Below, one piece after another: positions 1 through 64,000 of a stretch of 64,000 nucleotides of DNA. The position numbers and the translations under genes are program-made. The notes below the pieces were generated by a model. It saw only the letters and a program-made list of their open reading frames with translations. It ran no database searches and was not told where the DNA came from. The stretch is from Croceibacterium atlanticum. GTDB taxonomy: Bacteria > Pseudomonadota > Alphaproteobacteria > Sphingomonadales > Sphingomonadaceae. The DNA lies in NCBI RefSeq assembly GCF_001008165.2, contig NZ_CP011452.2, positions 248,001-312,000 on the forward strand, read 5' to 3'. Each line of letters starts with the position of its first letter. Within the stretch, counting starts at the first letter, position 1.

Positions 1-1
1 G

Positions 2-1309
<1,308 letters not shown>

Positions 1310-1313
1310 GGCG

Positions 1314-1469
1314 GTGAAAAGCTTCGGCCGCCCCCGCTATATCGGCCTTGGCATTGCCCTGGGCGTCGCCTTCGGCGTGGCGTTTGGCAATGTCGCGGTC
1401 GGCATTGCGCTTGGGCTTGCACTGGGCGTTGCCCTGTCGGCGCGGAAGCAATCGGAAGACGAGGACTAA
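1314..1469 (+). CDS. 51-residue glycine-zipper membrane protein
   Basis: A short frame starts at GTG four bases after the ligA stop and encodes about 51 residues: a basic N-terminus (KSFGRPRY), then a roughly 33-residue hydrophobic stretch with regular small residues (IGLGIALGVAFGVAFG, then GIALGLALGVAL), then a charged tail SARKQSEDED. The glycine/alanine periodicity is that of glycine-zipper membrane helices that pack tightly or oligomerise. No enzymatic motif is present. Coding is supported by the coherent N-basic, hydrophobic, C-acidic layout and the tight spacing to ligA. The function is unknown, and a link to DNA ligation cannot be inferred from position alone. Confidence 0.6.
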   Translation: MKSFGRPRYIGLGIALGVAFGVAFGNVAVGIALGLALGVALSARKQSEDED

Positions 1470-1504
1470 AGGCGCAGGCTTGTCCGGCGATTATTCCAAC
1501 CCGG

Positions 1505-2194
1505 TCAGCTCTCGCCCGGTTCGGGCAGCCATTTCATCACGCCGCCGGCAAAGGGCGTCCACCAGCCCATGCGCATCCCTGCACGGGCCAGCATGTCGCT
1601 GGTCCACTGGTTGCAGGTATTGGTGGGCGTGTAGCGGCCATGCGTGTCGTAGAACACGTCCTGCCCGCCATAGCCGGGATGGATCACGCGCGGGCGGGGC
1701 GGGATGGTGCCCTCTATTGCCGCCACCAGCCGGCGGTATTCGGCGCGGGTCAGGCGCACGGGCCGTGCATGGTCCGACGGGGCGGGCCGGACATAATGCG
1801 CCACATGCAGCACGCCTTCACCGCCAAGGCCGATGATTCGCGCTACGGTAATGGGCGAAAGATCCCACCAGGTCGGCGTTTCGAGGAATACGTCATGTTC
1901 CCCCCAGCTGACCGAGACATGGGTATAGGGCCGATCCCTGTCGGCAATGTCTGCCACGGGAAAATCGCGGCGCCAGTCCTTTTCCTTCGTTAGCAGCGGC
2001 ATGATGATGGCGGTGTGGATGCCATTGCTTTCCACCATCACGGTCACGCCGCGATCCGGTTCCTGCCAGCCTGCATTGCGAGGGATCGAACTGCCGATCC
2101 ACCCGGCCAGCGCGAACAGGACCAGCGCCAGAACTACCCCGATCAGGAACGTGCCCAGTACGCGGATCAGCCGATGGATCGCCGGCGCAGCCAC
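1505..2194 (-). CDS. DUF2459 / TIGR02117 family membrane-anchored protein
   Basis: A 229-residue protein with one N-terminal membrane segment (around LGTFLIGVVLALVLFALAGW) followed by a soluble periplasmic-looking domain. Conserved-looking pieces include VESNGIHTAIIMP, SWGEHDVFLETPTWWDL and the late NTCNQWTSDML. These match the DUF2459/TIGR02117 family as I recall it, a family originally noticed near urease genes. The N-C-N motif with an earlier histidine could suggest a papain-like catalytic site, but that is my inference. The start is GTG, 28 bases inside the 3' end of prmA, so it is the last gene of the overlapping minus-strand unit. No urease gene is visible here. The function is unknown. 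Confidence 0.75.
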   Translation of the reverse strand: MAAPAIHRLIRVLGTFLIGVVLALVLFALAGWIGSSIPRNAGWQEPDRGVTVMVESNGIHTAIIMPLLTKEKDWRRDFPVADIADRDRPYTHVSVSWGEHDVFLETPTWWDLSPITVARIIGLGGEGVLHVAHYVRPAPSDHARPVRLTRAEYRRLVAAIEGTIPPRPRVIHPGYGGQDVFYDTHGRYTPTNTCNQWTSDMLARAGMRMGWWTPFAGGVMKWLPEPGES

Positions 2195-3072
2195 AATATC
2201 GACCAGTCGCCATTCACCAACCGCCCGGCCAGCCGGAACCCGGCCGTGCGATAGGCGGCGCGAACTGCACCTTCCTGCGTTTCCAGCAGTCCCGCCAGCA
2301 GCAGAGATCCGCCCGGCGCGATCGCGTCGGCGAAATCCCCGGCAAGGGAGACGAGCGGGCCAGCCAGGATATTGGCGATCAGCAGGTCATAAGGCGCGCG
2401 GGCCTGCAATTGCCGGTGATCCATGCCTTCGGCCACCAGCATGGTCAGCGCGCCGGGGCCCTGGCCCATGGCCACGCGGTTGAGCGCGCAGTTTTCTTCC
2501 ACCACCGGCAGGCAGACCGCGTCCACATCGCTGGCTGTTGCATGGGCATTGGGCCACAGCGCCAGCCCGGCAAAGGCCAGCAGTCCGGTGCCGGTGCCGA
2601 TATCCGCCAGATTGCGCACCACAACGCCGCGCTGCTTCATGGCATCCAGCATGGCAAGACAGCCGACGGTCGTGGCATGTTGCCCGGTGCCGAATGCCTG
2701 GCTGGCGGGAATGGTGAAATTCACCACGCCCGGCGTATCGTCCGCCGGGTAATCCGGCGTGTGGACGTGGAACCGGCCCGCCCGGATCGGCGCGACCTGC
2801 TTCTGCGTTTCCGTTACCCAATCCGTATCGGGCAGTTTTTCGGCCACAAGTTCCGGCGCGCCATCGGCAAAGAGAGAGGCCACTGCCTCGCGATCAGCCT
2901 TGGTCGGGCGGCGCGGCAGATAAGCGTCCAGCTGCCAGTCATCGGGCCGGTCCTCGGCAATTTCCGATCCGGTGAGGACGATTTCCGCGTCCCAGTCCCA
3001 AAGCGATTCATGCGCGGCGAGGGCGGATTGAATGACCGGCTTGGGCGCCAGCGCAACCAGTTTCCAGCTCAC
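2167..3072 (-). CDS. prmA: Ribosomal protein L11 methyltransferase
   Basis: PrmA trimethylates ribosomal protein L11 at several lysines and the N-terminus using S-adenosylmethionine. The 301-residue length is normal for the family. The SAM-binding core begins with NLADIGTGTGLLAFAGLALW and is preceded by the family hallmark FGTGQHATT. The catalytic NILAGPL motif (family consensus N-I-L-A-x-P-L) is present in the C-terminal half. The GTG start overlaps the stop of the upstream metallo-beta-lactamase gene as GTGA, indicating translational coupling. L11 methylation is dispensable in bacteria studied, so its placement inside a beta-lactamase operon is unlikely to reflect a shared pathway. Confidence 0.95.
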   Translation of the reverse strand: MSWKLVALAPKPVIQSALAAHESLWDWDAEIVLTGSEIAEDRPDDWQLDAYLPRRPTKADREAVASLFADGAPELVAEKLPDTDWVTETQKQVAPIRAGRFHVHTPDYPADDTPGVVNFTIPASQAFGTGQHATTVGCLAMLDAMKQRGVVVRNLADIGTGTGLLAFAGLALWPNAHATASDVDAVCLPVVEENCALNRVAMGQGPGALTMLVAEGMDHRQLQARAPYDLLIANILAGPLVSLAGDFADAIAPGGSLLLAGLLETQEGAVRAAYRTAGFRLAGRLVNGDWSILWLRRRSIG

Positions 3073-4013
3073 TTCCCGGCTTCCTCCGCCAGCCTTTCAT
3101 CCAGCCGCTTTTCCACGTCGCGGGCATAGGCGCCGCAGGACGGCTCGCCAAAGGGGGCGCCGAAGGACAGGCGTTTGCGCATATTGCTGGCCGATGGGTG
3201 CGGCGTCAGCAGGATGGTGCAGTCCAGCCCGGCCAGCTTGGCCAGCCCGTCGCGATAGGCTTCGACATAATCGGGATGGTCGCTGAAGCGGTAGCTGTCG
3301 CTGCTGACGGGGGAGAGGCTGTCGGCATAGACCAGAGTGGCGCAGGTCGATCCGCTGCAGGACCGCCATTGCCAGCTCAGCGCGCCGGGCGTGTGGCCGG
3401 GCGTGGCGATCGGCATCAGCACCAGCGATCCAAGCTGGACCGGCTTGCCATCTTCCACCGTGCCATCGACCGTGGCCGCTTCGAACGGGTCATGCATTCC
3501 CGATTGCGGATCCTCCCCGGCCGCGATCCCGCTTTCCATCACCGGTTTCGCGGCTTCGGATGTCAGCAGTTTCGCGCCGGTGCGGCGCTGCAATTCGGCA
3601 ATGCCGCCTACATGGTCGAAATGTTCGTGGCTGGTCAGCAGCAGCTTCACATCGCCCAGCTCGAAACCGAGCTTTTCGATATTGGCGGCGATCACATCGG
3701 CCCCGGCGCGGGTTCCGCCGTCGATCAGCACATTGCCCTGATCGCCTACGATCAGGATCGCGGAAATGCCGCATGTGCCGACATAATAGGAATTGCCATA
3801 GATGCGGAAGGGCGGGCCGGGCTTGTCCCAATCGTCCCAGTCATCGCAGGCGGCGGCCCATGCCTTCTGTTCGGCATCGTCCCAGCCCTTGCCGGTGGAT
3901 TCGCGCGGTGGCGGTGCGTCCTGCCCGGACTGGGCGAGAGCCGGGGCGGAAGCGAGCGCCGAAGCGGCGGCGAGAAGAGCGAATCTAGCGAACATAGCTT
4001 GCGCCATTGGCAT
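3069..4013 (-). CDS. Subclass B3 metallo-beta-lactamase
   Basis: A secreted zinc hydrolase of subclass B3 type (314 residues from the first ATG). The N-terminus is a signal peptide (FARFALLAAASALASAPALA, then Q). The full B3 ligand set is present: H129, H131, D133 and H134 in SHEHFDHVGG, H207 in TPGHTPGALSW, and H272 in LTPHPSASN. Zn1 should therefore be held by three histidines and Zn2 by Asp-His-His, as in L1-, BJP-1- and LRA-type enzymes. The predicted activity is beta-lactam hydrolysis in the periplasm, although substrate range cannot be read from sequence. Starts at ATG 4013, 4007 or 3995 are all possible. Its 5' end overlaps the upstream dehydrogenase gene and its stop overlaps prmA. 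Confidence 0.88.
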   Translation of the reverse strand: MPMAQAMFARFALLAAASALASAPALAQSGQDAPPPRESTGKGWDDAEQKAWAAACDDWDDWDKPGPPFRIYGNSYYVGTCGISAILIVGDQGNVLIDGGTRAGADVIAANIEKLGFELGDVKLLLTSHEHFDHVGGIAELQRRTGAKLLTSEAAKPVMESGIAAGEDPQSGMHDPFEAATVDGTVEDGKPVQLGSLVLMPIATPGHTPGALSWQWRSCSGSTCATLVYADSLSPVSSDSYRFSDHPDYVEAYRDGLAKLAGLDCTILLTPHPSASNMRKRLSFGAPFGEPSCGAYARDVEKRLDERLAEEAGK

Positions 4014-4695
4014 CTATTGTCGTTCCGGTCATGCTCGCCGGGGCGTCGAGTGCGCAAAATGCGGCGATCTTCGCTATTTCATCCGGCTCGCCCACGCGGC
4101 CCAGCGGAATATCGGCCAGCAGGCCCGGGCCGCCCCGGCTGGCAAGATAATCCCCCGCCATTGAAGTATCCACGAAGCCCGGTGCGATGGCGAAGGACAG
4201 CACGCCCTTGTCCGCATAGGCGCGGGCGATGGTCTTGTGCATGGCCAGCATTCCGCCCTTGGCCGCCGCATAATGCCAGTGTGCCGGCGAATCCCCCCGA
4301 TGCCCTGCGCGGCTGGCGACGTGCACCAGCCGGCCTTCACGGCCATTTTCGAGCCAGTGGCGGACTGCGTATCGGGATAGCTGGGCCGCCGATGTCAGGT
4401 TGATCCGCAGCGTATCTTCCCACGCATCGAGCCAGGCGATGTCGGACGAATCGAGCGGGTTGGGCTGGAACAGACCGGCATTGTTGATCAGGATGTCGAT
4501 CCGGCCGCCGGCTCTTTCCAATGCCTGTTCCCACAGGATTTGCGGGGCGGAAGGTTCGGTCAGATCGGCGCCGATCATGTCCTTGTCATGTGCGGAGCTG
4601 GCATGGCCGATTACGGTTGCACCGCGGGCGCGCAGCGTTTCCGCAATGGCCTTGCCGATGCCGCGACTGGATCCGGTAACTAGTATATTGGGCAT
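3985..4695 (-). CDS. SDR-family oxidoreductase (FabG-like)
   Basis: A classical short-chain dehydrogenase of 236 residues. It has the dinucleotide-binding TGSSRGIG at the N-terminus, INNAG in the middle, and a catalytic Ser (VASRAG), Tyr and Lys (YAAAK). The C-terminal TGTTIDANGASYVR resembles the TGxxxxVDGG end of FabG-type enzymes. An ordinary NAD(P)-dependent alcohol/ketone reductase is expected, with unknown substrate. The ATG start is preceded by AGGGGGA. It is the first gene of a minus-strand unit (dehydrogenase, B3 beta-lactamase, prmA, DUF2459) in which every junction overlaps, and it diverges from sdhC across about 110 bases that must hold both promoters. Confidence 0.88.
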   Translation of the reverse strand: MPNILVTGSSRGIGKAIAETLRARGATVIGHASSAHDKDMIGADLTEPSAPQILWEQALERAGGRIDILINNAGLFQPNPLDSSDIAWLDAWEDTLRINLTSAAQLSRYAVRHWLENGREGRLVHVASRAGHRGDSPAHWHYAAAKGGMLAMHKTIARAYADKGVLSFAIAPGFVDTSMAGDYLASRGGPGLLADIPLGRVGEPDEIAKIAAFCALDAPASMTGTTIDANGASYVR

Positions 4696-4805
4696 ATATT
4701 CCCCCTAGCGGTGCAAAGGCCGGGCGAAAAGGGAAGCGCCACCATCCTTGTCAGCGGCGGCACAATCGCTAAGGGGACAGAACACTCGAATTTACGGGGC
4801 ACGCA

Positions 4806-5186
4806 ATGGCAAACAGGCCGCTTTCACCGCATCTGCAGATCTGGAAATGGGGACCGCATATGCTGGTCTCGATCCTGCACCGGGTTACCGGGGACGGAAT
4901 GGCCTTCGTGGCCTTGCCCGTTCTGCTCTGGTGGCTGGGCGCAATGGCCAGCGGGCCGGAGGCTTATGAAACCTTCGCCTGGGCCGCGACCACACCCATC
5001 GGATATATCGTTCTGGTCGGCATCAGCTGGGCATTCTTCAATCACCTCGCATCGGGCATCCGGCATTTCGTGCTGGATATCGGCGCAGGCTATGAACTGA
5101 AGACCAATCGCGCCTGGTCGATCGGAACCATCGTCATCGCCGTCGTCCTCACCGTGGCCTTCTGGGCCGCGATCCTGCTTTCCTAA
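4806..5186 (+). CDS. sdhC: Succinate dehydrogenase cytochrome b556 subunit
   Basis: The membrane anchor SdhC of respiratory complex II, 126 residues with three membrane helices. The family signature RPLSPHLQIW lies at the N-terminus, followed by SILHRVTG, where Ser and Arg line the quinone site. The heme-ligand region appears in FFNHLASGIRHFVLD. It starts the sdhCDA unit: 11 bases separate it from sdhD. Together the anchors bind heme b and pass electrons from the flavoprotein and iron-sulfur subunits to ubiquinone. The intergenic stretch 4696-4805, shared with the divergent dehydrogenase gene, presumably carries the promoter, but no clear -35/-10 pair stands out. Confidence 0.95.
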   Translation: MANRPLSPHLQIWKWGPHMLVSILHRVTGDGMAFVALPVLLWWLGAMASGPEAYETFAWAATTPIGYIVLVGISWAFFNHLASGIRHFVLDIGAGYELKTNRAWSIGTIVIAVVLTVAFWAAILLS

Positions 5187-5197
5187 GGACTTGCCAC

Positions 5198-5584
5198 ATG
5201 GGTAACGGAACCTCGATCGGACGCGTGCGCGGGCTGGGCCCGGCGCATGAAGGAACGCATCACTGGCTGCTGCAGCGCTTCACTGCGGTGGGGAACCTGC
5301 TGCTGGTCGGCTTCTTCGCGATCTCCATCGTGATGCTGCCGGACCTGTCCTATGCCAAGGTTACGGAATGGATCGCGAAGCCGGTCCCGGCCACGGCCAT
5401 GGCCCTGCTGGTGATTTCCACCTTCTGGCACGCCAAGCTCGGCCTGCAGGTCATGCTGGAAGATTACGTGCATGAAGCGGGCAACAAGTTCGCCGTCATC
5501 CTCGCGCTGAATCTCGCGGCCTTTGGCGGCGCCGCATTCGGCCTGTTCTGCATTGCCCGCCTCGCGCTCGGAGGAGCCGCCTGA
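5198..5584 (+). CDS. sdhD: Succinate dehydrogenase membrane anchor subunit
   Basis: The second complex II membrane anchor, 128 residues and three predicted helices. The N-terminal region [20 protein letters not shown] is typical of alphaproteobacterial SdhD, and the middle holds [18 protein letters not shown] with the likely heme-binding histidine. The ATG start is preceded by AAGGAC. Its stop shares one base with the sdhA start (TGATG), so the genes are translationally coupled. With SdhC it forms the quinone-reducing heme b domain in the cytoplasmic membrane. Confidence 0.94.
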
Positions 5585-7404
5585 TGTCTGACGCATCGAC
5601 CCAGCCTGCCTACAAGATCATCGACCATACTTACGACACGGTCGTGGTGGGTGCCGGCGGTTCCGGCCTGCGCGCCACTATGGGCAGCGCCGAAGCCGGG
5701 CTGAAGACGGCCTGCATCACCAAGGTTTTCCCGACTCGCAGCCACACGGTCGCCGCGCAGGGCGGCATCGCCGCCAGCCTCGGCAACAACACGCCCGATC
5801 ACTGGCAATGGCACATGTACGATACCGTGAAGGGTTCGGACTGGCTGGGCGATCAGGACGCGATCGAATATATGGTGCGCGAAGCGCCGCATGCGGTTTA
5901 CGAACTGGAACATGCCGGCGTGCCCTTCAGCCGCAACCAGGACGGCACGATCTACCAGCGGCCATTTGGCGGCCACATGCAGAATATGGGCGAAGGCCCG
6001 CCGGTCCAGCGCACCTGCGCCGCGGCGGACCGCACGGGGCACGCCATGCTCCATGCGCTCTATCAGCAGAGCCTGAAATACGACGCGGATTTCTTCATCG
6101 AATATTTCGCGATCGACCTGATCATGAACAATGGCAAATGCGTGGGCGTGATCGCCATCTGTCTCGATGACGGATCGATCCACCGCTTCCGCGCACAGGC
6201 CGTGGTGCTGGCCACGGGCGGTTATGGCCGCACCTATTTCACCTGCACCAGCGCCCATACCTGCACCGGCGATGGCGGCGGCATGGTGCTGCGCGCCGGC
6301 CTGCCGTTGCAGGACATGGAATTCGTGCAGTTCCACCCCACCGGCATTTACGGCGCCGGCGTGCTCATCACCGAAGGCGCGCGCGGCGAAGGCGGTTATC
6401 TGACCAATTCCGAAGGCGAACGCTTCATGGAGCGTTACGCGCCTTCCGCCAAGGATCTGGCCAGCCGTGACGTGGTTTCCCGCTCCATGGCGCTGGAAAT
6501 CCGTGAAGGCCGCGGCGTGGGCGATCATCAGGATCACATCTACCTGCATCTGGACCATATCGATCCGAAGGTGCTGGCGGAACGGCTGCCGGGCATCACC
6601 GAAAGCGGCAAGATCTTTGCCGGTGTCGACCTGACCCGCCAACCGCTGCCCGTGGTGCCGACCGTCCATTACAATATGGGTGGCATCCCGACCAATTATC
6701 ACGGCGAAGTCGTGACGATCGGCGCGGACGGCAATCCGGAAACCGTGGTTCCCGGCCTGTTCGCCGTGGGTGAGGCGGCGTGCGTCTCCGTCCATGGCGC
6801 GAACCGCCTTGGCTCCAACTCGCTGATCGATCTCGTCGTGTTCGGCCGCGCAACCGGCCACCGGCTCAAGGAAATCGTCAAGGCAGGGGCGGCGCAGGAT
6901 GAACTGCCCAAGGACAGCGCCGATATGGCGCTGGGCCGTCTCGACCATTTCCGCAATGCCAATGGCGGTTCGCCGACGGCGAAGATCCGCACCGACATGC
7001 AGCGCGCCATGTCCGCCCATGCCGCCGTGTTCCGCACGGACGAACTGATGGCGGAAGGCAAGGTGAAGCTGGCCGAGATCTACAAGTCGATGGAAGACAT
7101 TTCCGTCACCGACAAGTCGCTGATCTGGAACTCTGATCTGATCGAGACGCTGGAACTCGACAACCTCATCTCGCAGGCATCTGTGACCATGCATTCCGCG
7201 CATAACCGCAAGGAATCGCGCGGCGCCCACGCGCATGAGGATTATCCGGATCGCAACGATGCCGAATGGATGAAGCACACTGCCGTGTGGTTCGAAGGCT
7301 GGGGCGGCAAGGGCGGCGATATCAGGATCGATTACCGCCCGGTCCACGACTTCACCCTGACTGAAGACGCGAAATATATCGAACCGAAGAAGCGGGTTTA
7401 CTGA
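5584..7404 (+). CDS. sdhA: Succinate dehydrogenase flavoprotein subunit
   Basis: SdhA oxidises succinate to fumarate with covalently bound FAD. The 606-residue length fits the family. The N-terminal FAD-binding loop [11 protein letters not shown] is present, and [12 protein letters not shown] contains the flavinylated histidine. Further active-site elements are the [21 protein letters not shown] region, and a C-terminal [18 protein letters not shown] followed by [17 protein letters not shown]. It is complete. Unexpectedly, the iron-sulfur subunit sdhB does not follow: the next frame is a low-GC hypothetical gene and then a convergent cyclophilin gene. SdhB must be encoded elsewhere for a working complex. 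Confidence 0.97.
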
Positions 7405-7405
7405 G

Positions 7406-7819
7406 TTGAGGTTTGAGCTTTGGGGTGGGGTTTCTGTTTCCTCGACACCAGAGGAAATAAGGACTCTTTACCCCGAAGCTAAGGGTGAAAACCCCATTGA
7501 ACTATGCTCTGTTAAACTTTGTGATTGTGAGTTCGTGGCATCGTGGAAGCAACTCCAAGATGGTAATCGATTAGTTCAATTGGATTTTGTTCGAGCATTT
7601 CAGGCAATAGAGATTCGCGACTTGCGGCAAAGGCTTGTCGCGTTACTTTCGGCAAAATATGGCAGAGGCTCTGCTGCAATTCGCAAAGATGACTTGTTCC
7701 AAAAACGATGGGATGGGGAACACGTGCGAATTCAACTGACCTGTGTTGAAGATGCAAATCTGCCGACTGCGTGTATTGAATATTTTCGGCCGTTGGGCTC
7801 AGAGTTTGACAAGATCTAG
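7406..7819 (+). CDS. Low-GC hypothetical protein next to sdhA
   Basis: A 137-residue frame starting at TTG directly behind the sdhA stop (one-base gap). I recognise no family. The protein is soluble, mixed in charge, with one Cys-rich stretch (LCSVKLCDCEF), and has no signal peptide or membrane segment. Base composition is clearly lower in GC than sdhA before it or the cyclophilin after it, and codon use is correspondingly AT-rich (many TTT, GAA, AAT). That suggests recent acquisition or a relic. It occupies the place where sdhB is expected in this operon type. Coding is supported mainly by a long uninterrupted frame in AT-rich sequence, where stop codons should be frequent by chance. Confidence 0.55.
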   Translation: MRFELWGGVSVSSTPEEIRTLYPEAKGENPIELCSVKLCDCEFVASWKQLQDGNRLVQLDFVRAFQAIEIRDLRQRLVALLSAKYGRGSAAIRKDDLFQKRWDGEHVRIQLTCVEDANLPTACIEYFRPLGSEFDKI

Positions 7820-7848
7820 CCGACTAGGACTAGGGACTTGGAGCTGGT

Positions 7849-8502
7849 TTAGCTGTCTTCCACCCGATGCGCTGAGATCACCTTTACCGGCTGGGCCAGC
7901 ATCTGGCCTTTCAGCCAGCCTTCGCCCTTTTCCGGGTCCACCGGGGAATCGAAGATCGCGCGGACAACTTCCATCCCGTCGGTCACATGGCCGAACACGG
8001 CGTAGCCAAGGCGGAAGTCCTCCTCTTCGGCGGCGGGATTGGCGTCCAGGCCAGGCTGGGGGCTGACCATGATCGAAAAATCGCCGGTGGCCGTGCCCGG
8101 TTCATTGCGGGCCATGGACAGCGCGCCGACCTTGTCATGCGTCAGGCCGGTTTCGCTGGTCGGTTCATGCGCGATCGGGGCCATGATCCGTGCAGGATCG
8201 TTCTGCGTCCCGCCCTGCAGCAAGCCATTGGGCTGTTCGCCCCAGTCGAGCCGCATGGCGCGGTAGAAAACCGTGCCGTCGAAACGGTCATTATCGACAT
8301 AGCGCAGGAAATTGCCTGCGGTGATCGGTGCGCGTTCCACCTCCAGCGCCATGGTGATGTCGCCCATTTCGGTTTCGAACACGACCGCGACCGTTTTCGG
8401 CGCGGCCTCTTCCGGCACCGGATCGGGTGTGGCCGGGGCCTCCTGCGCAAGGGCAGGGGAGGAGAGGATCAGGGCGGAAGCGAGCGCGAATCGTTTGAAC
8501 AT
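7849..8502 (-). CDS. Secreted cyclophilin-type peptidylprolyl isomerase
   Basis: A 217-residue cyclophilin (peptidyl-prolyl cis-trans isomerase) with an N-terminal signal peptide (MFKRFALASALILSSPALA, then Q) and a proline/glutamate-rich spacer before the domain, so it should act in the periplasm as a protein-folding catalyst. The domain runs from VVFETEMGDITMALE to the C-terminus. The catalytic-arginine region is TVFYRAM, followed by LLQGGTQ, GALSMAR and GDFSIMV, matching the FHRxI, QGGD, LSMAN and SQFFI positions of classical cyclophilins with some divergence and an extended loop after the arginine. It is convergent with the hypothetical gene after sdhA. Confidence 0.9.
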   Translation of the reverse strand: MFKRFALASALILSSPALAQEAPATPDPVPEEAAPKTVAVVFETEMGDITMALEVERAPITAGNFLRYVDNDRFDGTVFYRAMRLDWGEQPNGLLQGGTQNDPARIMAPIAHEPTSETGLTHDKVGALSMARNEPGTATGDFSIMVSPQPGLDANPAAEEEDFRLGYAVFGHVTDGMEVVRAIFDSPVDPEKGEGWLKGQMLAQPVKVISAHRVEDS

Positions 8503-8548
8503 GGCGCGAATGTGCCTTGTCGGCGCCCATGCGTGAAGCGTGGCGCCG

Positions 8549-8992
8549 TCAGGCAGGCAGCGTCGCGGCCCCGTCCAGCCGTTCCATAAAGGCGGCGCGG
8601 TCGGGGATGAGATCGCTCAGCCGATAAGCGTCGAGATGGGAAAGAAAAGCATCCAGCGCGCCGCCGAGCGCGGGCTTCAGCGCGCATAGCCCGTCAACAA
8701 CGCAGCCCGCGCCGCCGGGGAAGCAACCCACGAAACCGTTCAGATTTTCGAACCGGCGCACAACTTCTCCGACGCTTATTTCCTCCGCCGGGCGGGCAAG
8801 CCGCATCCCGCCACCGCGCCCGCGGAAAGTTTTCACGAAACCTTCGGCCTGCAGCCGCTGCGCCACTTTGGACAGGTGGTTGCGCGATATGGCGTAGCGG
8901 CGGGAAATCTCGTCAACCGACATCTGTCGGTTAGCCGCGGCCAACGTCATCAGAATGCGCAGGGCATAATCGCTGTGGAGGTTGAGTTGCAT
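8549..8992 (-). CDS. nsrR: Rrf2-family regulator, NsrR type
   Basis: A 147-residue Rrf2 transcription factor. The winged helix lies in residues 1-65 (SVDEISRRYAISRNHLSKVA recognition region, then a FRGRGGGMRLA wing). Three cysteines at about 90, 97 and 103 (C-x6-C-x5-C) match the iron-sulfur ligands of NsrR, the nitric-oxide-sensing repressor, rather than those of IscR. In NsrR, NO damages the cluster and relieves repression of detoxification genes. The divergent neighbour is a truncated globin, a classic NsrR target type, and the 78-base gap contains two inverted repeats that could be operators. The symbol is assigned by cysteine spacing and context. Confidence 0.82.
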   Translation of the reverse strand: MQLNLHSDYALRILMTLAAANRQMSVDEISRRYAISRNHLSKVAQRLQAEGFVKTFRGRGGGMRLARPAEEISVGEVVRRFENLNGFVGCFPGGAGCVVDGLCALKPALGGALDAFLSHLDAYRLSDLIPDRAAFMERLDGAATLPA

Positions 8993-9003
8993 AAAATACG
9001 CAT

Positions 9004-9016
9004 ATCAAATATTGAT
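9004..9016. promoter_or_regulatory. Inverted repeat in nsrR-globin intergenic region (site 1)
   Basis: ATCAA-ata-TTGAT, a perfect 5-bp dyad with a 3-base spacer, 12 bases from the nsrR start. It sits in a short AT-rich stretch between the divergent regulator and globin genes, where an Rrf2 operator would be expected. It is the reverse arrangement of an FNR box (TTGAT-N4-ATCAA) and so is not one. Assignment to NsrR is inference. Confidence 0.35.
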
Positions 9017-9038
9017 TTAAACGGCAATGAGGCGTAAT

Positions 9039-9055
9039 AGGTATCACAAATACCT
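9039..9055. promoter_or_regulatory. Inverted repeat upstream of truncated globin (site 2)
   Basis: AGGTAT-cacaa-ATACCT, a perfect 6-bp dyad with a 5-base spacer, ending 15 bases before the globin start codon. The position would overlap the promoter or early transcript of the globin gene, so binding there would repress it. The cognate factor is probably the adjacent NsrR-type protein, by inference only. Confidence 0.4.
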
Positions 9056-9070
9056 GTTAAAAGAGTCGCC

Positions 9071-9571
9071 ATGTCCATTTCTGCTGCCCGATCCCGCGCC
9101 GACGATCCTGAGATCCGCAGCCATGCGGAACGCAAGCGTGCCGAAAAGCGCGCGGCGGCCGAAGCGATCGGCGTTGATGCGGACTATATCGATCACATGG
9201 TGGAAACATTCTATGGCCGGATACGGGAGGACGAGGTGCTTGGCCCCATCTTCGCTGAACGCATTGCCGACTGGCCGGCGCATCTTGCGCGGATGAAGGC
9301 GTTCTGGCGTTCCGTCCTGCTGAATAGCGGTGAATTTTCCGGCAATCCGATGGTGAAGCATCTTGCCATTCCCGGGCTGGATCTCGGCCATTTTTCCCGC
9401 TGGCTCGACCTGTTCTATCTGACCTTGCGGGAAGCCGAAGGGCATCCCGACGCGACCGCGCTTGTCGGCAAGCGGGCGCGGATGATCGCGGACAGCCTGC
9501 TGACCGCCATTGCCATGCGCCGGGATGGCCTTGCCGCCGGGCGTGCGGGTGAAGATCTTCCCCATGTCTGA
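9071..9571 (+). CDS. Group III truncated hemoglobin
   Basis: A 166-residue protein of the truncated 2-on-2 globin superfamily, group III by its overall pattern. The features are helix residues DADYIDHMVETFYGRIREDEVLGPIF, then WPAHLARMKAFWRSVLLNSGEFSGNPMVKHLAIPGL (the proximal-histidine region near MVKHLAI), then FSRWLDLFYLTLRE. A 25-residue charged N-terminal extension (HAERKRAEKRAAAEA) precedes the fold. Such globins bind oxygen or nitric oxide in the cytoplasm, and the divergent NsrR-type regulator points to NO detoxification or sensing. A DUF1971 gene follows on the same strand. Confidence 0.88.
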   Translation: MSISAARSRADDPEIRSHAERKRAEKRAAAEAIGVDADYIDHMVETFYGRIREDEVLGPIFAERIADWPAHLARMKAFWRSVLLNSGEFSGNPMVKHLAIPGLDLGHFSRWLDLFYLTLREAEGHPDATALVGKRARMIADSLLTAIAMRRDGLAAGRAGEDLPHV

Positions 9572-9646
9572 AACCTGTTCTCGGCCCGGTTCTCCATCAT
9601 ATTGCCACCGGTGCATGGCCGGGCGGGCCATCCGCCTGATCGCGGC

Positions 9647-9979
9647 ATGAGCGGGTCGATGGTCCGGCTGACGCCGCGGGGCGACTTGCCACCGGCAAGC
9701 GAGGCATATCGCACGATCGGGCCGTTCGATGCACAGAGCCTGCCCCAGGGCTTGCGCGCGGAACATAGTCTCAAACCCGGCACATGGGCGGTCCTCCTGC
9801 TGAGCGAAGGATCGTTACGCTTCGTGTGGGACGATGAAACGGGCGGGGCGGAAATGCTGACCGCGCCAGTCGAACTGATCGTTCCGCCACAGGCCCTGCA
9901 TCACGTGGAGGGAGATGGCCCCTTCACGGTGAGGATCACCTTCCACCGGGATAGCGCCAGCGCAGATTCTCCCGGCTGA
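9647..9979 (+). CDS. DUF1971 (TehB-like cupin) domain protein
   Basis: A short protein built around one DUF1971 domain, a small cupin-like fold also found fused to the TehB tellurite-resistance methyltransferase. Visible family features are LPPASEAYRTIGPFDAQSLP, LRAEHSLKPGTWAVLLLSEG, and LIVPPQALHHVEGDGPF ending in TVRITFHRD. I chose ATG 9647; the open frame extends upstream to a TTG at 9602. DUF1971 genes are often seen close to globin and NO-response genes, and here it follows the globin by 75 bases. The biochemical function is unknown. Its 3' end overlaps the convergent lldD gene by 44 bases, so the two coding regions share DNA on opposite strands. Confidence 0.75.
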   Translation: MSGSMVRLTPRGDLPPASEAYRTIGPFDAQSLPQGLRAEHSLKPGTWAVLLLSEGSLRFVWDDETGGAEMLTAPVELIVPPQALHHVEGDGPFTVRITFHRDSASADSPG

Positions 9980-11123
9980 GCTGATCCACGCTGGTCACGC
10001 CCATCAGTTTCATGTCGCGGACAATCTCCGCCTCCAGCAGTGTCAGCGCGCGTTCCACGCCTGCCTGCCCCGCGGCGGCCAGCGCATAGAGATAGAGCCG
10101 CCCGCCCGAAACCGCCGTGGCGCCCAGGCTCAGCGCTTTCAGAACATGGGTGCCGCGCCTGACGCCGCCATCCAGGATCACTTCCACCCTGTCGCCCACG
10201 GCATCGACGATTTCCGCCAATTGGTCGAAAGGGGCGCGGCTGCCATCCAGTTGCCGCCCGCCATGATTGGAAATCATGATCGCATCCACGCCGATTTCGG
10301 CCGCGCGCCGCGCATCGCCGACTGACATGATGCCTTTCAGGCAGAACTTTCCGCCCCAATCCTCGCGCAATTTGTCGGCCGCCTTCCAGTCCAGCGACTG
10401 GTCCAGCATGGTGTTGAAATATTCCGCCACGGAAAGGGCGAAATTGCTGCCTTCCTTCACATGGTCTTTCAGGTTGGCCAGTTCGAACTTTTCCCGGAAC
10501 AGGAAATCCAGCCCCCAGCGCGGCTTCGCGGCGTAGGACAGGAAACTGCCGGGCGTGATTTTGGGCGGGGTGGTGAAGCCGGTGCGCTGGCACCGTTCGC
10601 GATTGCCGCCCACGATCGTATCGACCGTCAAAGTCACCGCATCGAAATTGGCCGCGCGCGCACGTTCCAGCAGGGCGGCGTTCAACCCCTTGTCCTTGTG
10701 ATAGTAATATTGGAGCATTTTCGGGCCGGTGAAGCGTGCCCCGATCTCTTCGATGGCGACGCTGCCGAGGCTGGAAATGCCGAACCACAGGCCGAATTTC
10801 TCTGCCGCGGCGGCAACGGCGCGTTCGCCCTGCCAGTGGAACAGGCGTTGCAACGCCGTGGGGGAAAGCATCAGCGGCAGGGCCGTTTTCTTCCCCAGAA
10901 CCGTTACCGATGTATCGATATTTTCGACCCCGGCCAGCACATTGGGCACCAGGTCGGCATCGTCGAAGGACGATGTATTTCTGCTCTTCGTCGATTCATC
11001 GTCGGCTGCGCCGTCAATATAATGGAAGACGGGATAGGGCAGTCTGCGCTTCGCCAGTTCGCGGAAATCCGCGATATTGTGGCATTTGGCGAGCGAGGTG
11101 ACGCGATGCGGCGGGCGGTCCAT
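9936..11123 (-). CDS. lldD: FMN-dependent L-lactate dehydrogenase / alpha-hydroxy-acid oxidase
   Basis: A 395-residue member of the flavin-dependent alpha-hydroxy-acid dehydrogenase family. LldD oxidises L-lactate to pyruvate at the membrane, feeding electrons to quinones. The N-terminus FRELAKRRLPYPVFHYIDGAADDE is the family opening. The active-site block is ISNHGGRQLDG, containing the catalytic His and substrate-binding Arg, followed by VILDGGVRRGTHVLKAL for FMN phosphate binding. Lactate dehydrogenase is the likeliest role, but glycolate, mandelate or other 2-hydroxyacids cannot be excluded. It diverges from the blaI-like gene and overlaps the end of the DUF1971 gene on the other strand. 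Confidence 0.88.
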   Translation of the reverse strand: MDRPPHRVTSLAKCHNIADFRELAKRRLPYPVFHYIDGAADDESTKSRNTSSFDDADLVPNVLAGVENIDTSVTVLGKKTALPLMLSPTALQRLFHWQGERAVAAAAEKFGLWFGISSLGSVAIEEIGARFTGPKMLQYYYHKDKGLNAALLERARAANFDAVTLTVDTIVGGNRERCQRTGFTTPPKITPGSFLSYAAKPRWGLDFLFREKFELANLKDHVKEGSNFALSVAEYFNTMLDQSLDWKAADKLREDWGGKFCLKGIMSVGDARRAAEIGVDAIMISNHGGRQLDGSRAPFDQLAEIVDAVGDRVEVILDGGVRRGTHVLKALSLGATAVSGGRLYLYALAAAGQAGVERALTLLEAEIVRDMKLMGVTSVDQLSRENLRWRYPGGR

Positions 11124-11181
11124 GCCTGCAAGGCTTAAACGGCGAAGCCTGCCATGGCAAAGCGGTTCATCCAGGCTTCAT

Positions 11182-11218
11182 GTTTACAAACGTAGTCGAT
11201 ATGACTACAGGCGTAAAC
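11182..11218. promoter_or_regulatory. Nested palindromic operator of the blaI-type gene
   Basis: Two inverted repeats share one centre at base 11200. The inner one is GTAGTC-gatat-GACTAC (11192-11208); the outer is GTTTAC (11182-11187) paired with GTAAAC (11213-11218). It ends 15 bases before the GTG start of the BlaI-family gene. BlaI/MecI dimers bind such dyads and repress their own operons, so autoregulation is the likely role. Confidence 0.65.
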
Positions 11219-11233
11219 GTCAGGGAGGACGAC

Positions 11234-11644
11234 GTGGCCGATACAAGGGACACAGGTTCAACAAATACAGGTTCGGGGGCTGAACGGATCAGCGATGCCG
11301 AACATGCGGTGATGGAAGTGTTGTGGGAACGCAGCCCGCTTACCGCCGCAGAAGTTTGTGAAACCGTCTGCGATGCGCGCGGCTGGTCCATGCCCACGGT
11401 CAAGACCTTGCTTTCGCGGCTGGTCGGGAAGGGGGCAGTCGCCACCCAGCCGGATGGGCGGCGTTTCCTCTATACTCCGGTACTTGCCCGCGAAGCCTAT
11501 GTCGGCGGGGAATCGAAACGGCTGGTGCAGCGCCTGTTCGGCGGCCGCGCCGCGCCGCTTTTCGCCCATCTTGCCGAGAGCGAGGCGCTGTCTGATGACG
11601 ATATCGCCGAGATCGAGCGCCTGCTGAAGGAGCTCAAGCAATGA
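11234..11644 (+). CDS. BlaI/MecI/CopY-family transcriptional repressor
   Basis: A small repressor with an N-terminal winged helix (ISDAEHAVMEVLWERSPLTA, then MPTVKTLLSRLVGKGAV as recognition helix and RRFLYTPVL wing) and a C-terminal dimerisation helix bundle ending in DDIAEIERLLKELKQ, as in BlaI, MecI and CopY. I chose GTG 11234 because it is preceded by GGGAGG; an upstream ATG at 11180 would put the operator inside the gene. It overlaps the membrane peptidase gene as ATGA. In the classical system the partner peptidase inactivates the repressor on signal. The inducer here is unknown, since the partner lacks a recognisable penicillin-sensor domain. Confidence 0.87.
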   Translation: MADTRDTGSTNTGSGAERISDAEHAVMEVLWERSPLTAAEVCETVCDARGWSMPTVKTLLSRLVGKGAVATQPDGRRFLYTPVLAREAYVGGESKRLVQRLFGGRAAPLFAHLAESEALSDDDIAEIERLLKELKQ

Positions 11645-13311
11645 TTGTCTGGCTTGTCGATACGCTGCTTTATACTGGCCTGCTGATCGCGCTGGTGCTG
11701 CTGCTGCGCCGCCCGGTGGCCCGTTATTTCGGTGCGCAGACTGCCTATATGCTCTGGGCCTTGCCATTCCTGCGATTGCTGCTGCCGCCAATCGTGCTGC
11801 CCGCCAGTTTCGCGCCGGAGCCGGAACCGATGGCGATGGCCGAACTGGCGGCGGAGGACATGCCGCTCGTCCTCCCGCCGTCCGAAGCGATCGACACGAC
11901 GCCTTTCGCCAGCGGATGGAGCTGGACCGATCTGGCACAGGACGCGGCCTTGCCGCTCTGGCTGGGCGGGGCTGCCATCTTCCTGCTCTGGCGCATCGTA
12001 ACCTATCTGCGGATGCGGCAGGACCTGCTCGAAGAAGCGCGGCCCGTGGGCGAGGTGAATGAAATCCGCCTGGTGGAAACACCGGCAGTCACCGCGCCGG
12101 TGGCCTTCGGCGTGCGGGACAAGGTAATCGCGATGCCGCAATTCTTCATGGCCCAGCCCGATATCGCCTCGCGCGATCTGGCGATTGCCCATGAGATTGC
12201 CCATCATCGCGGGCACGATCTGCTGGCCAATTTCGCGGCCCAGCTGCTGCTGGCATTGCACTGGTTCAATCCGCTGGCCTGGATGGGCTGGCGCGCGATG
12301 CGCCGCGATCAGGAGGCGGCCTGCGACGCCCGCGTGATCAGCGGCCGCGGCAATGAAGACCGCGCCCGATATGCGGAACTGATCGTGAATATAGCTGCGG
12401 GGCCTCGCCTTGCACTGGCTGCGCCGATGGCGTGCCCGGTGCTGGGGGAGAAGTCCATCATCCATCGTTTGAGGAGTTTGTCCATGACCGAGACGACACG
12501 GCGGCAACGCCTTCTCGGCCGCACATTGATCGGCGCCGGTGCGCTGGCCCTGCCGCTGACTGCTTCGATTTCCTACGCGGCGGCGGCCGATCCCGCCGCA
12601 CCACCGGCTCCGCCCGCCCCGCCTGCGGCGCCCGTCGCGCCCGTTGCTCCGGCTGCTCCTTCGGTGCCGGATGGCGTGCCCGTGCCACCTGCGCCGCCGG
12701 CCCCTCCTGCACCGCCTGTCGCTGCAAATGGTCAGACCAATGTGTGGACCTGGGAAGAGCGCGGGGAAGACGGCAAGCTTCGCACCCGCCGTATCGAAGT
12801 CCGCGCAAATGGCGAAACCGGCAAGGCAGAGATTGAACGACGAGTACAGGCGGAGGAGGTGAAGCGGGAGCTCGTGCTCGCACGTGCCGAGGTTCAGCGT
12901 GAAAAGGCGCGGGCCCGGGCAGAAGCGGCCCGCGAAATGGCTGATGCCATGGCCGAGCGCGAACAGGAACTGGAAGAAATGCGCATCGAACTGGAACGGG
13001 AATTCGGCAAGGATGGCCGCATGACCCGCGCCATCGCCAGGCAGGCGGCCGATGCCGGGAAAATGGCGCGCGCCTTCCAGGTGAAGATGGATTGCGGGGA
13101 TGACCAGAGCGGCGTCACGCGCAGTTTCACGTCCTCTGACGGCGTGACCACCACGACCCTGTGCCAGGCCCGGATCATGGAACATGCCGTTGCCGGTCTC
13201 CGGCAGGCACGCGCGGCAATCTCCGCCAATCCGGACATTCCGGCCGATGCGCGGGCAGATGCGCTACGCGAAATCGATGAAGGCATTGCCGAGATCCTGC
13301 GGGAATCCTGA
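11641..13311 (+). CDS. M56-family (BlaR1-like) membrane metallopeptidase with coiled-coil tail
   Basis: A 556-residue integral membrane protein. Helices near the N-terminus (WLVDTLLYTGLLIALVLLL; YMLWALPFLRLLLPPIVL) and a third around 105-120 precede the zinc motif H184-E185-x-x-H188 in AIAHEIAHHRGHD. That is the M56 peptidase of BlaR1/MecR1, which acts with the adjacent repressor. After another hydrophobic stretch comes a long Ala/Pro-rich spacer (about residues 315-360) and a highly charged coiled-coil region (REKARARAEAAREMADAMAE) reaching a cysteine-containing end. No SxxK/SxN/KTG penicillin-binding sensor is visible, so the signal is probably not a beta-lactam acylation event. A strong terminator follows. 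Confidence 0.85.
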   Translation: MIVWLVDTLLYTGLLIALVLLLRRPVARYFGAQTAYMLWALPFLRLLLPPIVLPASFAPEPEPMAMAELAAEDMPLVLPPSEAIDTTPFASGWSWTDLAQDAALPLWLGGAAIFLLWRIVTYLRMRQDLLEEARPVGEVNEIRLVETPAVTAPVAFGVRDKVIAMPQFFMAQPDIASRDLAIAHEIAHHRGHDLLANFAAQLLLALHWFNPLAWMGWRAMRRDQEAACDARVISGRGNEDRARYAELIVNIAAGPRLALAAPMACPVLGEKSIIHRLRSLSMTETTRRQRLLGRTLIGAGALALPLTASISYAAAADPAAPPAPPAPPAAPVAPVAPAAPSVPDGVPVPPAPPAPPAPPVAANGQTNVWTWEERGEDGKLRTRRIEVRANGETGKAEIERRVQAEEVKRELVLARAEVQREKARARAEAAREMADAMAEREQELEEMRIELEREFGKDGRMTRAIARQAADAGKMARAFQVKMDCGDDQSGVTRSFTSSDGVTTTTLCQARIMEHAVAGLRQARAAISANPDIPADARADALREIDEGIAEILRES

Positions 13312-13334
13312 GCAGAGCCTTTCGGGCGCAATCG

Positions 13335-13362
13335 GGCGGGGCCTTGCCGGGCTCCGCCTTTT
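13335..13362 (+). terminator. Intrinsic terminator after the blaI-M56 operon
   Basis: A 9-bp stem GGCGGGGCC/GGCTCCGCC (one G-U pair), 6-base loop, directly followed by TTTT. It lies 23 bases past the M56 stop and before the end of a convergent gene. Confidence 0.7.
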
Positions 13363-13383
13363 GCTTGCCGCTGTTCGGCCAGC

Positions 13384-13980
13384 CTATTCAGTGGACGCGT
13401 CGACCTCTTCGCCTTCGGTCCGCTCCGCCTCCGCTTCTTTCTGCGCGGCGACCAGCCGGATTATCTCCTCGGTCGCCGGGCGGGCCGGGTAGGGGCAGCC
13501 CAGCGACTGGCCAAGACCCTTCAGATAGGCGCGTCGCATCAGCCCGGCGACAATCGCCTTGCTGAATTCATAAGCGTGCTTGTTGGCCCCGGTTACTTCC
13601 CGGATCACCCCGCGAAAGGGGATGAAGGATCCGACCACCTGCTTCGCCACTTTTTCTGCCGAAAGCTTGCGCTGATCGGGGGAGGCGGTGTCGAAATCCT
13701 CTCCCAATACCGCGTCCAGATCGCCGATTTCCTGCCGCACATGCGAACAGGTTTCGATGCCGGGATTGGCATAGGGATTGTCGCGCGCCCGCAGCAGGAC
13801 GGGCGGAATGGGGTCTTTCCGCAGGTTCAGGTCTTCCAGCGGTGTCATGGCGACATCGGTCGCCGTCACGCTGTCATCGGTGACGTCTTGCTGGGCCAGT
13901 GCGGGAAAGGGCAGCAATGCCAGCGCCGGGCCCAGCAGGAAGCCCCGCCTAGCCAATGATCCGGTCACACTGCGTGTCAT
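13384..13980 (-). CDS. Conserved hypothetical exported protein
   Basis: About 198 residues from an ATG preceded by GGAG; the open frame continues to a TTG at 13998. The N-terminus is a signal peptide with an arginine pair (SLARRGFLLGPALALLPFPALAQ), so Sec or possibly Tat export is likely. The mature part has no recognised domain. It contains one cysteine in IETCSHVRQEIGDLDAVLG and one in LGQSLGCPYPARPATEEI, possibly forming a disulfide, and a charged glutamate-rich tail. Its start lies inside the 3' end of the zinc metallopeptidase gene, so the two are probably co-expressed. The function is unknown. Confidence 0.68.
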   Translation of the reverse strand: MTRSVTGSLARRGFLLGPALALLPFPALAQQDVTDDSVTATDVAMTPLEDLNLRKDPIPPVLLRARDNPYANPGIETCSHVRQEIGDLDAVLGEDFDTASPDQRKLSAEKVAKQVVGSFIPFRGVIREVTGANKHAYEFSKAIVAGLMRRAYLKGLGQSLGCPYPARPATEEIIRLVAAQKEAEAERTEGEEVDASTE

Positions 13981-14824
13981 CACCTGTCTCCAGTCCAAGT
14001 CTCAAGGCCTGCATACGCTGGGCGCTTGAACCGTGGGTGAAGCTTTCGGCCACGACCGCGCGCCCGGCATTGCGCATCAGCGTGTCGTCGCCAATGGCAT
14101 GGGCGGCCCCCATGCCCTCTTCGAGGTCCCCGGGTTCGATACGGTCCCGGTTCTTGCCCGCCCATACGCCGGCATAGCAATCGGCCTGCAATTCCATCGC
14201 CACCTGCAGCGAATTGGCCTGTTGCGGCTTCTGCTGCTGCAACTGGCGGATCTGGCGGGAAATGCCGGTCAATGTCTGGATGTGATGCCCATATTCATGC
14301 GCGATTACGTAATAACGCGCGAAATCGCCGGGCGCGCCCATTTGCCGGGCCATCTGATCATAGAAGCTGGTGTCGATATAGATGCCGTGATCGGCCGGGC
14401 AGTAGAACGGCCCCATCGCGCTTTGCGCCGCGCCGCAACCGGATCGGGTGCCGCCCTGGTAGAAGACCAGTTCCGGCTGTTCAAAGGGAATGCCCGCCGC
14501 GCGGAAGACCGGCTCCCACGTCTCGTCGAGAGAGGCGAGGGCGGAACATGCTTCATAGGAATATTGGTTGTCGTTGCAGATATCCGCCACGCTGCCCCCG
14601 CCATTGCCGTAAGGCTGGCCGGGCGATCCCTGCTGCATTTCCTCCATCGAACCGAGCATCTGCGCCGGGTCCACGCCGAAGACCAGCGCAGCCACGATCA
14701 CCACCAGCAATCCGCCGCAGCCGATCTTGCCGCCACCACCGCCGGGAAAGCCACCGCCGCCGCCGCGGCGCACGCGGATATTGCCCGGATTGAACCTGTT
14801 GAGCCGCAAGTCGAACTCCTCCAT
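13949..14824 (-). CDS. ypfJ: YpfJ-family neutral zinc metallopeptidase
   Basis: A 291-residue protein of the putative neutral zinc metallopeptidase family (PF04228, YpfJ). A glycine-rich N-terminal segment (RRGGGGGFPGGGGG) precedes a single membrane helix (CGGLLVVIVAALVFGV), and the catalytic domain follows. The zinc motif is HEYGHH in YYVIAHEYGHHIQTLTG, with a downstream ELQADCYAGVWA that supplies the third ligand as in gluzincin-like enzymes. Four conserved cysteines in CNDNQYSYEAC, SGCGAAQSAM and FYCPADHG fit an extracytoplasmic disulfide-bonded domain. The physiological substrate is unknown. It is divergent from the 3-hydroxybutyrate dehydrogenase gene across about 86 bases. Confidence 0.9.
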   Translation of the reverse strand: MEEFDLRLNRFNPGNIRVRRGGGGGFPGGGGGKIGCGGLLVVIVAALVFGVDPAQMLGSMEEMQQGSPGQPYGNGGGSVADICNDNQYSYEACSALASLDETWEPVFRAAGIPFEQPELVFYQGGTRSGCGAAQSAMGPFYCPADHGIYIDTSFYDQMARQMGAPGDFARYYVIAHEYGHHIQTLTGISRQIRQLQQQKPQQANSLQVAMELQADCYAGVWAGKNRDRIEPGDLEEGMGAAHAIGDDTLMRNAGRAVVAESFTHGSSAQRMQALRLGLETGDDTQCDRIIG

Positions 14825-14910
14825 CCCTTATGCGCTGGCGAAAAAGATACTGGACCGCATCTGCCCGATCGCCAATCTGGGTTTGGCAAGTCATCGAACA
14901 GGAGTCGACA

Positions 14911-15669
14911 ATGTTCCTCAGCGGCAAGCGCGCACTCGTTACAGGTTCAACTTCGGGCATCGGCCTGGCCATTGCGCGGGCGCTGGCTGCACAAGGCGCG
15001 CATATCGTCCTCAACGGTTTTGGCGAGGAAGATGAAATTGCCCGGATTCGCGAGGAACTGGGCGGCGCCGATTATGTGAACGAGGACCTGACCAGAACCG
15101 AAGGCGTGGAAGCGCTGATGAAGGGTGCCGGCGATGTCGATATACTCGTGAACAATGCCGGAATGCAGCATGTCGAAAGGGTGGAGGATTTCCCCCCGGC
15201 CACCTGGGACAGGATCATTGCCCTCAATCTCTCGGCCAATTTTCACACGACGCGGCTGGCCGTGCCTTACATGAAGAAACAGGGGTGGGGGCGTATCATC
15301 GCCACGGCCAGTGCCCATTCGCTTGTCGCCAGCCCGTTCAAGGCGGCTTACGTATCGGCCAAGCATGGCGTGGCCGGTTTCACCAAGACAATCGCGCTGG
15401 AACTGGCAAGTCATGGCATCACCGCCAATTGCATCAGCCCCGGCTATGTCTGGACGCCGCTGGTGGAAAACCAGATCCCCGACACGATGAAGAGCCGCAA
15501 TCTCACGCGCGAGCAAGTCGTGAATGATGTGCTGTTGAGCCAGCAGCCGACCAAGAAATTCGTCCAGCCGGAAGAAGTGGCCGCCATGGCGGTGTTTCTC
15601 TGCCGTGACGAAGCGCAGAACATAAATGGCGCGAATTACGCCATCGATGGCGGCTGGACCGCGCAATAG
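14911..15669 (+). CDS. bdhA: D-3-hydroxybutyrate dehydrogenase
   Basis: A 252-residue short-chain dehydrogenase close to bacterial 3-hydroxybutyrate dehydrogenases, which interconvert D-3-hydroxybutyrate and acetoacetate with NAD in polyhydroxybutyrate and ketone metabolism. Motifs: TGSTSGIG, NNAGMQHVERVEDFP (the QHV pattern after NNAG is characteristic of this subfamily), a catalytic Ser in TASAHSLVASPFKAAYVSAKHG with Tyr and Lys, and the signature C-terminal region SPGYVWTPLVENQIPD and SQQPTKKFVQPEE. Start ATG 14911 follows AGGAG; the frame is open further upstream without supporting signals. The gene stands alone before a possible terminator. Confidence 0.9.
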   Translation: MFLSGKRALVTGSTSGIGLAIARALAAQGAHIVLNGFGEEDEIARIREELGGADYVNEDLTRTEGVEALMKGAGDVDILVNNAGMQHVERVEDFPPATWDRIIALNLSANFHTTRLAVPYMKKQGWGRIIATASAHSLVASPFKAAYVSAKHGVAGFTKTIALELASHGITANCISPGYVWTPLVENQIPDTMKSRNLTREQVVNDVLLSQQPTKKFVQPEEVAAMAVFLCRDEAQNINGANYAIDGGWTAQ

Positions 15670-15696
15670 CGCGGCTTTGCCCGTTGGGTGGCAGGG

Positions 15697-15746
15697 CGGG
15701 GCGAAATTCCGCCAGATCCGCCTCAAATGCGTGCCCGCCCCGTTTT
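15697..15746 (+). terminator. Possible terminator after 3-hydroxybutyrate dehydrogenase
   Basis: CGGGGCG (15697-15703) pairs with CGCCCCG (15736-15742) and is followed by TTTT. The 32-base loop is longer than ideal, so this is only a candidate. Confidence 0.35.
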
Positions 15747-15834
15747 GGGGGGTTGCTCTATCTTCAAACGGGCCGTTAAGTTTCACAGTTAATCATCTGT
15801 GGTTTTGTAGATTGCTTCGGGGGGAGCAGCATTT

Positions 15835-16731
15835 GTGGCGTGTGAAATCGATGTACGTTTTTTTCAGCCGCCGGCTCCGCTGGATGGGTGTTTCACATCA
15901 TTCTACCGGCTGAATCTGACGGTCGGGGAAGGTGAACAGGTCGAAGACTGGTTGCAGCCCGAATGGGCCAATCTGCGCTTCTTCCGCGATGCCCGGCCCG
16001 AAGCGACAGTACCGGGTGGCGGCAAATTGACCGATGTGGATTTTCCCGTCACCGGCCCGAGTTCGCTGCCAACCCATTTCCGGCTGGGCACGACACGATG
16101 CTGGGGCGCGGGCCTGTTTCCGCTGGGCTGGGCCAGGTTCATCGAAGGTGATGCATATACAATGGCCAACTGGCTGGTCGATGGCCGGGAATCACCGCCC
16201 TTCGCCCGCGTCGCCCCGCTGGCTGACATCATTTTCGACGGGCCCGAAGATGACGAAGCCGAATATATGCGGATGGTCGCCTATTTCATGGCGCTGAATA
16301 AGCCGCATCACGATGAAGACCGCATTCGCGCCATTCATGCCGCGCTGCTGAGCCCCGAGGTGCACAGCGTGGCCGATTTCGCGCGCCGGGTCGATATCAC
16401 CCCGCGCACGCTGGACCGGCTATGCCGCCGTTATTTCGGTTTTCCGCCCAAATTGCTGCTTCGCCGCCAGCGCTTCATGCGCAGCCTGGCTGACTGGATG
16501 ATCGGCGGCGGCTATTGGACCGATGCGCTGGACGCGCAATATTTCGACCAGTCGCAGTTCACGCGTGAGTTCAAGGCATTCATGACCATGTCGCCCAGCG
16601 AATATGCCGCGCTGGACCATCCCATTCTCGGCGCTTTCATGGCCCAGAGGGCACGGATATGGGGCTCTGCCGCGCAAACCCTGGACCGGCCGGACAGCGG
16701 GCGGATCAAAAAACCTTCTCCCGTTGCGTAA
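15835..16731 (+). CDS. AraC-family transcriptional regulator
   Basis: A 298-residue regulator. The C-terminal AraC DNA-binding domain (about residues 180-270) has both helix-turn-helix motifs: VADFARRVDITPRTLDRLCRR, then the second around YWTDALDAQYFDQSQFTREFKAF with the typical P-S-E-Y end (MSPSEYAAL). The N-terminal half shows no recognised sensor fold; it may bind a small ligand. The start is GTG, preceded by a GGGGGGAG Shine-Dalgarno. No obvious target operon adjoins: guaB follows 160 bases later with its own leader, and bdhA precedes it. The effector is unknown. Confidence 0.88.
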   Translation: MACEIDVRFFQPPAPLDGCFTSFYRLNLTVGEGEQVEDWLQPEWANLRFFRDARPEATVPGGGKLTDVDFPVTGPSSLPTHFRLGTTRCWGAGLFPLGWARFIEGDAYTMANWLVDGRESPPFARVAPLADIIFDGPEDDEAEYMRMVAYFMALNKPHHDEDRIRAIHAALLSPEVHSVADFARRVDITPRTLDRLCRRYFGFPPKLLLRRQRFMRSLADWMIGGGYWTDALDAQYFDQSQFTREFKAFMTMSPSEYAALDHPILGAFMAQRARIWGSAAQTLDRPDSGRIKKPSPVA

Positions 16732-16741
16732 AGAAGCCTGA

Positions 16742-19518
<2,777 letters not shown>

Positions 19519-19580
19519 TACGAAATGGTTTCATGGCTTACCGAGCCGCCATATTCCGTCCCGCGCTCAAGGAGTACGTG

Positions 19581-20084
19581 ATGCGCTTTGCCCCCGCTGC
19601 CGCTGCCCTGTCCCTTCTCGTCGCCGTGAGCGCGAGCGTGGGATATGGCGCCGACCGGGATCCCGATCCGCGCGCAGTGACTCTGGCCCAGCAGGGGCGC
19701 AATGCGTTGAATGCGGGCGAAATCCAGTCCGCGATTGACAGTTTCGAGGCGGCTCTGGCCGTCGATCCGGCCTTTACCGATGCCTATGTCTACCTTGCCG
19801 ATGCTGCCCGCCAGCAGGGGCTGCAGGGCAAGGCCATCCGCTATTACCGCGAAGCGCTGGACCGGGAGCCGAAGAATCTCGCCGCGATTTCGGGCGAGGG
19901 CGAAGCGCTGCTGGAAAAGGGTGCGGTGGAAAAGGCACGGCGCAATTTGTCGCAGCTTGAATCGCTGTGCGGCGCAACCTGCGCGGAAACGCAGGAACTG
20001 GCCGCCGCGCTGGAACAGGGCCGGGCTTCTTCCGTGCTCACGGCGGAGGCGGTGACGCCCGAAACGGTCGTCACCCAGAACTGA
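19581..20084 (+). CDS. Exported TPR-repeat protein
   Basis: A 167-residue protein with an N-terminal signal peptide (MRFAPAAAALSLLVAVSASVGYGA) and a TPR array: ALNAGEIQSAIDSFEAALAVDP, AFTDAYVYLADAARQQGLQGKAIRYYREALDREP, then KNLAAISGEGEALLEKGAVEKARRNLSQLESL. A single Cys pair, CGATC, follows the repeats, perhaps a small disulfide. TPR modules mediate protein contacts, and the partner is not indicated. ATG 19581 is preceded by AAGGAG, supporting this start rather than the upstream ATG at 19515. It is on the same strand as rsmB and convergent with rppH, with only 6 bases between. Confidence 0.82.
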   Translation: MRFAPAAAALSLLVAVSASVGYGADRDPDPRAVTLAQQGRNALNAGEIQSAIDSFEAALAVDPAFTDAYVYLADAARQQGLQGKAIRYYREALDREPKNLAAISGEGEALLEKGAVEKARRNLSQLESLCGATCAETQELAAALEQGRASSVLTAEAVTPETVVTQN

Positions 20085-20090
20085 TCCGGC

Positions 20091-20573
20091 TCAGCTCTTT
20101 CCGCGAAAACTGGCGACCACGGCTTCATAAACCGGCTTCTTGAAGGGTACGATCAGTTCCGGCAGCAATTCCGGATCGACCCATTTCCATTCGCAGAATT
20201 CCGGGTGCTCGTGCGCATCCAGGTCGATATCGCCATCTTCGCCGGTGAAGCGCACCAGATACCAGCTTTGCCGCTGGCCGACATAACGCCCGCCCCATAA
20301 CTTGCCCTTCAGATCGTCGGGCAGATCGTAGAACAGCTCGTCCTCCATCCGGTGCAATATATGCAGATGTTCCGGTCTGGCGCCGGTTTCCTCTGCCAGT
20401 TCGCGCATCATGGCGACATCCAGATCCTCGCCCGGATCCACGCCGCCCTGGGGCATCTGCCACCAGTCGCCTTCGCGATTGTCGATCCGTTTGCCGACAA
20501 AGGCATCGCCTTGGCCATTAACGAGCATTACGCCCACGCAGGGGCGGTAAACTTGCGGGTCATGCTGTGTCAT
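20091..20573 (-). CDS. rppH: RNA pyrophosphohydrolase
   Basis: RppH removes pyrophosphate from the 5' triphosphate of transcripts, starting mRNA decay. The 160-residue protein has the start YRPCVGVMLVNGQGDAFVGKR typical of alphaproteobacterial RppH/NudH. The full Nudix box GGVDPGEDLDVAMMRELAEETG (G-x5-E-x7-REUxEExGU) lies at about residues 43-64. Downstream FKKPVYEAVV is the expected C-terminal substrate-contact region. The family length is normal. It is divergent from korA; about 150 bases between them should hold both promoters. Confidence 0.94.
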   Translation of the reverse strand: MTQHDPQVYRPCVGVMLVNGQGDAFVGKRIDNREGDWWQMPQGGVDPGEDLDVAMMRELAEETGARPEHLHILHRMEDELFYDLPDDLKGKLWGGRYVGQRQSWYLVRFTGEDGDIDLDAHEHPEFCEWKWVDPELLPELIVPFKKPVYEAVVASFRGKS

Positions 20574-20721
20574 GGGGGTGAGCTAGGCGATGCGAAGGGG
20601 CATTTCCACGATGCATTCGTACCGGGACAGAAAAACTTGATTGCCGTCTGGCAGTCGGGAACCTAGTTCGCACGCTCTGATAGTAATATGACAGGCGCCT
20701 TGCAGGCCCGTTCAGGATTTG

Positions 20722-22659
20722 ATGATGGCTACCCAAGCGGCCGAACATCCGGCCCAGACTTCCGCACCCGATGCAATGGTCGTCCGTTTTGCGGGCGATA
20801 GCGGCGATGGCATGCAGCTTACCGGCGGGCAGTTCACCCTGTCCACCGCGCTGGCCGGCAATGATCTCGCCACCTTCCCGGATTTCCCGGCGGAAATCCG
20901 CGCGCCGCAAGGCACGTTGTTCGGCGTTTCCGCCTTCCAGATCAATTTCGGCAGCAGGCAGATCAACACTGCCGGCGATGCGCCCGATGTGCTGGTGGCG
21001 ATGAACCCGGCGGCGCTGAAGGTGAACCTTGCCGCGCTGAAGCCCGGCGGGCTGATCATTGCCGATACGGGTGAATTCACGAAGCGGAACCTCGAAAAGG
21101 CGAAATATGACAGCAATCCGATAGAGGATGGCTCGCTCGCCAAATGGGATGTGCTGGCTTTCGATATTTCCGCGCTGACGATCGAGGCGGTCAAGGATTT
21201 CGGCCTTGGCAACAAGGATGCGCTGCGCTGCAAGAACATGTGGACGCTGGGCCTGGCCCTGTGGATGTTCGACCGTGACCGGCAGCCGCTGATCGACTGG
21301 CTGAACCAGAAGTTCAAATCCAAACCCGATATCGCCGCGGCCAATGTCGCCGCGCTCAATGCCGGGCATGCCTATGGCGAAACGGCGGAACTGTCCGGCC
21401 CGCTCAAGCAGACATACATGCCCCCGGTCGAAAGCGAACCGGGCCTTTACCGCACGATCACCGGGGCGGAGAGCGTTTCGCTCGGCCTCGTCGCCGGTGC
21501 GCAGCTGGCCGAATTGCCGATGTTCTTCGGCGGCTATCCGATCACACCTGCCTCCGCGATCCTGCATCACCTGGCGCGGCTGAAGGAATTCGGCGTCACC
21601 ACCTTCCAGGCGGAAGACGAGATTGCCGCGATCTGTTCGGCCATCGGCGCATCCTATGCCGGGCAGCTGGGCGTCACTTCTTCCTCCGGGCCGGGCATCG
21701 CGCTCAAGACCGAAGCGATCGGCCTTGGCATCATGGTCGAACTGCCGCTGGTGATCGTGAACAGCCAGCGCGGCGGCCCGTCCACCGGCCTGCCGACCAA
21801 GACGGAACAGAGCGATCTCTATCAGGCCGTCTATGGCCGCAATGGCGATGCGCCCATGCCGGTCATCGCCGCGCGCAGCCCGGCCGATGCCTTTGAAGTC
21901 GCGATCGAGGCCTGCCGCATCGCCACGCAATATATGACCCCGGTCATGCTGCTGACCGATGGCTATATCGCCAATGCGGCGGAGCCGTGGAAAGTCCCCG
22001 ATCCCGACACGTTCGAGAAATTCCCCGCCAGCTTCCTGGAAGAGAAGAATGACGGCGAAAATCTGCTGCCCTACAAGCGGGACGAGAAGGGCGCCCGTCC
22101 GTGGATCAAGCCGGGCACGCCGGATCTGATGCACCGCATTGGCGGGATCGAGAAGAACGCCCTGACCGGCAATATCGACTATTCGCCGGAGAACCACCAG
22201 GCGATGACCGATGCCCGCAAGGACAAGATCGATAATATCGCGGTGCCCGATCAGGAAGTCGCCTGGGGCGAAGATACGGGTGAACTGGCCGTGGTTGGCT
22301 GGGGTTCCACCTATGGCCCGATCAAGCAGGCGGTCCGCCGCTGGCAGGAAAAGGGCAAGAAGGTCAGCCATATCCATGTCCGCCACATCTGGCCGCTGCC
22401 GAAAAATCTGGGCGAGCTGCTGAACGGTTTCGACAATGTGCTGGTGCCGGAAATGAACACGGGCCAGTTCAAGACCCTGCTGCGCGACCAGTTCCTGATC
22501 GACGCGGAAAGCCTGACCAAGACCAGCGGCCAGCCTTTCCAGATTGCCGAGCTGGAAGCCGAGATCGGCAAATATTTCGACGGCGTCGAGGACAATGAGG
22601 GCGGCGAGGTTCCGCCCAATGACCAGCAATTGCCGAGCACCGGAGCGGTGAACCAATGA
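20722..22659 (+). CDS. korA: 2-oxoacid:acceptor oxidoreductase, alpha subunit (gamma-alpha fusion)
   Basis: KorA forms with KorB a CoA-dependent 2-oxoacid:ferredoxin oxidoreductase, most likely acting on 2-oxoglutarate to make succinyl-CoA and reduced ferredoxin. In this 645-residue type the gamma domain is fused at the N-terminus (FAGDSGDGMQLTGGQFTLST) to the alpha domain, which starts near ITGAESVSLGLVAGAQLAEL. It includes FFGGYPITPASAILHHLAR, TSSSGPGIALKTEAIGLG and the motif RGGPSTGLPTKTEQSDL. There is no 4Fe-4S ferredoxin (delta) domain. The start is one of two adjacent ATGs. The stop overlaps korB as ATGA. Confidence 0.92.
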   Translation: MMATQAAEHPAQTSAPDAMVVRFAGDSGDGMQLTGGQFTLSTALAGNDLATFPDFPAEIRAPQGTLFGVSAFQINFGSRQINTAGDAPDVLVAMNPAALKVNLAALKPGGLIIADTGEFTKRNLEKAKYDSNPIEDGSLAKWDVLAFDISALTIEAVKDFGLGNKDALRCKNMWTLGLALWMFDRDRQPLIDWLNQKFKSKPDIAAANVAALNAGHAYGETAELSGPLKQTYMPPVESEPGLYRTITGAESVSLGLVAGAQLAELPMFFGGYPITPASAILHHLARLKEFGVTTFQAEDEIAAICSAIGASYAGQLGVTSSSGPGIALKTEAIGLGIMVELPLVIVNSQRGGPSTGLPTKTEQSDLYQAVYGRNGDAPMPVIAARSPADAFEVAIEACRIATQYMTPVMLLTDGYIANAAEPWKVPDPDTFEKFPASFLEEKNDGENLLPYKRDEKGARPWIKPGTPDLMHRIGGIEKNALTGNIDYSPENHQAMTDARKDKIDNIAVPDQEVAWGEDTGELAVVGWGSTYGPIKQAVRRWQEKGKKVSHIHVRHIWPLPKNLGELLNGFDNVLVPEMNTGQFKTLLRDQFLIDAESLTKTSGQPFQIAELEAEIGKYFDGVEDNEGGEVPPNDQQLPSTGAVNQ

Positions 22660-23702
22660 ACGACATGACCCCCATCACCACCACGCTGAAGGACTGGGAA
22701 ACCGACCAGGAGGTCCGCTGGTGCCCCGGTTGCGGGGACTATGCGATCCTCAAGGCGGTGCAGCGCACGCTGCCGCAGCTTGGCGCGGATCCGAAGAATA
22801 CCGTCTTCGTGTCCGGCATCGGCTGTTCCAGCCGCTTCCCCTATTACGTGGAAAGCTATGGCTTCCACACGATCCATGGCCGCGCACCGGCCTTTGCCAC
22901 CGGCATCAAGCTGGCCAATCCGGATCTGGATGTCTGGCTGGTCACGGGTGACGGCGATGGCCTGTCCATCGGCGGTAACCATCTGATGCATGTGCTGCGG
23001 CGCAATGTGAACATGCAGATCATGCTGTTCAACAACGAGATTTACGGCCTGACCAAGGGGCAATATTCGCCCACCAGCCGTGAACATACGCGAAGCCCGT
23101 CCACCCCGCTCGGCTCGGTCGATCATCCGGCCAATCCTTGCGCCTTCGCGCTCGGTTCCGGCGCGCGGTTTGTCGGCCGCGGTTTCGACGTGTCCAAGAA
23201 GTTGCCGGACGTGCTCAAGGCCGCCCATGCCCATCAGGGCGCGGCGTTTATCGAGATCTTCCAGAACTGCATCGTCTACAACAAGGACGTGTTCAACGAT
23301 TTCGCCGCGCCCAAGGGGGCGGAAGATCGCCAGCTCTGGCTGGCCGATGGCGAACCCATGCTGTTCGGCAGTGAAAAGACCGGCGGCGTGAAGGGTATCG
23401 CTCTCGACCAGGAAAACCTCTCGCTGAAAGTCGTCGAAGTAGTGGATGGCGATTGGCAGTCTGCCGGCGTGCTGGTGCACAATGCGAAGAACCGCGTACT
23501 GGCGCATATGCTGGTAGAGCTGCCCTTTGGCGAATTCCCCATGCCGATGGGCATCATCTATGATGATCCCGCGCCGACATATGAATCGGCCGTGATCGAG
23601 GAAAAACGCCGTGCCAGCGAAGGCAAGGATACCAGCATCGCCCGGCTTCTGGCCAAGGGCCAGACCTGGACGGTTGGCGGGACGGCGGCCGATCCGGTCT
23701 GA
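22656..23702 (+). CDS. korB: 2-oxoacid:ferredoxin oxidoreductase, beta subunit
   Basis: The thiamine-diphosphate-binding subunit of the KorAB enzyme, 348 residues. VRWCPGCGDYAIL contains the CxxC that with a later cysteine binds a 4Fe-4S cluster; GIGCSSRFPYYV supplies another. The ThDP/magnesium motif is VTGDGDGLSIGGNHLMH, followed by NNEIYGLTKGQYSPTS. It is translationally coupled to korA. Electron flow should go from the 2-oxoacid through ThDP and the cluster to a separate ferredoxin. A GC-rich hairpin follows the stop. Two-subunit KorAB of this kind occurs in aerobes, where it can replace or bypass 2-oxoglutarate dehydrogenase. Confidence 0.94.
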   Translation: MNDMTPITTTLKDWETDQEVRWCPGCGDYAILKAVQRTLPQLGADPKNTVFVSGIGCSSRFPYYVESYGFHTIHGRAPAFATGIKLANPDLDVWLVTGDGDGLSIGGNHLMHVLRRNVNMQIMLFNNEIYGLTKGQYSPTSREHTRSPSTPLGSVDHPANPCAFALGSGARFVGRGFDVSKKLPDVLKAAHAHQGAAFIEIFQNCIVYNKDVFNDFAAPKGAEDRQLWLADGEPMLFGSEKTGGVKGIALDQENLSLKVVEVVDGDWQSAGVLVHNAKNRVLAHMLVELPFGEFPMPMGIIYDDPAPTYESAVIEEKRRASEGKDTSIARLLAKGQTWTVGGTAADPV

Positions 23703-23712
23703 CCGATGCCGG

Positions 23713-23740
23713 GGCGGGGCTGTCCTACACCGGCCCCGCC
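23713..23740 (+). terminator. GC-rich hairpin after korB
   Basis: A perfect 8-bp stem GGCGGGGC/GCCCCGCC with a 12-base loop, starting 10 bases after the korB stop. There is no U-tract, so it may act as an mRNA 3' stabiliser or a weak terminator. Confidence 0.4.
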
Positions 23741-23893
23741 GTGGCAGATACACGGCATGAATTGCCCCGCTTCCCCTTCCTGTCCGCCGCCGATGCATGC
23801 GCGCTGCGGATCGGGTGATTTTGCCTTCAGGACAGTGTTCCAACCGTTCCAGCCGTTTTCCACCTGCGACGAAACGAGGCCGAAGAAGGGCTG

Positions 23894-24877
23894 ATGGACA
23901 ATTTCACGCATAGTCTTGCGGGCTGGGCGCTTGGCCAGACCGGCCTGAAAAGGAAGACCCGCAAGGGGCTGGCCGCGCTGGTGCTGGGCGCCAACATGCC
24001 CGATATCGACGTGTTTTTCAGCTGGGTGCCGTGGGAACCACTGGCCATGCATCGCGGCTTCACCCACGGGCTGGTCGGCGGCGTATTGCTGATGCCGCCA
24101 ATTCTCGCCTGGCTGCTCTGGCTGCTGGACCGCTGGCAATTGCGCCGCGGCGCCAGCTTCAAGAGCGGGCTGGAAATGCGCTTCGGCTGGCTCGTCGCAT
24201 TGTCCTATGCCGGTGCGATTACCCATCCGTTGCTGGACTGGCAGAACAGCTATGCGGTGCAATTGCTCTCGCCCTACAGCGATCTCTGGTTCCACAATGA
24301 TAGCCTGTTCATCATCGACGTGTGGATCTGGTGCGGGCTGGCCTTTGCGATCTGGCTTTCGCGCCGCCGGGAACGGCGCGGCGATGCGCAATGGGGCGTG
24401 CCGCCTGCCATCGCCTTGCTCACAGTGGTCGCCTATATCTCCGCCAATGCGGCGATCACCGGCGCGGCCAAGGCTGCGCCGACCTATGCTGCGCCCTATG
24501 TCACGCCGGACCGGATTTTCGTGACGCCGGAGCCTGTGCTGTTCTGGCGGCGGAACCTGACCTGGAAAAAGGATGGGCACGTCGCCTGGGGCGAATTCGA
24601 CCCGCTGCGAAAATCCGGCGGGCTGCTGTCCTATACCCCGGCAATGCCGGACAATCTTTCCGATCCGCTGGTCCGGCAGGCCATGACCGCCAATGACGAT
24701 GTGGAGGATTTCCTCCAATGGTCGACCATGACAGTCGCAGAAGTGGAGCGGGGCGATTGCACGGCCATTGTTCGCTTTGGCGATGCGCGTTTTGCCGGGC
24801 GGGCCGCTGGCCAGTTTACCAGGACGGTCACTCTTCCACTGTCGGGAACCGGATGCCCCTCTCCCGCGTCTGACTGA
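23894..24877 (+). CDS. YdjM-type membrane-bound metal-dependent hydrolase family protein
   Basis: A 327-residue membrane protein of the YdjM/DUF457 family (membrane-bound metal-dependent hydrolases). The N-terminus MDNFTHSLAGWALGQTGLKR and MPDIDVFFSWVP, AMHRGFTHGLVGG and YAGAITHPLLDW carry the conserved His/Asp residues that would bind metal. Several membrane helices alternate with these motifs (LMPPILAWLLWLLD; IIDVWIWCGLAFAIWL; AIALLTVVAYISANAA). A soluble C-terminal domain of about 120 residues follows. In other bacteria relatives are SOS-linked. Here it sits just upstream of a photolyase gene (2-base gap), which suggests a common transcript and possibly a DNA-damage connection, but the enzyme activity is unproven. 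Confidence 0.8.
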   Translation: MDNFTHSLAGWALGQTGLKRKTRKGLAALVLGANMPDIDVFFSWVPWEPLAMHRGFTHGLVGGVLLMPPILAWLLWLLDRWQLRRGASFKSGLEMRFGWLVALSYAGAITHPLLDWQNSYAVQLLSPYSDLWFHNDSLFIIDVWIWCGLAFAIWLSRRRERRGDAQWGVPPAIALLTVVAYISANAAITGAAKAAPTYAAPYVTPDRIFVTPEPVLFWRRNLTWKKDGHVAWGEFDPLRKSGGLLSYTPAMPDNLSDPLVRQAMTANDDVEDFLQWSTMTVAEVERGDCTAIVRFGDARFAGRAAGQFTRTVTLPLSGTGCPSPASD

Positions 24878-24879
24878 CG

Positions 24880-26262
24880 ATGTCCCTGCCGCAAATAGTA
24901 TGGCTGCGCCGCGATCTGCGGCTGGCCGATCAGCCCGCTTTCCACGCCGCCGCACAGGCCGGGCCGGTTATTCCGGTCTATGTCCTCGATGACGATCGGC
25001 CGGGCGATCATGCAATGGGCGGCGCTTCCCGCTGGTGGCTGCATCATTCGCTCGATGCGCTTTCTCGCGGGCTGGGGCGCCATCATTCGCGCCTGATCCT
25101 GCGGCGCGGCGATTGTGTGGAACAATTGTGCCGGATCGCCGCGGAAACCGGGGCGGGGGCGATCCATGCCATCCGCCATTACGAACCCTGGTGGCAGGAA
25201 GCGGAGAGGGAACTGGCGGGCAAAGTGGATCTAAGTCTGCAGGATGGAAATTACCTGATGCCGCCCGGTGCCGTGCGTACCGGATCGGGCGAGGCGTACA
25301 AGATTTTCACGCCGTTCTACAAAGCGTTGCTGCAACACATGCCGCCCCGCGATCCCTTGCCGGAAGTGAGCCTTTCCAACCCCGAAAGCTGGCCCGAAAG
25401 CGATGATCTGGCGGATTGGGGGCTGCTGCCGGCCGCGCCCGACTGGGCAGGCGGAATGCGCAAGGCATGGGATGTCGGGGAAGACGCCGCGCATGAACGG
25501 CTGGAATTCTTCCTCGATCATGTCGCCGATTATGAGGACGACCGGAACCTGCCTTCTCTGGACGGTTCATCGCGCCTGTCCCCCTATCTCCATTTCGGGG
25601 AGCTTTCGCCGGCGCAGGTCTGGCATGAATTTGACGGGCGCCGGGGGAAGGGGGTGGAAAGCTATCGCCGGGAGATCGTGTGGCGGGATTTTGCGCAGAA
25701 CATCATCTGCCAGTTCCCGGATTATCCGCTGCGCAATTATCGCGAACAGTTCGACAATTTTCCCTGGCGCGACCCCGATAGCGATGACGATGCGGCCGGC
25801 GATCTGCGCGCATGGCAAACGGGCCGCACCGGCTATCCGATCGTGGATGCGGGGATGAGGCAGCTCTGGGCCACGGGCTGGATGCACAACCGGGTGCGCA
25901 TGATTGCGGCCAGTTTCCTCATCAAGCATTTGCTGATCGACTGGCGGCATGGCGAAAGATGGTTCTGGGATACGCTGGTGGATGCCGATTTCGGGAATAA
26001 TGGCACGAACTGGCAATGGGTCAGCGGCACGGGCGTGGACAGCCAGATGTTCGTGCGAATCATGGCCCCGCTTTCGCAGTCGGAGAAATTCGACGCGGCA
26101 GCCTATATTCGCGAATGGGTGCCGGAACTGGCCGATCTTCCTGACGAGGAAATCCACGATCCCGAGGGTTTGCTGCGGCCGGCGGATTATGCGGAAAAGC
26201 TGATAGGGCACCGTGAAGCGCGCGATCGGGCGCTGTCCATTCATGGGGACTGGAAGTCCTGA
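24880..26262 (+). CDS. phrB: Deoxyribodipyrimidine photo-lyase (CPD class I)
   Basis: A 460-residue photolyase that uses blue light and FADH- to split cyclobutane pyrimidine dimers. The N-terminal Rossmann-type antenna domain begins IVWLRRDLRLADQPA. The FAD-binding helical domain has SRLSPYLHFGELSP, then TGYPIVDAGMRQLWATGWMHNRVRM and the conserved WQWVSGTGVDSQ, which contacts FAD and DNA. The tryptophans expected for the electron-transfer chain (WxxxW pattern in RHGERWFWDTLVDADFG) are present. A photolyase rather than a cryptochrome is likely from the preserved active-site pattern. It starts two bases after the upstream membrane hydrolase gene, and a cyclopropane-synthase-type gene follows. 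Confidence 0.95.
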   Translation: MSLPQIVWLRRDLRLADQPAFHAAAQAGPVIPVYVLDDDRPGDHAMGGASRWWLHHSLDALSRGLGRHHSRLILRRGDCVEQLCRIAAETGAGAIHAIRHYEPWWQEAERELAGKVDLSLQDGNYLMPPGAVRTGSGEAYKIFTPFYKALLQHMPPRDPLPEVSLSNPESWPESDDLADWGLLPAAPDWAGGMRKAWDVGEDAAHERLEFFLDHVADYEDDRNLPSLDGSSRLSPYLHFGELSPAQVWHEFDGRRGKGVESYRREIVWRDFAQNIICQFPDYPLRNYREQFDNFPWRDPDSDDDAAGDLRAWQTGRTGYPIVDAGMRQLWATGWMHNRVRMIAASFLIKHLLIDWRHGERWFWDTLVDADFGNNGTNWQWVSGTGVDSQMFVRIMAPLSQSEKFDAAAYIREWVPELADLPDEEIHDPEGLLRPADYAEKLIGHREARDRALSIHGDWKS

Positions 26263-26302
26263 CCGGCTTGCGGCGTCGTGACGTCACGCTAATAAGAAAG
26301 GC

Positions 26303-27538
26303 ATGAGTACACGGAGCGCACATAGGGGGCAGGTGCTGCTCGAAGGGGGGCGCAGGTTCGGATCGATACCGGGCCTGCTCGCACGTGCCTTCGCGCCCGG
26401 GTTTCACAAGATACTCGACCGGATAGATTGCGGGCTGGAAACTGGCCGCATCTGCGCTCAATTGCCCGATGGGGCCACGCGCGAACTGGGCGGCCGTGCC
26501 CCGGGCTTCGAAGCTGAGGTGACGATCATCGACTGGCGTGCTCTTCTGCGGCTCGCGACCGGCGGATCTGTCGGCTGGTATCAGGCGTGGGAGGCGGGCG
26601 AATGGACCAGTCCGGATCCGGTTCCGCTCTTCGCCCTGTTCATGACCAATGGCGAAGCGTTGGGCAATATCGGCCGGGCAAAGGGGCCGTGGCGCTTCGT
26701 TTCACGCCTGCTGCACGGCCTCAACCGCAATACGCGGACGCAGGCGGAAAAGAACATTCAGGCGCATTACGATCTCGGCAATGATTTCTACGGCGCCTGG
26801 CTCGACCCCACGATGAGCTATTCCAGCGCCTATAATTTCTGGGCCGGTGGCCTGGAACAAGGGCAGCGCAACAAGTGGCAGCGCCTGGCGGACCGGCTCG
26901 GCAAGCCGGAAACGCTGCTGGAAATCGGCTGTGGCTGGGGCGCTCTGGCTAATCATTTCGCCGAGGCAGGATCGCAAGTGACGGCGATAAGCCTGTCCGA
27001 TGAACAGCTGGCATGGGCGCGGGATCGCCATCCGGGCGTCGATTTCCGCAAGCAGGATTATCGCGATGTCGATGGCCAGTTCGATGGCATTGTCAGCGTT
27101 GAAATGGTGGAGGCGTTGGGCCGGGAATACTGGCCGACCTTTTTCGATTGCCTCTCGCGTAATCTGAAGCCGGGCGGACGGGCGGCAATCCAGTTCATCG
27201 CCATTCGGGAAGCATTCTTTGATGCCTATGCCGCCAATGCCGATTTCATCCAGGCCTATGTCTTCCCCGGCGGCATGTTGATCAATACCAGCGAGTTCCG
27301 CCGCCTGGCCGAGGAACGGGGGCTGGCCTGGCAGGATCAGGAAGATTTCGGGCTGGATTACGCCGAAACGCTGAAATGCTGGCGCGAAAATTTCAACGAA
27401 GCCGTGAGGCAGAAGCGCCTGCCCGAAGGGTTCGATGCGAATTTCTGCGATCTCTGGCGTTTCTACCTGATGTATTGCGAAGGCGGATTTCGCGGCAATG
27501 GCATCACGGTCAGCCAGGTGACGCTGGTAAAGAGCTGA
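26303..27538 (+). CDS. cfa: Cyclopropane-fatty-acyl-phospholipid synthase-type methyltransferase
   Basis: A 411-residue SAM-dependent methyltransferase of the Cfa/mycolic-acid cyclopropane synthase family, which methylenates unsaturated acyl chains of membrane phospholipids. The N-terminal lipid-binding part contains GGSVGWYQAWEAGEW. The core follows with NIQAHYDLGNDFYGAWLDPTMSYS, the SAM loop LLEIGCGWGALANHFAE, and VSVEMVEALGREYW, ending with the active-site region IQFIAIREAFFDAY and the GFRGNGITVSQVTLVK tail. All expected motifs are present. It follows the photolyase gene by 40 bases on the same strand; in many alphaproteobacteria photolyase and cfa genes sit together, often with light-response genes. 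Confidence 0.88.
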   Translation: MSTRSAHRGQVLLEGGRRFGSIPGLLARAFAPGFHKILDRIDCGLETGRICAQLPDGATRELGGRAPGFEAEVTIIDWRALLRLATGGSVGWYQAWEAGEWTSPDPVPLFALFMTNGEALGNIGRAKGPWRFVSRLLHGLNRNTRTQAEKNIQAHYDLGNDFYGAWLDPTMSYSSAYNFWAGGLEQGQRNKWQRLADRLGKPETLLEIGCGWGALANHFAEAGSQVTAISLSDEQLAWARDRHPGVDFRKQDYRDVDGQFDGIVSVEMVEALGREYWPTFFDCLSRNLKPGGRAAIQFIAIREAFFDAYAANADFIQAYVFPGGMLINTSEFRRLAEERGLAWQDQEDFGLDYAETLKCWRENFNEAVRQKRLPEGFDANFCDLWRFYLMYCEGGFRGNGITVSQVTLVKS

Positions 27539-27542
27539 ATCG

Positions 27543-27887
27543 TCAGACCGCGACCCGGCCGGCGCGGGCCTGTTCGATAATGTGGTCGTGCACGACCGGG
27601 CTCAGCAGGCGGGCAAAAGCGCAACCACAGGCATTGTTTTCCCACCACACGACTTCGGCCTGCAGCGATTCCAGCCCCGGCAAGGTCAGCCAGCATACCG
27701 AACCGGGATGCAGCCGCGTGATGGAGGTTGCCGAAAAGCCCGAAAGGGACAGATCGTTCACCACCGTCTGGAAAGGCCGACCGCCAGAGACGCGCAATCG
27801 CGCAGGAATGGCAACCCTTGTGCGGGGCGCGCTGCGATCTTCCTGCGCGGCAATGCCATAGCTACCAAGTGCGTTTTGCAGGCTCAT
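27543..27887 (-). CDS. PilZ-domain protein (cyclic-di-GMP binding)
   Basis: A single-domain 114-residue PilZ protein. The c-di-GMP motif pair is present: RSAPRTR (R-x3-R) near residue 18, and DLSLSGFSA (D-x-S-x-x-G) near residue 45. This is followed by beta-barrel strands such as WLTLPGLESLQAEVVWWENNACGCAF. Such proteins translate c-di-GMP level into changes in motility, adhesion or exopolysaccharide output. There is no second domain. It is convergent with cfa (4-base gap), and upstream it is separated from the dehydrogenase gene by a strong hairpin. A link to the exopolysaccharide locus starting at 30.8 kb is possible but unsupported beyond proximity. Confidence 0.85.
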   Translation of the reverse strand: MSLQNALGSYGIAAQEDRSAPRTRVAIPARLRVSGGRPFQTVVNDLSLSGFSATSITRLHPGSVCWLTLPGLESLQAEVVWWENNACGCAFARLLSPVVHDHIIEQARAGRVAV

Positions 27888-27915
27888 AGGGCGTTCCAGT
27901 CAGGTGGGTTCCGGA

Positions 27916-27946
27916 CCAAGCATGGCTCCCGCAGGGTCATGCTTGG
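27916..27946 (-). terminator. Strong hairpin between PilZ and dehydrogenase genes
   Basis: Perfect 9-bp arms CCAAGCATG and CATGCTTGG around a 13-base loop that itself contains CCC-gca-GGG. No U-tract follows on either strand. It lies downstream of the purF-dehydrogenase transcript and upstream of the PilZ gene, so it may end the former or regulate the latter. Confidence 0.4.
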
Positions 27947-27991
27947 CGGAAAAAACACTGGAACTGGTTATCGATGGCTTTCCGCCAATGG

Positions 27992-28714
27992 TTAAGCCGG
28001 ATTTTCCACTCTTTCGCGGATCAGCCCATGCCAGTCCCGCTGGAGCATTTCGATGATGTGGTCTGCCACCGTTTCCGGCGCCTTCACCGTCTGCGGATCT
28101 TCGCCAGGATAGGCGCGGGCGCGCATTTCCGTGCGCGTCGCCCCTGGATCGAGGATTGCCACCCGCGTTTCTGAAATCCGCTCAACCTCCTGCGCGTAAC
28201 AGGAAAGCAGCGTATCGAACGCGGCCTTGGTGGCGCCATAGGCACCCCAATAGGCGCGCGGCGTGGCACCGACCGAGCTGGTCAGGCCGATCACGCGGCC
28301 GGCCTTGCTGCGTTTCAGCAGCGGGTCGAAGGCGGCCAGAAGAGCCTGCGTGGCAAGCACATTCAGCGTCAGCGCCTGGTTGAACGGCTTCGCCTCGATC
28401 TGGGTGACCGGGGTAAGCGAGGGCAGCATGGCCGCGCCGATCACAAGGATGTCCAGCCGGTCCCAACGTTCGGCAATCGCGGCGGAAAGGCGGGCGATGG
28501 AATCGCTCTCCGTCAGATCCATCGGGGCGATGGTGGCCGTGCCGCCCGCTTCGTGGATTGCATCTTCCACCGCCTCCAGATCGCGGACCTTGCGGGCCGT
28601 GATCACGACATGCGCGCCTGCGGCGGCAAGCGCCTTGGCCGTTGCGGCACCAATGCCGCGACTGGCGCCGGTTACGAGCGCAATGCGCCCTTCGAGAGGT
28701 TTGCTTTCTGCCAT
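27992..28714 (-). CDS. SDR-family oxidoreductase downstream of purF
   Basis: A 240-residue short-chain dehydrogenase. The cofactor loop TGASRGIG, a catalytic Ser in GLTSSVG, and Tyr/Lys in YGATKAAF are present, so redox activity is likely. The usual NNAG motif is replaced by VIGAAML, which is noteworthy because the Asn there normally stabilises the active site. ATG 28714 is the first sensible start; it overlaps the purF stop by one base (TGATG), so it is coupled to purF. The final helix QRDWHGLIRERVENPA is charged. The substrate is unknown, and no direct role in purine synthesis can be inferred. Confidence 0.85.
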   Translation of the reverse strand: MAESKPLEGRIALVTGASRGIGAATAKALAAAGAHVVITARKVRDLEAVEDAIHEAGGTATIAPMDLTESDSIARLSAAIAERWDRLDILVIGAAMLPSLTPVTQIEAKPFNQALTLNVLATQALLAAFDPLLKRSKAGRVIGLTSSVGATPRAYWGAYGATKAAFDTLLSCYAQEVERISETRVAILDPGATRTEMRARAYPGEDPQTVKAPETVADHIIEMLQRDWHGLIRERVENPA

Positions 28715-30192
28715 CAGGACACCGGATCGGGATCGACGGGAAGGTTCAGCTGCGCCTCGGCCGCGTGCCTTTGCTCCAGGTCGGTGAGCGGGGTGGGGTA
28801 ATCCCCCGTGAAGCAGGCATCGCAATATTGCGGACAAGACTTGGTCCGGCCCGGCAGGCCGACCGCGCGGTAAAGACCATCGATCGAAACGAAGGCCAGA
28901 CTGTCCGCCTTGATGAAGGCGCACATCGCCTCGACATCCATGCGACCGGCAAGGAGTTTCGACCGTTCCGGCGTATCCACACCGTAATAGCAGCCATGGC
29001 CGGTGGGCGGGCTGGCGACGCGGAAATGCACTTCCTTTGCACCCGCATCCCGCATCATTTCGACTATTTTCATGCTCGTGGTGCCGCGCACGATCGAATC
29101 GTCGATCAGGACGATTCTCTTGCCCGCCACCAGCAGTCGGTTGGCATTATGCTTGCGCTTCACGCCTGCATGCCGCGCCCCGTCCGAAGGCTGGATGAAA
29201 GTACGCCCGACATAGTGCGACCGGATTATGCCGAGTTCGAACGGAATGCCCGATTGCTGGGAATAACCGATTGCCGCCGGCACGCCGCTGTCCGGCACGG
29301 GCACCACATAATCAGCTTCGATCGGCGCCTCACGGGCCAGTTCGACCCCGATATGCTTGCGCGATTCATACACGGATCGCTCGTTAAAGATCGAATCCGG
29401 ACGGCTGAAATAGACATGTTCGAAAATGCAGGGACGCGCCGGACTGTCGCCGAAGGGCCGATGGCTGCGCATGCTGCCGTCGAAATCGACCTCTATCATT
29501 TCGCCCGGTTCGACCTGGCGGATGAATTCGGCGCCGACCACGTCCAGAGCCACCGTTTCGCTGGCAAATACGGTCGCATCGCCAAGCCGGCCCATCACCA
29601 GCGGGCGAATGCCCAGCGGATCGCGGCAGGCAGCCATGCCGCGCGGCGTGGTGACAATCAGCGCATAGGCGCCTTCCACCAGGCGCAGCGCATCCACCAG
29701 CTTGTCCAGCATGGTGGGATAGCGGCTGGTGGCCACAAGATGGATTATCACCTCCGTATCGGAGGTAGACTGGAAGATCGCGCCCTTGCTGACCAGTTCC
29801 TGGCGCAATTTGGATGCGTTTGAGATGTTGCCATTGTGCGCGACGGCGAAACCGCCCGAGGCGAGATCGGCATAGAGCGGCTGCACATTGCGCATGCCGG
29901 TCCCGCCGGTCGTGGAATATCGGACATGACCGACAGCCATGTGGCCGGGCAATTCGCCGATTGCCTCGCCGGTGGAGAAATTCTCCGCCACGTGGCCAAG
30001 GCCGCGGCGGGTATAGAATTCCGTGCCGTCAAAGCTGGTGATGCCGGCCGCTTCCTGCCCGCGATGTTGCAGGGCATGAAGGCCAAGGGCACAGGCGGCG
30101 GCAGCTTCGCTGGCGCCGATGACGCCGAACACGCCGCACTCTTCGCGCAGCTTGTCGCCATCGTCATCTAGGAAAGGATGGGTAAAATTCAT
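28714..30192 (-). CDS. purF: Amidophosphoribosyltransferase
   Basis: PurF makes phosphoribosylamine from PRPP and glutamine, the first step of purine synthesis. The 492-residue protein begins with an 18-residue propeptide (MNFTHPFLDDDGDKLREE) before the catalytic C19-G-V-F-G-V-I, the N-terminal-nucleophile glutamine amidotransferase site. Downstream are HNGNISNASKLRQEL, the PRPP-binding loop VLIDDSIVRGTTSMKIV, and the C-terminal CxxC-like positions (KSCPQYCDACFTG) that in many bacteria bind an iron-sulfur cluster. The family length is normal. It is the upstream gene of the pair with the short-chain dehydrogenase. Confidence 0.96.
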   Translation of the reverse strand: MNFTHPFLDDDGDKLREECGVFGVIGASEAAAACALGLHALQHRGQEAAGITSFDGTEFYTRRGLGHVAENFSTGEAIGELPGHMAVGHVRYSTTGGTGMRNVQPLYADLASGGFAVAHNGNISNASKLRQELVSKGAIFQSTSDTEVIIHLVATSRYPTMLDKLVDALRLVEGAYALIVTTPRGMAACRDPLGIRPLVMGRLGDATVFASETVALDVVGAEFIRQVEPGEMIEVDFDGSMRSHRPFGDSPARPCIFEHVYFSRPDSIFNERSVYESRKHIGVELAREAPIEADYVVPVPDSGVPAAIGYSQQSGIPFELGIIRSHYVGRTFIQPSDGARHAGVKRKHNANRLLVAGKRIVLIDDSIVRGTTSMKIVEMMRDAGAKEVHFRVASPPTGHGCYYGVDTPERSKLLAGRMDVEAMCAFIKADSLAFVSIDGLYRAVGLPGRTKSCPQYCDACFTGDYPTPLTDLEQRHAAEAQLNLPVDPDPVS

Positions 30193-30822
30193 ATGTCTCG
30201 TGGGGTCGCCGGGCGCGCCGCCCCAATGGCCGTTGCGAGCATAAATTACAAGGACGTTGCAGCCCTTACCTCAAAAAGCTGCCACTGCCCGGGGCGCGGG
30301 AACACTGTCTGAAGGTGCGCCGCCGGAATGACGGTTCACTGATCCCCCTTGTTCAATCGAGTCGTCCGTTTGCCGGATCGGCGCGCTCATTTACGTTCCC
30401 GACCCCGCGGGCACTATCCTCGCCAGCAGGGCGAGCGACAGGAGGGGGTAGGGCGAAGCACAGCCTCAGGTGCCTCCAATTCGGATCTTTCAGATAACTC
30501 GGCCGGAGCTGGGTGGGGGTATTGAAGTAAACGCCGATCAAGAGATGATCGCCGGCTCTTCTATCAAGTGGGGAACGACGAATGGTATAACCGGGTGCTT
30601 AATACAGCAGGAGATTTTCAAGTCGTCCGCCGTGTCGGAAATCGGCGGCGGCTGTGGAAAATGCCTCTCCCCATCGCAAATAGGGGACGGATTTAAAAGG
30701 ATATCCTTGATTTTTAATCCTCGCTGGCGTGTGTTGCCGACCTTGCAGGCTAGTGGTTCTGCGCAGGGTGTGGTGCAATGATTTTCATAAGCTTATAGCT
30801 TACCGACAAGGCGGGAAGCGTA
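30193..30822. other. 630-bp intergenic region between purF and exopolysaccharide locus
   Basis: No convincing gene: short open frames lack Shine-Dalgarno signals and family features. The left end must hold the purF promoter and the right end the promoter for the plus-strand exopolysaccharide genes. Composition shifts from GC-rich to AT-richer from left to right, marking the boundary of the accessory locus. A palindrome near 30.7 kb is listed separately. Confidence 0.6.
30689..30720. promoter_or_regulatory. Palindrome upstream of exopolysaccharide priming transferase
   Basis: A perfect 12-bp palindrome AAGGATATCCTT (30697-30708) lies inside a looser inverted repeat whose outer arms are GGATT (30689-30693) and AATCC (30716-30720). 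It is about 100 bases before the first exopolysaccharide gene, so an operator is plausible; the binding factor is unknown. Confidence 0.35.
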
Positions 30823-32211
30823 ATGAATTTCCAGTTAAACCATCTGCCGTTAAGTGCACGGCCCGAACGACCGCTTGCTCCGTCGCTGGAGCAGGTGCGC
30901 CTGCGGCTTGTACTTGGCCTGATGTTTCTCGACATCATTACGATAGTTGTCGGTTACGGCTTTACAGGTCTGTTGTATTACGGCGATCCGCTGTCCGAAT
31001 ATGCGGCCCGCAGTGCGATGCTCATGGGGCCGGTATTCCTTGTCGTTGGTGTGCAGAGCGGGCTTTATCGTCCGCAGATCAACACATCCTTTCCAAGGGC
31101 GGCGCGCAAATGCATCTCCACGATTGCAATTGCCTTTGTCGGCCTGCTCTTCATCATGTTCTACGCGAAGGCTTCGGACAATTTCTCCCGCGTTGTTTTC
31201 ACCTTTGGCAGTGCCTTTAGCCTGCTCCTGATGCTGCTTTCGCGCTCTGTGGTGATCTCGCTGGTGAAACGCTTTGTGGGTCCGTCACTTACCAACACCA
31301 TGGTTATTCATGATGATGGTCCCTCCATCGATATGAAGCACGCCTTCTGCATTGATGCCGCGCAACACGGGCTCTCGCCTGATGCAACCGACCCGCTGAA
31401 TCTCGACCGTGTCGGGCGATATCTTCAGAATATGGACCGCGTCATAATCTGCTGTCGCCCTGAGGAGCGGAACAGGTGGGCTGCGCTTTTGCGATCAGCC
31501 GGCGTGCAGGGCGAATTCGTATCGGAATCGCTTCGAAAGCTCGGCGCCTTCGAGATGAAGCGCGAGCGAGGATTTTCTACGATTGTCGTGTCAACCAGAC
31601 CTTTGGGTATTCGGGCGCGTGCGACCAAGCGGATGCTGGATGTCTGCCTGAGCAGCATTGCGCTGCTGCTGCTCTCCCCGTTGATCATTATAGTAGCGGC
31701 GCTGATCAAGCTTGAGGACGGCGGGGCGATCCTGTTCCGGCAACAGCGCATGGGGCGGGGTAATCGCTTTTTCTGGATATATAAATTCAGGTCAATGCGC
31801 GAGGCGCATAGTGACGCTCATGGGTTGCGTTCGGCTTCGCGCGACGATGATCGGACAACGCGCATTGGAAAAATCATACGCCGGACAAGTATCGATGAAT
31901 TGCCGCAGCTGTTCAATGTATGGCGGGGTGACATGAGTTTGGTCGGCCCGCGTCCACATGCGTTGGGTTCACAAGCCGGGGAAAAGCTGTTCTGGGAGAT
32001 CGACGGACGTTACTGGAACCGCCATGTGCTGAAACCGGGGCTTACCGGTCTGGCGCAAGTGCGCGGTTTTCGCGGCGCGACGGATCAGGAAAGGGACCTT
32101 ACGGACAGGCTGCAGGCCGACTTGGAATATATCTCGAACTGGAGTTTGTGGCTGGATTTGAAGATAATTGTGAAAACCTTCGGCGTTCTTGTTCATGACA
32201 ACGCCTTCTGA
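30823..32211 (+). CDS. Undecaprenyl-phosphate sugar phosphotransferase (priming glycosyltransferase)
   Basis: A 462-residue polyprenyl glycosylphosphotransferase that loads the first sugar-1-phosphate onto undecaprenyl phosphate to start repeat-unit assembly. N-terminal membrane helices (LRLVLGLMFLDIITIVVGYGFTG; AMLMGPVFLVVGV; ISTIAIAFVGLLFIMFY) and a non-conserved loop precede the catalytic bacterial-sugar-transferase domain from about residue 265. That domain has KRMLDVCLSSIALLLLSPL, GAILFRQQRMGRGNRFFWIYKFRSM, RRTSIDELPQLFNVWRGDMSLVGPRPH and KPGLTGLAQVRG. The ending is typical (YISNWSLWLDLKIIVKT). The sugar (glucose, galactose or another) cannot be read from sequence. First gene of the exopolysaccharide cluster. 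Confidence 0.93.
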   Translation: MNFQLNHLPLSARPERPLAPSLEQVRLRLVLGLMFLDIITIVVGYGFTGLLYYGDPLSEYAARSAMLMGPVFLVVGVQSGLYRPQINTSFPRAARKCISTIAIAFVGLLFIMFYAKASDNFSRVVFTFGSAFSLLLMLLSRSVVISLVKRFVGPSLTNTMVIHDDGPSIDMKHAFCIDAAQHGLSPDATDPLNLDRVGRYLQNMDRVIICCRPEERNRWAALLRSAGVQGEFVSESLRKLGAFEMKRERGFSTIVVSTRPLGIRARATKRMLDVCLSSIALLLLSPLIIIVAALIKLEDGGAILFRQQRMGRGNRFFWIYKFRSMREAHSDAHGLRSASRDDDRTTRIGKIIRRTSIDELPQLFNVWRGDMSLVGPRPHALGSQAGEKLFWEIDGRYWNRHVLKPGLTGLAQVRGFRGATDQERDLTDRLQADLEYISNWSLWLDLKIIVKTFGVLVHDNAF

Positions 32212-32320
32212 CTATTTGGTATAAGTAGGCGCATCCCGGAGTTTCATTAGTCGTGTTGTTCAATCCAGTGCCGATATCGGGCACCTGCAGTGGATCTGCC
32301 AAAATCGAAAGCCGAAAAGC

Positions 32321-33703
32321 GTGAGGCGGGTTCGCAGGTCAAGGCATGGCCGGGCGATCGGCGGCGACCGTTGGTCGGGCCGGATAGACAAGCCAGTGCT
32401 CCTGGGCTTAGCAGCAGTTGTGCTCGCTGGAATGCTCATCTTTGGAGGGGCGCCAAACCGGATAGGTCTTCGCTTCGATTCAATCGTTCTAGCAGGCGCA
32501 ATTCTGCTGGCGGCGGCAGTCTGGCATGGGGCGTTGGCTGCCTTTCAGAAGCTTCCGTTTTGGTTCCGTCTATTTGCGGTCCTCGTGATGGTTCTTCCGC
32601 TCGTGCAGCTGATCCCATTGCCACCTTCAGTCTGGCGGAGTTTTCCTGGCCGTGAAACGGCTACGGCGATTCTCGATCTTGTCGGGGCGGGTCAGCGATA
32701 TCGACCGTTGAGTCTGGACCCAATGGCTACCCTCGCGGCCTGGTTGTCCCTGGTGCCTGCATTCGCACTTTTCCTTGCTTCGATTACTCTAGGAGACCGT
32801 GAGAGGCGTTATCTCGGGGTCATCGTTGTGAGCGTCGCCCTGCTCGCGATCGTTATCGGTGTTTTCCAGTTCGGATCACGAGGGGCGTTGTTCAATTTTT
32901 ACGATTCTTCTCATCGGCAGTATCTTCTCGGCTTTTTTGCCAACCGTAATCACCAGGCCCTGTTTCTTTGTATGTCAGCGATCTGGTTTTCCTATTTGCT
33001 TGAAACTGACCGGCGTCTTGCCTCGCGGGCTCCATTGATCGTTACGCTGCTGCTCATACTCGTTGGCGGGGCAATTCTCGCCACGTTTTCTCGAACGGGC
33101 GTGGCGCTCTTCATGGTTGTGACCGCAGTGCTGGTTTATCGCATTCTGGCAAGGCAGCGGAAGCGGAAAGTGTTGGGTTTAGGTTTGCTGGTCGGTGCTA
33201 CGCTGATCGCCCTGACTTTTATGTCATCCAACAATATCGTGGCCAATTTTTTTGAAAGGTACGATACGGTGGAAACCGACGCGCGTTGGAATTTTTGGGT
33301 TGTAAGCTGGCAAATAATTAAAGATAATTTTCCCATTGGTTCGGGCTTAGGAACGTTCGTGCCAATTTATGCCGCATATGAGCCACTTGTTTTTGTTGAC
33401 CCTAGATACGTTAATCATGTGCATAATGATTATCTCGAGCTTCTTCTGGAAGCGGGGGTCGCGGCAGGGGTGTTGCTGCTGTTCGCTCTTGTCCTGTTTG
33501 TGTTGGCGGTTTCTCGCTTGCGGCCTTGGTCGGGTGAGCGGCCGGCAGGCTTGCTGCTCCTTGTCCCTCTTCTCGTCGCAACGCACTCGATCGTTGATTA
33601 TCCCATGAGGACGGTAGCCATTTTTTGCGTTCTCGCTCTAGTCTTGGCTGAGGTCATGGCGCATTGGTGCACCGTGAAAGATACGCAATCAGGCTTGGGA
33701 TGA
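32321..33703 (+). CDS. O-antigen ligase/polymerase family protein (Wzy-like), first copy
   Basis: A 460-residue polytopic membrane protein with about ten hydrophobic segments and the Wzy_C/O-antigen-ligase pattern. A large periplasmic loop contains FNFYDSSHRQYLLGFFANRNHQALFL and the region FPIGSGLGTFVPIYAAYEP, followed by the HVHNDYLELLLEAGVAAGVLLL motif seen in polymerases and ligases. It would link polysaccharide repeat units or transfer a glycan. The start is GTG, with an arginine-rich N-terminus (MRRVRRSRHGRAIGG). It follows the priming transferase by about 110 bases. A second protein of the same broad family is encoded at 47.5 kb, so one may be polymerase and the other ligase. Confidence 0.85.
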   Translation: MRRVRRSRHGRAIGGDRWSGRIDKPVLLGLAAVVLAGMLIFGGAPNRIGLRFDSIVLAGAILLAAAVWHGALAAFQKLPFWFRLFAVLVMVLPLVQLIPLPPSVWRSFPGRETATAILDLVGAGQRYRPLSLDPMATLAAWLSLVPAFALFLASITLGDRERRYLGVIVVSVALLAIVIGVFQFGSRGALFNFYDSSHRQYLLGFFANRNHQALFLCMSAIWFSYLLETDRRLASRAPLIVTLLLILVGGAILATFSRTGVALFMVVTAVLVYRILARQRKRKVLGLGLLVGATLIALTFMSSNNIVANFFERYDTVETDARWNFWVVSWQIIKDNFPIGSGLGTFVPIYAAYEPLVFVDPRYVNHVHNDYLELLLEAGVAAGVLLLFALVLFVLAVSRLRPWSGERPAGLLLLVPLLVATHSIVDYPMRTVAIFCVLALVLAEVMAHWCTVKDTQSGLG

Positions 33704-33787
33704 ATGCTAGCCTTGCCGTGCGTTGGCAGGTTGCTAGAGCGCGGCATCAGTCAAAAGAAAATCAGTCAGTGAGAAGGAGGCTGGGTT

Positions 33788-34474
33788 TTGCGTCTTAGGT
33801 GGCTTGCTTTCGTACTTGCAGTTGGCCTTTCGGCTGGTTGCAAGACGACCAATATGCCGACCGGAGGCGCGGCCTATGATGTGATTCCTGCCCCTTCGGC
33901 AGTTTCTCGCCCCGCGGAGTATCGCATCGGGCCTCTGGACTTGCTGAAGATTAGCGTATTCCAGGAGCCTGACTTGTCGCTGGAGGAAGTGCCTGTAGAC
34001 GCCAGCGGCAATATTCTGTTTCCGTTGATCGGCCGTATTGGCGTAACCGGAAAAACGAGCACGGAACTTGCCGAAGATATCGGTCGCCGGCTGGGGGAAA
34101 AGTACCTGGTTGATCCGCAGGTGACGGTTATCGTTTCGCGTTCCGCATCGCAAAAGGTTACCGTTGAAGGCGCGGTCACACAGCCCGGCGTTTTTGAGAT
34201 TGAGGGCCCCACGACGTTGCTGCAGGCAATGGCACTGGCAAAAGGGCCAACACAAACCGCAAAGCTGAATGAAGTAATCGTGTTTCGTCGTCAGGAAGAT
34301 GGCGTATATGCTGCGCGGTTTGACTTGTCGGATATTCGGAAGGGGTTGCAGCCCAATCCTGAAATACTGGGCAATGATATTGTTGTTGTAGGAAATTCCT
34401 TTGCGAAATCGCTCTTCAGGGACTTCCTGCAGGTGTCGCCACTTCTTGCGACGGTTTTTGTGCGGCTGGACTGA
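33788..34474 (+). CDS. Polysaccharide export lipoprotein (Wza-like)
   Basis: A 228-residue outer-membrane export protein. The signal peptide ends in a lipobox (LSAGC, Cys18), so it should be lipid-anchored. The N-terminal polysaccharide-export domain begins YRIGPLDLLKISVFQEPDLS and continues VDASGNILFPLIGRI; SLBB-type elements follow in KVTVEGAVTQPGVFEIEGPTTL and KGPTQTAKLNEVIVFR. It probably forms the periplasmic/outer-membrane channel that carries the polymer out, working with the adjacent tyrosine kinase. The start is TTG, supported by a strong AAGGAGG seven bases upstream. Confidence 0.9.
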   Translation: MRLRWLAFVLAVGLSAGCKTTNMPTGGAAYDVIPAPSAVSRPAEYRIGPLDLLKISVFQEPDLSLEEVPVDASGNILFPLIGRIGVTGKTSTELAEDIGRRLGEKYLVDPQVTVIVSRSASQKVTVEGAVTQPGVFEIEGPTTLLQAMALAKGPTQTAKLNEVIVFRRQEDGVYAARFDLSDIRKGLQPNPEILGNDIVVVGNSFAKSLFRDFLQVSPLLATVFVRLD

Positions 34475-34504
34475 TGTTAAGGCTTGGACAGATTGGGTAA
34501 TTTT

Positions 34505-36697
34505 ATGAGTTCGGCTGGGCAGAATTTCATTGGTGCAGACAGTCCACGTATGATCGAACGTGGCGATGACGACCGCTCCCTTCTTGGTGACATTGATTTC
34601 GGGGCCGTGTGGGCGGCCATTTATCGCTCACGTTATTGGATCGGCGGAATCGTAATTGGTGCTCTTGTCCTTGGTGTGCTCGTTACGCTGCTGACTACCC
34701 CGGTTTATCGGGCGAAAGCGACCGTTCAGATCGATCAGGAAGCCGCCAAGATTCTGGGCACTGAAGATACCAATATGACAGCGGCCATTCAGGACTCTGA
34801 CCGCTTTCTTCAAACCCAACTGGATGTCATTCGCAGTCGATCACTGACCATTACAATTGCTGAAGACCTTGGGTTTTTCGACGATCCGGATTTTCTGGTT
34901 GCGATGGGATACGATCCCGAGGTGGAGGCTTACGGTGCGCTAACCGCAGAGCAGGCGAAACGAGAGCAGGTTATCCAGACTCTCTCCGAGAATCTTGGAG
35001 TGGCTCTGCCTGTTGACTCGCGGGTCGCGTCTATCACGTTTGACAGTCCCGATCCCGAGTTGGCTGCGCAAATTGCGAATAGCTATGCGGAGAACTACAT
35101 ACGATCGAACTTGCAGCGGAAGTTCGATACTTCCGCCTACGCACGCGAATTTCTCAAAGGGCAATTGGATGAAGCGGCTGCGAGGCTTGCCGAGTCTGAA
35201 CGTCAGGCGCTTGAATATGCGCGCAACACGCGTGTGATTGATGCAAGCAATGCAGCGCAAAGTGAAACGGGCCGTTCTGGTCCCAGCTCGCTCGTTACCG
35301 CGACTTTGGTACAGCTCAATGAGGCCTATGCGGTAGCTTTGGCGCGAAGGATTGAGGCTGAGCAGAAATGGAATGAAACACGTAGCCAGCCCGTGATGGC
35401 CTTGCCGGAAGTCCTCAACAACCTTGCAATCCAACGTCTTCTAGAGGAGCGGGCGAAGCTTCAGGCGTCCTATGAAGAACAGCTTCAGCGTCGCCGGCAA
35501 GATCATCCTGTCGTCAAGCAGGCGAAGGCAAGCATCGACGAAATAGACCGGCAAATAAGCAATATCGCTGTTGGTATACGTCAGACCGTTAACAGTAATT
35601 ATAGAGCTGCAGTCAAGCAGGAGCAGGCCCTAGAGGCACAGATAGCCCAGTTAAAGACCGATACTCTAGACGAGCAGGGGAAGTCTGTTCAATTGGGTAT
35701 ATTGCAGAGACAGACTAACAATAATCGGGAACTATACGACCTTCTGTTGCAGCGCTTCAATGAACTCAATGCCGAAGCTGGCGTGCAGGCAAACAACGTC
35801 GCAATCGTGGATCGGGCGGATATTCCGGACAAGCCGGTCGTGCCGAACATTCCATTGAATCTCGCTCTATCGCTGGTGGGTGGAATCGCTTTTGCTGGTG
35901 CATTCGTTTTTGGCCGCGAGCAATTCTTCGATACGGTCCGAACGGCTGACGATCTCACTCGCAAGGTCGGGGTCGCGGTGCTTGGGGTTGTTCCGTTTGT
36001 GAAGGGTGGAGTGGACGTCGCCGAAGAAGCTAAAGACAACAAGACGACGATATCTGAAGCATTTTCATCTATTCGTTCGTCCCTGATGCTTTCTTCCTCG
36101 AACGGTTTGCCTAACAGTCTTATGTTCACAAGTGCGCAGCAGGGTGAAGGCAAGTCGTCAGCTTGTTTCGCCACTGCGCTTGCCCTTGGCCGGGTTGGAA
36201 AGACTGTCCTGTTAATGGATCTCGATCTGCGGAGGCCTCGTCAGCATCATCTATTTAATCTCGATAATGCTTGCGGGATGTCTAATTTGCTGACGCATAA
36301 CGCAACGGCGGACGAGGTTATTCAGAAAACTGAGTTTGAGGGGATAAGTGTTATTCCGAGCGGGGGTATCGCCCCCAATCCGACGGAGTTGTTGGCCGGG
36401 CAAACATTCAGGGAGATTGTGCGGAAGTTTGAGGGGCTTTACGACGTGGTATTGATTGACAGTCCGCCATTGCTCGCTCTGGCGGACGCAGTTGAGATCG
36501 GTTCGGCAACTGACGGTTCGATCTTCGTTATCGAGTCTGCCCGGACGTCTTCCTCTGCATTGCGATCAGCCATGGAAAGGTTACGTCACGGCGGTGGCAG
36601 CATTCTAGGCGCGGTTCTTACGAAATTTGATCCCAAAGAAGCGGGCTATAGTTATTACTATGCCTATGATTACCAGTATAAAGCTGGGGATAATTAA
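34505..36697 (+). CDS. Wzc-like polysaccharide co-polymerase and tyrosine autokinase
   Basis: A 730-residue inner-membrane protein controlling chain length and export. An N-terminal Wzz domain follows the first helix (YWIGGIVIGALVLGVLVTLL), then a long coiled-coil periplasmic region and a second helix (IPLNLALSLVGGIAFAGAFVFG). The cytoplasmic BY-kinase domain has Walker A QQGEGKSS (near residue 547), Walker A' VLLMDLDLRRP and Walker B VVLIDSPPLL. The C-terminal tail YSYYYAYDYQY is the autophosphorylated tyrosine cluster. I chose ATG 34505; a TTG at 34484 is in frame. Phosphorylation state would gate polymerisation, as in E. coli Wzc. It is directly downstream of the Wza-like gene. Confidence 0.93.
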   Translation: MSSAGQNFIGADSPRMIERGDDDRSLLGDIDFGAVWAAIYRSRYWIGGIVIGALVLGVLVTLLTTPVYRAKATVQIDQEAAKILGTEDTNMTAAIQDSDRFLQTQLDVIRSRSLTITIAEDLGFFDDPDFLVAMGYDPEVEAYGALTAEQAKREQVIQTLSENLGVALPVDSRVASITFDSPDPELAAQIANSYAENYIRSNLQRKFDTSAYAREFLKGQLDEAAARLAESERQALEYARNTRVIDASNAAQSETGRSGPSSLVTATLVQLNEAYAVALARRIEAEQKWNETRSQPVMALPEVLNNLAIQRLLEERAKLQASYEEQLQRRRQDHPVVKQAKASIDEIDRQISNIAVGIRQTVNSNYRAAVKQEQALEAQIAQLKTDTLDEQGKSVQLGILQRQTNNNRELYDLLLQRFNELNAEAGVQANNVAIVDRADIPDKPVVPNIPLNLALSLVGGIAFAGAFVFGREQFFDTVRTADDLTRKVGVAVLGVVPFVKGGVDVAEEAKDNKTTISEAFSSIRSSLMLSSSNGLPNSLMFTSAQQGEGKSSACFATALALGRVGKTVLLMDLDLRRPRQHHLFNLDNACGMSNLLTHNATADEVIQKTEFEGISVIPSGGIAPNPTELLAGQTFREIVRKFEGLYDVVLIDSPPLLALADAVEIGSATDGSIFVIESARTSSSALRSAMERLRHGGGSILGAVLTKFDPKEAGYSYYYAYDYQYKAGDN

Positions 36698-36762
36698 TTA
36701 AAAATCGTGGGCTAATATTTGGGTTGCTTTAGCGTACCGTAAATCAGGAATTTGTTCCGTTT

Positions 36763-36782
36763 CAAGCCGGCAGGCCGGCTTG
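36763..36782 (+). terminator. Hairpin after the kinase gene
   Basis: CAAGCCGG-cagg-CCGGCTTG, an 8-bp perfect stem with a 4-base loop, 66 bases past the kinase stop. No U-tract follows, so it is a probable rather than certain end of the wza-wzc transcript. Confidence 0.4.
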
Positions 36783-36884
36783 GGCAAGAACGCTGAAAGG
36801 AGCCCCAGTGCACTGCTTTGACGTGGCCCCCATTATACTTCCCTACGTTCGATTAAAATCCGGCCCTGTTGAAAGGCGGACAAG

Positions 36885-37580
36885 ATGAAGCATAACGACT
36901 TTCTAGAGGAGTAGATCATCGGTGTGCTCTAGGAAGAGGAGGCAGCGCGAAGGCCGCGGATCTGGATCGGCAGCACGGGTTTCCGAAAACGACGAGCTCC
37001 AACTGGGAGTTTAAGCACTGCGGAATTGAGGTGTCGGGGGCTCGGCCGATGAAGGGGCTAAGCTGATCGCTGTTGGCGGATGTGGGTGTGGGCCAGGCTT
37101 TGTGTCGAATAGTGGACGTTCTCCGCCAAGCGGCAAGCTGTGGCTCATTTCCGGGCCTGCCGTGGGATGAGTGAGCCGTGTCGTGGATGCCGATAGCAAA
37201 AGCGTACGCTACTGCTCAACGCGCGCCGACGATGCTGAACTGAGAGAGAAGTGGCGCGAGCTGGCGAAGCGACACTGGAGTTTGGATTTCGTGCACGACC
37301 AGATGGCGTCCGGATCGGCGGTCCAGGGTGCTCAACGTGGTTGATAACGAGACCAAGAAGTACCTGGCAACGGTACCGGACACGATGATCTCCGACGTGC
37401 GCCGGGTGTGCGCGAACCAACCGAGCTGATCGCGACGCGATGCAAGCCTTGGTTGATCGTCAGCGACAACGGCACGGAGTTGCTCTCCCTCGCGAGACCA
37501 CTGTCTGGGTTGAAGACTTCAACGGCGAGCGGTCGCACTTGGCCCTTGGATACGTAACCTCAGCGGCATCCTCTGCCTAA
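36885..37580 (+). pseudogene. Degenerate IS3-family transposase (IS407-like)
   Basis: A decayed IS3 element. The orfA start is still readable (MKHNDFLEE, stop, IIGVL, stop, EEEAA), matching the family opening MKxSRFxEEQIIGxLKExEA. Further on are traces of DRQHGFPKTTSSNWEFKHCGIEVSGARP. The orfB catalytic region survives as RHWSLDFVHDQMASG and, after frameshifts, IVSDNGTEL. The element ends with VEDFNGERSHLALGYVTSAA, the usual IS3 C-terminus. In-frame stops and several frameshifts destroy both frames, and internal sequence is missing, so it cannot transpose. It lies between the kinase gene and a methyltransferase gene, in the middle of the exopolysaccharide locus. Confidence 0.8.
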
Positions 37581-37734
37581 CTGTAAAAGCATAGTCTGTT
37601 CCGCTCCCCTCTGCGGGCTCCGCTGCGCAGCCCATTGCTTCAACGGCGCTCATGCGCAAAACCACCACACGGCTCTAATCCCAGCCGGGGGAGGCTGTGG
37701 TTCACGTCGGTTGCAGAAGAAAGGCGAAAACATC

Positions 37735-38400
37735 ATGCTGGATACAAGTCCAAACTCCACAGGAAATCGCTTTAGAGCCAAAAGATTACGAGACTTTTTA
37801 GAAATCGCCTACAAGGTTGCTGACGAAAAAGGCAGGTGCCGTGTGATCGATGTCGGAGGAACGACAGGATACTGGCAAACATGGGATTCATACGTCGATT
37901 GGCAGAAGTTAGACGTTGTTTGTGTCAACCTAAATCCAAGCCATGCGCACGCAACGTTTGACAAGGTTACGGTGAGGCGCGGGGATGCGACCCATCTTGA
38001 TGATGTCGAAACCGATAGCTTTGACCTTGCCTATTCCAATTCTGTGATCGAGCATGTGGGGCGCGAGCGTTTCAGCGCATTTGCGAACGAGGTTAGACGT
38101 GTCGCCACAGGTTTCTTCGTGCAAACTCCCAATTTCTGGTTTCCATACGAGCCGCATGCGCGCACACCACTCCTTCATTGGATGCCTGATGCGATTTCGG
38201 CCCGCCTGCTATTACGCCATAGGCTTGGCCACTGGGAAAGGGTAAACACCCTCGAAGAGGCGATCACAAAACTCCGCAGTGCAGAACTCCTGACTCGTAG
38301 AGAATTCGCTCACCTCTTTCCTGACGCGACTATTCATGCTGAGCGATTTTTTGGTCTAACAAAATCGCTTATTGCTGTGAAGCGACCTTGGGCCCTCTGA
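37735..38400 (+). CDS. SAM-dependent methyltransferase (class I)
   Basis: A 221-residue class I methyltransferase. The SAM loop is VIDVGGTTGYW, followed by the acidic loop VCVNLNPSHAH and the motif DLAYSNSVIEHVG (methyltransferase type 11 pattern). The C-terminal half TGFFVQTPNFWFPYEPHARTPLLHWMPDAI is characteristic of a family found in polysaccharide and lipopolysaccharide loci. O-methylation of a sugar or other cluster product is the likely role. I chose ATG 37735, preceded by AAAGGCG; a TTG at 37711 is in frame. The GC content is clearly lower than the housekeeping genes, and IS remnants flank it on both sides, suggesting separate acquisition. Confidence 0.82.
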   Translation: MLDTSPNSTGNRFRAKRLRDFLEIAYKVADEKGRCRVIDVGGTTGYWQTWDSYVDWQKLDVVCVNLNPSHAHATFDKVTVRRGDATHLDDVETDSFDLAYSNSVIEHVGRERFSAFANEVRRVATGFFVQTPNFWFPYEPHARTPLLHWMPDAISARLLLRHRLGHWERVNTLEEAITKLRSAELLTRREFAHLFPDATIHAERFFGLTKSLIAVKRPWAL

Positions 38401-38534
38401 GTTCAGACGTTATCCAAGTTATCCTTCAGTTTCGGCCCGGTTTACAAGGACGCTCTGTTGTCTGGTTATGTCCTGTGAGTAGCCCCTAGATTTCTGGACG
38501 CCTTCTGTCCTAATTTTGAGGACAAGAGAAGACG

Positions 38535-39646
38535 ATGCGGAAGCCTAATTCAGCGATGAGTTCCAACGTGGTGCGGTGGCTCAGATCACCGAGCGCGGGT
38601 ATCCGGTAGCGGAAGTTTCCGAGCGGCTCGCTGTGTGCCTGGAAGCGGCAACTGGCGAAGGTGGTGTCTGGCGATGCCGGCAAGGACGTGGAGCTCCGCC
38701 AGTTGAAGCGCGAGTGGAATCGGGTAACCGAGGAGCGCGACATTCTAAAAAAGCCACCGCATATTTCGCTCGAGATGCAAAGTGAGATACGCGTTCATTG
38801 CCGAGCATCGTGATCGTTTCGGTGTGGGTATGTGCCGTTGCCTCGCCGTGCAACCGAGCGGTTTCTACGCCTGGTAGAAGAGCCTGCTGAACCCAGCGGG
38901 CACGGAAGATGCTCGGCAGACAGAGCTGTTGCGGCGGGCCTGGAACGACAGTGGCAAGTTCTATGGCTACCGCAAGCTACACGATGACCTGCAGGATCGC
39001 GGCGAGACCTGTTGCCCGGCTGACCAGCTTGGCGGGCATCAAGGCGCAGATCGGCTACAAGCGCAGGGCTGGCAGCTATGGCGGCAAATTGTCTCTGGCA
39101 GTCAACAACGCTTTGGATCGCCAGTTCGACGTAGCTGCATCAGGCCGGGCCTGGGTGACAGAGATCACCTACATCCCCCCATCTTGGAAGGATTTGCCTA
39201 TCTGGCTGTCGTGATCGATCTCTATTCCCGTCCCGCCGCGTGGTGGGTTGGTCGATGCAGAGCCGGCAGACCACCGATGTAGTCCTGCAGGCGCTGACCA
39301 TGGCGGTCTGGCGGGGCAAGCCCAAGCAGCGGTGCCGATCCACTCAGGCCAAGGCTCGCAGTTTACCGGCATGGACTGGACTGCCTTCATCTGGGCACAC
39401 AATCTTGAGCACTTGATGAGCCGGCGCGGTAACTGCCATGACAATGCCGATGGCGAGAGCTTCTTCTCCTCGCTCAAGCGCGAGCGCATTCGGCGCCGGA
39501 CCTGCAAAACCCACGAGGAAGCACGACAGGACGTGTTCGGTTATATCGAGATGTTCTACAATCCTGTGCGCAAGCACGTCAGGAACGGGATGCTGTTGCC
39601 TGTCGAGCTCGAACGGCAGAGGATTTTGAAAGCCGAAGGCGTCTAG
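38535..39646 (+). pseudogene. Degenerate IS3-family element (orfA and orfB remnants)
   Basis: An inactivated IS3 element. orfA begins MRKPNSAMSSN and is broken by frameshifts; its pieces AVAQITERGYPVAEVSERL, RQLAKVVSGDAGKD and ERDILKK appear in different frames and a short internal part is lost. orfB starts as VRYAFIAEHRDRFGV, has an in-frame TAG at 38875 in a FYAW-stop-KS context, and continues through frameshifts. The end is well preserved: VPIHSGQGSQFTGMDW, then MSRRGNCHDNADGESFFSSL with the catalytic Glu region, ending LERQRILKAEGV and a TAG stop. Multiple lesions mean it is not functional. It is a different IS3 subgroup from the remnants at 36.9 kb and 51.2 kb. Confidence 0.82.
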
Positions 39647-40057
39647 AATCTAGGGCTACTCACAGTGCTATGCTCGACTACTTGGCAAGGTGAAACTAAG
39701 TTTGCATGTGTAGGGCTTGCGCGGAGTGTAGATATAAGTCTTAAACTTATGGAATTGTTCGTCCCCACAAAATTTGAAGGATTGACCCCGGGTAAGCGAA
39801 AGGTACTTCGATGTCGTTTTTTGAGGTGGCCCGCCTCAACTGAAACCCGTCGATGCAGCAAAGCCCGTTACGCTGGCTGTGGCCTTGCTTGTACAATCGA
39901 TGCGCATGTCCGGTGGCGGCCTGCGATTGGTTATTGGTCTTAAAATTAGCTTTGGTATAAATTATAACAGTTTTCTTATTGAAGAAATGAAAATAAACAA
40001 TTCAGTGAATTAGGTAATTTATAATTATTGCAATAGTAAATTAGCGGAAGATAATAA
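39647..40057. other. AT-rich intergenic stretch before a membrane-protein gene
   Basis: No convincing gene. The right half (about 39930-40057) is strongly AT-rich (TATAATTATTG, AGAAATGAAAATAAACA-like runs) and presumably contains the promoter of the gene starting at 40058. A 92-codon open frame at 39665-39943 has no Shine-Dalgarno and no family features and was not accepted. Confidence 0.55.
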
Positions 40058-41239
40058 TTGAAAAACATTTCAAACATACGTAATTTTCAGACTTTGTCTT
40101 CTGTATTTTTAGCTCTGGGTGTCATAGGGCTATTGGTTTGGGTGGTTGCGGATGAGGTTCGCCGCAGCGAGTTGTCGGCCCTAAGGCTTCCGGTTGCTGG
40201 CGATCTTGGTGTAAATGCCGATAAGCAGGCGTCACTTCGCCAGTCGATTTCCGTTTCTCTCGCTTCCGCGCCGCTTGATCAGAAACTGCTCGCTCAGTTT
40301 TTGATCCTGTCTGAAGATGGTTCAGAACGTGCGAAGGGCTATCCGCTACTCGCCAATCTCGGCTGGCGATCGACTGCGGCTCAACAGCTTCTGCTTGCCG
40401 AGGCATTAGAGGGCCAGGACCTAAGGGAAATCATGGAACGATCCGACGGCCTTCTAAGGCGCGGAAGGTATAGTGATGAACTGATCAGCCTTATGTTGGC
40501 GGCGGAGCAAGATCCTGCAGGGCGACGATGGCTGGTCGGCGCATTGCGTAGTAACCCTCCTTGGGCCGGGCGCTTCTTCGGGCGCAGCAGCGGACTGGAA
40601 AGCGAAGCAGCGCTTCGCGCTCACGGCATTTTGCTTGGCGATCTGATGGATGCGGAAATCGCAGTCGGTCGTAACCAGTTGCGCTCCGGACTGTCAGCGA
40701 TGGTCGATCGGGGGCTGTTCGAAGAGGCTTACAGCCTTTTCGAGCGATCCGTTCCTGTCAAAGCAGATAAACGTGGGCTGGTAGACCCCGACTTTACCCT
40801 TGCCTTTGCGGTTCAAAGGTCTGGTGAAGGCTCGCACCCCTTCGAATGGACCGTGACGTCGGGCCCAGGTATCAATTCGCGCTTGGTCAGTGCGGGCGAC
40901 AAAACGTTTCTGAATCTTCGGTGGGATGGGCGGGGGAATCCCTTGCTCCTTCGGCAGTTCTTCAGGCCCCAAGGGCTGGACATCTCACAGCTGCTTTTGA
41001 CCAGCCGTGACGGTGACAGCGCTGTCCTGGAGCGTTCGGCGCAGATTTTCGTTTCCTGCGCAGACCGACCTACGGACAAGGTAAGATTCATTCCGGCGGA
41101 ACAGGACGATGGGAGCCTTTTGTATCGGGCGGAAAGGCCACTTTCCTGTGATTTTGCTAAGCTGGAGGTCTTGGGGCTTGCCCGTGGCTTCGGAAACCGC
41201 GAATTGAACATCCAGATTGACCGGATTTCCTTCATCTAA
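40058..41239 (+). CDS. Exopolysaccharide-locus membrane-anchored protein, function unknown
   Basis: A 393-residue protein with a single N-terminal membrane anchor (FLALGVIGLLVWVVADEV) and a large, presumably periplasmic remainder. The middle is helical and repetitive in a TPR-like way (QLLLAEALEGQDLREIMERSDGLLR, DELISLMLAAEQDPAGRRWLVGALR). The C-terminal 150 residues look like a beta-sandwich with two cysteines (FVSCADRP and LSCDFAKLEV) that could form a disulfide. I recognise no named family. The TTG start is preceded by GCGGAAG. It sits between an IS remnant and a secreted beta-helix protein gene, with the sulfotransferase and flippase beyond, so a role in surface-polysaccharide assembly is plausible but unproven. 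Confidence 0.72.
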   Translation: MKNISNIRNFQTLSSVFLALGVIGLLVWVVADEVRRSELSALRLPVAGDLGVNADKQASLRQSISVSLASAPLDQKLLAQFLILSEDGSERAKGYPLLANLGWRSTAAQQLLLAEALEGQDLREIMERSDGLLRRGRYSDELISLMLAAEQDPAGRRWLVGALRSNPPWAGRFFGRSSGLESEAALRAHGILLGDLMDAEIAVGRNQLRSGLSAMVDRGLFEEAYSLFERSVPVKADKRGLVDPDFTLAFAVQRSGEGSHPFEWTVTSGPGINSRLVSAGDKTFLNLRWDGRGNPLLLRQFFRPQGLDISQLLLTSRDGDSAVLERSAQIFVSCADRPTDKVRFIPAEQDDGSLLYRAERPLSCDFAKLEVLGLARGFGNRELNIQIDRISFI

Positions 41240-41290
41240 GATCGCACACCTTGCCTGCACCTTCTCCCACAGCACGAGGATTGGCGCGCT

Positions 41291-43855
41291 ATGACGCGGG
41301 ATAGCACCACTCGCAGAGGGGCGATGGGAGCGCTTGTCGGTGCCGCCGCATTGCCGCAAGTGGTCGCAACACAGTCTTCCGCGGCGAGGGGCGGGGATGC
41401 GGAGCCGGCGCAGTCTCTCTTTGTCGACGTTGAATTACAAGTCGCCGAAAGCGCTGTGGCAGCCGGAGTGATCTTCAAGATCGTTGACACCGCAGGGGGG
41501 GTGGCGACGGTTTACAGGCGAACTGAAGCAGGTTCAGACAGACTTTACGAGGAGGTGACGGCTGAGGCCTTGCGCTCGGCTCGGGGAGGAGCGCTAGTCG
41601 GGATCGACTGCGGGAACGTAGAGCGCGCGCTTCATGGCAGGATCAATTTAGCCAATACCGGGGCTGACCTTACCGGGGAGCGGCCAGGCAATGCAGCGTT
41701 CGCTGAAATGCTGGCGGCAGCGAACAACATCAAGGGTGAAGCATGGGCGCCGGGTGGCTCAATACGCCTGACCGGGAGCGAGGATTTCTTGCTGGCTACC
41801 GATGCGGACATGTCGCGATTGACTGTCATAGTGGACAATTGGACCGGAGCCTTCGTGTTGGCCGATGATGAAGGTGATCCGAAGGAACATCTCCCAGGCG
41901 ATGATGTGGTGGAGCGGCTGACTGATGGCGATCTGCAAGCGGGAAATCGGGTGCTTTCCGGCTGGGCCGATCTGCCCGAAACTAACGATAAGCTCGTAGT
42001 CCTTGAGACGAGCCGGCCAATGTATAGCTATCGGGGAAAGCTGCAGACCGAAGTCGTCATTAATATCACTTCGCGCGAAGGTTTTCTGAAGTATCCGTTA
42101 AAATACACGATAGATAAAGCAAGTATAATGAAGATCACGCTTCGGCCGCTGGCGAGCCGCCGCAAGCATGTGGTACTACCCACCTTCGACATCCGAAAGG
42201 CTGGTCCGCGAGCTACTGACAAACGCGGAATTCAGATCCCTTATATTCTTAACAGAATGACCCGTGCCGATATTGAGCGCGGTCATTTCCTGATGGCTAC
42301 GGGCGAGCTCCCCGATAACCCCGATCTGATGCGCAATGAATATGCGGCATTGTCGGTCATTTCCTCACCCAGCGTTCCGTGGGTCGGCCGGCATGACGGC
42401 AGCGGTCGTCGGGAGAGCCTATACGCCCTTTCGAACCAACGTACCTGCGGGCTGACTATCAAGAGCGCGATCGCGATTGGTGACGGTTGGGGGGCATCTG
42501 GCGGCAATGACAATTGTGACCTGACTTTCGTGGATTGCGACCTGAGTCGGTACGATAGCCACCGCCCCACGCAGTATCGGATGCGGCTGGTTCGCTGCAC
42601 GATCGGCTACTGGGGTGTGTTAGCTTCCATGATGGGCGATCTGGAGCTGCTGGATTGCACTGTCGAGCAGGCAACGCCGCTGCGCCTGAAACGGGAAGCT
42701 TCCGTGATATCTTCACGTGTCGATACCGGAGGTTTCTGCGATGGCGGTCTTCTTGTCCGCAATCTGACCGTCCGGACATATCCTGTCGGAGATGACGAAG
42801 AGGCCGACACCATACATTTCATGCGCCAGGTGGCCAGAGGGTCGGACAATCCGAAGCCGGATGGTTCCCCGGTGGATTACACCTGGTTCAAATGGATCGA
42901 CATAGACGGGCTACGCGTCGAAGGGCCGGGTTTTCTACGGTTCGAACCGACCCGCTTCCAGGGTGGCCCCCGTGGCGACGATCCCGCCCGCCTCACGCTG
43001 CCGGAGCGGATTTCGATCCGCAACGTCATCGGCCATGTGCAGTATCAGTATGATTTCACCGGTCGCAGCTTCAATGCCGCGCTCGCCGACGATCCGTTCG
43101 ATATTTATATCGAGCACACCGGCGCCAATCATGACCGGATATTCTTTCAAGAGGACGAGCGTGGCGATATCGCCGTCAATGTCAGCTTGAGTGGCTGCAA
43201 CAGCAATGCCTCCAGCCCGGCTTTCGCCGACACGCTAGGTCTGATCAGGACCAACGCCCCCGGGCGCTACCTCCTGACGGGTGGCAGCTTTTCCCGCATC
43301 AATGCCTATGGCGACGGCGCGAATGGCGGCTGGCCGAAAGGAACGGTATTCCTCACGGCCTATGCTCCGGTCGTCAACGATCGGGCAGCGGTCAGCGGTG
43401 AGAATCCGATCGTGAACCTGACACCTCGGCATAACGGGTGGGCGGAATTACACCAGCCGCAGATCCATCTCGCTTCGGTCGCTCGATATGCTGCCGATGG
43501 TACCACGCGCGAGGCGCGCTGCGCAGGGCTGCTCAACGCCCGACTGGTGGACCCGGTTTTCCTGCAGCATCCTGATGACGGCGGAGGCAGCTTCGCCCTT
43601 ATCCCGGCCAACCTTGCGGGCAATGAGTTCACACTGACCAACGGGAACATGCGCGAGGGGCAGCAACTGCAGCTCGCCTTCGGCGCCGCGGGGCACGGCG
43701 ACTTCCCGCTACCCGCGCCGGGAGGGAAAACATCCCTGGCCGGCATCGACGACAGCGGCCACGGACAATTCCTCGTGTTGGAACGCGTGGAGGATGACAG
43801 GCTGCGCGTATTGTCGGGCAGGGATGTCAAAGGTATATTGCTGGCATCTGCCTAG
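41291..43855 (+). CDS. Tat-exported right-handed beta-helix protein
   Basis: An 854-residue secreted protein. The N-terminus MTRDSTTRRGAMGALVGAAALP has a twin-arginine motif followed by a hydrophobic stretch, typical of Tat export. After a small domain (FVDVELQVAESAVAAGVIFK) reminiscent of tail-spike head modules, the body looks like a right-handed parallel beta-helix: repeated short strands with Asn/Asp-Cys turns such as NDNCDLTFVDCDLSRYD, MRLVRCTIGYWG and LELLDCTVEQATPL. Beta-helix proteins include polysaccharide lyases, epimerases and hydrolases. I see no diagnostic catalytic motif, so activity on the cluster's own polymer is inference. Its stop overlaps the convergent sulfotransferase gene by four bases. 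Confidence 0.78.
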   Translation: MTRDSTTRRGAMGALVGAAALPQVVATQSSAARGGDAEPAQSLFVDVELQVAESAVAAGVIFKIVDTAGGVATVYRRTEAGSDRLYEEVTAEALRSARGGALVGIDCGNVERALHGRINLANTGADLTGERPGNAAFAEMLAAANNIKGEAWAPGGSIRLTGSEDFLLATDADMSRLTVIVDNWTGAFVLADDEGDPKEHLPGDDVVERLTDGDLQAGNRVLSGWADLPETNDKLVVLETSRPMYSYRGKLQTEVVINITSREGFLKYPLKYTIDKASIMKITLRPLASRRKHVVLPTFDIRKAGPRATDKRGIQIPYILNRMTRADIERGHFLMATGELPDNPDLMRNEYAALSVISSPSVPWVGRHDGSGRRESLYALSNQRTCGLTIKSAIAIGDGWGASGGNDNCDLTFVDCDLSRYDSHRPTQYRMRLVRCTIGYWGVLASMMGDLELLDCTVEQATPLRLKREASVISSRVDTGGFCDGGLLVRNLTVRTYPVGDDEEADTIHFMRQVARGSDNPKPDGSPVDYTWFKWIDIDGLRVEGPGFLRFEPTRFQGGPRGDDPARLTLPERISIRNVIGHVQYQYDFTGRSFNAALADDPFDIYIEHTGANHDRIFFQEDERGDIAVNVSLSGCNSNASSPAFADTLGLIRTNAPGRYLLTGGSFSRINAYGDGANGGWPKGTVFLTAYAPVVNDRAAVSGENPIVNLTPRHNGWAELHQPQIHLASVARYAADGTTREARCAGLLNARLVDPVFLQHPDDGGGSFALIPANLAGNEFTLTNGNMREGQQLQLAFGAAGHGDFPLPAPGGKTSLAGIDDSGHGQFLVLERVEDDRLRVLSGRDVKGILLASA

Positions 43856-44796
43856 CGGAATAGCCTGAACCCGTGCCGTCTGTTTCTAACCGGGATGTTT
43901 TTCGCTCTTTCGAAGAACTCTGCCCAGAGCATTCCGATAGACTCCGATCGAGTGGGGCCAGGCGGAGATGTAGTCGTCAGGCCGTAGCCCAGTGACGGCA
44001 GCAGATCTCCCGTGCGTTGCTCGAACAGTTCGATCTGGCGGGAAGTGAGCTTGTGTCTCCAGGTTTCTGTTCGCTCCCGGGAGACTCCTACCCCGTCCTG
44101 TGTTTCGCCAGTGAGCAACTCGTGCGTTTTGCGGGAGTGGCTCGGCAGGGCAAAACCACGCGCCGCGAGCATCTCGCGCTCGAACTCCACGCCGATGAAT
44201 GCGGCAACTTTTCGCATTGCCGCTTCGGGATCCGCCACCACGCTTTCATAGTGGATACGCAGGACACGGTCGGGGATAGCGAATTCTGCTGCCAGCCCCT
44301 GCGCGATACGTAGCGCCCATGTGTCGGCCACGGTTATCACATGTCTTGGCCCCCAATCCTGGTCGAGCCACGATGCCGCAACCGCCCTGCCATCGCGAAT
44401 GACGTGAATGAAGCGGGCATGGGGAAACTGCTCTTTCAGTCGAAGAAAGCTCCCCACGTTTCGGGGCGCGTGTTCGACCCAGGTAAGAACGCTCTCACAA
44501 CCTTGCTGCCGACAATAGATTTTTGCCAGTTCCGCGACCAGCGTAGCAAAATTCGGCAGCGCAGAGAGCCGTTGCACGGTTCCCTCTTCCAATCCAAGTT
44601 TCCAAAGCTCGAAACGGCGATGATTGAGTATTTTGGGCAGCAATTGTGCCGGAGGAAGGGGGGTTTCTGCGAACTCCTGAATGAAATGCGATTCCGGCAG
44701 GCACGCAATCTGCGAGTGCCCCCCGATCATCGAGGCGATCATCGTCGTTCCCGACCGGTCGCACCCTCCGATGAAAACGTTTCGACCGTGAGTCAT
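43852..44796 (-). CDS. PAPS-dependent sulfotransferase
   Basis: A 314-residue sulfotransferase that should transfer sulfate from 3'-phosphoadenosine-5'-phosphosulfate to an acceptor, here probably a cell-surface glycan. The 5'-phosphosulfate loop is FIGGCDRSGTTMIASMIGGH near the N-terminus, and the 3'-phosphate motif is HVIRDGRAVAASWLDQDW, with the expected Arg and Ser. A possible catalytic histidine lies in VEHAPRNVGSF. It is translationally coupled (ATGA) to the flippase gene upstream on the minus strand, so it is likely dedicated to the same polymer. Sulfated exopolysaccharides are unusual outside marine bacteria, which would fit a marine or saline origin, an inference only. Confidence 0.88.
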   Translation of the reverse strand: MTHGRNVFIGGCDRSGTTMIASMIGGHSQIACLPESHFIQEFAETPLPPAQLLPKILNHRRFELWKLGLEEGTVQRLSALPNFATLVAELAKIYCRQQGCESVLTWVEHAPRNVGSFLRLKEQFPHARFIHVIRDGRAVAASWLDQDWGPRHVITVADTWALRIAQGLAAEFAIPDRVLRIHYESVVADPEAAMRKVAAFIGVEFEREMLAARGFALPSHSRKTHELLTGETQDGVGVSRERTETWRHKLTSRQIELFEQRTGDLLPSLGYGLTTTSPPGPTRSESIGMLWAEFFERAKNIPVRNRRHGFRLFR

Positions 44797-46157
44797 GCGG
44801 CGCCCTTATCCCGCGCCGTCCCGGCATCGGGGCCTTCGATATCGATATCCTTTGTTTGGCTGAACCACGGCAACACGCCAAACACGCTGGTGTGCAACCC
44901 AGTATGGCGCACAGCTGAAGCCAGCAGTCCCGTGTTCCAGATGATTCTACTCACACACACTGCGACTGCTGCACCGACGCTTCCCCACAGCAGCATAAGC
45001 GGCCACATTAGTGCGATCACGATCACCAGCGCGATGAAAGACCATTTGGCCGCGATTGCCGACTTGCCGGTCATGCTTAGAACGTCGAGATTCAGTCCAC
45101 AAAGTATGCTGTGGCACTGCCCAATAGCCAGGATCGTAAGTAGCATAGCGCCGGCTACATACTCATCACCAAAAATACCCATCAGTAGCGGTGCGAATAA
45201 TACCGTGGCGATCATCACCGGGCTTTGTACCAAGGCGAGAATTCGGGTCGATCTGGTAATGAGACGCTGCAACTTAGCCCGCTCCGTTGCGCCCGAAACA
45301 TACATCCGCGCGATTTTAGGCCGCAGCACGATCTGCAAGGCCTGCAAACCAAAGGGAATAAGCGAAGCGACCTGTGCCGCAACTCGAAACATCGCAACGG
45401 CTGCAGGAGTAAAGGCTATCCCAACTGCTACGAGACCAGCATCCTGATAAAGTCTACTCATAGCATTAGTCATTAGAAATGGGAACGATTCTTTAATATG
45501 CCCCCCTGCTAACCTTGGATATATCGTAAAAACGCCTATTTCTTTATTAATCCAGAACACAACAAGTGCAGTGGATGCAATTACGAGAATCGTTTGGGAT
45601 ATCACGAAGGCGTTGAGTAGCCCTTCATACCCGATCTCCTGCGGTGTCGCGAATAGCAGGTTAACGCCCACTGCCCCAAGGAGCAGAACCGGCTTGATAA
45701 TGCCCTCCAGGCTTGTGCCCAAAACCACACGCCCAAGGGCCTGCATGGCGCCGCCAGCCAACTGGACCAAAGCGGTCAAAGCGACCAGTGCGGCGCCATA
45801 CCCAAGAGCGTCCGACATTTCCCAAGCGGGAAAGAGAGAGCCGATGCCATATAGAGCCAGCCCACCGATCACGGATAGAACCGTGGTTGCCAGATAGGCG
45901 GTGACGAGAATTGTTCCCACTTCGTGCGAGCGCCCCTCCGCCTCCGCACGATTGATCGCATAGACAATATGGACGTGAAAGCCGAACCGGGAAAAGATCG
46001 CAACCAGCGTGGCGGTAGCGGTGGCGTAGGCGTAAACCCCGAAAGAATCCGCTCCGAACACGCGTGCAAATACCAGGGCCAGGATCAGGCCGAAGCCGGC
46101 TTGGCCGATCTTGGCCATCGCCGTACCGCTAACGCGCTTCAAAAGTGGGTTTTTCAT
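44793..46157 (-). CDS. Oligosaccharide flippase (Wzx-like, MOP superfamily)
   Basis: A 454-residue membrane protein with about 12-14 hydrophobic segments and the pattern of Wzx/MOP flippases (KIGQAGFGLILALVFARVFGADSFGVYAYATATATLVAIFSRFG at the N-terminus, then FPFLMTNAMSRLYQDAGLVAVG in the middle). It would flip the undecaprenyl-linked repeat unit across the inner membrane for polymerisation. The C-terminal helices (LWPLMLLWGSVGAAVAVCVSRIIW) are also typical. The gene reads opposite to the wza-wzc and pssDE genes. It overlaps the sulfotransferase gene downstream, suggesting the two form a small modifying/transport operon. It could instead transport a different glycan. Confidence 0.88.
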   Translation of the reverse strand: MKNPLLKRVSGTAMAKIGQAGFGLILALVFARVFGADSFGVYAYATATATLVAIFSRFGFHVHIVYAINRAEAEGRSHEVGTILVTAYLATTVLSVIGGLALYGIGSLFPAWEMSDALGYGAALVALTALVQLAGGAMQALGRVVLGTSLEGIIKPVLLLGAVGVNLLFATPQEIGYEGLLNAFVISQTILVIASTALVVFWINKEIGVFTIYPRLAGGHIKESFPFLMTNAMSRLYQDAGLVAVGIAFTPAAVAMFRVAAQVASLIPFGLQALQIVLRPKIARMYVSGATERAKLQRLITRSTRILALVQSPVMIATVLFAPLLMGIFGDEYVAGAMLLTILAIGQCHSILCGLNLDVLSMTGKSAIAAKWSFIALVIVIALMWPLMLLWGSVGAAVAVCVSRIIWNTGLLASAVRHTGLHTSVFGVLPWFSQTKDIDIEGPDAGTARDKGAA

Positions 46158-46554
46158 CAGTTCAGTCCATCAAGACCGTAAAGGCGTTTGCGGCCGGTAG
46201 TTTCCATGCACAGGGTGGGTTCAGGCAGGCTGTTGCCACAGGCGCTGAACTGGCAGTGGGCGCAGGCTGTGGCAAGAGTATTGGTCCGTTCCGGCAGCAG
46301 GCAGGACAACGCAAACTCTCATTCCATACTGGTCTCCTGGGATTGCTGCGGGCCTGCAACTGCGCCTAGGTTCCTGATGTTTGATCTTTTCGTAACAGGC
46401 GGTAAGGGGATGACCCGAGGTTGAACTGGGCCGTCAATTCGTTAGATGAACCCAATGTGGAGCTTGTTTCGAAGCTCTTGGAGCATCAAAAAGCGGCATG
46501 AATTAATCGGAGCACGCCCTGACTTCGGTTCGAACAAGGCAGATTAAATTCATA
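46158..46554. other. Intergenic region between flippase and PssD-like genes
   Basis: About 400 bases without a supported gene. It separates the minus-strand flippase-sulfotransferase pair from the plus-strand pssDE-type operon and should contain both promoters. Short open frames lack Shine-Dalgarno signals and recognisable products. Confidence 0.5.
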
Positions 46555-47019
46555 ATGGTCGAACGCAAAGCCGGACGCCGTGTTCTGGCCGTCGCCTCCA
46601 CCGGCGGACACTGGGAACAACTGATGCTGCTGTCCCCGGCTTTCGAAGGGGCTGCAACAACATTTGTCTGTACCGATCCCCGACAGGCCGACTGTCACGA
46701 ACTGCCTGCATTCCTGGCGGTGCCGGATTGTAACCAGACCCGCCCGCTCGATACGCTGCGCTGCCTTGTCAGAACATTCATCATCGTGTTCCGGCTCCGC
46801 CCCCATCTGGTGATATCGACCGGCGCTGCTCCGGGCCTGCTTTGCCTGCTATGGGGGCGGCTGTTCGGTGCACGCACGATCTGGATCGACAGTATTGCCA
46901 ATTCCGAAAACCTGTCGCTCAGTGGCAGGCTTGCCATGCAAATTGCGCATCGTGTGCTGACCCAATGGGAACATCTCGCGCATGACGGCCGGCCGGACTA
47001 TCGGGGAAGCGTATTGTGA
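46555..47019 (+). CDS. PssD-like (Alg14-type) glycosyltransferase subunit
   Basis: A 154-residue protein of the Alg14/PssD family. The N-terminus RVLAVASTGGHWEQLMLLSP is the family signature, followed by RTFIIVFRLRPHLVISTGAAPGLLCLLWGRLFGARTIWIDSIANSENLSLSGRLAMQIAHRVLTQWEHL. Alg14/PssD proteins anchor and activate a partner (Alg13/PssE) to make a two-subunit GT28-type glycosyltransferase, best known for glucuronosyl transfer in rhizobial exopolysaccharide. Here the next gene is that partner, overlapping by GTGA. Membrane association is expected through the hydrophobic middle. The donor sugar is not determined from sequence. Confidence 0.85.
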   Translation: MVERKAGRRVLAVASTGGHWEQLMLLSPAFEGAATTFVCTDPRQADCHELPAFLAVPDCNQTRPLDTLRCLVRTFIIVFRLRPHLVISTGAAPGLLCLLWGRLFGARTIWIDSIANSENLSLSGRLAMQIAHRVLTQWEHLAHDGRPDYRGSVL

Positions 47020-47498
47020 TCTTCCTTACGCTCGGCACGCAATTGCCTTTCGATCGCCTGTTGATGACACTGGACGAAGCCGCGGCACAGATCGATGAAG
47101 AGGTGTTCGGGCAAATCGGTGGGGCTGGATATCGCCCGGCGAATTTCGCCTGGGTGGATTTTCTGTCTCCCGCCGAATTCGCGGAACGGATGGCTGCCGC
47201 CAGGATTGTGGTGGCCCATGCTGGTATAGGCACCATTCTGACCGGTCTGAAGATGGAAAAGCCGTTGATCCTCATGCCTCGCCGCGCTGCATTGGGAGAG
47301 CATCGGAACGATCATCAACTGGCAACCGTGGCGCAATTGCGCAAGACTGTCGGAATCCATATTGTGGAGAGCGTGGACGAAATGTGCTGCCACCTTCGCG
47401 ATCCAGGGCTTGCCGCGATGCGAAATTCGACAGCGACGGCGCGAGACGGCCTGATCTCGGCCGTGCGGAGGGAAGTGTTCGGTGATGCTGCGCGATAA
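47016..47498 (+). CDS. PssE-like (Alg13-type) glycosyltransferase subunit
   Basis: A 160-residue GT28 C-terminal-type protein, the catalytic partner of the PssD-like protein. It opens with the Alg13/PssE motif MIFLTLGTQLPFDRLLMTLDEAA and has the nucleotide-sugar-binding GAGxGTI-like segment RIVVAHAGIGTILTGLKMEKPLILMPRRAALGEHRNDHQ. Length and motifs fit PssE and Alg13, which contact UDP-sugar while PssD recruits the lipid acceptor. The GTG start overlaps the pssD stop (GTGA). It probably adds one sugar to the lipid-linked repeat unit. Confidence 0.86.
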   Translation: MIFLTLGTQLPFDRLLMTLDEAAAQIDEEVFGQIGGAGYRPANFAWVDFLSPAEFAERMAAARIVVAHAGIGTILTGLKMEKPLILMPRRAALGEHRNDHQLATVAQLRKTVGIHIVESVDEMCCHLRDPGLAAMRNSTATARDGLISAVRREVFGDAAR

Positions 47499-47530
47499 TA
47501 GCTGGACGCTTCCGGCGATGGGCGCAGGGA

Positions 47531-48799
47531 ATGTCTGACGTGAATATCACAGCACAGGCCCCTGCCGGGCTCTCCCGCACACGTACAGATCGGCGGGGGC
47601 CGGATGCTGTCCGACTATACCCGACGCTCGGCCTGCTGCTTGTTCTCCTGGCCTCCACCGTACAAAATTTTGCCGGGGTAGCCGCCGGCTTGCTGTTCGC
47701 CATTTCAATGGGGGAGCTTCGCGGGGGACGCATTCCCATCGGCGGCTTCGCCGGGGCGTTCTTCGTGGCAGCAGCCTACGCTGCCCTTCGGACCATTCTG
47801 CCTTCGCCAATACCTGCAACAGTGCAGATCGAAGAGGCGGTGCGATTTGCATCCTTCGCGGTTATCGCCGCAGCGGCCGTACGGATGCGAATCAATGAAC
47901 TGATTCGGGTGATGACCCTCTTTCTCGTATTGATGGCCTGCCTCTACCCCGTATATTTGCTCACGGGCTGGTTCAGTATCGTCGATGCTGCGGAGGTGCA
48001 GCGCTTTTCCGGCATCCTGCCGCATGCAAACCATTTGGGTTACATTTCTGCTAGTACGGCCGTGGCCCTCGTATATCTGAAATTTGCTCGTAATTTTACT
48101 ATGACGCATTTCTGGCTATTGATTGCGTTGTGCGGGGGGCTGATCGTTGCTTCACGCAGTTCCGGTGGACTTTTGGTTCTCGTCGCCGGGCTGGCGGCAA
48201 TTCCCATCAGCGTCCGGCCCAATTTCAAGCGAGTTGCATTCTCTTTCTTCGGTATCGTCGTCGCGATAGGTCTGCTTCTTTCGCCAATCGGCCAACTTGC
48301 GATCGAAAAATTGCAGGGTTTCGATGTCGGGACGATGCTTACCCGGTCCAGCCGACATGAATTCGGGAACCAGGGATCCTTTGCCTGGCGCTTGTCCTAC
48401 TGGTTGGCGATAGTCGATAGCCATGTGGCAAACGGGCCGACCAGCATCGCCTTCGGTCAAGGCGGCGGAGCCACCACCGAAGGGCATCGTGTTTTCTCGT
48501 TCATGCAGCGCGATACTCATTCCGACTTCGTCCGGGTGTTCGTTGAGTACGGATTGATCGGGCTGGTGCTCGTGTACGGAATGCTTGTTCGCCCCGTCAT
48601 TCGCGCCGGCGCGAAACTGGTCGGGCTGGTGATATTCTTCGGCCCGATGCTCGCAGGCAACAGCCTCATTTCGACGCCGGTCATGATCGTGCTCATCACG
48701 ATGATTGTCCTGCTGTCGAAGGTTAATGGAAGGTGGCAACGTGAATCGCAGAATTTTCCTCTCAACGCCGCTGCGAAACGAAATCGACAATATCGATAG
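47531..48799 (+). CDS. O-antigen ligase/polymerase family protein (Wzy-like), second copy
   Basis: A 422-residue protein with about ten membrane helices. The central extracytoplasmic region FSGILPHANHLGYISASTAVALVYL and the later ARSSRHEFGNQGSFAWRLSYW-type loop with IAFGQGGGATTEGHRVF and MQRDTHSDFVRVFVEYGLIGLVLVYG resemble the O-antigen ligase/WaaL domain. A His-rich loop near HANH and THSDF is a common catalytic feature. It is shorter than the 32.3-kb copy and clearly different in sequence, so the two are not duplicates. It follows the pssDE pair and overlaps the glycosyltransferase gene. A polymerase role for one of the two copies is likely, with assignment uncertain. Confidence 0.84.
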   Translation: MSDVNITAQAPAGLSRTRTDRRGPDAVRLYPTLGLLLVLLASTVQNFAGVAAGLLFAISMGELRGGRIPIGGFAGAFFVAAAYAALRTILPSPIPATVQIEEAVRFASFAVIAAAAVRMRINELIRVMTLFLVLMACLYPVYLLTGWFSIVDAAEVQRFSGILPHANHLGYISASTAVALVYLKFARNFTMTHFWLLIALCGGLIVASRSSGGLLVLVAGLAAIPISVRPNFKRVAFSFFGIVVAIGLLLSPIGQLAIEKLQGFDVGTMLTRSSRHEFGNQGSFAWRLSYWLAIVDSHVANGPTSIAFGQGGGATTEGHRVFSFMQRDTHSDFVRVFVEYGLIGLVLVYGMLVRPVIRAGAKLVGLVIFFGPMLAGNSLISTPVMIVLITMIVLLSKVNGRWQRESQNFPLNAAAKRNRQYR

Positions 48800-49598
48800 G
48801 CTATTTGCTTCGGTCGCTGGGCAGGACCATCCCATTACTCTGTGGGTCATCGTCGAAAACGGATCGACTGATGGCTCTCGCGAGGAGTTGGCGCGCCGGA
48901 CCGCACCTTCCAATGTCGAGCGGTTGATTGTCCTCAATGAGAACACCGAAACCGGCGCATATGCGCTCGGGGCCAAATATGCGCGTATCGTGAACCGGGG
49001 CTTCGAGGAAATCCTTGCCAGGATAGAATTGGGGGAGGAAGATTTGATCGGCATTCTCGACGCCGACAGCTTTCCCGACCCTGGTTATTACACAACGCTG
49101 GCGCGAGCTTTCGACAATAATCAGCGTCTCGGCATTGCCAGCGGCAGGAGCGTGGATGAAGGCGATGGACGTGCGTCTCTTCATGCTGTGGACTGGGTCC
49201 GCGGCAGTTGCCGATTGTGGCGCGGGCGGTGCATGATTCAGTCCGGCTATATTATTGGCCCCTCAGCCGACACCCTGTCACTCGCCCGCGCCGAGTTGGA
49301 TGGGTGGCAGGCGCATGTGATCGATAAGGCAGTTTTCCGGGCCCGTGAGGTCGGTACGCGTTCAAAGCAGCGCTATTATGGCTCCTCCGCATATTTTCGC
49401 GGCAATACGGCGATATATGCTCTCATTCGCGGAGCGAAGTTCGCGCGGCACGGCCGTTTGGGGGCTGCCAAGGAATACCTCAAAGGGTATTTTGGGGCAC
49501 GCCACAACCGCCAGCCGCGCTTGGAGAATCCTGACCTCCGCGCCTATTTCCAAGGCTACGTGCTGCGCAAGGTGAAGCGTCGTCTAGGATGGAAATAA
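48741..49598 (+). CDS. Glycosyltransferase family 2
   Basis: A GT-A fold glycosyltransferase (285 residues from GTG 48741, which is preceded by GGAAGGTGG; an in-frame ATG lies at 48726). It opens RRIFLSTPLRNEIDNIDRLFASVAGQ and has the usual TLWVIVENGSTDGSREEL nucleotide-binding element. The metal-binding DxD is in DLIGILDADSFPDPGYYTTL. The later IIGPSADTLSLARAELDGWQAHVIDK and GSSAYFRGNTAIYALIRG are acceptor-side regions. It should add one hexose to the lipid-linked intermediate. It overlaps the Wzy-like gene by about 60 bases, so they are co-translated. Confidence 0.86.
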   Translation: MNRRIFLSTPLRNEIDNIDRLFASVAGQDHPITLWVIVENGSTDGSREELARRTAPSNVERLIVLNENTETGAYALGAKYARIVNRGFEEILARIELGEEDLIGILDADSFPDPGYYTTLARAFDNNQRLGIASGRSVDEGDGRASLHAVDWVRGSCRLWRGRCMIQSGYIIGPSADTLSLARAELDGWQAHVIDKAVFRAREVGTRSKQRYYGSSAYFRGNTAIYALIRGAKFARHGRLGAAKEYLKGYFGARHNRQPRLENPDLRAYFQGYVLRKVKRRLGWK

Positions 49599-49632
49599 GC
49601 GGCGCACAGGCGCTGCCATCAGGAGAATTGGT

Positions 49633-50922
49633 TTGGATCTTCGGGATTGTCCGCTTCCGTTGCGCCGGCTCAGCCGGACGGGCGTAGCTGCGACGCAACG
49701 ATATTATGATACCAGTCCGATCAGCCCGTCTGGCAGACTTTGTGCGTTGACGGAATTTGCTGATGTCGACCGCATCCCGAAACCGGGAGAAACGGCCCGC
49801 GTGGTCGTGACCGAAGTCGAGAGTGGTACCGTGGTCTACAGCACCGAGACCGCAGCCTGGAGCCAGCAACTCGGCGCCCAGGTGCAATGGGGAGCAACTG
49901 ACGATCAGCTCTTCTTCAACCGCATGAGCAATGACGGGCAAAAGGCTCTCGCTGCCATAGTAAACCCCTTAACTGGCGCCGAAATTCTCCTGAAAGATTC
50001 GGTCTATATGGTATCCTCCTGTGGCACGCGGGCGGTGACCTGTTCACAGGAAAAGTTCACTTTCGTTCAAAAGGGTTACGGCCCGAACGTGCCCACTCCG
50101 ATCCGCAATCTGGGCGCACCGGATGATGATGGATTGTTTGTCGTCGATCTCGTGACCGGAAGGTCCGAGTTGTTATTATCTCTTGCTAGAATAGTGCAAT
50201 TATATCCGCAGATGGCGGAAGGAAGAGATCTATCACGTGGGGGATTTTATGGCTTCCACGCGAAATGGAACAGTGATGCCTCGCGCATCCTGTTTGTTGT
50301 GAAATGGGTAGGTGTTGATGGCAGAGATGGCGGTCGTTATCTTCTGACTATCAGCGCGGACGGTAGCGAAGTCCATCTTTGCCTGACGCCTGAGACCTGG
50401 GGGCGTGGGCATCATCCGACTTGGTGTCCGGATGATGAGCATATCGTCATGAACCTCTCGGTCACGAATCCCAATGTGAGATTTCCGCTCGTTGATCGGG
50501 TTCGGTCCAAGCTGCTTAGGAAGATCGGCATCCGCTCGTTCCCCAATGCCTTCACGCTGAGATTCGGTCGGTTTCGTTACGATGGCGCAGACCGTGAGAT
50601 AATCTTCGGCGACCAGTATGGTTCAGGCCACCCGACGTTTAGCAAGGATGGAAGGTATCTCCTTACCGATGCCTATCCCCACGAGCGGGTGAGCAAAGGC
50701 GACGGTAGTTCGCCGATCCGCCTGCTAGATTGCTTAACAGGGGGGCACAAAACCTTGTGCGATGTTCCAGCGGTTCCGAACTTCCTCGGACCGGCGCGGG
50801 AGTGGCGGATCGATCTCCATCCTGCCTGGGACAGGTCTGGAACTCTCGCAACGTTTAATGCAAATTTTGATGGTACGCGAGGAGTATATCTCACTCGGTT
50901 GGAAGACATGCTGGCTGTATAG
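49633..50922 (+). CDS. Beta-propeller protein, oligogalacturonate-lyase-like
   Basis: A 429-residue protein with no signal peptide, made of repeated blades containing the WD40-like PD40 pattern. Examples are RGGFYGFHAKWNSDASRILFVV, GHHPTWCPDDEHIVMNL, GSGHPTFSKDGRYLLTDAYPHE and RIDLHPAWDRSGTLATFNANFDGTRGVYL. That pattern occurs in TolB-like proteins and in family 22 oligogalacturonate lyases, whose metal is held by His residues near such HP and SPDG turns. Whether this is a lyase or a non-enzymatic propeller cannot be settled by eye. Start TTG 49633, supported by AGGAGA upstream. It follows the glycosyltransferase with a 34-base gap, so it belongs to the polysaccharide operon. Confidence 0.75.
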   Translation: MDLRDCPLPLRRLSRTGVAATQRYYDTSPISPSGRLCALTEFADVDRIPKPGETARVVVTEVESGTVVYSTETAAWSQQLGAQVQWGATDDQLFFNRMSNDGQKALAAIVNPLTGAEILLKDSVYMVSSCGTRAVTCSQEKFTFVQKGYGPNVPTPIRNLGAPDDDGLFVVDLVTGRSELLLSLARIVQLYPQMAEGRDLSRGGFYGFHAKWNSDASRILFVVKWVGVDGRDGGRYLLTISADGSEVHLCLTPETWGRGHHPTWCPDDEHIVMNLSVTNPNVRFPLVDRVRSKLLRKIGIRSFPNAFTLRFGRFRYDGADREIIFGDQYGSGHPTFSKDGRYLLTDAYPHERVSKGDGSSPIRLLDCLTGGHKTLCDVPAVPNFLGPAREWRIDLHPAWDRSGTLATFNANFDGTRGVYLTRLEDMLAV

Positions 50923-51229
50923 AGAGGTTTAATTTCAACCGCTAATAGCGAGCATGTTTAACTGCGGTTCTGACAGGCATTGTACCGACTTCCGGATAGC
51001 ATTCGGGAGAAGTTTTTGTCTTAAGATAAGCGTCAACCTGGCTCGGTCAGGCCAAGTTAGCAACGGAGTAGGAGGGCCTTGCGACCCAAGCCGTGAAACG
51101 GCAGGTTCGCGAGGCCGGGCCGTTCGAGACGCTTCCTCGAAAGCATTGGGCGGGGCGCAAAAATAGATGGTTGTTCGCTTGGCGGTCTACAATGGCCTGC
51201 TCTGTCAGCGGTATGGTGGGCAGCTGGTG
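50923..51229. other. Gene-free stretch between propeller gene and IS remnant
   Basis: About 300 bases with no supported gene. The frame directions and composition do not suggest coding, and the right end runs into an IS3 terminal repeat (starting about 51230). Confidence 0.45.
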
Positions 51230-52060
51230 TGACCGTCCTGGGATTGCCGGAGGCCATTTGGTTAAAATTATGCGGCCATGAGGGTGTCGTCAGCATGGCG
51301 TAGGAGCGCTCTCGGTTTCGGCAGGTGGGATCTTGCCGATGGGGGTGAGGAGCCGGCGGTTGTTGAACCAGTCGACCCATTCGAGCTTGGCGTATTCAAC
51401 GGCCTCAAAGAATCTGCACGGACCTCGCTGGAGGATCACCTCGGCCAAAGTGTTGCCGTAGCTGTCGCCTACGCTGTCCACCGATGGTTCGATCTCTGCG
51501 TCGGCAAGGCACCCAGTATTGTTTATCGAGACGTATTGGCTGCCACAGTCGCTGTAGTGGATTTGGTCACCGCGATGGACGGGCACCGATCAAGGATCGT
51601 TTGCTGAAGGGTATCTACACGAAGCTGGTGTGCGCCGTCGCGCTTACCCGCCAGCCTGCGATATAGTGGGCATAGTCGTCGAATACGAAGGTCACGTAAA
51701 CAAACCCTGCCATTTCGCGACATAAGTGAAGTCCGAGACCCACAGCATGTTTGGTACCGGCGGATGGAACTGGCGGTTGATCTGATCGAGCGGAGGCGGC
51801 GCGGCCTTATCGCTGAATGTCGTGCGCACCGGCTACTGCGGATCACGCCATGTAAGCCCAATTCGCCCATCAGCCGTTTCACCGTGCATCGAGCGATATC
51901 GAAGCCTTCGCGCCGTACCTGCTGAGTCGTGCCGATGCGCCACGCGCTCGTGATAGGTAGGTGGGGCGATCGGCAGAACTCGGTAGATCGGCTCGATCTT
52001 TTCCGTGATCGATCCACAACTGCAATTCGCGCCGACAAGAGTACTGCACGTTGTGGTACG
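51230..52060 (-). pseudogene. Degenerate IS3-family transposase remnant
   Basis: An IS3 orfB remnant on the minus strand. Traces of the N-terminal region IEPIYRVLPIAPPTYHERVA, then VRREGFDIARCTVKRLMGELGLHGVIR, lie in different frames. The second half reads IHYSDCGSQYVSI, IEPSVDSVGDSYGNTLAE (catalytic Glu region) and RRGPCRFFEAVEYAKLEWVDWFNNRRLLTPIG, ending MAA and a stop at 51268. Frameshifts and an internal deletion make it non-functional, and orfA is missing. The end at 51230 carries a TGACCGTCC-type terminal repeat. The other end stops close to the tRNA-Pro gene. Confidence 0.8.
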
Positions 52061-52098
52061 AGTATCGGTCGGCCGTCTGCAGTGCTAACGCGATAAAG

Positions 52099-52175
52099 TG
52101 GTCGGGGAGAGAGGATTCGAACCTCCGGCCCCTGCCTCCCGAAGACAGTGCTCTACCAGGCTGAGCTACTCCCCG
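52099..52175 (-). tRNA. tRNA-Pro (CGG anticodon)
   Basis: The minus strand folds as a complete cloverleaf: 7-bp acceptor CGGGGAG/CTCCCCG, a D-arm with AGCCTGGTA loop, anticodon stem CTGTC/GGCAG with loop TTCGGGA (anticodon CGG, reading CCG), variable loop GGGCC, T-arm with TTCGAAT, discriminator A and an encoded CCA. The 3' end lies at 52099 and the 5' end at 52175, directly beside the IS3 remnant; tRNA genes commonly border genomic islands, and this one ends the exopolysaccharide locus. Confidence 0.95.
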
Positions 52176-52673
52176 ACCGGTGCTCCCGGAAAGTCCGGGG
52201 CAAGGCAGAGGCGGGCCTTTAGCGGGGGAGAGGCGGGCTTGCAAGCGGGGTTTTTTGTTGCGGTGCCCGGTTGTTTGCAAAATTGCCCTGCGCGGGCGGT
52301 GGGGAAGTTCCTTGCTTCCAGAATTTTCCTTTGGATGGATAGAGTTACGGCGTCCATCGCCGAGGGTTGGTCTGGATGTTTTTGTCGTCTGAACCGCTGC
52401 CTCGTGGACAAGGTTGGGAACCTCGGAACTGGACCAAACAGCCTGAACCCGGGTCAGTTTCGGTTCGGGCGAGGGGAGTCTCGCCAATAGCTGCCTGCCA
52501 TCATGCGTGCGAATCTGCCGCTGGATGGCCGGTCTTTCATTCCGAAAGGGCGGGCATAAGCCATGCGGTATAGTCGGGCGGGCTGCCTGTCCGGTCCCTT
52601 CCGGCCGTATTTCGATATTCGAGATCAACGTTTGCCGCTTCACCCGGGCGAAGGAGATGGTATCGCTGCGTGG
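52176..52673. other. Region upstream of truncated adaptor gene
   Basis: About 500 bases with no supported gene. It contains the promoter of the tRNA-Pro gene on the minus strand and presumably that of the adaptor gene on the plus strand. Open frames here lack start signals and family features. Confidence 0.5.
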
Positions 52674-53498
52674 ATGCGGTTTGCCCCTGGAAAAATTGTC
52701 CTAGCCCTCGTCATGGTGGTCGGCCTGGTTGTCGCCGGATACTTGCTTGTCTCGCCTCGAGAGAAACAGGTCAGCGTTATCAAGGTCGAGCCTGCCCCCG
52801 CGCAGCGCGTGCTTGCCGTGAACGGGCGTGTCCGGCCGCGATTGCAGGTCGATATTCGACCTTCCCTTGGGGGAGAGCTGGTTGCATTGCCAATCGATGT
52901 GGGCGACCGGGTCGAGGCCGGACAGATCATCGCCCGGATAGATGATGCGCCGGAAACCGCGGCTATTGCCGAAGCGGAAGCATCGGTCGAAGCGCAGCAA
53001 GCAATCAATGCCCAGGCCCGCCGCGATCTGCAGCGTTTCGAGGATCTGGGCCAATTTGCAACGAAGCGCGAAGTTGAACAGCGCCGACTGGAACTGGTGG
53101 AGGGCGAACGCGAATTGAGCCGCCGCCGGGCTGCCCTGGTACGGGCGCGAGAGTTGCGCGATCGCCGGGTGTTGCAGGCGCCATTCGCCGGGATCATCCT
53201 CGAGCGTCCTGTCGATCCGGGCCAGACTGTCGGGCTTGAGAGCATTGTCTATCGCCTGGCGGATCTGTCCAATCCGGAAATTACTGTCGAGGTGGACGAG
53301 GTCTATGCAGCTGAAATCCGCCCTGGGATGAAGGCTCTTGTCAGCCTGCCGGGCAAGCGGGGCCAATTATCCGCCCAGGTGGTGCATGTGGAACCACGCG
53401 TGGATCCGGCGACTGGCGCCCGCGATGTGCGCCTCGGTCTGGCAGGTGAAGCTGTTCCCCGTCAGCACCTATGGCACAGATTTGAGGTTGTGATTTAA
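52674..53498 (+). pseudogene. HlyD/RND-type periplasmic adaptor, 3' end cut off by IS insertion
   Basis: A membrane-fusion protein of the HlyD/MacA type. The N-terminal anchor is IVLALVMVVGLVVAGYLLV; a biotinyl-lipoyl-like domain follows (VNGRVRPRLQVDIRPSLGGELVALPIDVGDRVEAGQIIARIDD), then a coiled-coil hairpin, then VLQAPFAGIILERPVDPGQTVGL. Native sequence ends at base 53452, inside the beta-barrel/membrane-proximal part; the last 15 or so codons to 53498 are IS DNA. An RND or ABC partner would be expected downstream and is absent, so the product is probably non-functional. The likeliest start is ATG 52674; the open frame extends upstream without clear signals. Confidence 0.78.
53453..53481 (+). 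repeat. Left terminal inverted repeat of the IS3 element
   Basis: Begins TGTTCCCCGTCAGCAC and matches about two thirds of positions with the right end in inverted orientation over 29 bases. The adaptor gene stops being native here. Confidence 0.7.
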
Positions 53499-53537
53499 GG
53501 AGGATTTGGGTCTCGTCGTAGTGACGAAGGAACGAAG

Positions 53538-53924
53538 ATGAGACCCAAATCCTCCAATGCAAAATCGCGGACCAAGACCCCTGCGGAAGCTGTGGTGAAG
53601 GGCATCCGCCGGGCCACCCGGCGGCACTTCTCGGCGGAAGACAAGATCAGGATCGTGCTGGAAGGCTTGCGCGGCGATGACAGCATCGCCGAGCTGTGCC
53701 GCAAGGAAGGCATCGCCCAGAGCCTGTATTACACCTGGTCGAAGGAGTTCATGGAGGCCGGCAAGCGCCGCTTGGCTGGTGACACCGCCCGCGCTGCGAC
53801 CACAGATGAGGTGAAGGATCTGCGCCGGGAGACCGGCGCTTTGAAGGAGTGCGTCGCCGACCTGACGCTCGAGAACCGCCTGCTGAAAAAAAGCATTCTC
53901 GCGGATGGGGGCGACGACGAATGA
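53538..53924 (+). CDS. IS3-family transposase orfA
   Basis: A 128-residue helix-turn-helix protein typical of IS3 OrfA. RRHFSAEDKIRIVLEGLRGD starts the HTH domain (then SIAELCRKEGIAQSLYYTWSKEFMEAG), and a leucine-zipper-like end follows (LTLENRLLKKSI). It binds the IS ends and regulates transposition. A run of seven A (53886-53892) near its end is the likely site of the -1 frameshift that would fuse OrfA to OrfB. The stop overlaps the orfB start as ATGA. Confidence 0.88.
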   Translation: MRPKSSNAKSRTKTPAEAVVKGIRRATRRHFSAEDKIRIVLEGLRGDDSIAELCRKEGIAQSLYYTWSKEFMEAGKRRLAGDTARAATTDEVKDLRRETGALKECVADLTLENRLLKKSILADGGDDE

Positions 53925-54901
53925 GATATCCTGCATCCGAGAAGCTCGAGATCATCAGGATCGTCGAGCAGTCGCACCTGTCCGCCAAGCACACGCTGGA
54001 CCAGCTCGGCATCGCCCGCCGGACATTCTATCGCTGGTATGACCGCTACCTCCAAGGCGGGCCGGAAGCGTTGGAGGATCGGCCATCGGCACCGAGCCGG
54101 GTGTGGAACCGCATCGGCGAGGGCATCCAGGACCAGATCATCGAGATGGCGCTGGATCACAGTGAGCTGTCCCCGCGCGAGCTGGCCGTGCGCTTCACTG
54201 ACGAGAAGCGCTACTTCGTGTCCGAGGCCACGGTTTACCGCCTGTTGAAGGCCCACGACCTGATCACCAGCCCGGCCTATGTCGTGATCAAGGCTGCCGA
54301 TCAGTTCCACACCAAGACCACCCGGCCGAACGAGATGTGGCAGAGCGACTTTACCTACTTCAAGATCATCGGGTGGGGCTGGATGTATCTGTCGACCGTG
54401 CTCGACGACTTCTCGCGTTATATCATCGCCTGGAAGCTGTGCACCAACATGCGGGCCGAGGACGTGACCGACACGCTGGACCGCGCTCTGGCGGCTTCCG
54501 GCTGCGACAGCGCTACGGTGCTGCACAAGCCGCGCCTGCTAAGCGATAATGGCCCCAGCTATATCGCTGGCGAACTGGCGGAATACATCGAGGCCAACAA
54601 GATGAGCCACGTGCGCGGCGCCCCTTGCCATCCCCAGACCCAGGGTAAGATCGAGCGCTGGCACCAGACCCTGAAGAACCGCATCCTGCTGGAAAACTAC
54701 TTCCTGCCCGGCGACCTTGAGGACCAGATCGAAGCCTTCGTCGAGCACTACAACAACCAGCGTTACCACGAGAGCCTGAACAACGTGACGCCCGCCGACA
54801 CCTACTTCGGCAGGGCCCCAGCCATCATCAAACAGCGAGAAAGGATCAAGCGACAGACCATCGAGCATCGGCGCTTGCAACACCGCAAGCTCGCCGCCTA
54901 A
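53921..54901 (+). CDS. IS3-family transposase orfB (DDE integrase)
   Basis: A 326-residue DDE transposase from ATG 53921. The DDE residues lie in MWQSDFTYFKIIGWGWM, LLSDNGPSYIAGE and GKIERWHQTLKNRILLENY, with the expected spacing (the last two about 35 residues apart). An N-terminal HTH (SAKHTLDQLGIARRTFYRWYDRY) and the C-terminal EAFVEHYNNQRYHESLNNVTPADTYFG complete the IS3 pattern. No stops or frameshifts are seen, so the element should be able to transpose with OrfA or the OrfAB fusion. Confidence 0.9.
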   Translation: MRYPASEKLEIIRIVEQSHLSAKHTLDQLGIARRTFYRWYDRYLQGGPEALEDRPSAPSRVWNRIGEGIQDQIIEMALDHSELSPRELAVRFTDEKRYFVSEATVYRLLKAHDLITSPAYVVIKAADQFHTKTTRPNEMWQSDFTYFKIIGWGWMYLSTVLDDFSRYIIAWKLCTNMRAEDVTDTLDRALAASGCDSATVLHKPRLLSDNGPSYIAGELAEYIEANKMSHVRGAPCHPQTQGKIERWHQTLKNRILLENYFLPGDLEDQIEAFVEHYNNQRYHESLNNVTPADTYFGRAPAIIKQRERIKRQTIEHRRLQHRKLAA

Positions 54902-54936
54902 CATCAACCCCCAGACGAGGCCGACACTCCGCTAAT

Positions 54937-55365
54937 CTACGCCGCCAGTTGCGCCAAATGTTCTGACGACGGACACAGATCCTGGCGGGTCATGCTTGTC
55001 TGCAAATCCGCATCATTCATCATGCCTTCGCGTACGGTAAGGCCATCGACAGGCACGACCACGAAGCGATCGGGATTACTGTCTTCAATTTCGACAAGCA
55101 GCCCGGAAACTTCGCCTGCCGCGTCCCGCCGGATCTGCTCGACATCGCCGAGCTCCGTGCCATCTTCCGCCACCAGATCCGCATCCAGCAACTGACGTTC
55201 GGTAAGACCCAGCGCAACCACGGTATCTCCTGAAGCGGCCGCACTGGATTCAGCCTGCTGTTCCATCCGGTCTTCAGCGGCATCAAGCTGCCGCTCAGCC
55301 TCGGATTCGCATGCTGCAAGCGCGGCAAGTGCGAGCGGAGCCATGGCGTATCGCGTAAGTTTCAT
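54937..55365 (-). pseudogene. PRC-barrel-like lipoprotein, 3' end replaced by IS sequence
   Basis: A 142-residue reading frame whose N-terminus is a lipoprotein signal (MKLTRYAMAPLALAALAAC, lipobox Cys19). A short charged linker and a PRC-barrel-like domain follow: GLTERQLLDADLVAEDGTELGDVEQIRRDAAGEVSGLLVEI, then DRFVVVPVDGLTVREG. After TSMTRQDL the native sequence ends at 54976 and the last 13 residues are IS DNA, where related proteins would continue. The missing tail may be short, so the protein could retain activity. Such lipoproteins are common in sphingomonads and their role is unclear. Together with the adaptor gene on the other side, it marks a deletion junction. Confidence 0.7.
54947..54975 (-). 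repeat. Right terminal inverted repeat of the IS3 element
   Basis: Read on the minus strand it begins TGTCCGTCGTCAGAAC. It lies inside the lipoprotein gene, whose native sequence starts at 54976. Confidence 0.7.
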
Positions 55366-55454
55366 GGGTTTGTCCTTTCCCGGCCTCTGCCGACTAAAAG
55401 CAGCAGGGATTGTTTCGTTCCGGGCGGCGGATATGGCGTCATCGTCAGACAGGC

Positions 55455-56003
55455 TTATCCCGAACCGGTATCTTCAGCCTTGCTGTCCGAAGCCATGCTG
55501 CGGGTCATCCAGACGGCGTCATCGCCATAAGCGGCGAGCCTGGAGGCAAGCTCCGCATCCGGTTTTGCTTCAACGAAGCCGAGGCTGCTCCAGTAAGGCG
55601 CGGCGCCCTGTACCGCGATAAGTTCTGCCGTTCGCAGACCATCAGCAGCGGCCATGGAGAATGCACGCTCGATCAAGGCCTTGCCGATTGCGAGCCCTCT
55701 GCCGGCAGGTGCGACGGCGAGATCGTGTATCAGCAGGACTTCGCTCTCTTCCTCTCCGGACACTGGCTTTGCCAGTTCTGGCGGGGACTGGGCAGGCCAC
55801 CCATGCGCAAGAAGATAGCCGCACAGATCGCCGTCAATCGTGGCAGCCAGGCAATAGGAAAGTGGCAGATCCAGACGGCTCGCAAAAGCCTCTTCGCCTT
55901 CGATCAGAAAATCCGGATAGCACTGGGATTGTATCTTCCATGCTGCCGGCACGTCCTCATGCCGGAGCGGGCGCACTGAAAGCCGGGTAAGGGAATGGGT
56001 CAT
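55455..56003 (-). CDS. GNAT-family N-acetyltransferase
   Basis: A 182-residue acetyl-CoA-dependent transferase of the GNAT fold. The N-terminal strand region is LSVRPLRHEDVPAAWKIQSQCYP, then VLLIHDLAVAPAGRGLAIGKALIERAFS with the pyrophosphate-binding R/Q-x-x-G-x-G/A pattern (AGRGLAIGKAL). AELIAVQGAAPYWSSLGFVEAK is the expected C-terminal beta-bulge with aromatic. The acceptor is unknown. It is divergent from the tannase-family gene. No linkage to that pathway is implied beyond position. Confidence 0.86.
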   Translation of the reverse strand: MTHSLTRLSVRPLRHEDVPAAWKIQSQCYPDFLIEGEEAFASRLDLPLSYCLAATIDGDLCGYLLAHGWPAQSPPELAKPVSGEEESEVLLIHDLAVAPAGRGLAIGKALIERAFSMAAADGLRTAELIAVQGAAPYWSSLGFVEAKPDAELASRLAAYGDDAVWMTRSMASDSKAEDTGSG

Positions 56004-56171
56004 ATCTCATTTCGTCTGCCGAGAGGTGTGCCGGGGCGTGCACATACTACGTCCGTATTCCGGTGTCCCTGATTGCGCTTTGCCGGATGGTGAACGGCAC
56101 ACATATGCCATGTTGCGGCAAACCGAGGGCGAGAGACAGAAAATATCGCAGCAGGGTATTCCGGCGGTCTT

Positions 56172-56195
56172 CGATGCCCTTTAAGGATGGCATCG
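56172..56195 (+). promoter_or_regulatory. Inverted repeat in tannase-family leader region
   Basis: CGATGCC (56172-56178) pairs with GGCATCG (56189-56195) around a 10-base loop, 46 bases before the tannase start codon. It could be an operator dyad or the first of two RNA hairpins in the leader. Confidence 0.35.
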
Positions 56196-56204
56196 CGAAA
56201 GAAG

Positions 56205-56227
56205 AAGCGGCCGAAGCAGCCGCTTTT
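56205..56227 (+). promoter_or_regulatory. Terminator-like hairpin just before the tannase start
   Basis: A perfect 7-bp stem AAGCGGC/GCCGCTT with a 7-base loop; the stem end plus the next two bases give TTTT. It lies 3 bases upstream of the AGGGGG Shine-Dalgarno and 14 bases before the ATG. An intrinsic terminator or ribosome-site hairpin here could attenuate expression. Confidence 0.4.
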
Positions 56228-56241
56228 CCCAGGGGGACCAT

Positions 56242-57825
56242 ATGAGGACAATTCAGATCAAGCGCATTCTTGCAGGCACGACCATTCTGGGTTCGCTGGC
56301 ATTTGCCATGCCTGCGCAGGCGGCCTGTTCCGATCTTGAAGGCCTGTCGATCACAGACGGCAAGATCACCAGCGCCGCGATAGTGGCTGAGGGGGCTTTC
56401 GATCCGCCGGCCGGTTCAGGCCCGCCGCCGGGCGTTGCTGCCTCGCCCTTTTCTGACATCCCGGCTTTTTGCCGCGTCCGCATGACGCTTACGCCGTCCC
56501 CGGATTCGGACATCAGGAGCGAGGTCTGGCTTCCGCTGGATGGCTGGAACGGCAACTATGCCGGCGTGGGTAACGGCATCTGGGCCGGGTCGATCAGCTT
56601 TGCCGAGATGGGGCGCAACGTCGCGCGCAATTATGCGACTGCCGCCACCGATACCGGCCATGTCGGAAACGGCATGACTGCGGAATGGGCAATCGGGCAT
56701 CCGGAAAAGCTTGTCGATTTCGGCCATCGTGCGGTCCATGTCACAACTGTGGCGGCCAAGCAGATCGTGAAGGCGTTCTATGGCCGCGGGCCGGAACTTT
56801 CCATCTGGAATTCCTGCTCCACAGGCGGCAGGCAGGGCCTGATGGCAGCGCATCGTTATCCCGAGGATTTCGACGCGATCAGTGCCATGGCGCCCGCCAA
56901 CCCGATGACCGACCTGATGACGCAGAGCATGTGGCAGGGATGGCAGCCGCAGCGTTTCAATGTGCGGATCACGCCTGTGGAACTGGGCATGGTCCATGGC
57001 GCCGCAGTGAAGCAGTGCGATTTGCTGGACGGTGTGGAGGACGGGCTGATCTCCCGCCCGCAGCAATGCGGTTTCGATCCGGTCGTCCTGCAATGCAAGG
57101 CTGGGCAGGATAAGAACTGCCTCAGCGAAGGGCAGGTTTCGGCGATACGCGCAATGTATGATGGCGTAAGGGCGGAAGATGGCACCTCGCTTCTGCCTGG
57201 CTGGCCCGTCGGTTCGGAACTGCAGATGGCTGCGCTCACCATGGGGGCCGAACCCTTTCCCGTTGCGATGAGCTATTTCCGCGATCTGGTTTATGGCGGG
57301 CGTGACGGCTGGGACTGGCGCAAGACTGATTACCGCACCTATACCGAGGATGCGCGCAGTTATGGCGCTGGTATCCTCAACGTGGCGCCGGACGGTCTGA
57401 ACCCGTTTTTCGCACGCGGCGGCAAGCTGTTGCTGAGCCATGGCTGGTCCGACGGGCTTATTCCGGCCACGAACACGTTGCGTTTCTATCACGCGCTATA
57501 TTCGGCGATTCCTCAACAGGCCGCCGAAACACAGCTGCGCCTGTTCATGGCGCCGGGCATGGATCACTGTTCAGGCGGGGAGGGGCCCAGCGAGTTCGAT
57601 ACGCTGGGGACCATTACTGACTGGGCGAAAACCGATCAGGCGCCCAATCGCCTGATTGCCACACGGCCGACACAAGTGGCAGGCTTTCCGGGGCAGCCGC
57701 CAGCCCCTCCGCGTGAGCCGATGGAAAGGCCGCTTTGTGCCTATCCGTGGGTCGCACAATATGATGGGGAGGGTGACCCGCAGCTTGCCAGCAGTTTCTC
57801 CTGCGGCCTGCCGGATCCCCAATAA
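56242..57825 (+). CDS. Tannase/feruloyl-esterase-family hydrolase
   Basis: A 527-residue secreted alpha/beta hydrolase of the tannase and feruloyl esterase family. A signal peptide comes first (ILAGTTILGSLAFAMPAQA, then Cys). The catalytic CS-D-HC motif is complete: C192-S193 in NSCSTGGRQG, D404 in HGWSDGLIPA, and H442-C443 in GMDHCSGGEGP, where the two cysteines form the disulfide that links Ser and His. Members cleave aromatic esters: feruloyl or galloyl esters, and related MHETase-like enzymes act on mono-esters of terephthalate. The natural substrate is unknown. It is divergent from the GNAT gene and next to a dioxygenase/hydroxylase/receptor cluster. Confidence 0.92.
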   Translation: MRTIQIKRILAGTTILGSLAFAMPAQAACSDLEGLSITDGKITSAAIVAEGAFDPPAGSGPPPGVAASPFSDIPAFCRVRMTLTPSPDSDIRSEVWLPLDGWNGNYAGVGNGIWAGSISFAEMGRNVARNYATAATDTGHVGNGMTAEWAIGHPEKLVDFGHRAVHVTTVAAKQIVKAFYGRGPELSIWNSCSTGGRQGLMAAHRYPEDFDAISAMAPANPMTDLMTQSMWQGWQPQRFNVRITPVELGMVHGAAVKQCDLLDGVEDGLISRPQQCGFDPVVLQCKAGQDKNCLSEGQVSAIRAMYDGVRAEDGTSLLPGWPVGSELQMAALTMGAEPFPVAMSYFRDLVYGGRDGWDWRKTDYRTYTEDARSYGAGILNVAPDGLNPFFARGGKLLLSHGWSDGLIPATNTLRFYHALYSAIPQQAAETQLRLFMAPGMDHCSGGEGPSEFDTLGTITDWAKTDQAPNRLIATRPTQVAGFPGQPPAPPREPMERPLCAYPWVAQYDGEGDPQLASSFSCGLPDPQ

Positions 57826-57851
57826 GGCGAGAGCAGGAATGGTCGTAGCCG

Positions 57852-57883
57852 GGCCGGGCATTGTTGCGAAACTCTGCCCGGCC
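57852..57883. terminator. Hairpin between convergent tannase and small-protein genes
   Basis: A perfect 8-bp stem GGCCGGGC/GCCCGGCC with a 16-base loop, between two convergent stops. It lacks a U-tract but is placed to end both transcripts. Confidence 0.45.
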
Positions 57884-57927
57884 ACGGCGACAGGGTGCCG
57901 ATTACCGGCGGCACACCGGCGAAATGC

Positions 57928-58257
57928 TCAGCTCTGGTTCAACTGGTCGAACGCGGCCTGGATCTCCGCCAGTTTCTCGTCGGTCAGCGAGGCAGGCTCA
58001 TATTGCTGGATCGCCTTCAGGGTCTGGTTGCGGCCCATGGTCTGGAACATCTCGTTGGCAAAGACTGTGGGAATGAGCTTTTCCAGAATGGCCGAGGCTT
58101 CCGGATCGTCAAGCAAGGTGCCGACCGGCGTTTCCGCCACTGAATAGGGCCCCTGCGCACTCTGTTCGGAATCCTGTGCGGCAAGCGGGGCCTGAGGGAT
58201 TGCCAGAACAGCCAATGCTCCAAGTGCGATTGCTGCTTTCGAGGTCAAGTTCATCAT
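57928..58257 (-). CDS. Small exported hypothetical protein
   Basis: About 109 residues with an N-terminal signal peptide (MNLTSKAAIALGALAVLAIPQAPLAAQ). The mature part is short and acidic with no recognised domain: YSVAETPVGTLLDDPEASAILEKLIPTVFANEMFQTMGRNQTLKAIQQYEPASLTDEKLAEIQAAFDQ. It resembles helical small secreted proteins that sit next to tannase-type or esterase genes in sphingomonads, but I cannot name a family. Start ATG 58257 follows GGAGAGA; adjacent in-frame ATG/GAG codons exist. It follows the dioxygenase gene by about 195 bases on the same strand. Confidence 0.62.
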   Translation of the reverse strand: MMNLTSKAAIALGALAVLAIPQAPLAAQDSEQSAQGPYSVAETPVGTLLDDPEASAILEKLIPTVFANEMFQTMGRNQTLKAIQQYEPASLTDEKLAEIQAAFDQLNQS

Positions 58258-58452
58258 TCTCTCCACGCTAGTAGCTGATATTATTTCTTTTTTGTGCTTG
58301 GTGTGCGCAATCTGCGATCAGGCGCCATCTGGCGATCTCCGGGATACTGCCTGATTGATGGCGCCGAACGGACGGGCGCCGCTTGCATCGACTGCCTCCA
58401 TGCGCACGGGATTCAAGATATAGTTCGGGAAATATTCGAAAAGCGCCATGGA

Positions 58453-59355
58453 TCAGATCTCTGCCGGTCGGAACAGGCATGGATCGGCTTCTGCTTTCGG
58501 CATGGTCTGTGGCCCGCCCGTGCCGATGCCCCACTGGTCCATTACCGTGGGCCCGGGTTCATGGACCTTGTCCTGATGAGTCTCGAAATCCACTTCTTCG
58601 AGTTCGGAAGTATATTCGACGGCAAAGCCCGCAGGTGTGCAGAAATAGCTGAAAGTGTTATTGCCCGCAGTGTGCCGGCCGGGGCCCCAGCGTATGTCCG
58701 TTCCCCGCTTCCGAAGCCGGCTGATGCCGCGCATCATGTCATCCACCGTCAGCACGTCATAAGCAACGTGATTGAGGCAGGCGGGGCCGGGCAGGAACGC
58801 GATCCGGTGATGCGCGGAATTGCAGCGCAGGAAGCACATGAAATCGCCCAGCCAGTCCGACACGCGGAAGCCCAGCACGTCGCAGAAGAATTTCACCGCC
58901 GCATGGTGATCCGGCGAATGCAGCACGATGTGGCTGATCCTGACCGGCATTCCTTCCCACCGTTCCATGGCGCGCATTGGCAATTTTTCGACATCGGCCG
59001 AGACTTCGAATGGCAGGCCGTCGGGCGAGAAGAACCGGAAGCCGTAACCGCCTCCGGGCGCATCGAGTGAGCGGGGTGGATGAATGGCCTGGCAACCGGC
59101 AGCCGAAACCCTGCCGTGCAGATCATCCACATCGGCGCGGGTGTCGGCGGCAAGCGCGATCACTTCGATGCAATTCTGTTCGGAGCGGTGGAGGCGCACG
59201 ACATGGTGTTCATCGTGACCATGGGTCTTGAACCAGGCGAGATCGTCTGTTGCCTCGACCTCCACCAGGCCCCAGTCGTCGGCGTAGAACTTGCGCTCCG
59301 TATCGAAGTCGGTGACGCCGTAGCCGACATAGCGGATTTCGGTCACTCTGCTCAT
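58453..59355 (-). CDS. Type I extradiol-dioxygenase-like VOC protein
   Basis: A 300-residue two-domain vicinal-oxygen-chelate protein of the BphC/catechol 2,3-dioxygenase type. The three iron ligands are in place: H142 in SHIVLHSPD, H196 in CLNHVAYDV and E247 in FAVEYTSELEEV. It should therefore use Fe(II) and O2 to cleave a dihydroxylated aromatic ring next to its two hydroxyls. The expected N-terminal non-catalytic VOC half is intact (EIRYVGYGVTDFDTERKFYAD). It lies between the hydroxylase gene and the small exported protein gene on the same strand, in an aromatic-catabolism cluster. The ring substrate is unknown. Confidence 0.85.
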   Translation of the reverse strand: MSRVTEIRYVGYGVTDFDTERKFYADDWGLVEVEATDDLAWFKTHGHDEHHVVRLHRSEQNCIEVIALAADTRADVDDLHGRVSAAGCQAIHPPRSLDAPGGGYGFRFFSPDGLPFEVSADVEKLPMRAMERWEGMPVRISHIVLHSPDHHAAVKFFCDVLGFRVSDWLGDFMCFLRCNSAHHRIAFLPGPACLNHVAYDVLTVDDMMRGISRLRKRGTDIRWGPGRHTAGNNTFSYFCTPAGFAVEYTSELEEVDFETHQDKVHEPGPTVMDQWGIGTGGPQTMPKAEADPCLFRPAEI

Positions 59356-59399
59356 ACCAGGGTCAATTCCTTCTTGATGATTGGGTTGGGAAATCCGCC

Positions 59400-60515
59400 T
59401 CAGATCGGTTCGGCCACACGTTCGAACATTTCTGCGGTGGCACGGGCATTGTCGACCGGCGGGCCTTTGCCAAGCTGGCCGTGACAGATGGCCAGAGAGC
59501 TTTCGACGATATAGCGGCAGCGATCGAAGCGCCGCTCGCGATAGGCCTGGAAGGCGGCTTCCGGCGTGGCGTGCCGGGTCAGTTCTTCGGCCAGCACGAT
59601 GCCGTCCTCTACCGCCATTCCGGCACCCTGGCCCAGATGCGGCGTGGTCGCATGAACCGCGTCGCCAAGAAGGGCGACGCGCCCATTATGCCACGGGCCA
59701 TACAGCATGACTGCTTCAAGCGGGCGATAGACCACACCGTCGTCATCCGTGATCTGTTCAGCCAGCGCGCGGATTTCGGGCGGTGCGTCGGATAGTTTTG
59801 CCCGCATCGCCCGGGCCAGCCCCTCCCTGGGATAGAACGGATTGCCGGGTTCGGGCGTGGTTACATACATATACATCAGGTCCCGGCTGATCGGCACAAG
59901 GCCGATCCCGGTAGGGCCATTATATACGTGGAGTGCGTCGAGATCGGCCGGGCGCGGGAAATTATAACGCCAGACCGATTGGCCGGTGAATTCCGGGCCT
60001 GTCGCTTCCGGCAGGATCATGCGCCGGGTTTCGGAATAGACACCGTCCGCGCCGATGACGATATCGAAGCTCGCGCTCGTCCCGTCGGAAAAATCGACCC
60101 CGACCGCATCAGCGCCGTTGTCGATATGCTTTGCTGTAATACCGAGCCGGATTTCCGCCCCGGCCCGGATCGCGCTGTCTCCCAGAACCTTGTGCAGGGC
60201 AGGGCGGCCAATGCCGAGATTGGCCGGATATCCTTCCGAAAGGCGGGGCGAGGGGACTTCGGCGGCCAGCGTGCCATCGGGCAAGTGCACGGCCACCTTG
60301 TCGAAAGCCACGCCCGCGGCGAGATAATCTTCCAGCAGGCCCAGTTCATCCATGGCCCGGATGACATTGCCTTGCTGAATGATCCCCACGCCATAGACGG
60401 TCCAGTCGGGATCCTTCTCTATCAAGGTGACCCTGTGGCCTGCGCGGCGAAGCGCAATGGCCGCCGTAAGCCCGCCAATGCCGCCACCGATGACGAGAAT
60501 ATTCAGGTTCTGCAT
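59400..60515 (-). CDS. FAD-dependent aromatic hydroxylase
   Basis: A 371-residue group A flavoprotein monooxygenase. The FAD loop ILVIGGGIGGLTAAIALRRAG is at the N-terminus. Downstream come the DG motif (DIVIGADGVYSETRRMI) and the GD motif NGRVALLGDAVHATTPHLGQGAGMAVEDG, as in salicylate hydroxylase and 3-hydroxybenzoate 6-hydroxylase. NAD(P)H reduces FAD, and O2 yields a hydroxylated phenol that a ring-cleaving dioxygenase, such as the adjacent VOC protein, could then open. It follows the TonB receptor gene by 48 bases and precedes the dioxygenase gene by 44 on the minus strand, consistent with one operon. The precise substrate is not readable from sequence. Confidence 0.9.
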   Translation of the reverse strand: MQNLNILVIGGGIGGLTAAIALRRAGHRVTLIEKDPDWTVYGVGIIQQGNVIRAMDELGLLEDYLAAGVAFDKVAVHLPDGTLAAEVPSPRLSEGYPANLGIGRPALHKVLGDSAIRAGAEIRLGITAKHIDNGADAVGVDFSDGTSASFDIVIGADGVYSETRRMILPEATGPEFTGQSVWRYNFPRPADLDALHVYNGPTGIGLVPISRDLMYMYVTTPEPGNPFYPREGLARAMRAKLSDAPPEIRALAEQITDDDGVVYRPLEAVMLYGPWHNGRVALLGDAVHATTPHLGQGAGMAVEDGIVLAEELTRHATPEAAFQAYRERRFDRCRYIVESSLAICHGQLGKGPPVDNARATAEMFERVAEPI

Positions 60516-60563
60516 GGCCGGATGTCTTTCGATATCGTTTGCCGGGGATACGGGGCCGTCATC

Positions 60564-63053
60564 TCAGAAATCATATCCCAGCCGGATGCCATAGGTGCGG
60601 GGCGGCTCCAGCGTGGCAGCGGCCACATTTGCCGAGCCCAGCTGATAGAGCGATCGCATGGCCTTGTTAGTCAGATTGCGGACGAACAGCGTTGCCGAGA
60701 AACCTTCGTCATACGGCACCAGCGACAGGCTGGCATTTATCGTGATGTCATCGCCGCTATTGCCGGTCGGCAGATAATTGAACCCGATGACACGGTCACT
60801 GCGGTAACGCCCATCGACATTTGCGATCACTTCGTAATCGCGCAGTTCGAAGGTCTGCTGGATACCCAGATTGACAGTCCAGTCCGGGGCGTTGAGCGCC
60901 GGACGGCCGGAACAGTCCACCGTGAATGAACGGGTCGGCCCCATGTTCTGCGAATAATCGCAACCGGTGACAGGAGTGAGGAAGTTGGGTGGATCGGTTT
61001 CGTCCGAAAGATCGACCTGATCGAAAACGAACGTATCATAGGTGGCGTCGAGATATTGAACGCCGCCGCGGATCAGTGTCGTATCGGTGGCGAGGAGCTG
61101 GAAGTCCGCTTCCATACCCTTGATGGAGGATTCGCCCACATTGCGGGTGAAAAAGGAATTGTTCCCATTCCCATCCACGCCGAGAGCGGCGAGCTGCTGG
61201 CCGCTATATTCCCAGTAGAACAGCTCCACATTCAGTTGCAGGCGATTGCCGAAAAAGCTGTTCTTGGCGCCGATCGTATATGCGTCGATATATTCGGGAT
61301 CGTATTCTTCCTGCCCGAATGTGAGGTTGAAGCCGCCAGCCCGGAAGCCGCTTTCGAAGCTGGCATAAATCAGATTGTCCGGCGTCACGTCATATTCGAG
61401 CGCGGCACGCCAGGTGATTTCCTCGTCACCAGCCGACCTGTCGATGGTGGTCGGTGTATTGATAAGCAGGGCCTGCGGACCTGCCATTCCGAAGGGGCCG
61501 TAGGGAAAGGCTCCGTAGGGCACCGGCGCATCAAGCGGCGAACCTGCCGGGAACAAGGCGGGATCGAGCTGTTCCAGCGAATCCTGCAATGTAAGGCCAA
61601 CGGGTATGGTGGGAACCTGCGGGCAGCTTGGCGGTCCGGCCGTTTCGATCAGGCAGACGCCCGTGGTCGCGATGGAGAGCGCGTCAATCGTGCGGCTTTC
61701 ATCGGTATAACGGATACCGCCGACGATCCTGAAATCATCCGTCACGCTGAAGCTGCTGCGGGCGAAGAGGGCGACGGATTCCGTGGTGGAGGAGAAATCC
61801 TGATATGAGACGGTGGAGAACTGGTTGTACGAGTTCACCCCGTCCACGCTCTCATCGAAATAATAGGCGCCCAGCAACCATTCCAGCGGCCCGGTCTCGC
61901 CGGACAGGCGGCCTTCGATGCTGAATTGTTCGGCTGCATCCTGGTTTATCGCCGCCTTGAAGGGCGGTCCGTTGAACTGATTGTCGAGTTCCGACCTGCG
62001 GAAGGCGGGAATGACGACCAGATCGACATCGCCCAGGGCCCAGTTCAGTTCGGCATTGATCCCCCAATATTCGTCATCGCGAAACGGGTAGGCATAGCCA
62101 GTGACCGGGGCGTAAAGCGGTGCTGCCGTCGCATTACCCTCTATGAAATCCAGCGTTTGCGGCGCGAAGAGGCCGGTGAAGGGTTCGCTTACATCGCCCG
62201 GTGCGGGGATGAACTGCCAGTTCGGTACGGTCGCATCGGGCGTAAACGGGGCGAAAGTGTAAACGCCGTCGATATTCAGACCGGGGCCAGTCCCCTTCTG
62301 CGTGGAATAATCGGCCGATAGCCGGATGTCCGCATCCGGCGAAATCTCGAACAGCAGCTGTCCGCGCAGGGCGAGATCTTCCGCCGCGCCCGTTCCGTCA
62401 GAGTAATATCCGTCGCGGTCGGAATAGGCGCCGGCGAAGCGCGCGGCGACTTTGTCCCCCACGGGGAGATTGATCACGCCGTTAAGCTGAAGCGCGTCGT
62501 AATTGCCGTATTGCGCGCTCACGCTGCCTTCGAGCGTGCCCAGCCGTGGCTTGTTGGGGATGACATTGACCGCGCCCCCGGTGGCATTGCGGCCATAGAG
62601 CGTGCCCTGCGGACCCTTCAGCACCTCGACCCGGTCGACATCCAGGAACGACGCCACTGTCGAGGAGGGGCGGCCGATATAGACACCATCGAGATTGAAG
62701 GCGACGGCCGGGTTCGTATAGCCATTATTGGCGAAATTGCCGACGCCGCGGATGAAATATCCGACATTCGCGCCGCCCGCTTCGGGCACGTAAAGGGCGG
62801 GCGCGACCTTGTTCAATTGCGTGGCGTCAACCACCCCGCTGCGGGCGAGTTCGGCCCCGCTGGCCGCATTGATCGGAATCGCGGCGTCCTGCAGCGTTTC
62901 TTCGCGGCGTTGAGCCGTGACCGTAATGACGTTGAGCCCGGTCCGCTCCCTTGCCGTTTCGCCGGCCTCCTCGTTCGCAGCCTCCTGGGCATGGGCCGCC
63001 CCGGCAATGAACAGCAGGGTCATCCCCGTCGTGGCGAAAAGAAATCTCGGCAT
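60564..63053 (-). CDS. TonB-dependent outer-membrane receptor
   Basis: An 829-residue TonB-dependent receptor from ATG 63053, which is preceded by GGGAGGG; the frame extends upstream. The signal peptide is MPRFLFATTGMTLLFIAGAAHA. The plug domain follows from VITVTAQRREETLQDAAIPIN (TonB-box-like) through FIRGVGNFANNGYTNPAVAF, VYIGRPSSTVASFLDVDRVEVLKGPQGTLYGRNATGGAVNVI, then a beta-barrel ending RNLTNKAMRSLYQ and TYGIRLGYDF with the C-terminal aromatic. Placed upstream of an aromatic hydroxylase and dioxygenase and divergent from a LysR regulator, it is likely an uptake receptor for the same aromatic compound rather than a siderophore, by context. Confidence 0.93.
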   Translation of the reverse strand: MPRFLFATTGMTLLFIAGAAHAQEAANEEAGETARERTGLNVITVTAQRREETLQDAAIPINAASGAELARSGVVDATQLNKVAPALYVPEAGGANVGYFIRGVGNFANNGYTNPAVAFNLDGVYIGRPSSTVASFLDVDRVEVLKGPQGTLYGRNATGGAVNVIPNKPRLGTLEGSVSAQYGNYDALQLNGVINLPVGDKVAARFAGAYSDRDGYYSDGTGAAEDLALRGQLLFEISPDADIRLSADYSTQKGTGPGLNIDGVYTFAPFTPDATVPNWQFIPAPGDVSEPFTGLFAPQTLDFIEGNATAAPLYAPVTGYAYPFRDDEYWGINAELNWALGDVDLVVIPAFRRSELDNQFNGPPFKAAINQDAAEQFSIEGRLSGETGPLEWLLGAYYFDESVDGVNSYNQFSTVSYQDFSSTTESVALFARSSFSVTDDFRIVGGIRYTDESRTIDALSIATTGVCLIETAGPPSCPQVPTIPVGLTLQDSLEQLDPALFPAGSPLDAPVPYGAFPYGPFGMAGPQALLINTPTTIDRSAGDEEITWRAALEYDVTPDNLIYASFESGFRAGGFNLTFGQEEYDPEYIDAYTIGAKNSFFGNRLQLNVELFYWEYSGQQLAALGVDGNGNNSFFTRNVGESSIKGMEADFQLLATDTTLIRGGVQYLDATYDTFVFDQVDLSDETDPPNFLTPVTGCDYSQNMGPTRSFTVDCSGRPALNAPDWTVNLGIQQTFELRDYEVIANVDGRYRSDRVIGFNYLPTGNSGDDITINASLSLVPYDEGFSATLFVRNLTNKAMRSLYQLGSANVAAATLEPPRTYGIRLGYDF

Positions 63054-63153
63054 TCTGCCCTCCCGCAATTGCCCGCTCTTCGCGGCGGGCCTTTCATTGC
63101 GAGTGAATCGCATTGCTTGGGCGATCAGTCGAATTTTTTGTTTTTGTAATTAC

Positions 63154-63172
63154 CCATCAATTGTATTGATGG
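63154..63172. promoter_or_regulatory. LysR-type operator palindrome at regulator start
   Basis: CCATCAAT-tgt-ATTGATGG is a perfect 8-bp dyad with a 3-base spacer, containing the T-N11-A core (T63157 to A63169) expected of LysR-type regulators. It ends 3 bases before the GTG of the LysR gene and lies about 100 bases before the divergent receptor gene, where it could autoregulate and activate the cluster. Confidence 0.6.
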
Positions 63173-63175
63173 TTC

Positions 63176-64000
63176 GTGAGACTTGATAATTTCGACTTGA
63201 ACCTGCTCGTGGCTTTCGACGTTCTGATGGAGGAGCGCAGCGTCACGGCGGCCGCGCGCCGGCTGAACGTGACCCAGTCGGCGATGAGCGCGGCTCTGAG
63301 CCGGCTGCGCCATTCGTTTCAGGATGAGCTTCTGGTCCTTCATGGCAAGCGAATGATCCCGACCCAGCACGCGCTCACCCTCGCGCCCGAAGTGTCTGGT
63401 GCGATCACACGATTGCGCGGCCTGATTGCTTCCGGGACTGCCTTCGATCCCGCCACTTCCAGGAGAACCTTCCGGATCGACGCATCCGATTACGTGACCA
63501 CCGTATTGCTCGCGCCGCTGATAGTGCTGCTCCAGAAGGAGGCGCCGGGCATCGGGCTGGAGCTGTCACTCCCGGGGGATGAGAGCCGCGAAAGGCTCGA
63601 CAATGGCGAAATCGACCTGATCCTGACGCCAAGGGAATTCATGGACGATGTCCATCCGAGGGAATTGCTGTTCGTCGAGCGGCACGTAGTGGCGGGGTGG
63701 GCCGGGAATCCCAGGCTGCGTGACCTCGATTATTCCGTATTTCTGGAATCCGGCCATGTCGCAGTGAGAATATCCCAGCAGGACACCTATATCGAAGCGG
63801 TTCTGAGCAAGATTGCCCCCGGCCGGCGGATCGAGATCGTCGCCCAATCCTTCATTCAGGTCCCCTGGCTCATCCACGGGACGGAGCGGCTTGCCGTCAT
63901 GCATGAACGGCTGGCCCTTGCCTTCCGCGACCTTCACTCGCTGCGCATTTGCGATCCGCCATTCGAACTGCCGCTGATGCGCGAAATGATGCAATATCAT
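63176..64000 (+). CDS. LysR-family transcriptional regulator (NodD/NahR-like), 3' end outside window
   Basis: A LysR regulator missing its C-terminus at the window edge; 275 codons are open with no stop. The N-terminal HTH reads LVAFDVLMEERSVTAAARRLNVTQSAMSAALSRLR, and the start region NFDLNLL is as in NodD, NahR and LinR relatives. The effector domain follows, for example RIDASDYVTTVLLAPLIVLLQKEAPGIG. The start is GTG, with a stop codon just upstream in frame, which excludes earlier starts. It is divergent from the receptor gene and next to a palindrome, so it probably controls the uptake-hydroxylase-dioxygenase genes with an aromatic inducer. Confidence 0.88.
   Translation, partial: MRLDNFDLNLLVAFDVLMEERSVTAAARRLNVTQSAMSAALSRLRHSFQDELLVLHGKRMIPTQHALTLAPEVSGAITRLRGLIASGTAFDPATSRRTFRIDASDYVTTVLLAPLIVLLQKEAPGIGLELSLPGDESRERLDNGEIDLILTPREFMDDVHPRELLFVERHVVAGWAGNPRLRDLDYSVFLESGHVAVRISQQDTYIEAVLSKIAPGRRIEIVAQSFIQVPWLIHGTERLAVMHERLALAFRDLHSLRICDPPFELPLMREMMQYH

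Follow-up and report, generated by a model that had tools for sequence, protein, structure and literature searches.

The window, i.e. the whole 64,000-nucleotide stretch of the Croceibacterium atlanticum contig that was analysed, contains a genuine deletion scar associated with an insertion sequence (IS), at which a MacAB/LolCDE-like export module was destroyed; the event is of a known kind. Two genes are truncated at the IS ends, and neither the permease nor the adaptor tail is left anywhere in the genome. Because the corresponding operon is conserved in relatives, because permease and adaptor tail are gone and because the lipoprotein gene on the far side of the IS lies near that operon in no relative, a deletion at this IS that removed an ABC-type export module is well supported, and the module is dead in this genome. 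The reading preferred here, with a probability of roughly 0.7, is that an ISSsp2-like element inserted and that a deletion ending at the IS then took a quarter of hlyD at its 3' end along with the genes for permease and ATPase and further DNA up to the end of the lipoprotein gene. Within it, we infer the order of events, the length of the deletion, the mechanism and the loss of the ATPase gene. The features of the locus are as follows.

52674..53452, plus strand: truncated HlyD/RND-MFP-like periplasmic adaptor gene (Pfam PF13437 and PF16576; NCBIfam TIGR01730; homologue alignment)
53453..54975, plus strand: complete IS, ISSsp2-like, 1523 bp, one of five identical genomic copies
53453..53469, plus strand: left terminal inverted repeat, TGTTCCCCGTCAGCACC
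53538..53924, plus strand: orfA, HTH_Tnp_1, IS3-type (PF01527; NCBIfam IS3 N-terminal part)
53886..53892, plus strand: A7 run, likely -1 frameshift site between orfA and orfB
53921..54901, plus strand: orfB, DDE transposase, rve (Pfam, NCBIfam)
54959..54975, minus strand: right terminal inverted repeat, TGTCCGTCGTCAGAACA on the minus strand
54976..55365, minus strand: lipoprotein gene cut near its 3' end (ORF list, homologue alignment)

The ends of the IS were set by comparing the five genomic copies, which are 100% identical, and the same boundaries, 53453 and 54975, had been given in the first-pass annotation of this DNA. The inverted repeats, TGTTCCCCGTCAGCACC and TGTCCGTCGTCAGAACA, are imperfect. 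At the junctions ...GGTGAAGC runs into the left end of the IS and the right end runs into CAGATCCT..., with a match of 1 bp at most, so that the mismatched flanks and missing target duplication described earlier are upheld after exact end mapping. The frame of orfB is open backwards across the A7 run (ORF 53849-54901), and a -1 frameshift at that run likely joins orfA to orfB. The nearest elements, 88-91% identical, reside on sphingomonad and Roseomonas plasmids, and one of them is annotated as ISSsp2.

Assignment of the element to a family is mixed. An IS3-family two-ORF layout is present, comprising an overlapping orfA (HTH) and orfB (DDE) with a probable -1 frameshift, and OrfB scores above the cutoff of the NCBIfam IS3 model NF033516 (188.9 bits, cutoff 160). 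The top-scoring model for OrfB is that of IS481, at 211 bits slightly under its cutoff of 224, and on these scores the catalytic protein appears nearer IS481 than IS3. The IS481 family is defined by a single transposase ORF; the window element differs in carrying a separate IS3-type orfA. Target duplications are 3, 4 or 5 bp in IS3, depending on the subgroup, and span 2-15 bp in IS481 (PMC10045372). In the group of elements to which the window copy belongs, clear duplications are 7-8 bp, one copy has a 4-bp match and most have none. Since the IS3 model is passed and the duplications are unlike those of IS3, the window copy is best described as ISSsp2-like, with features of both IS3 and IS481. 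ISSsp2 itself (plasmid pCAR3; IS3 family per NCBI annotation) is 89% identical in DNA over the full length and has the same type of transposase, the difference being ordinary sequence divergence; a limited literature search found no published account of its target duplications.

To the left of the IS, 259 native codons of the HlyD-type adaptor remain, and alignment with intact homologues of about 343-351 aa places the loss at about 92 C-terminal codons, confirming the truncated adaptor reported at this flank. The frame of the stub is intact up to the IS end, with 75-79% identity to full-length relatives, and reads on inside the IS as far as the stop at 53498. No relative of the adaptor was found in viral contigs. 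Every relative with a complete locus displays the invariant order adaptor, permease, ATPase, the adaptors being 60-80% identical to that of the window, the permease 401 aa and of FtsX/MacB_PCD type, and the ATPase 228 aa and of LolD/MacB type. Complete loci comprise six of the seven close adaptor matches plus genomes of a second search; the regions overlap, and about a dozen independent genomes are represented. At the seventh close match, L031, the contig stops inside the permease. These operons resemble MacAB and LolCDE type ABC systems in pairing an adaptor with a MacB_PCD/FtsX permease and a LolD-like ATPase; they differ from MacB in that ATPase and permease are separate genes, and from MacAB/LolCDE in that the adaptor is nearest to RND-MFP models. 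Of such a MacAB-like operon the window has the adaptor stub alone. In one relative the hlyD-permease-ATPase operon is intact and has an IS of the same group (L032 14790-16228, the region of L172) about 4 kb downstream.

Genome-wide searches of the window's own genome found neither the permease (best match 30% identical) nor the adaptor tail (29% at best, in a different open frame of 405 aa), and neither is present elsewhere in the window or at the flanks of the other four IS copies. The search for the ATPase covered the window and the IS flanks, the family being too common for an informative genome-wide search. The partner transporter expected beside the adaptor is thus missing, as had been observed from the window, and is conserved at that position in relatives. 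The earlier reading of the locus as an IS-mediated deletion of an efflux system holds for the deletion of the rest of the adaptor-transporter operon, given the conserved order in relatives and the genome-wide loss of the permease. A drug-pump function, and a lost segment consisting of the transporter genes alone between adaptor and lipoprotein, go beyond these results.

To the right of the IS, the lipoprotein gene retains 130 native codons followed by 12 from the IS, with a stop at 54937. Intact homologues are 139-153 aa, and the window copy is short by about 11 residues of a variable tail; since only the tail is lost, the protein probably still folds and works. No Pfam hit was obtained for the window lipoprotein, and an intact homologue matched PRC-barrel PF05239 below the cutoff (E=0.03; 14.7 bits, cutoff 21.2). 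The description of this flank as a PRC-barrel lipoprotein cut near its end is therefore kept for the lipoprotein and the cut, the PRC label being weak. In no relative do the lipoprotein gene and the adaptor operon lie closer together than about 8 kb, and in one genome, G083, both are present on different contigs. Direct adjacency of the two genes in relatives, named beforehand as an observation that would speak against a deletion, was looked for and not seen in any relative. Sizing the deletion by conserved neighbours of the lipoprotein gene was dropped; these neighbours vary between relatives.

Target duplications were compared across 54 distinct mapped copies of the group, made up of 5 from the genome itself, 42 from other genomes of the family and 7 from a Roseomonas mucosa plasmid. 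The copies displaying clear duplications of 7-8 bp number four (L071, L093, L094 and L118), one further copy, L080, has a 4-bp match, and the remaining 49 have no duplication of at least 4 bp, i.e. about 90% of resident copies are without one. None of the five copies in the genome itself has a convincing duplication. As only about 0.005 matches of at least 7 bp are expected by chance among 47 copies, the long duplications are real. A 3-bp GTC match at L005 was rejected as a true duplication; it is probably due to chance, about 0.9 matches of at least 3 bp being expected and the clear duplications of the group being 7-8 bp. As a control, an IS3 element (L110:7574-8899) was mapped across these same genomes; both ends could be placed for 20 copies, of which 10 carry 3-bp duplications, a count made by eye with the ends of a few copies corrected. 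The two groups differ at Fisher p ~0.0004, the control copies being more diverged from their query (67-74% identity). Absence of duplication is a habit of the ISSsp2-like group and, being common to it, cannot single out the window copy; the missing duplication, taken earlier as specific evidence of a deletion, fails in that role. On the Roseomonas mucosa plasmid (NZ_CP025062.1, ~183-186 kb) the L118/L119 copy has the sole clear 8-bp duplication, GGTATCGT, which L118 retains while internally interrupted; the copy is interrupted by other DNA, as if inactivation had protected its flanks.

Other copies also lie between broken genes. Three further copies in the genome itself adjoin cut genes: a carbamoyltransferase and a TonB receptor, which have lost the N-terminus and the N-terminal half respectively, and two integrases from which the catalytic domain is gone. 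The copy within the region G000:C1:2655748-2660271 (L003) cuts a second carbamoyltransferase of ornithine/putrescine type, followed by a carbamate-kinase-like start; the missing N-terminal half is nowhere else in the genome, and a full-length member of the family lies at 2529866. Two copies on G000:C1, near 2693.6 kb (L002) and 1974.9 kb (L004), adjoin the tyrosine integrases that lack the catalytic domain, one of them beside a tRNA-Leu, an arrangement suggestive of islands that this IS has trimmed. On the Roseomonas plasmid the junctions join a glutaminase-like fragment to a solute-binding-protein fragment, and an MFS-transporter fragment to a dehydrogenase-like fragment; there and in other genomes such junctions were read by eye and as examples, not as a systematic count. 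Four genomes (L077, L078, L079 and L081) have the IS next to a gene that by eye resembles a multicopper oxidase, and the flanks are identical in all four, so that a shared mobile segment probably carries this copy. The many fragment-to-fragment junctions fit frequent adjacent deletions, and nearly every member of the group has the look of a scar left by deletion or rearrangement. Reciprocal exchange among the copies was considered and rejected: in the genome itself and on the Roseomonas mucosa plasmid no left flank pairs with the right flank of another copy beyond a 3-bp coincidence.

A sequence of events can be proposed in which an ISSsp2-like IS would have inserted near or in an accessory region. 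A deletion ending exactly at the IS would then have removed the 3' quarter of hlyD with the permease and ATPase genes of its operon, together with further DNA as far as the final codons of the lipoprotein gene. Of the possible routes, a transposase-mediated adjacent deletion (intramolecular transposition) would be the likeliest; it would keep one IS and leave no duplicated target. In the Lenski lines, none of the 14 deletion-associated events of IS150, an IS3-family element, showed a duplication, and adjacent deletion was the explanation given (PMC11708052). There too the IS is retained, flanking DNA is lost up to the IS end and no target duplication is present; the two cases differ in frequency, with about 17% of IS events there (14/83) associated with deletion, against about 90% of resident ISSsp2-like copies without a duplication.

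A two-step adjacent deletion, recombination of two direct copies and concurrent insertion and deletion leave an identical scar. If hlyD and the lipoprotein gene had each carried an IS copy, in direct orientation, homologous recombination between these copies could have looped out the intervening DNA; the five identical copies supply a template and the end product would be the same, mismatched flanks included. It requires, however, two independent insertions, both within genes and bracketing the lost segment, and the very high unduplicated share of the group would demand such pairs almost everywhere, so we regard it as improbable, though not negligible. Entry of the IS into a broken end, during a deletion of other cause, would involve no target cut and form no duplication. 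Such events have been proposed for IS5 and IS481 (PMC11708052), and the transposase here is IS481-like, but the 7-8 bp duplications at L071, L093, L094 and L118 indicate that ordinary target cutting occurs in the group, and this route is accordingly rated quite unlikely.

Adaptor and lipoprotein are absent from both congeners, the intact operon being found in other genera only, and no strain with a pre-deletion or intermediate state was found. A tRNA-Pro(CGG) lies at 52099-52175, next to the adaptor stub. In one congener (G002) what comes after this tRNA is a gene recognised by eye as thyA-like; the stretch beyond the tRNA-Pro is thus accessory in the window. Rebuilding the ancestral locus from congener synteny failed, the sequence to the right of 56.4 kb mapping to another place than the tRNA-Pro. 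Window positions 51312-51997 hold a degenerate remnant of a different IS3 element, matching G002:C1:449252-450071 at 70-86%, within a copy of the control IS3 element at G002:C1:449167-450487. The truncation could predate the arrival of the gene cluster. That the adaptor was acquired as a fragment, e.g. on an island next to the tRNA-Pro, and that the transporter was never in this lineage would agree with the missing adaptor in the congeners and with thyA after the same tRNA-Pro. It is nonetheless very unlikely, for a cut exactly at the IS end, in a frame still intact and 75-79% identical to full-length relatives, points to a recent cut at the window IS. An assembly error joining two IS copies is scarcely credible, for although short-read assembly can be misled by five identical copies of 1.5 kb, wrong joins would put the missing halves at other IS copies, where there are none, the permease is absent from a 99.99% complete two-contig assembly, and the same type of junction recurs in many independent assemblies.

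With insertion followed by a deletion at the IS end as the preferred account, the window locus alone adds one more gene loss caused by an IS, and the pattern across the group matters more. A broader and tentative proposal, which we consider possible but still doubtful, is that the ISSsp2-like lineage, combining an IS3-type OrfA with an IS481-like OrfB, makes 7-8 bp duplications on simple insertion and is so prone to adjacent deletion that almost all resident copies are scars of deletion or rearrangement, and that it is accordingly a major cause of accessory-gene loss in alphaproteobacteria. If the copies of this widespread group do nearly always stand at duplication-free junctions of unrelated genes, the group would shape genomes by deletion above insertion, and missing target duplications would be useless for singling out individual deletion events in it.
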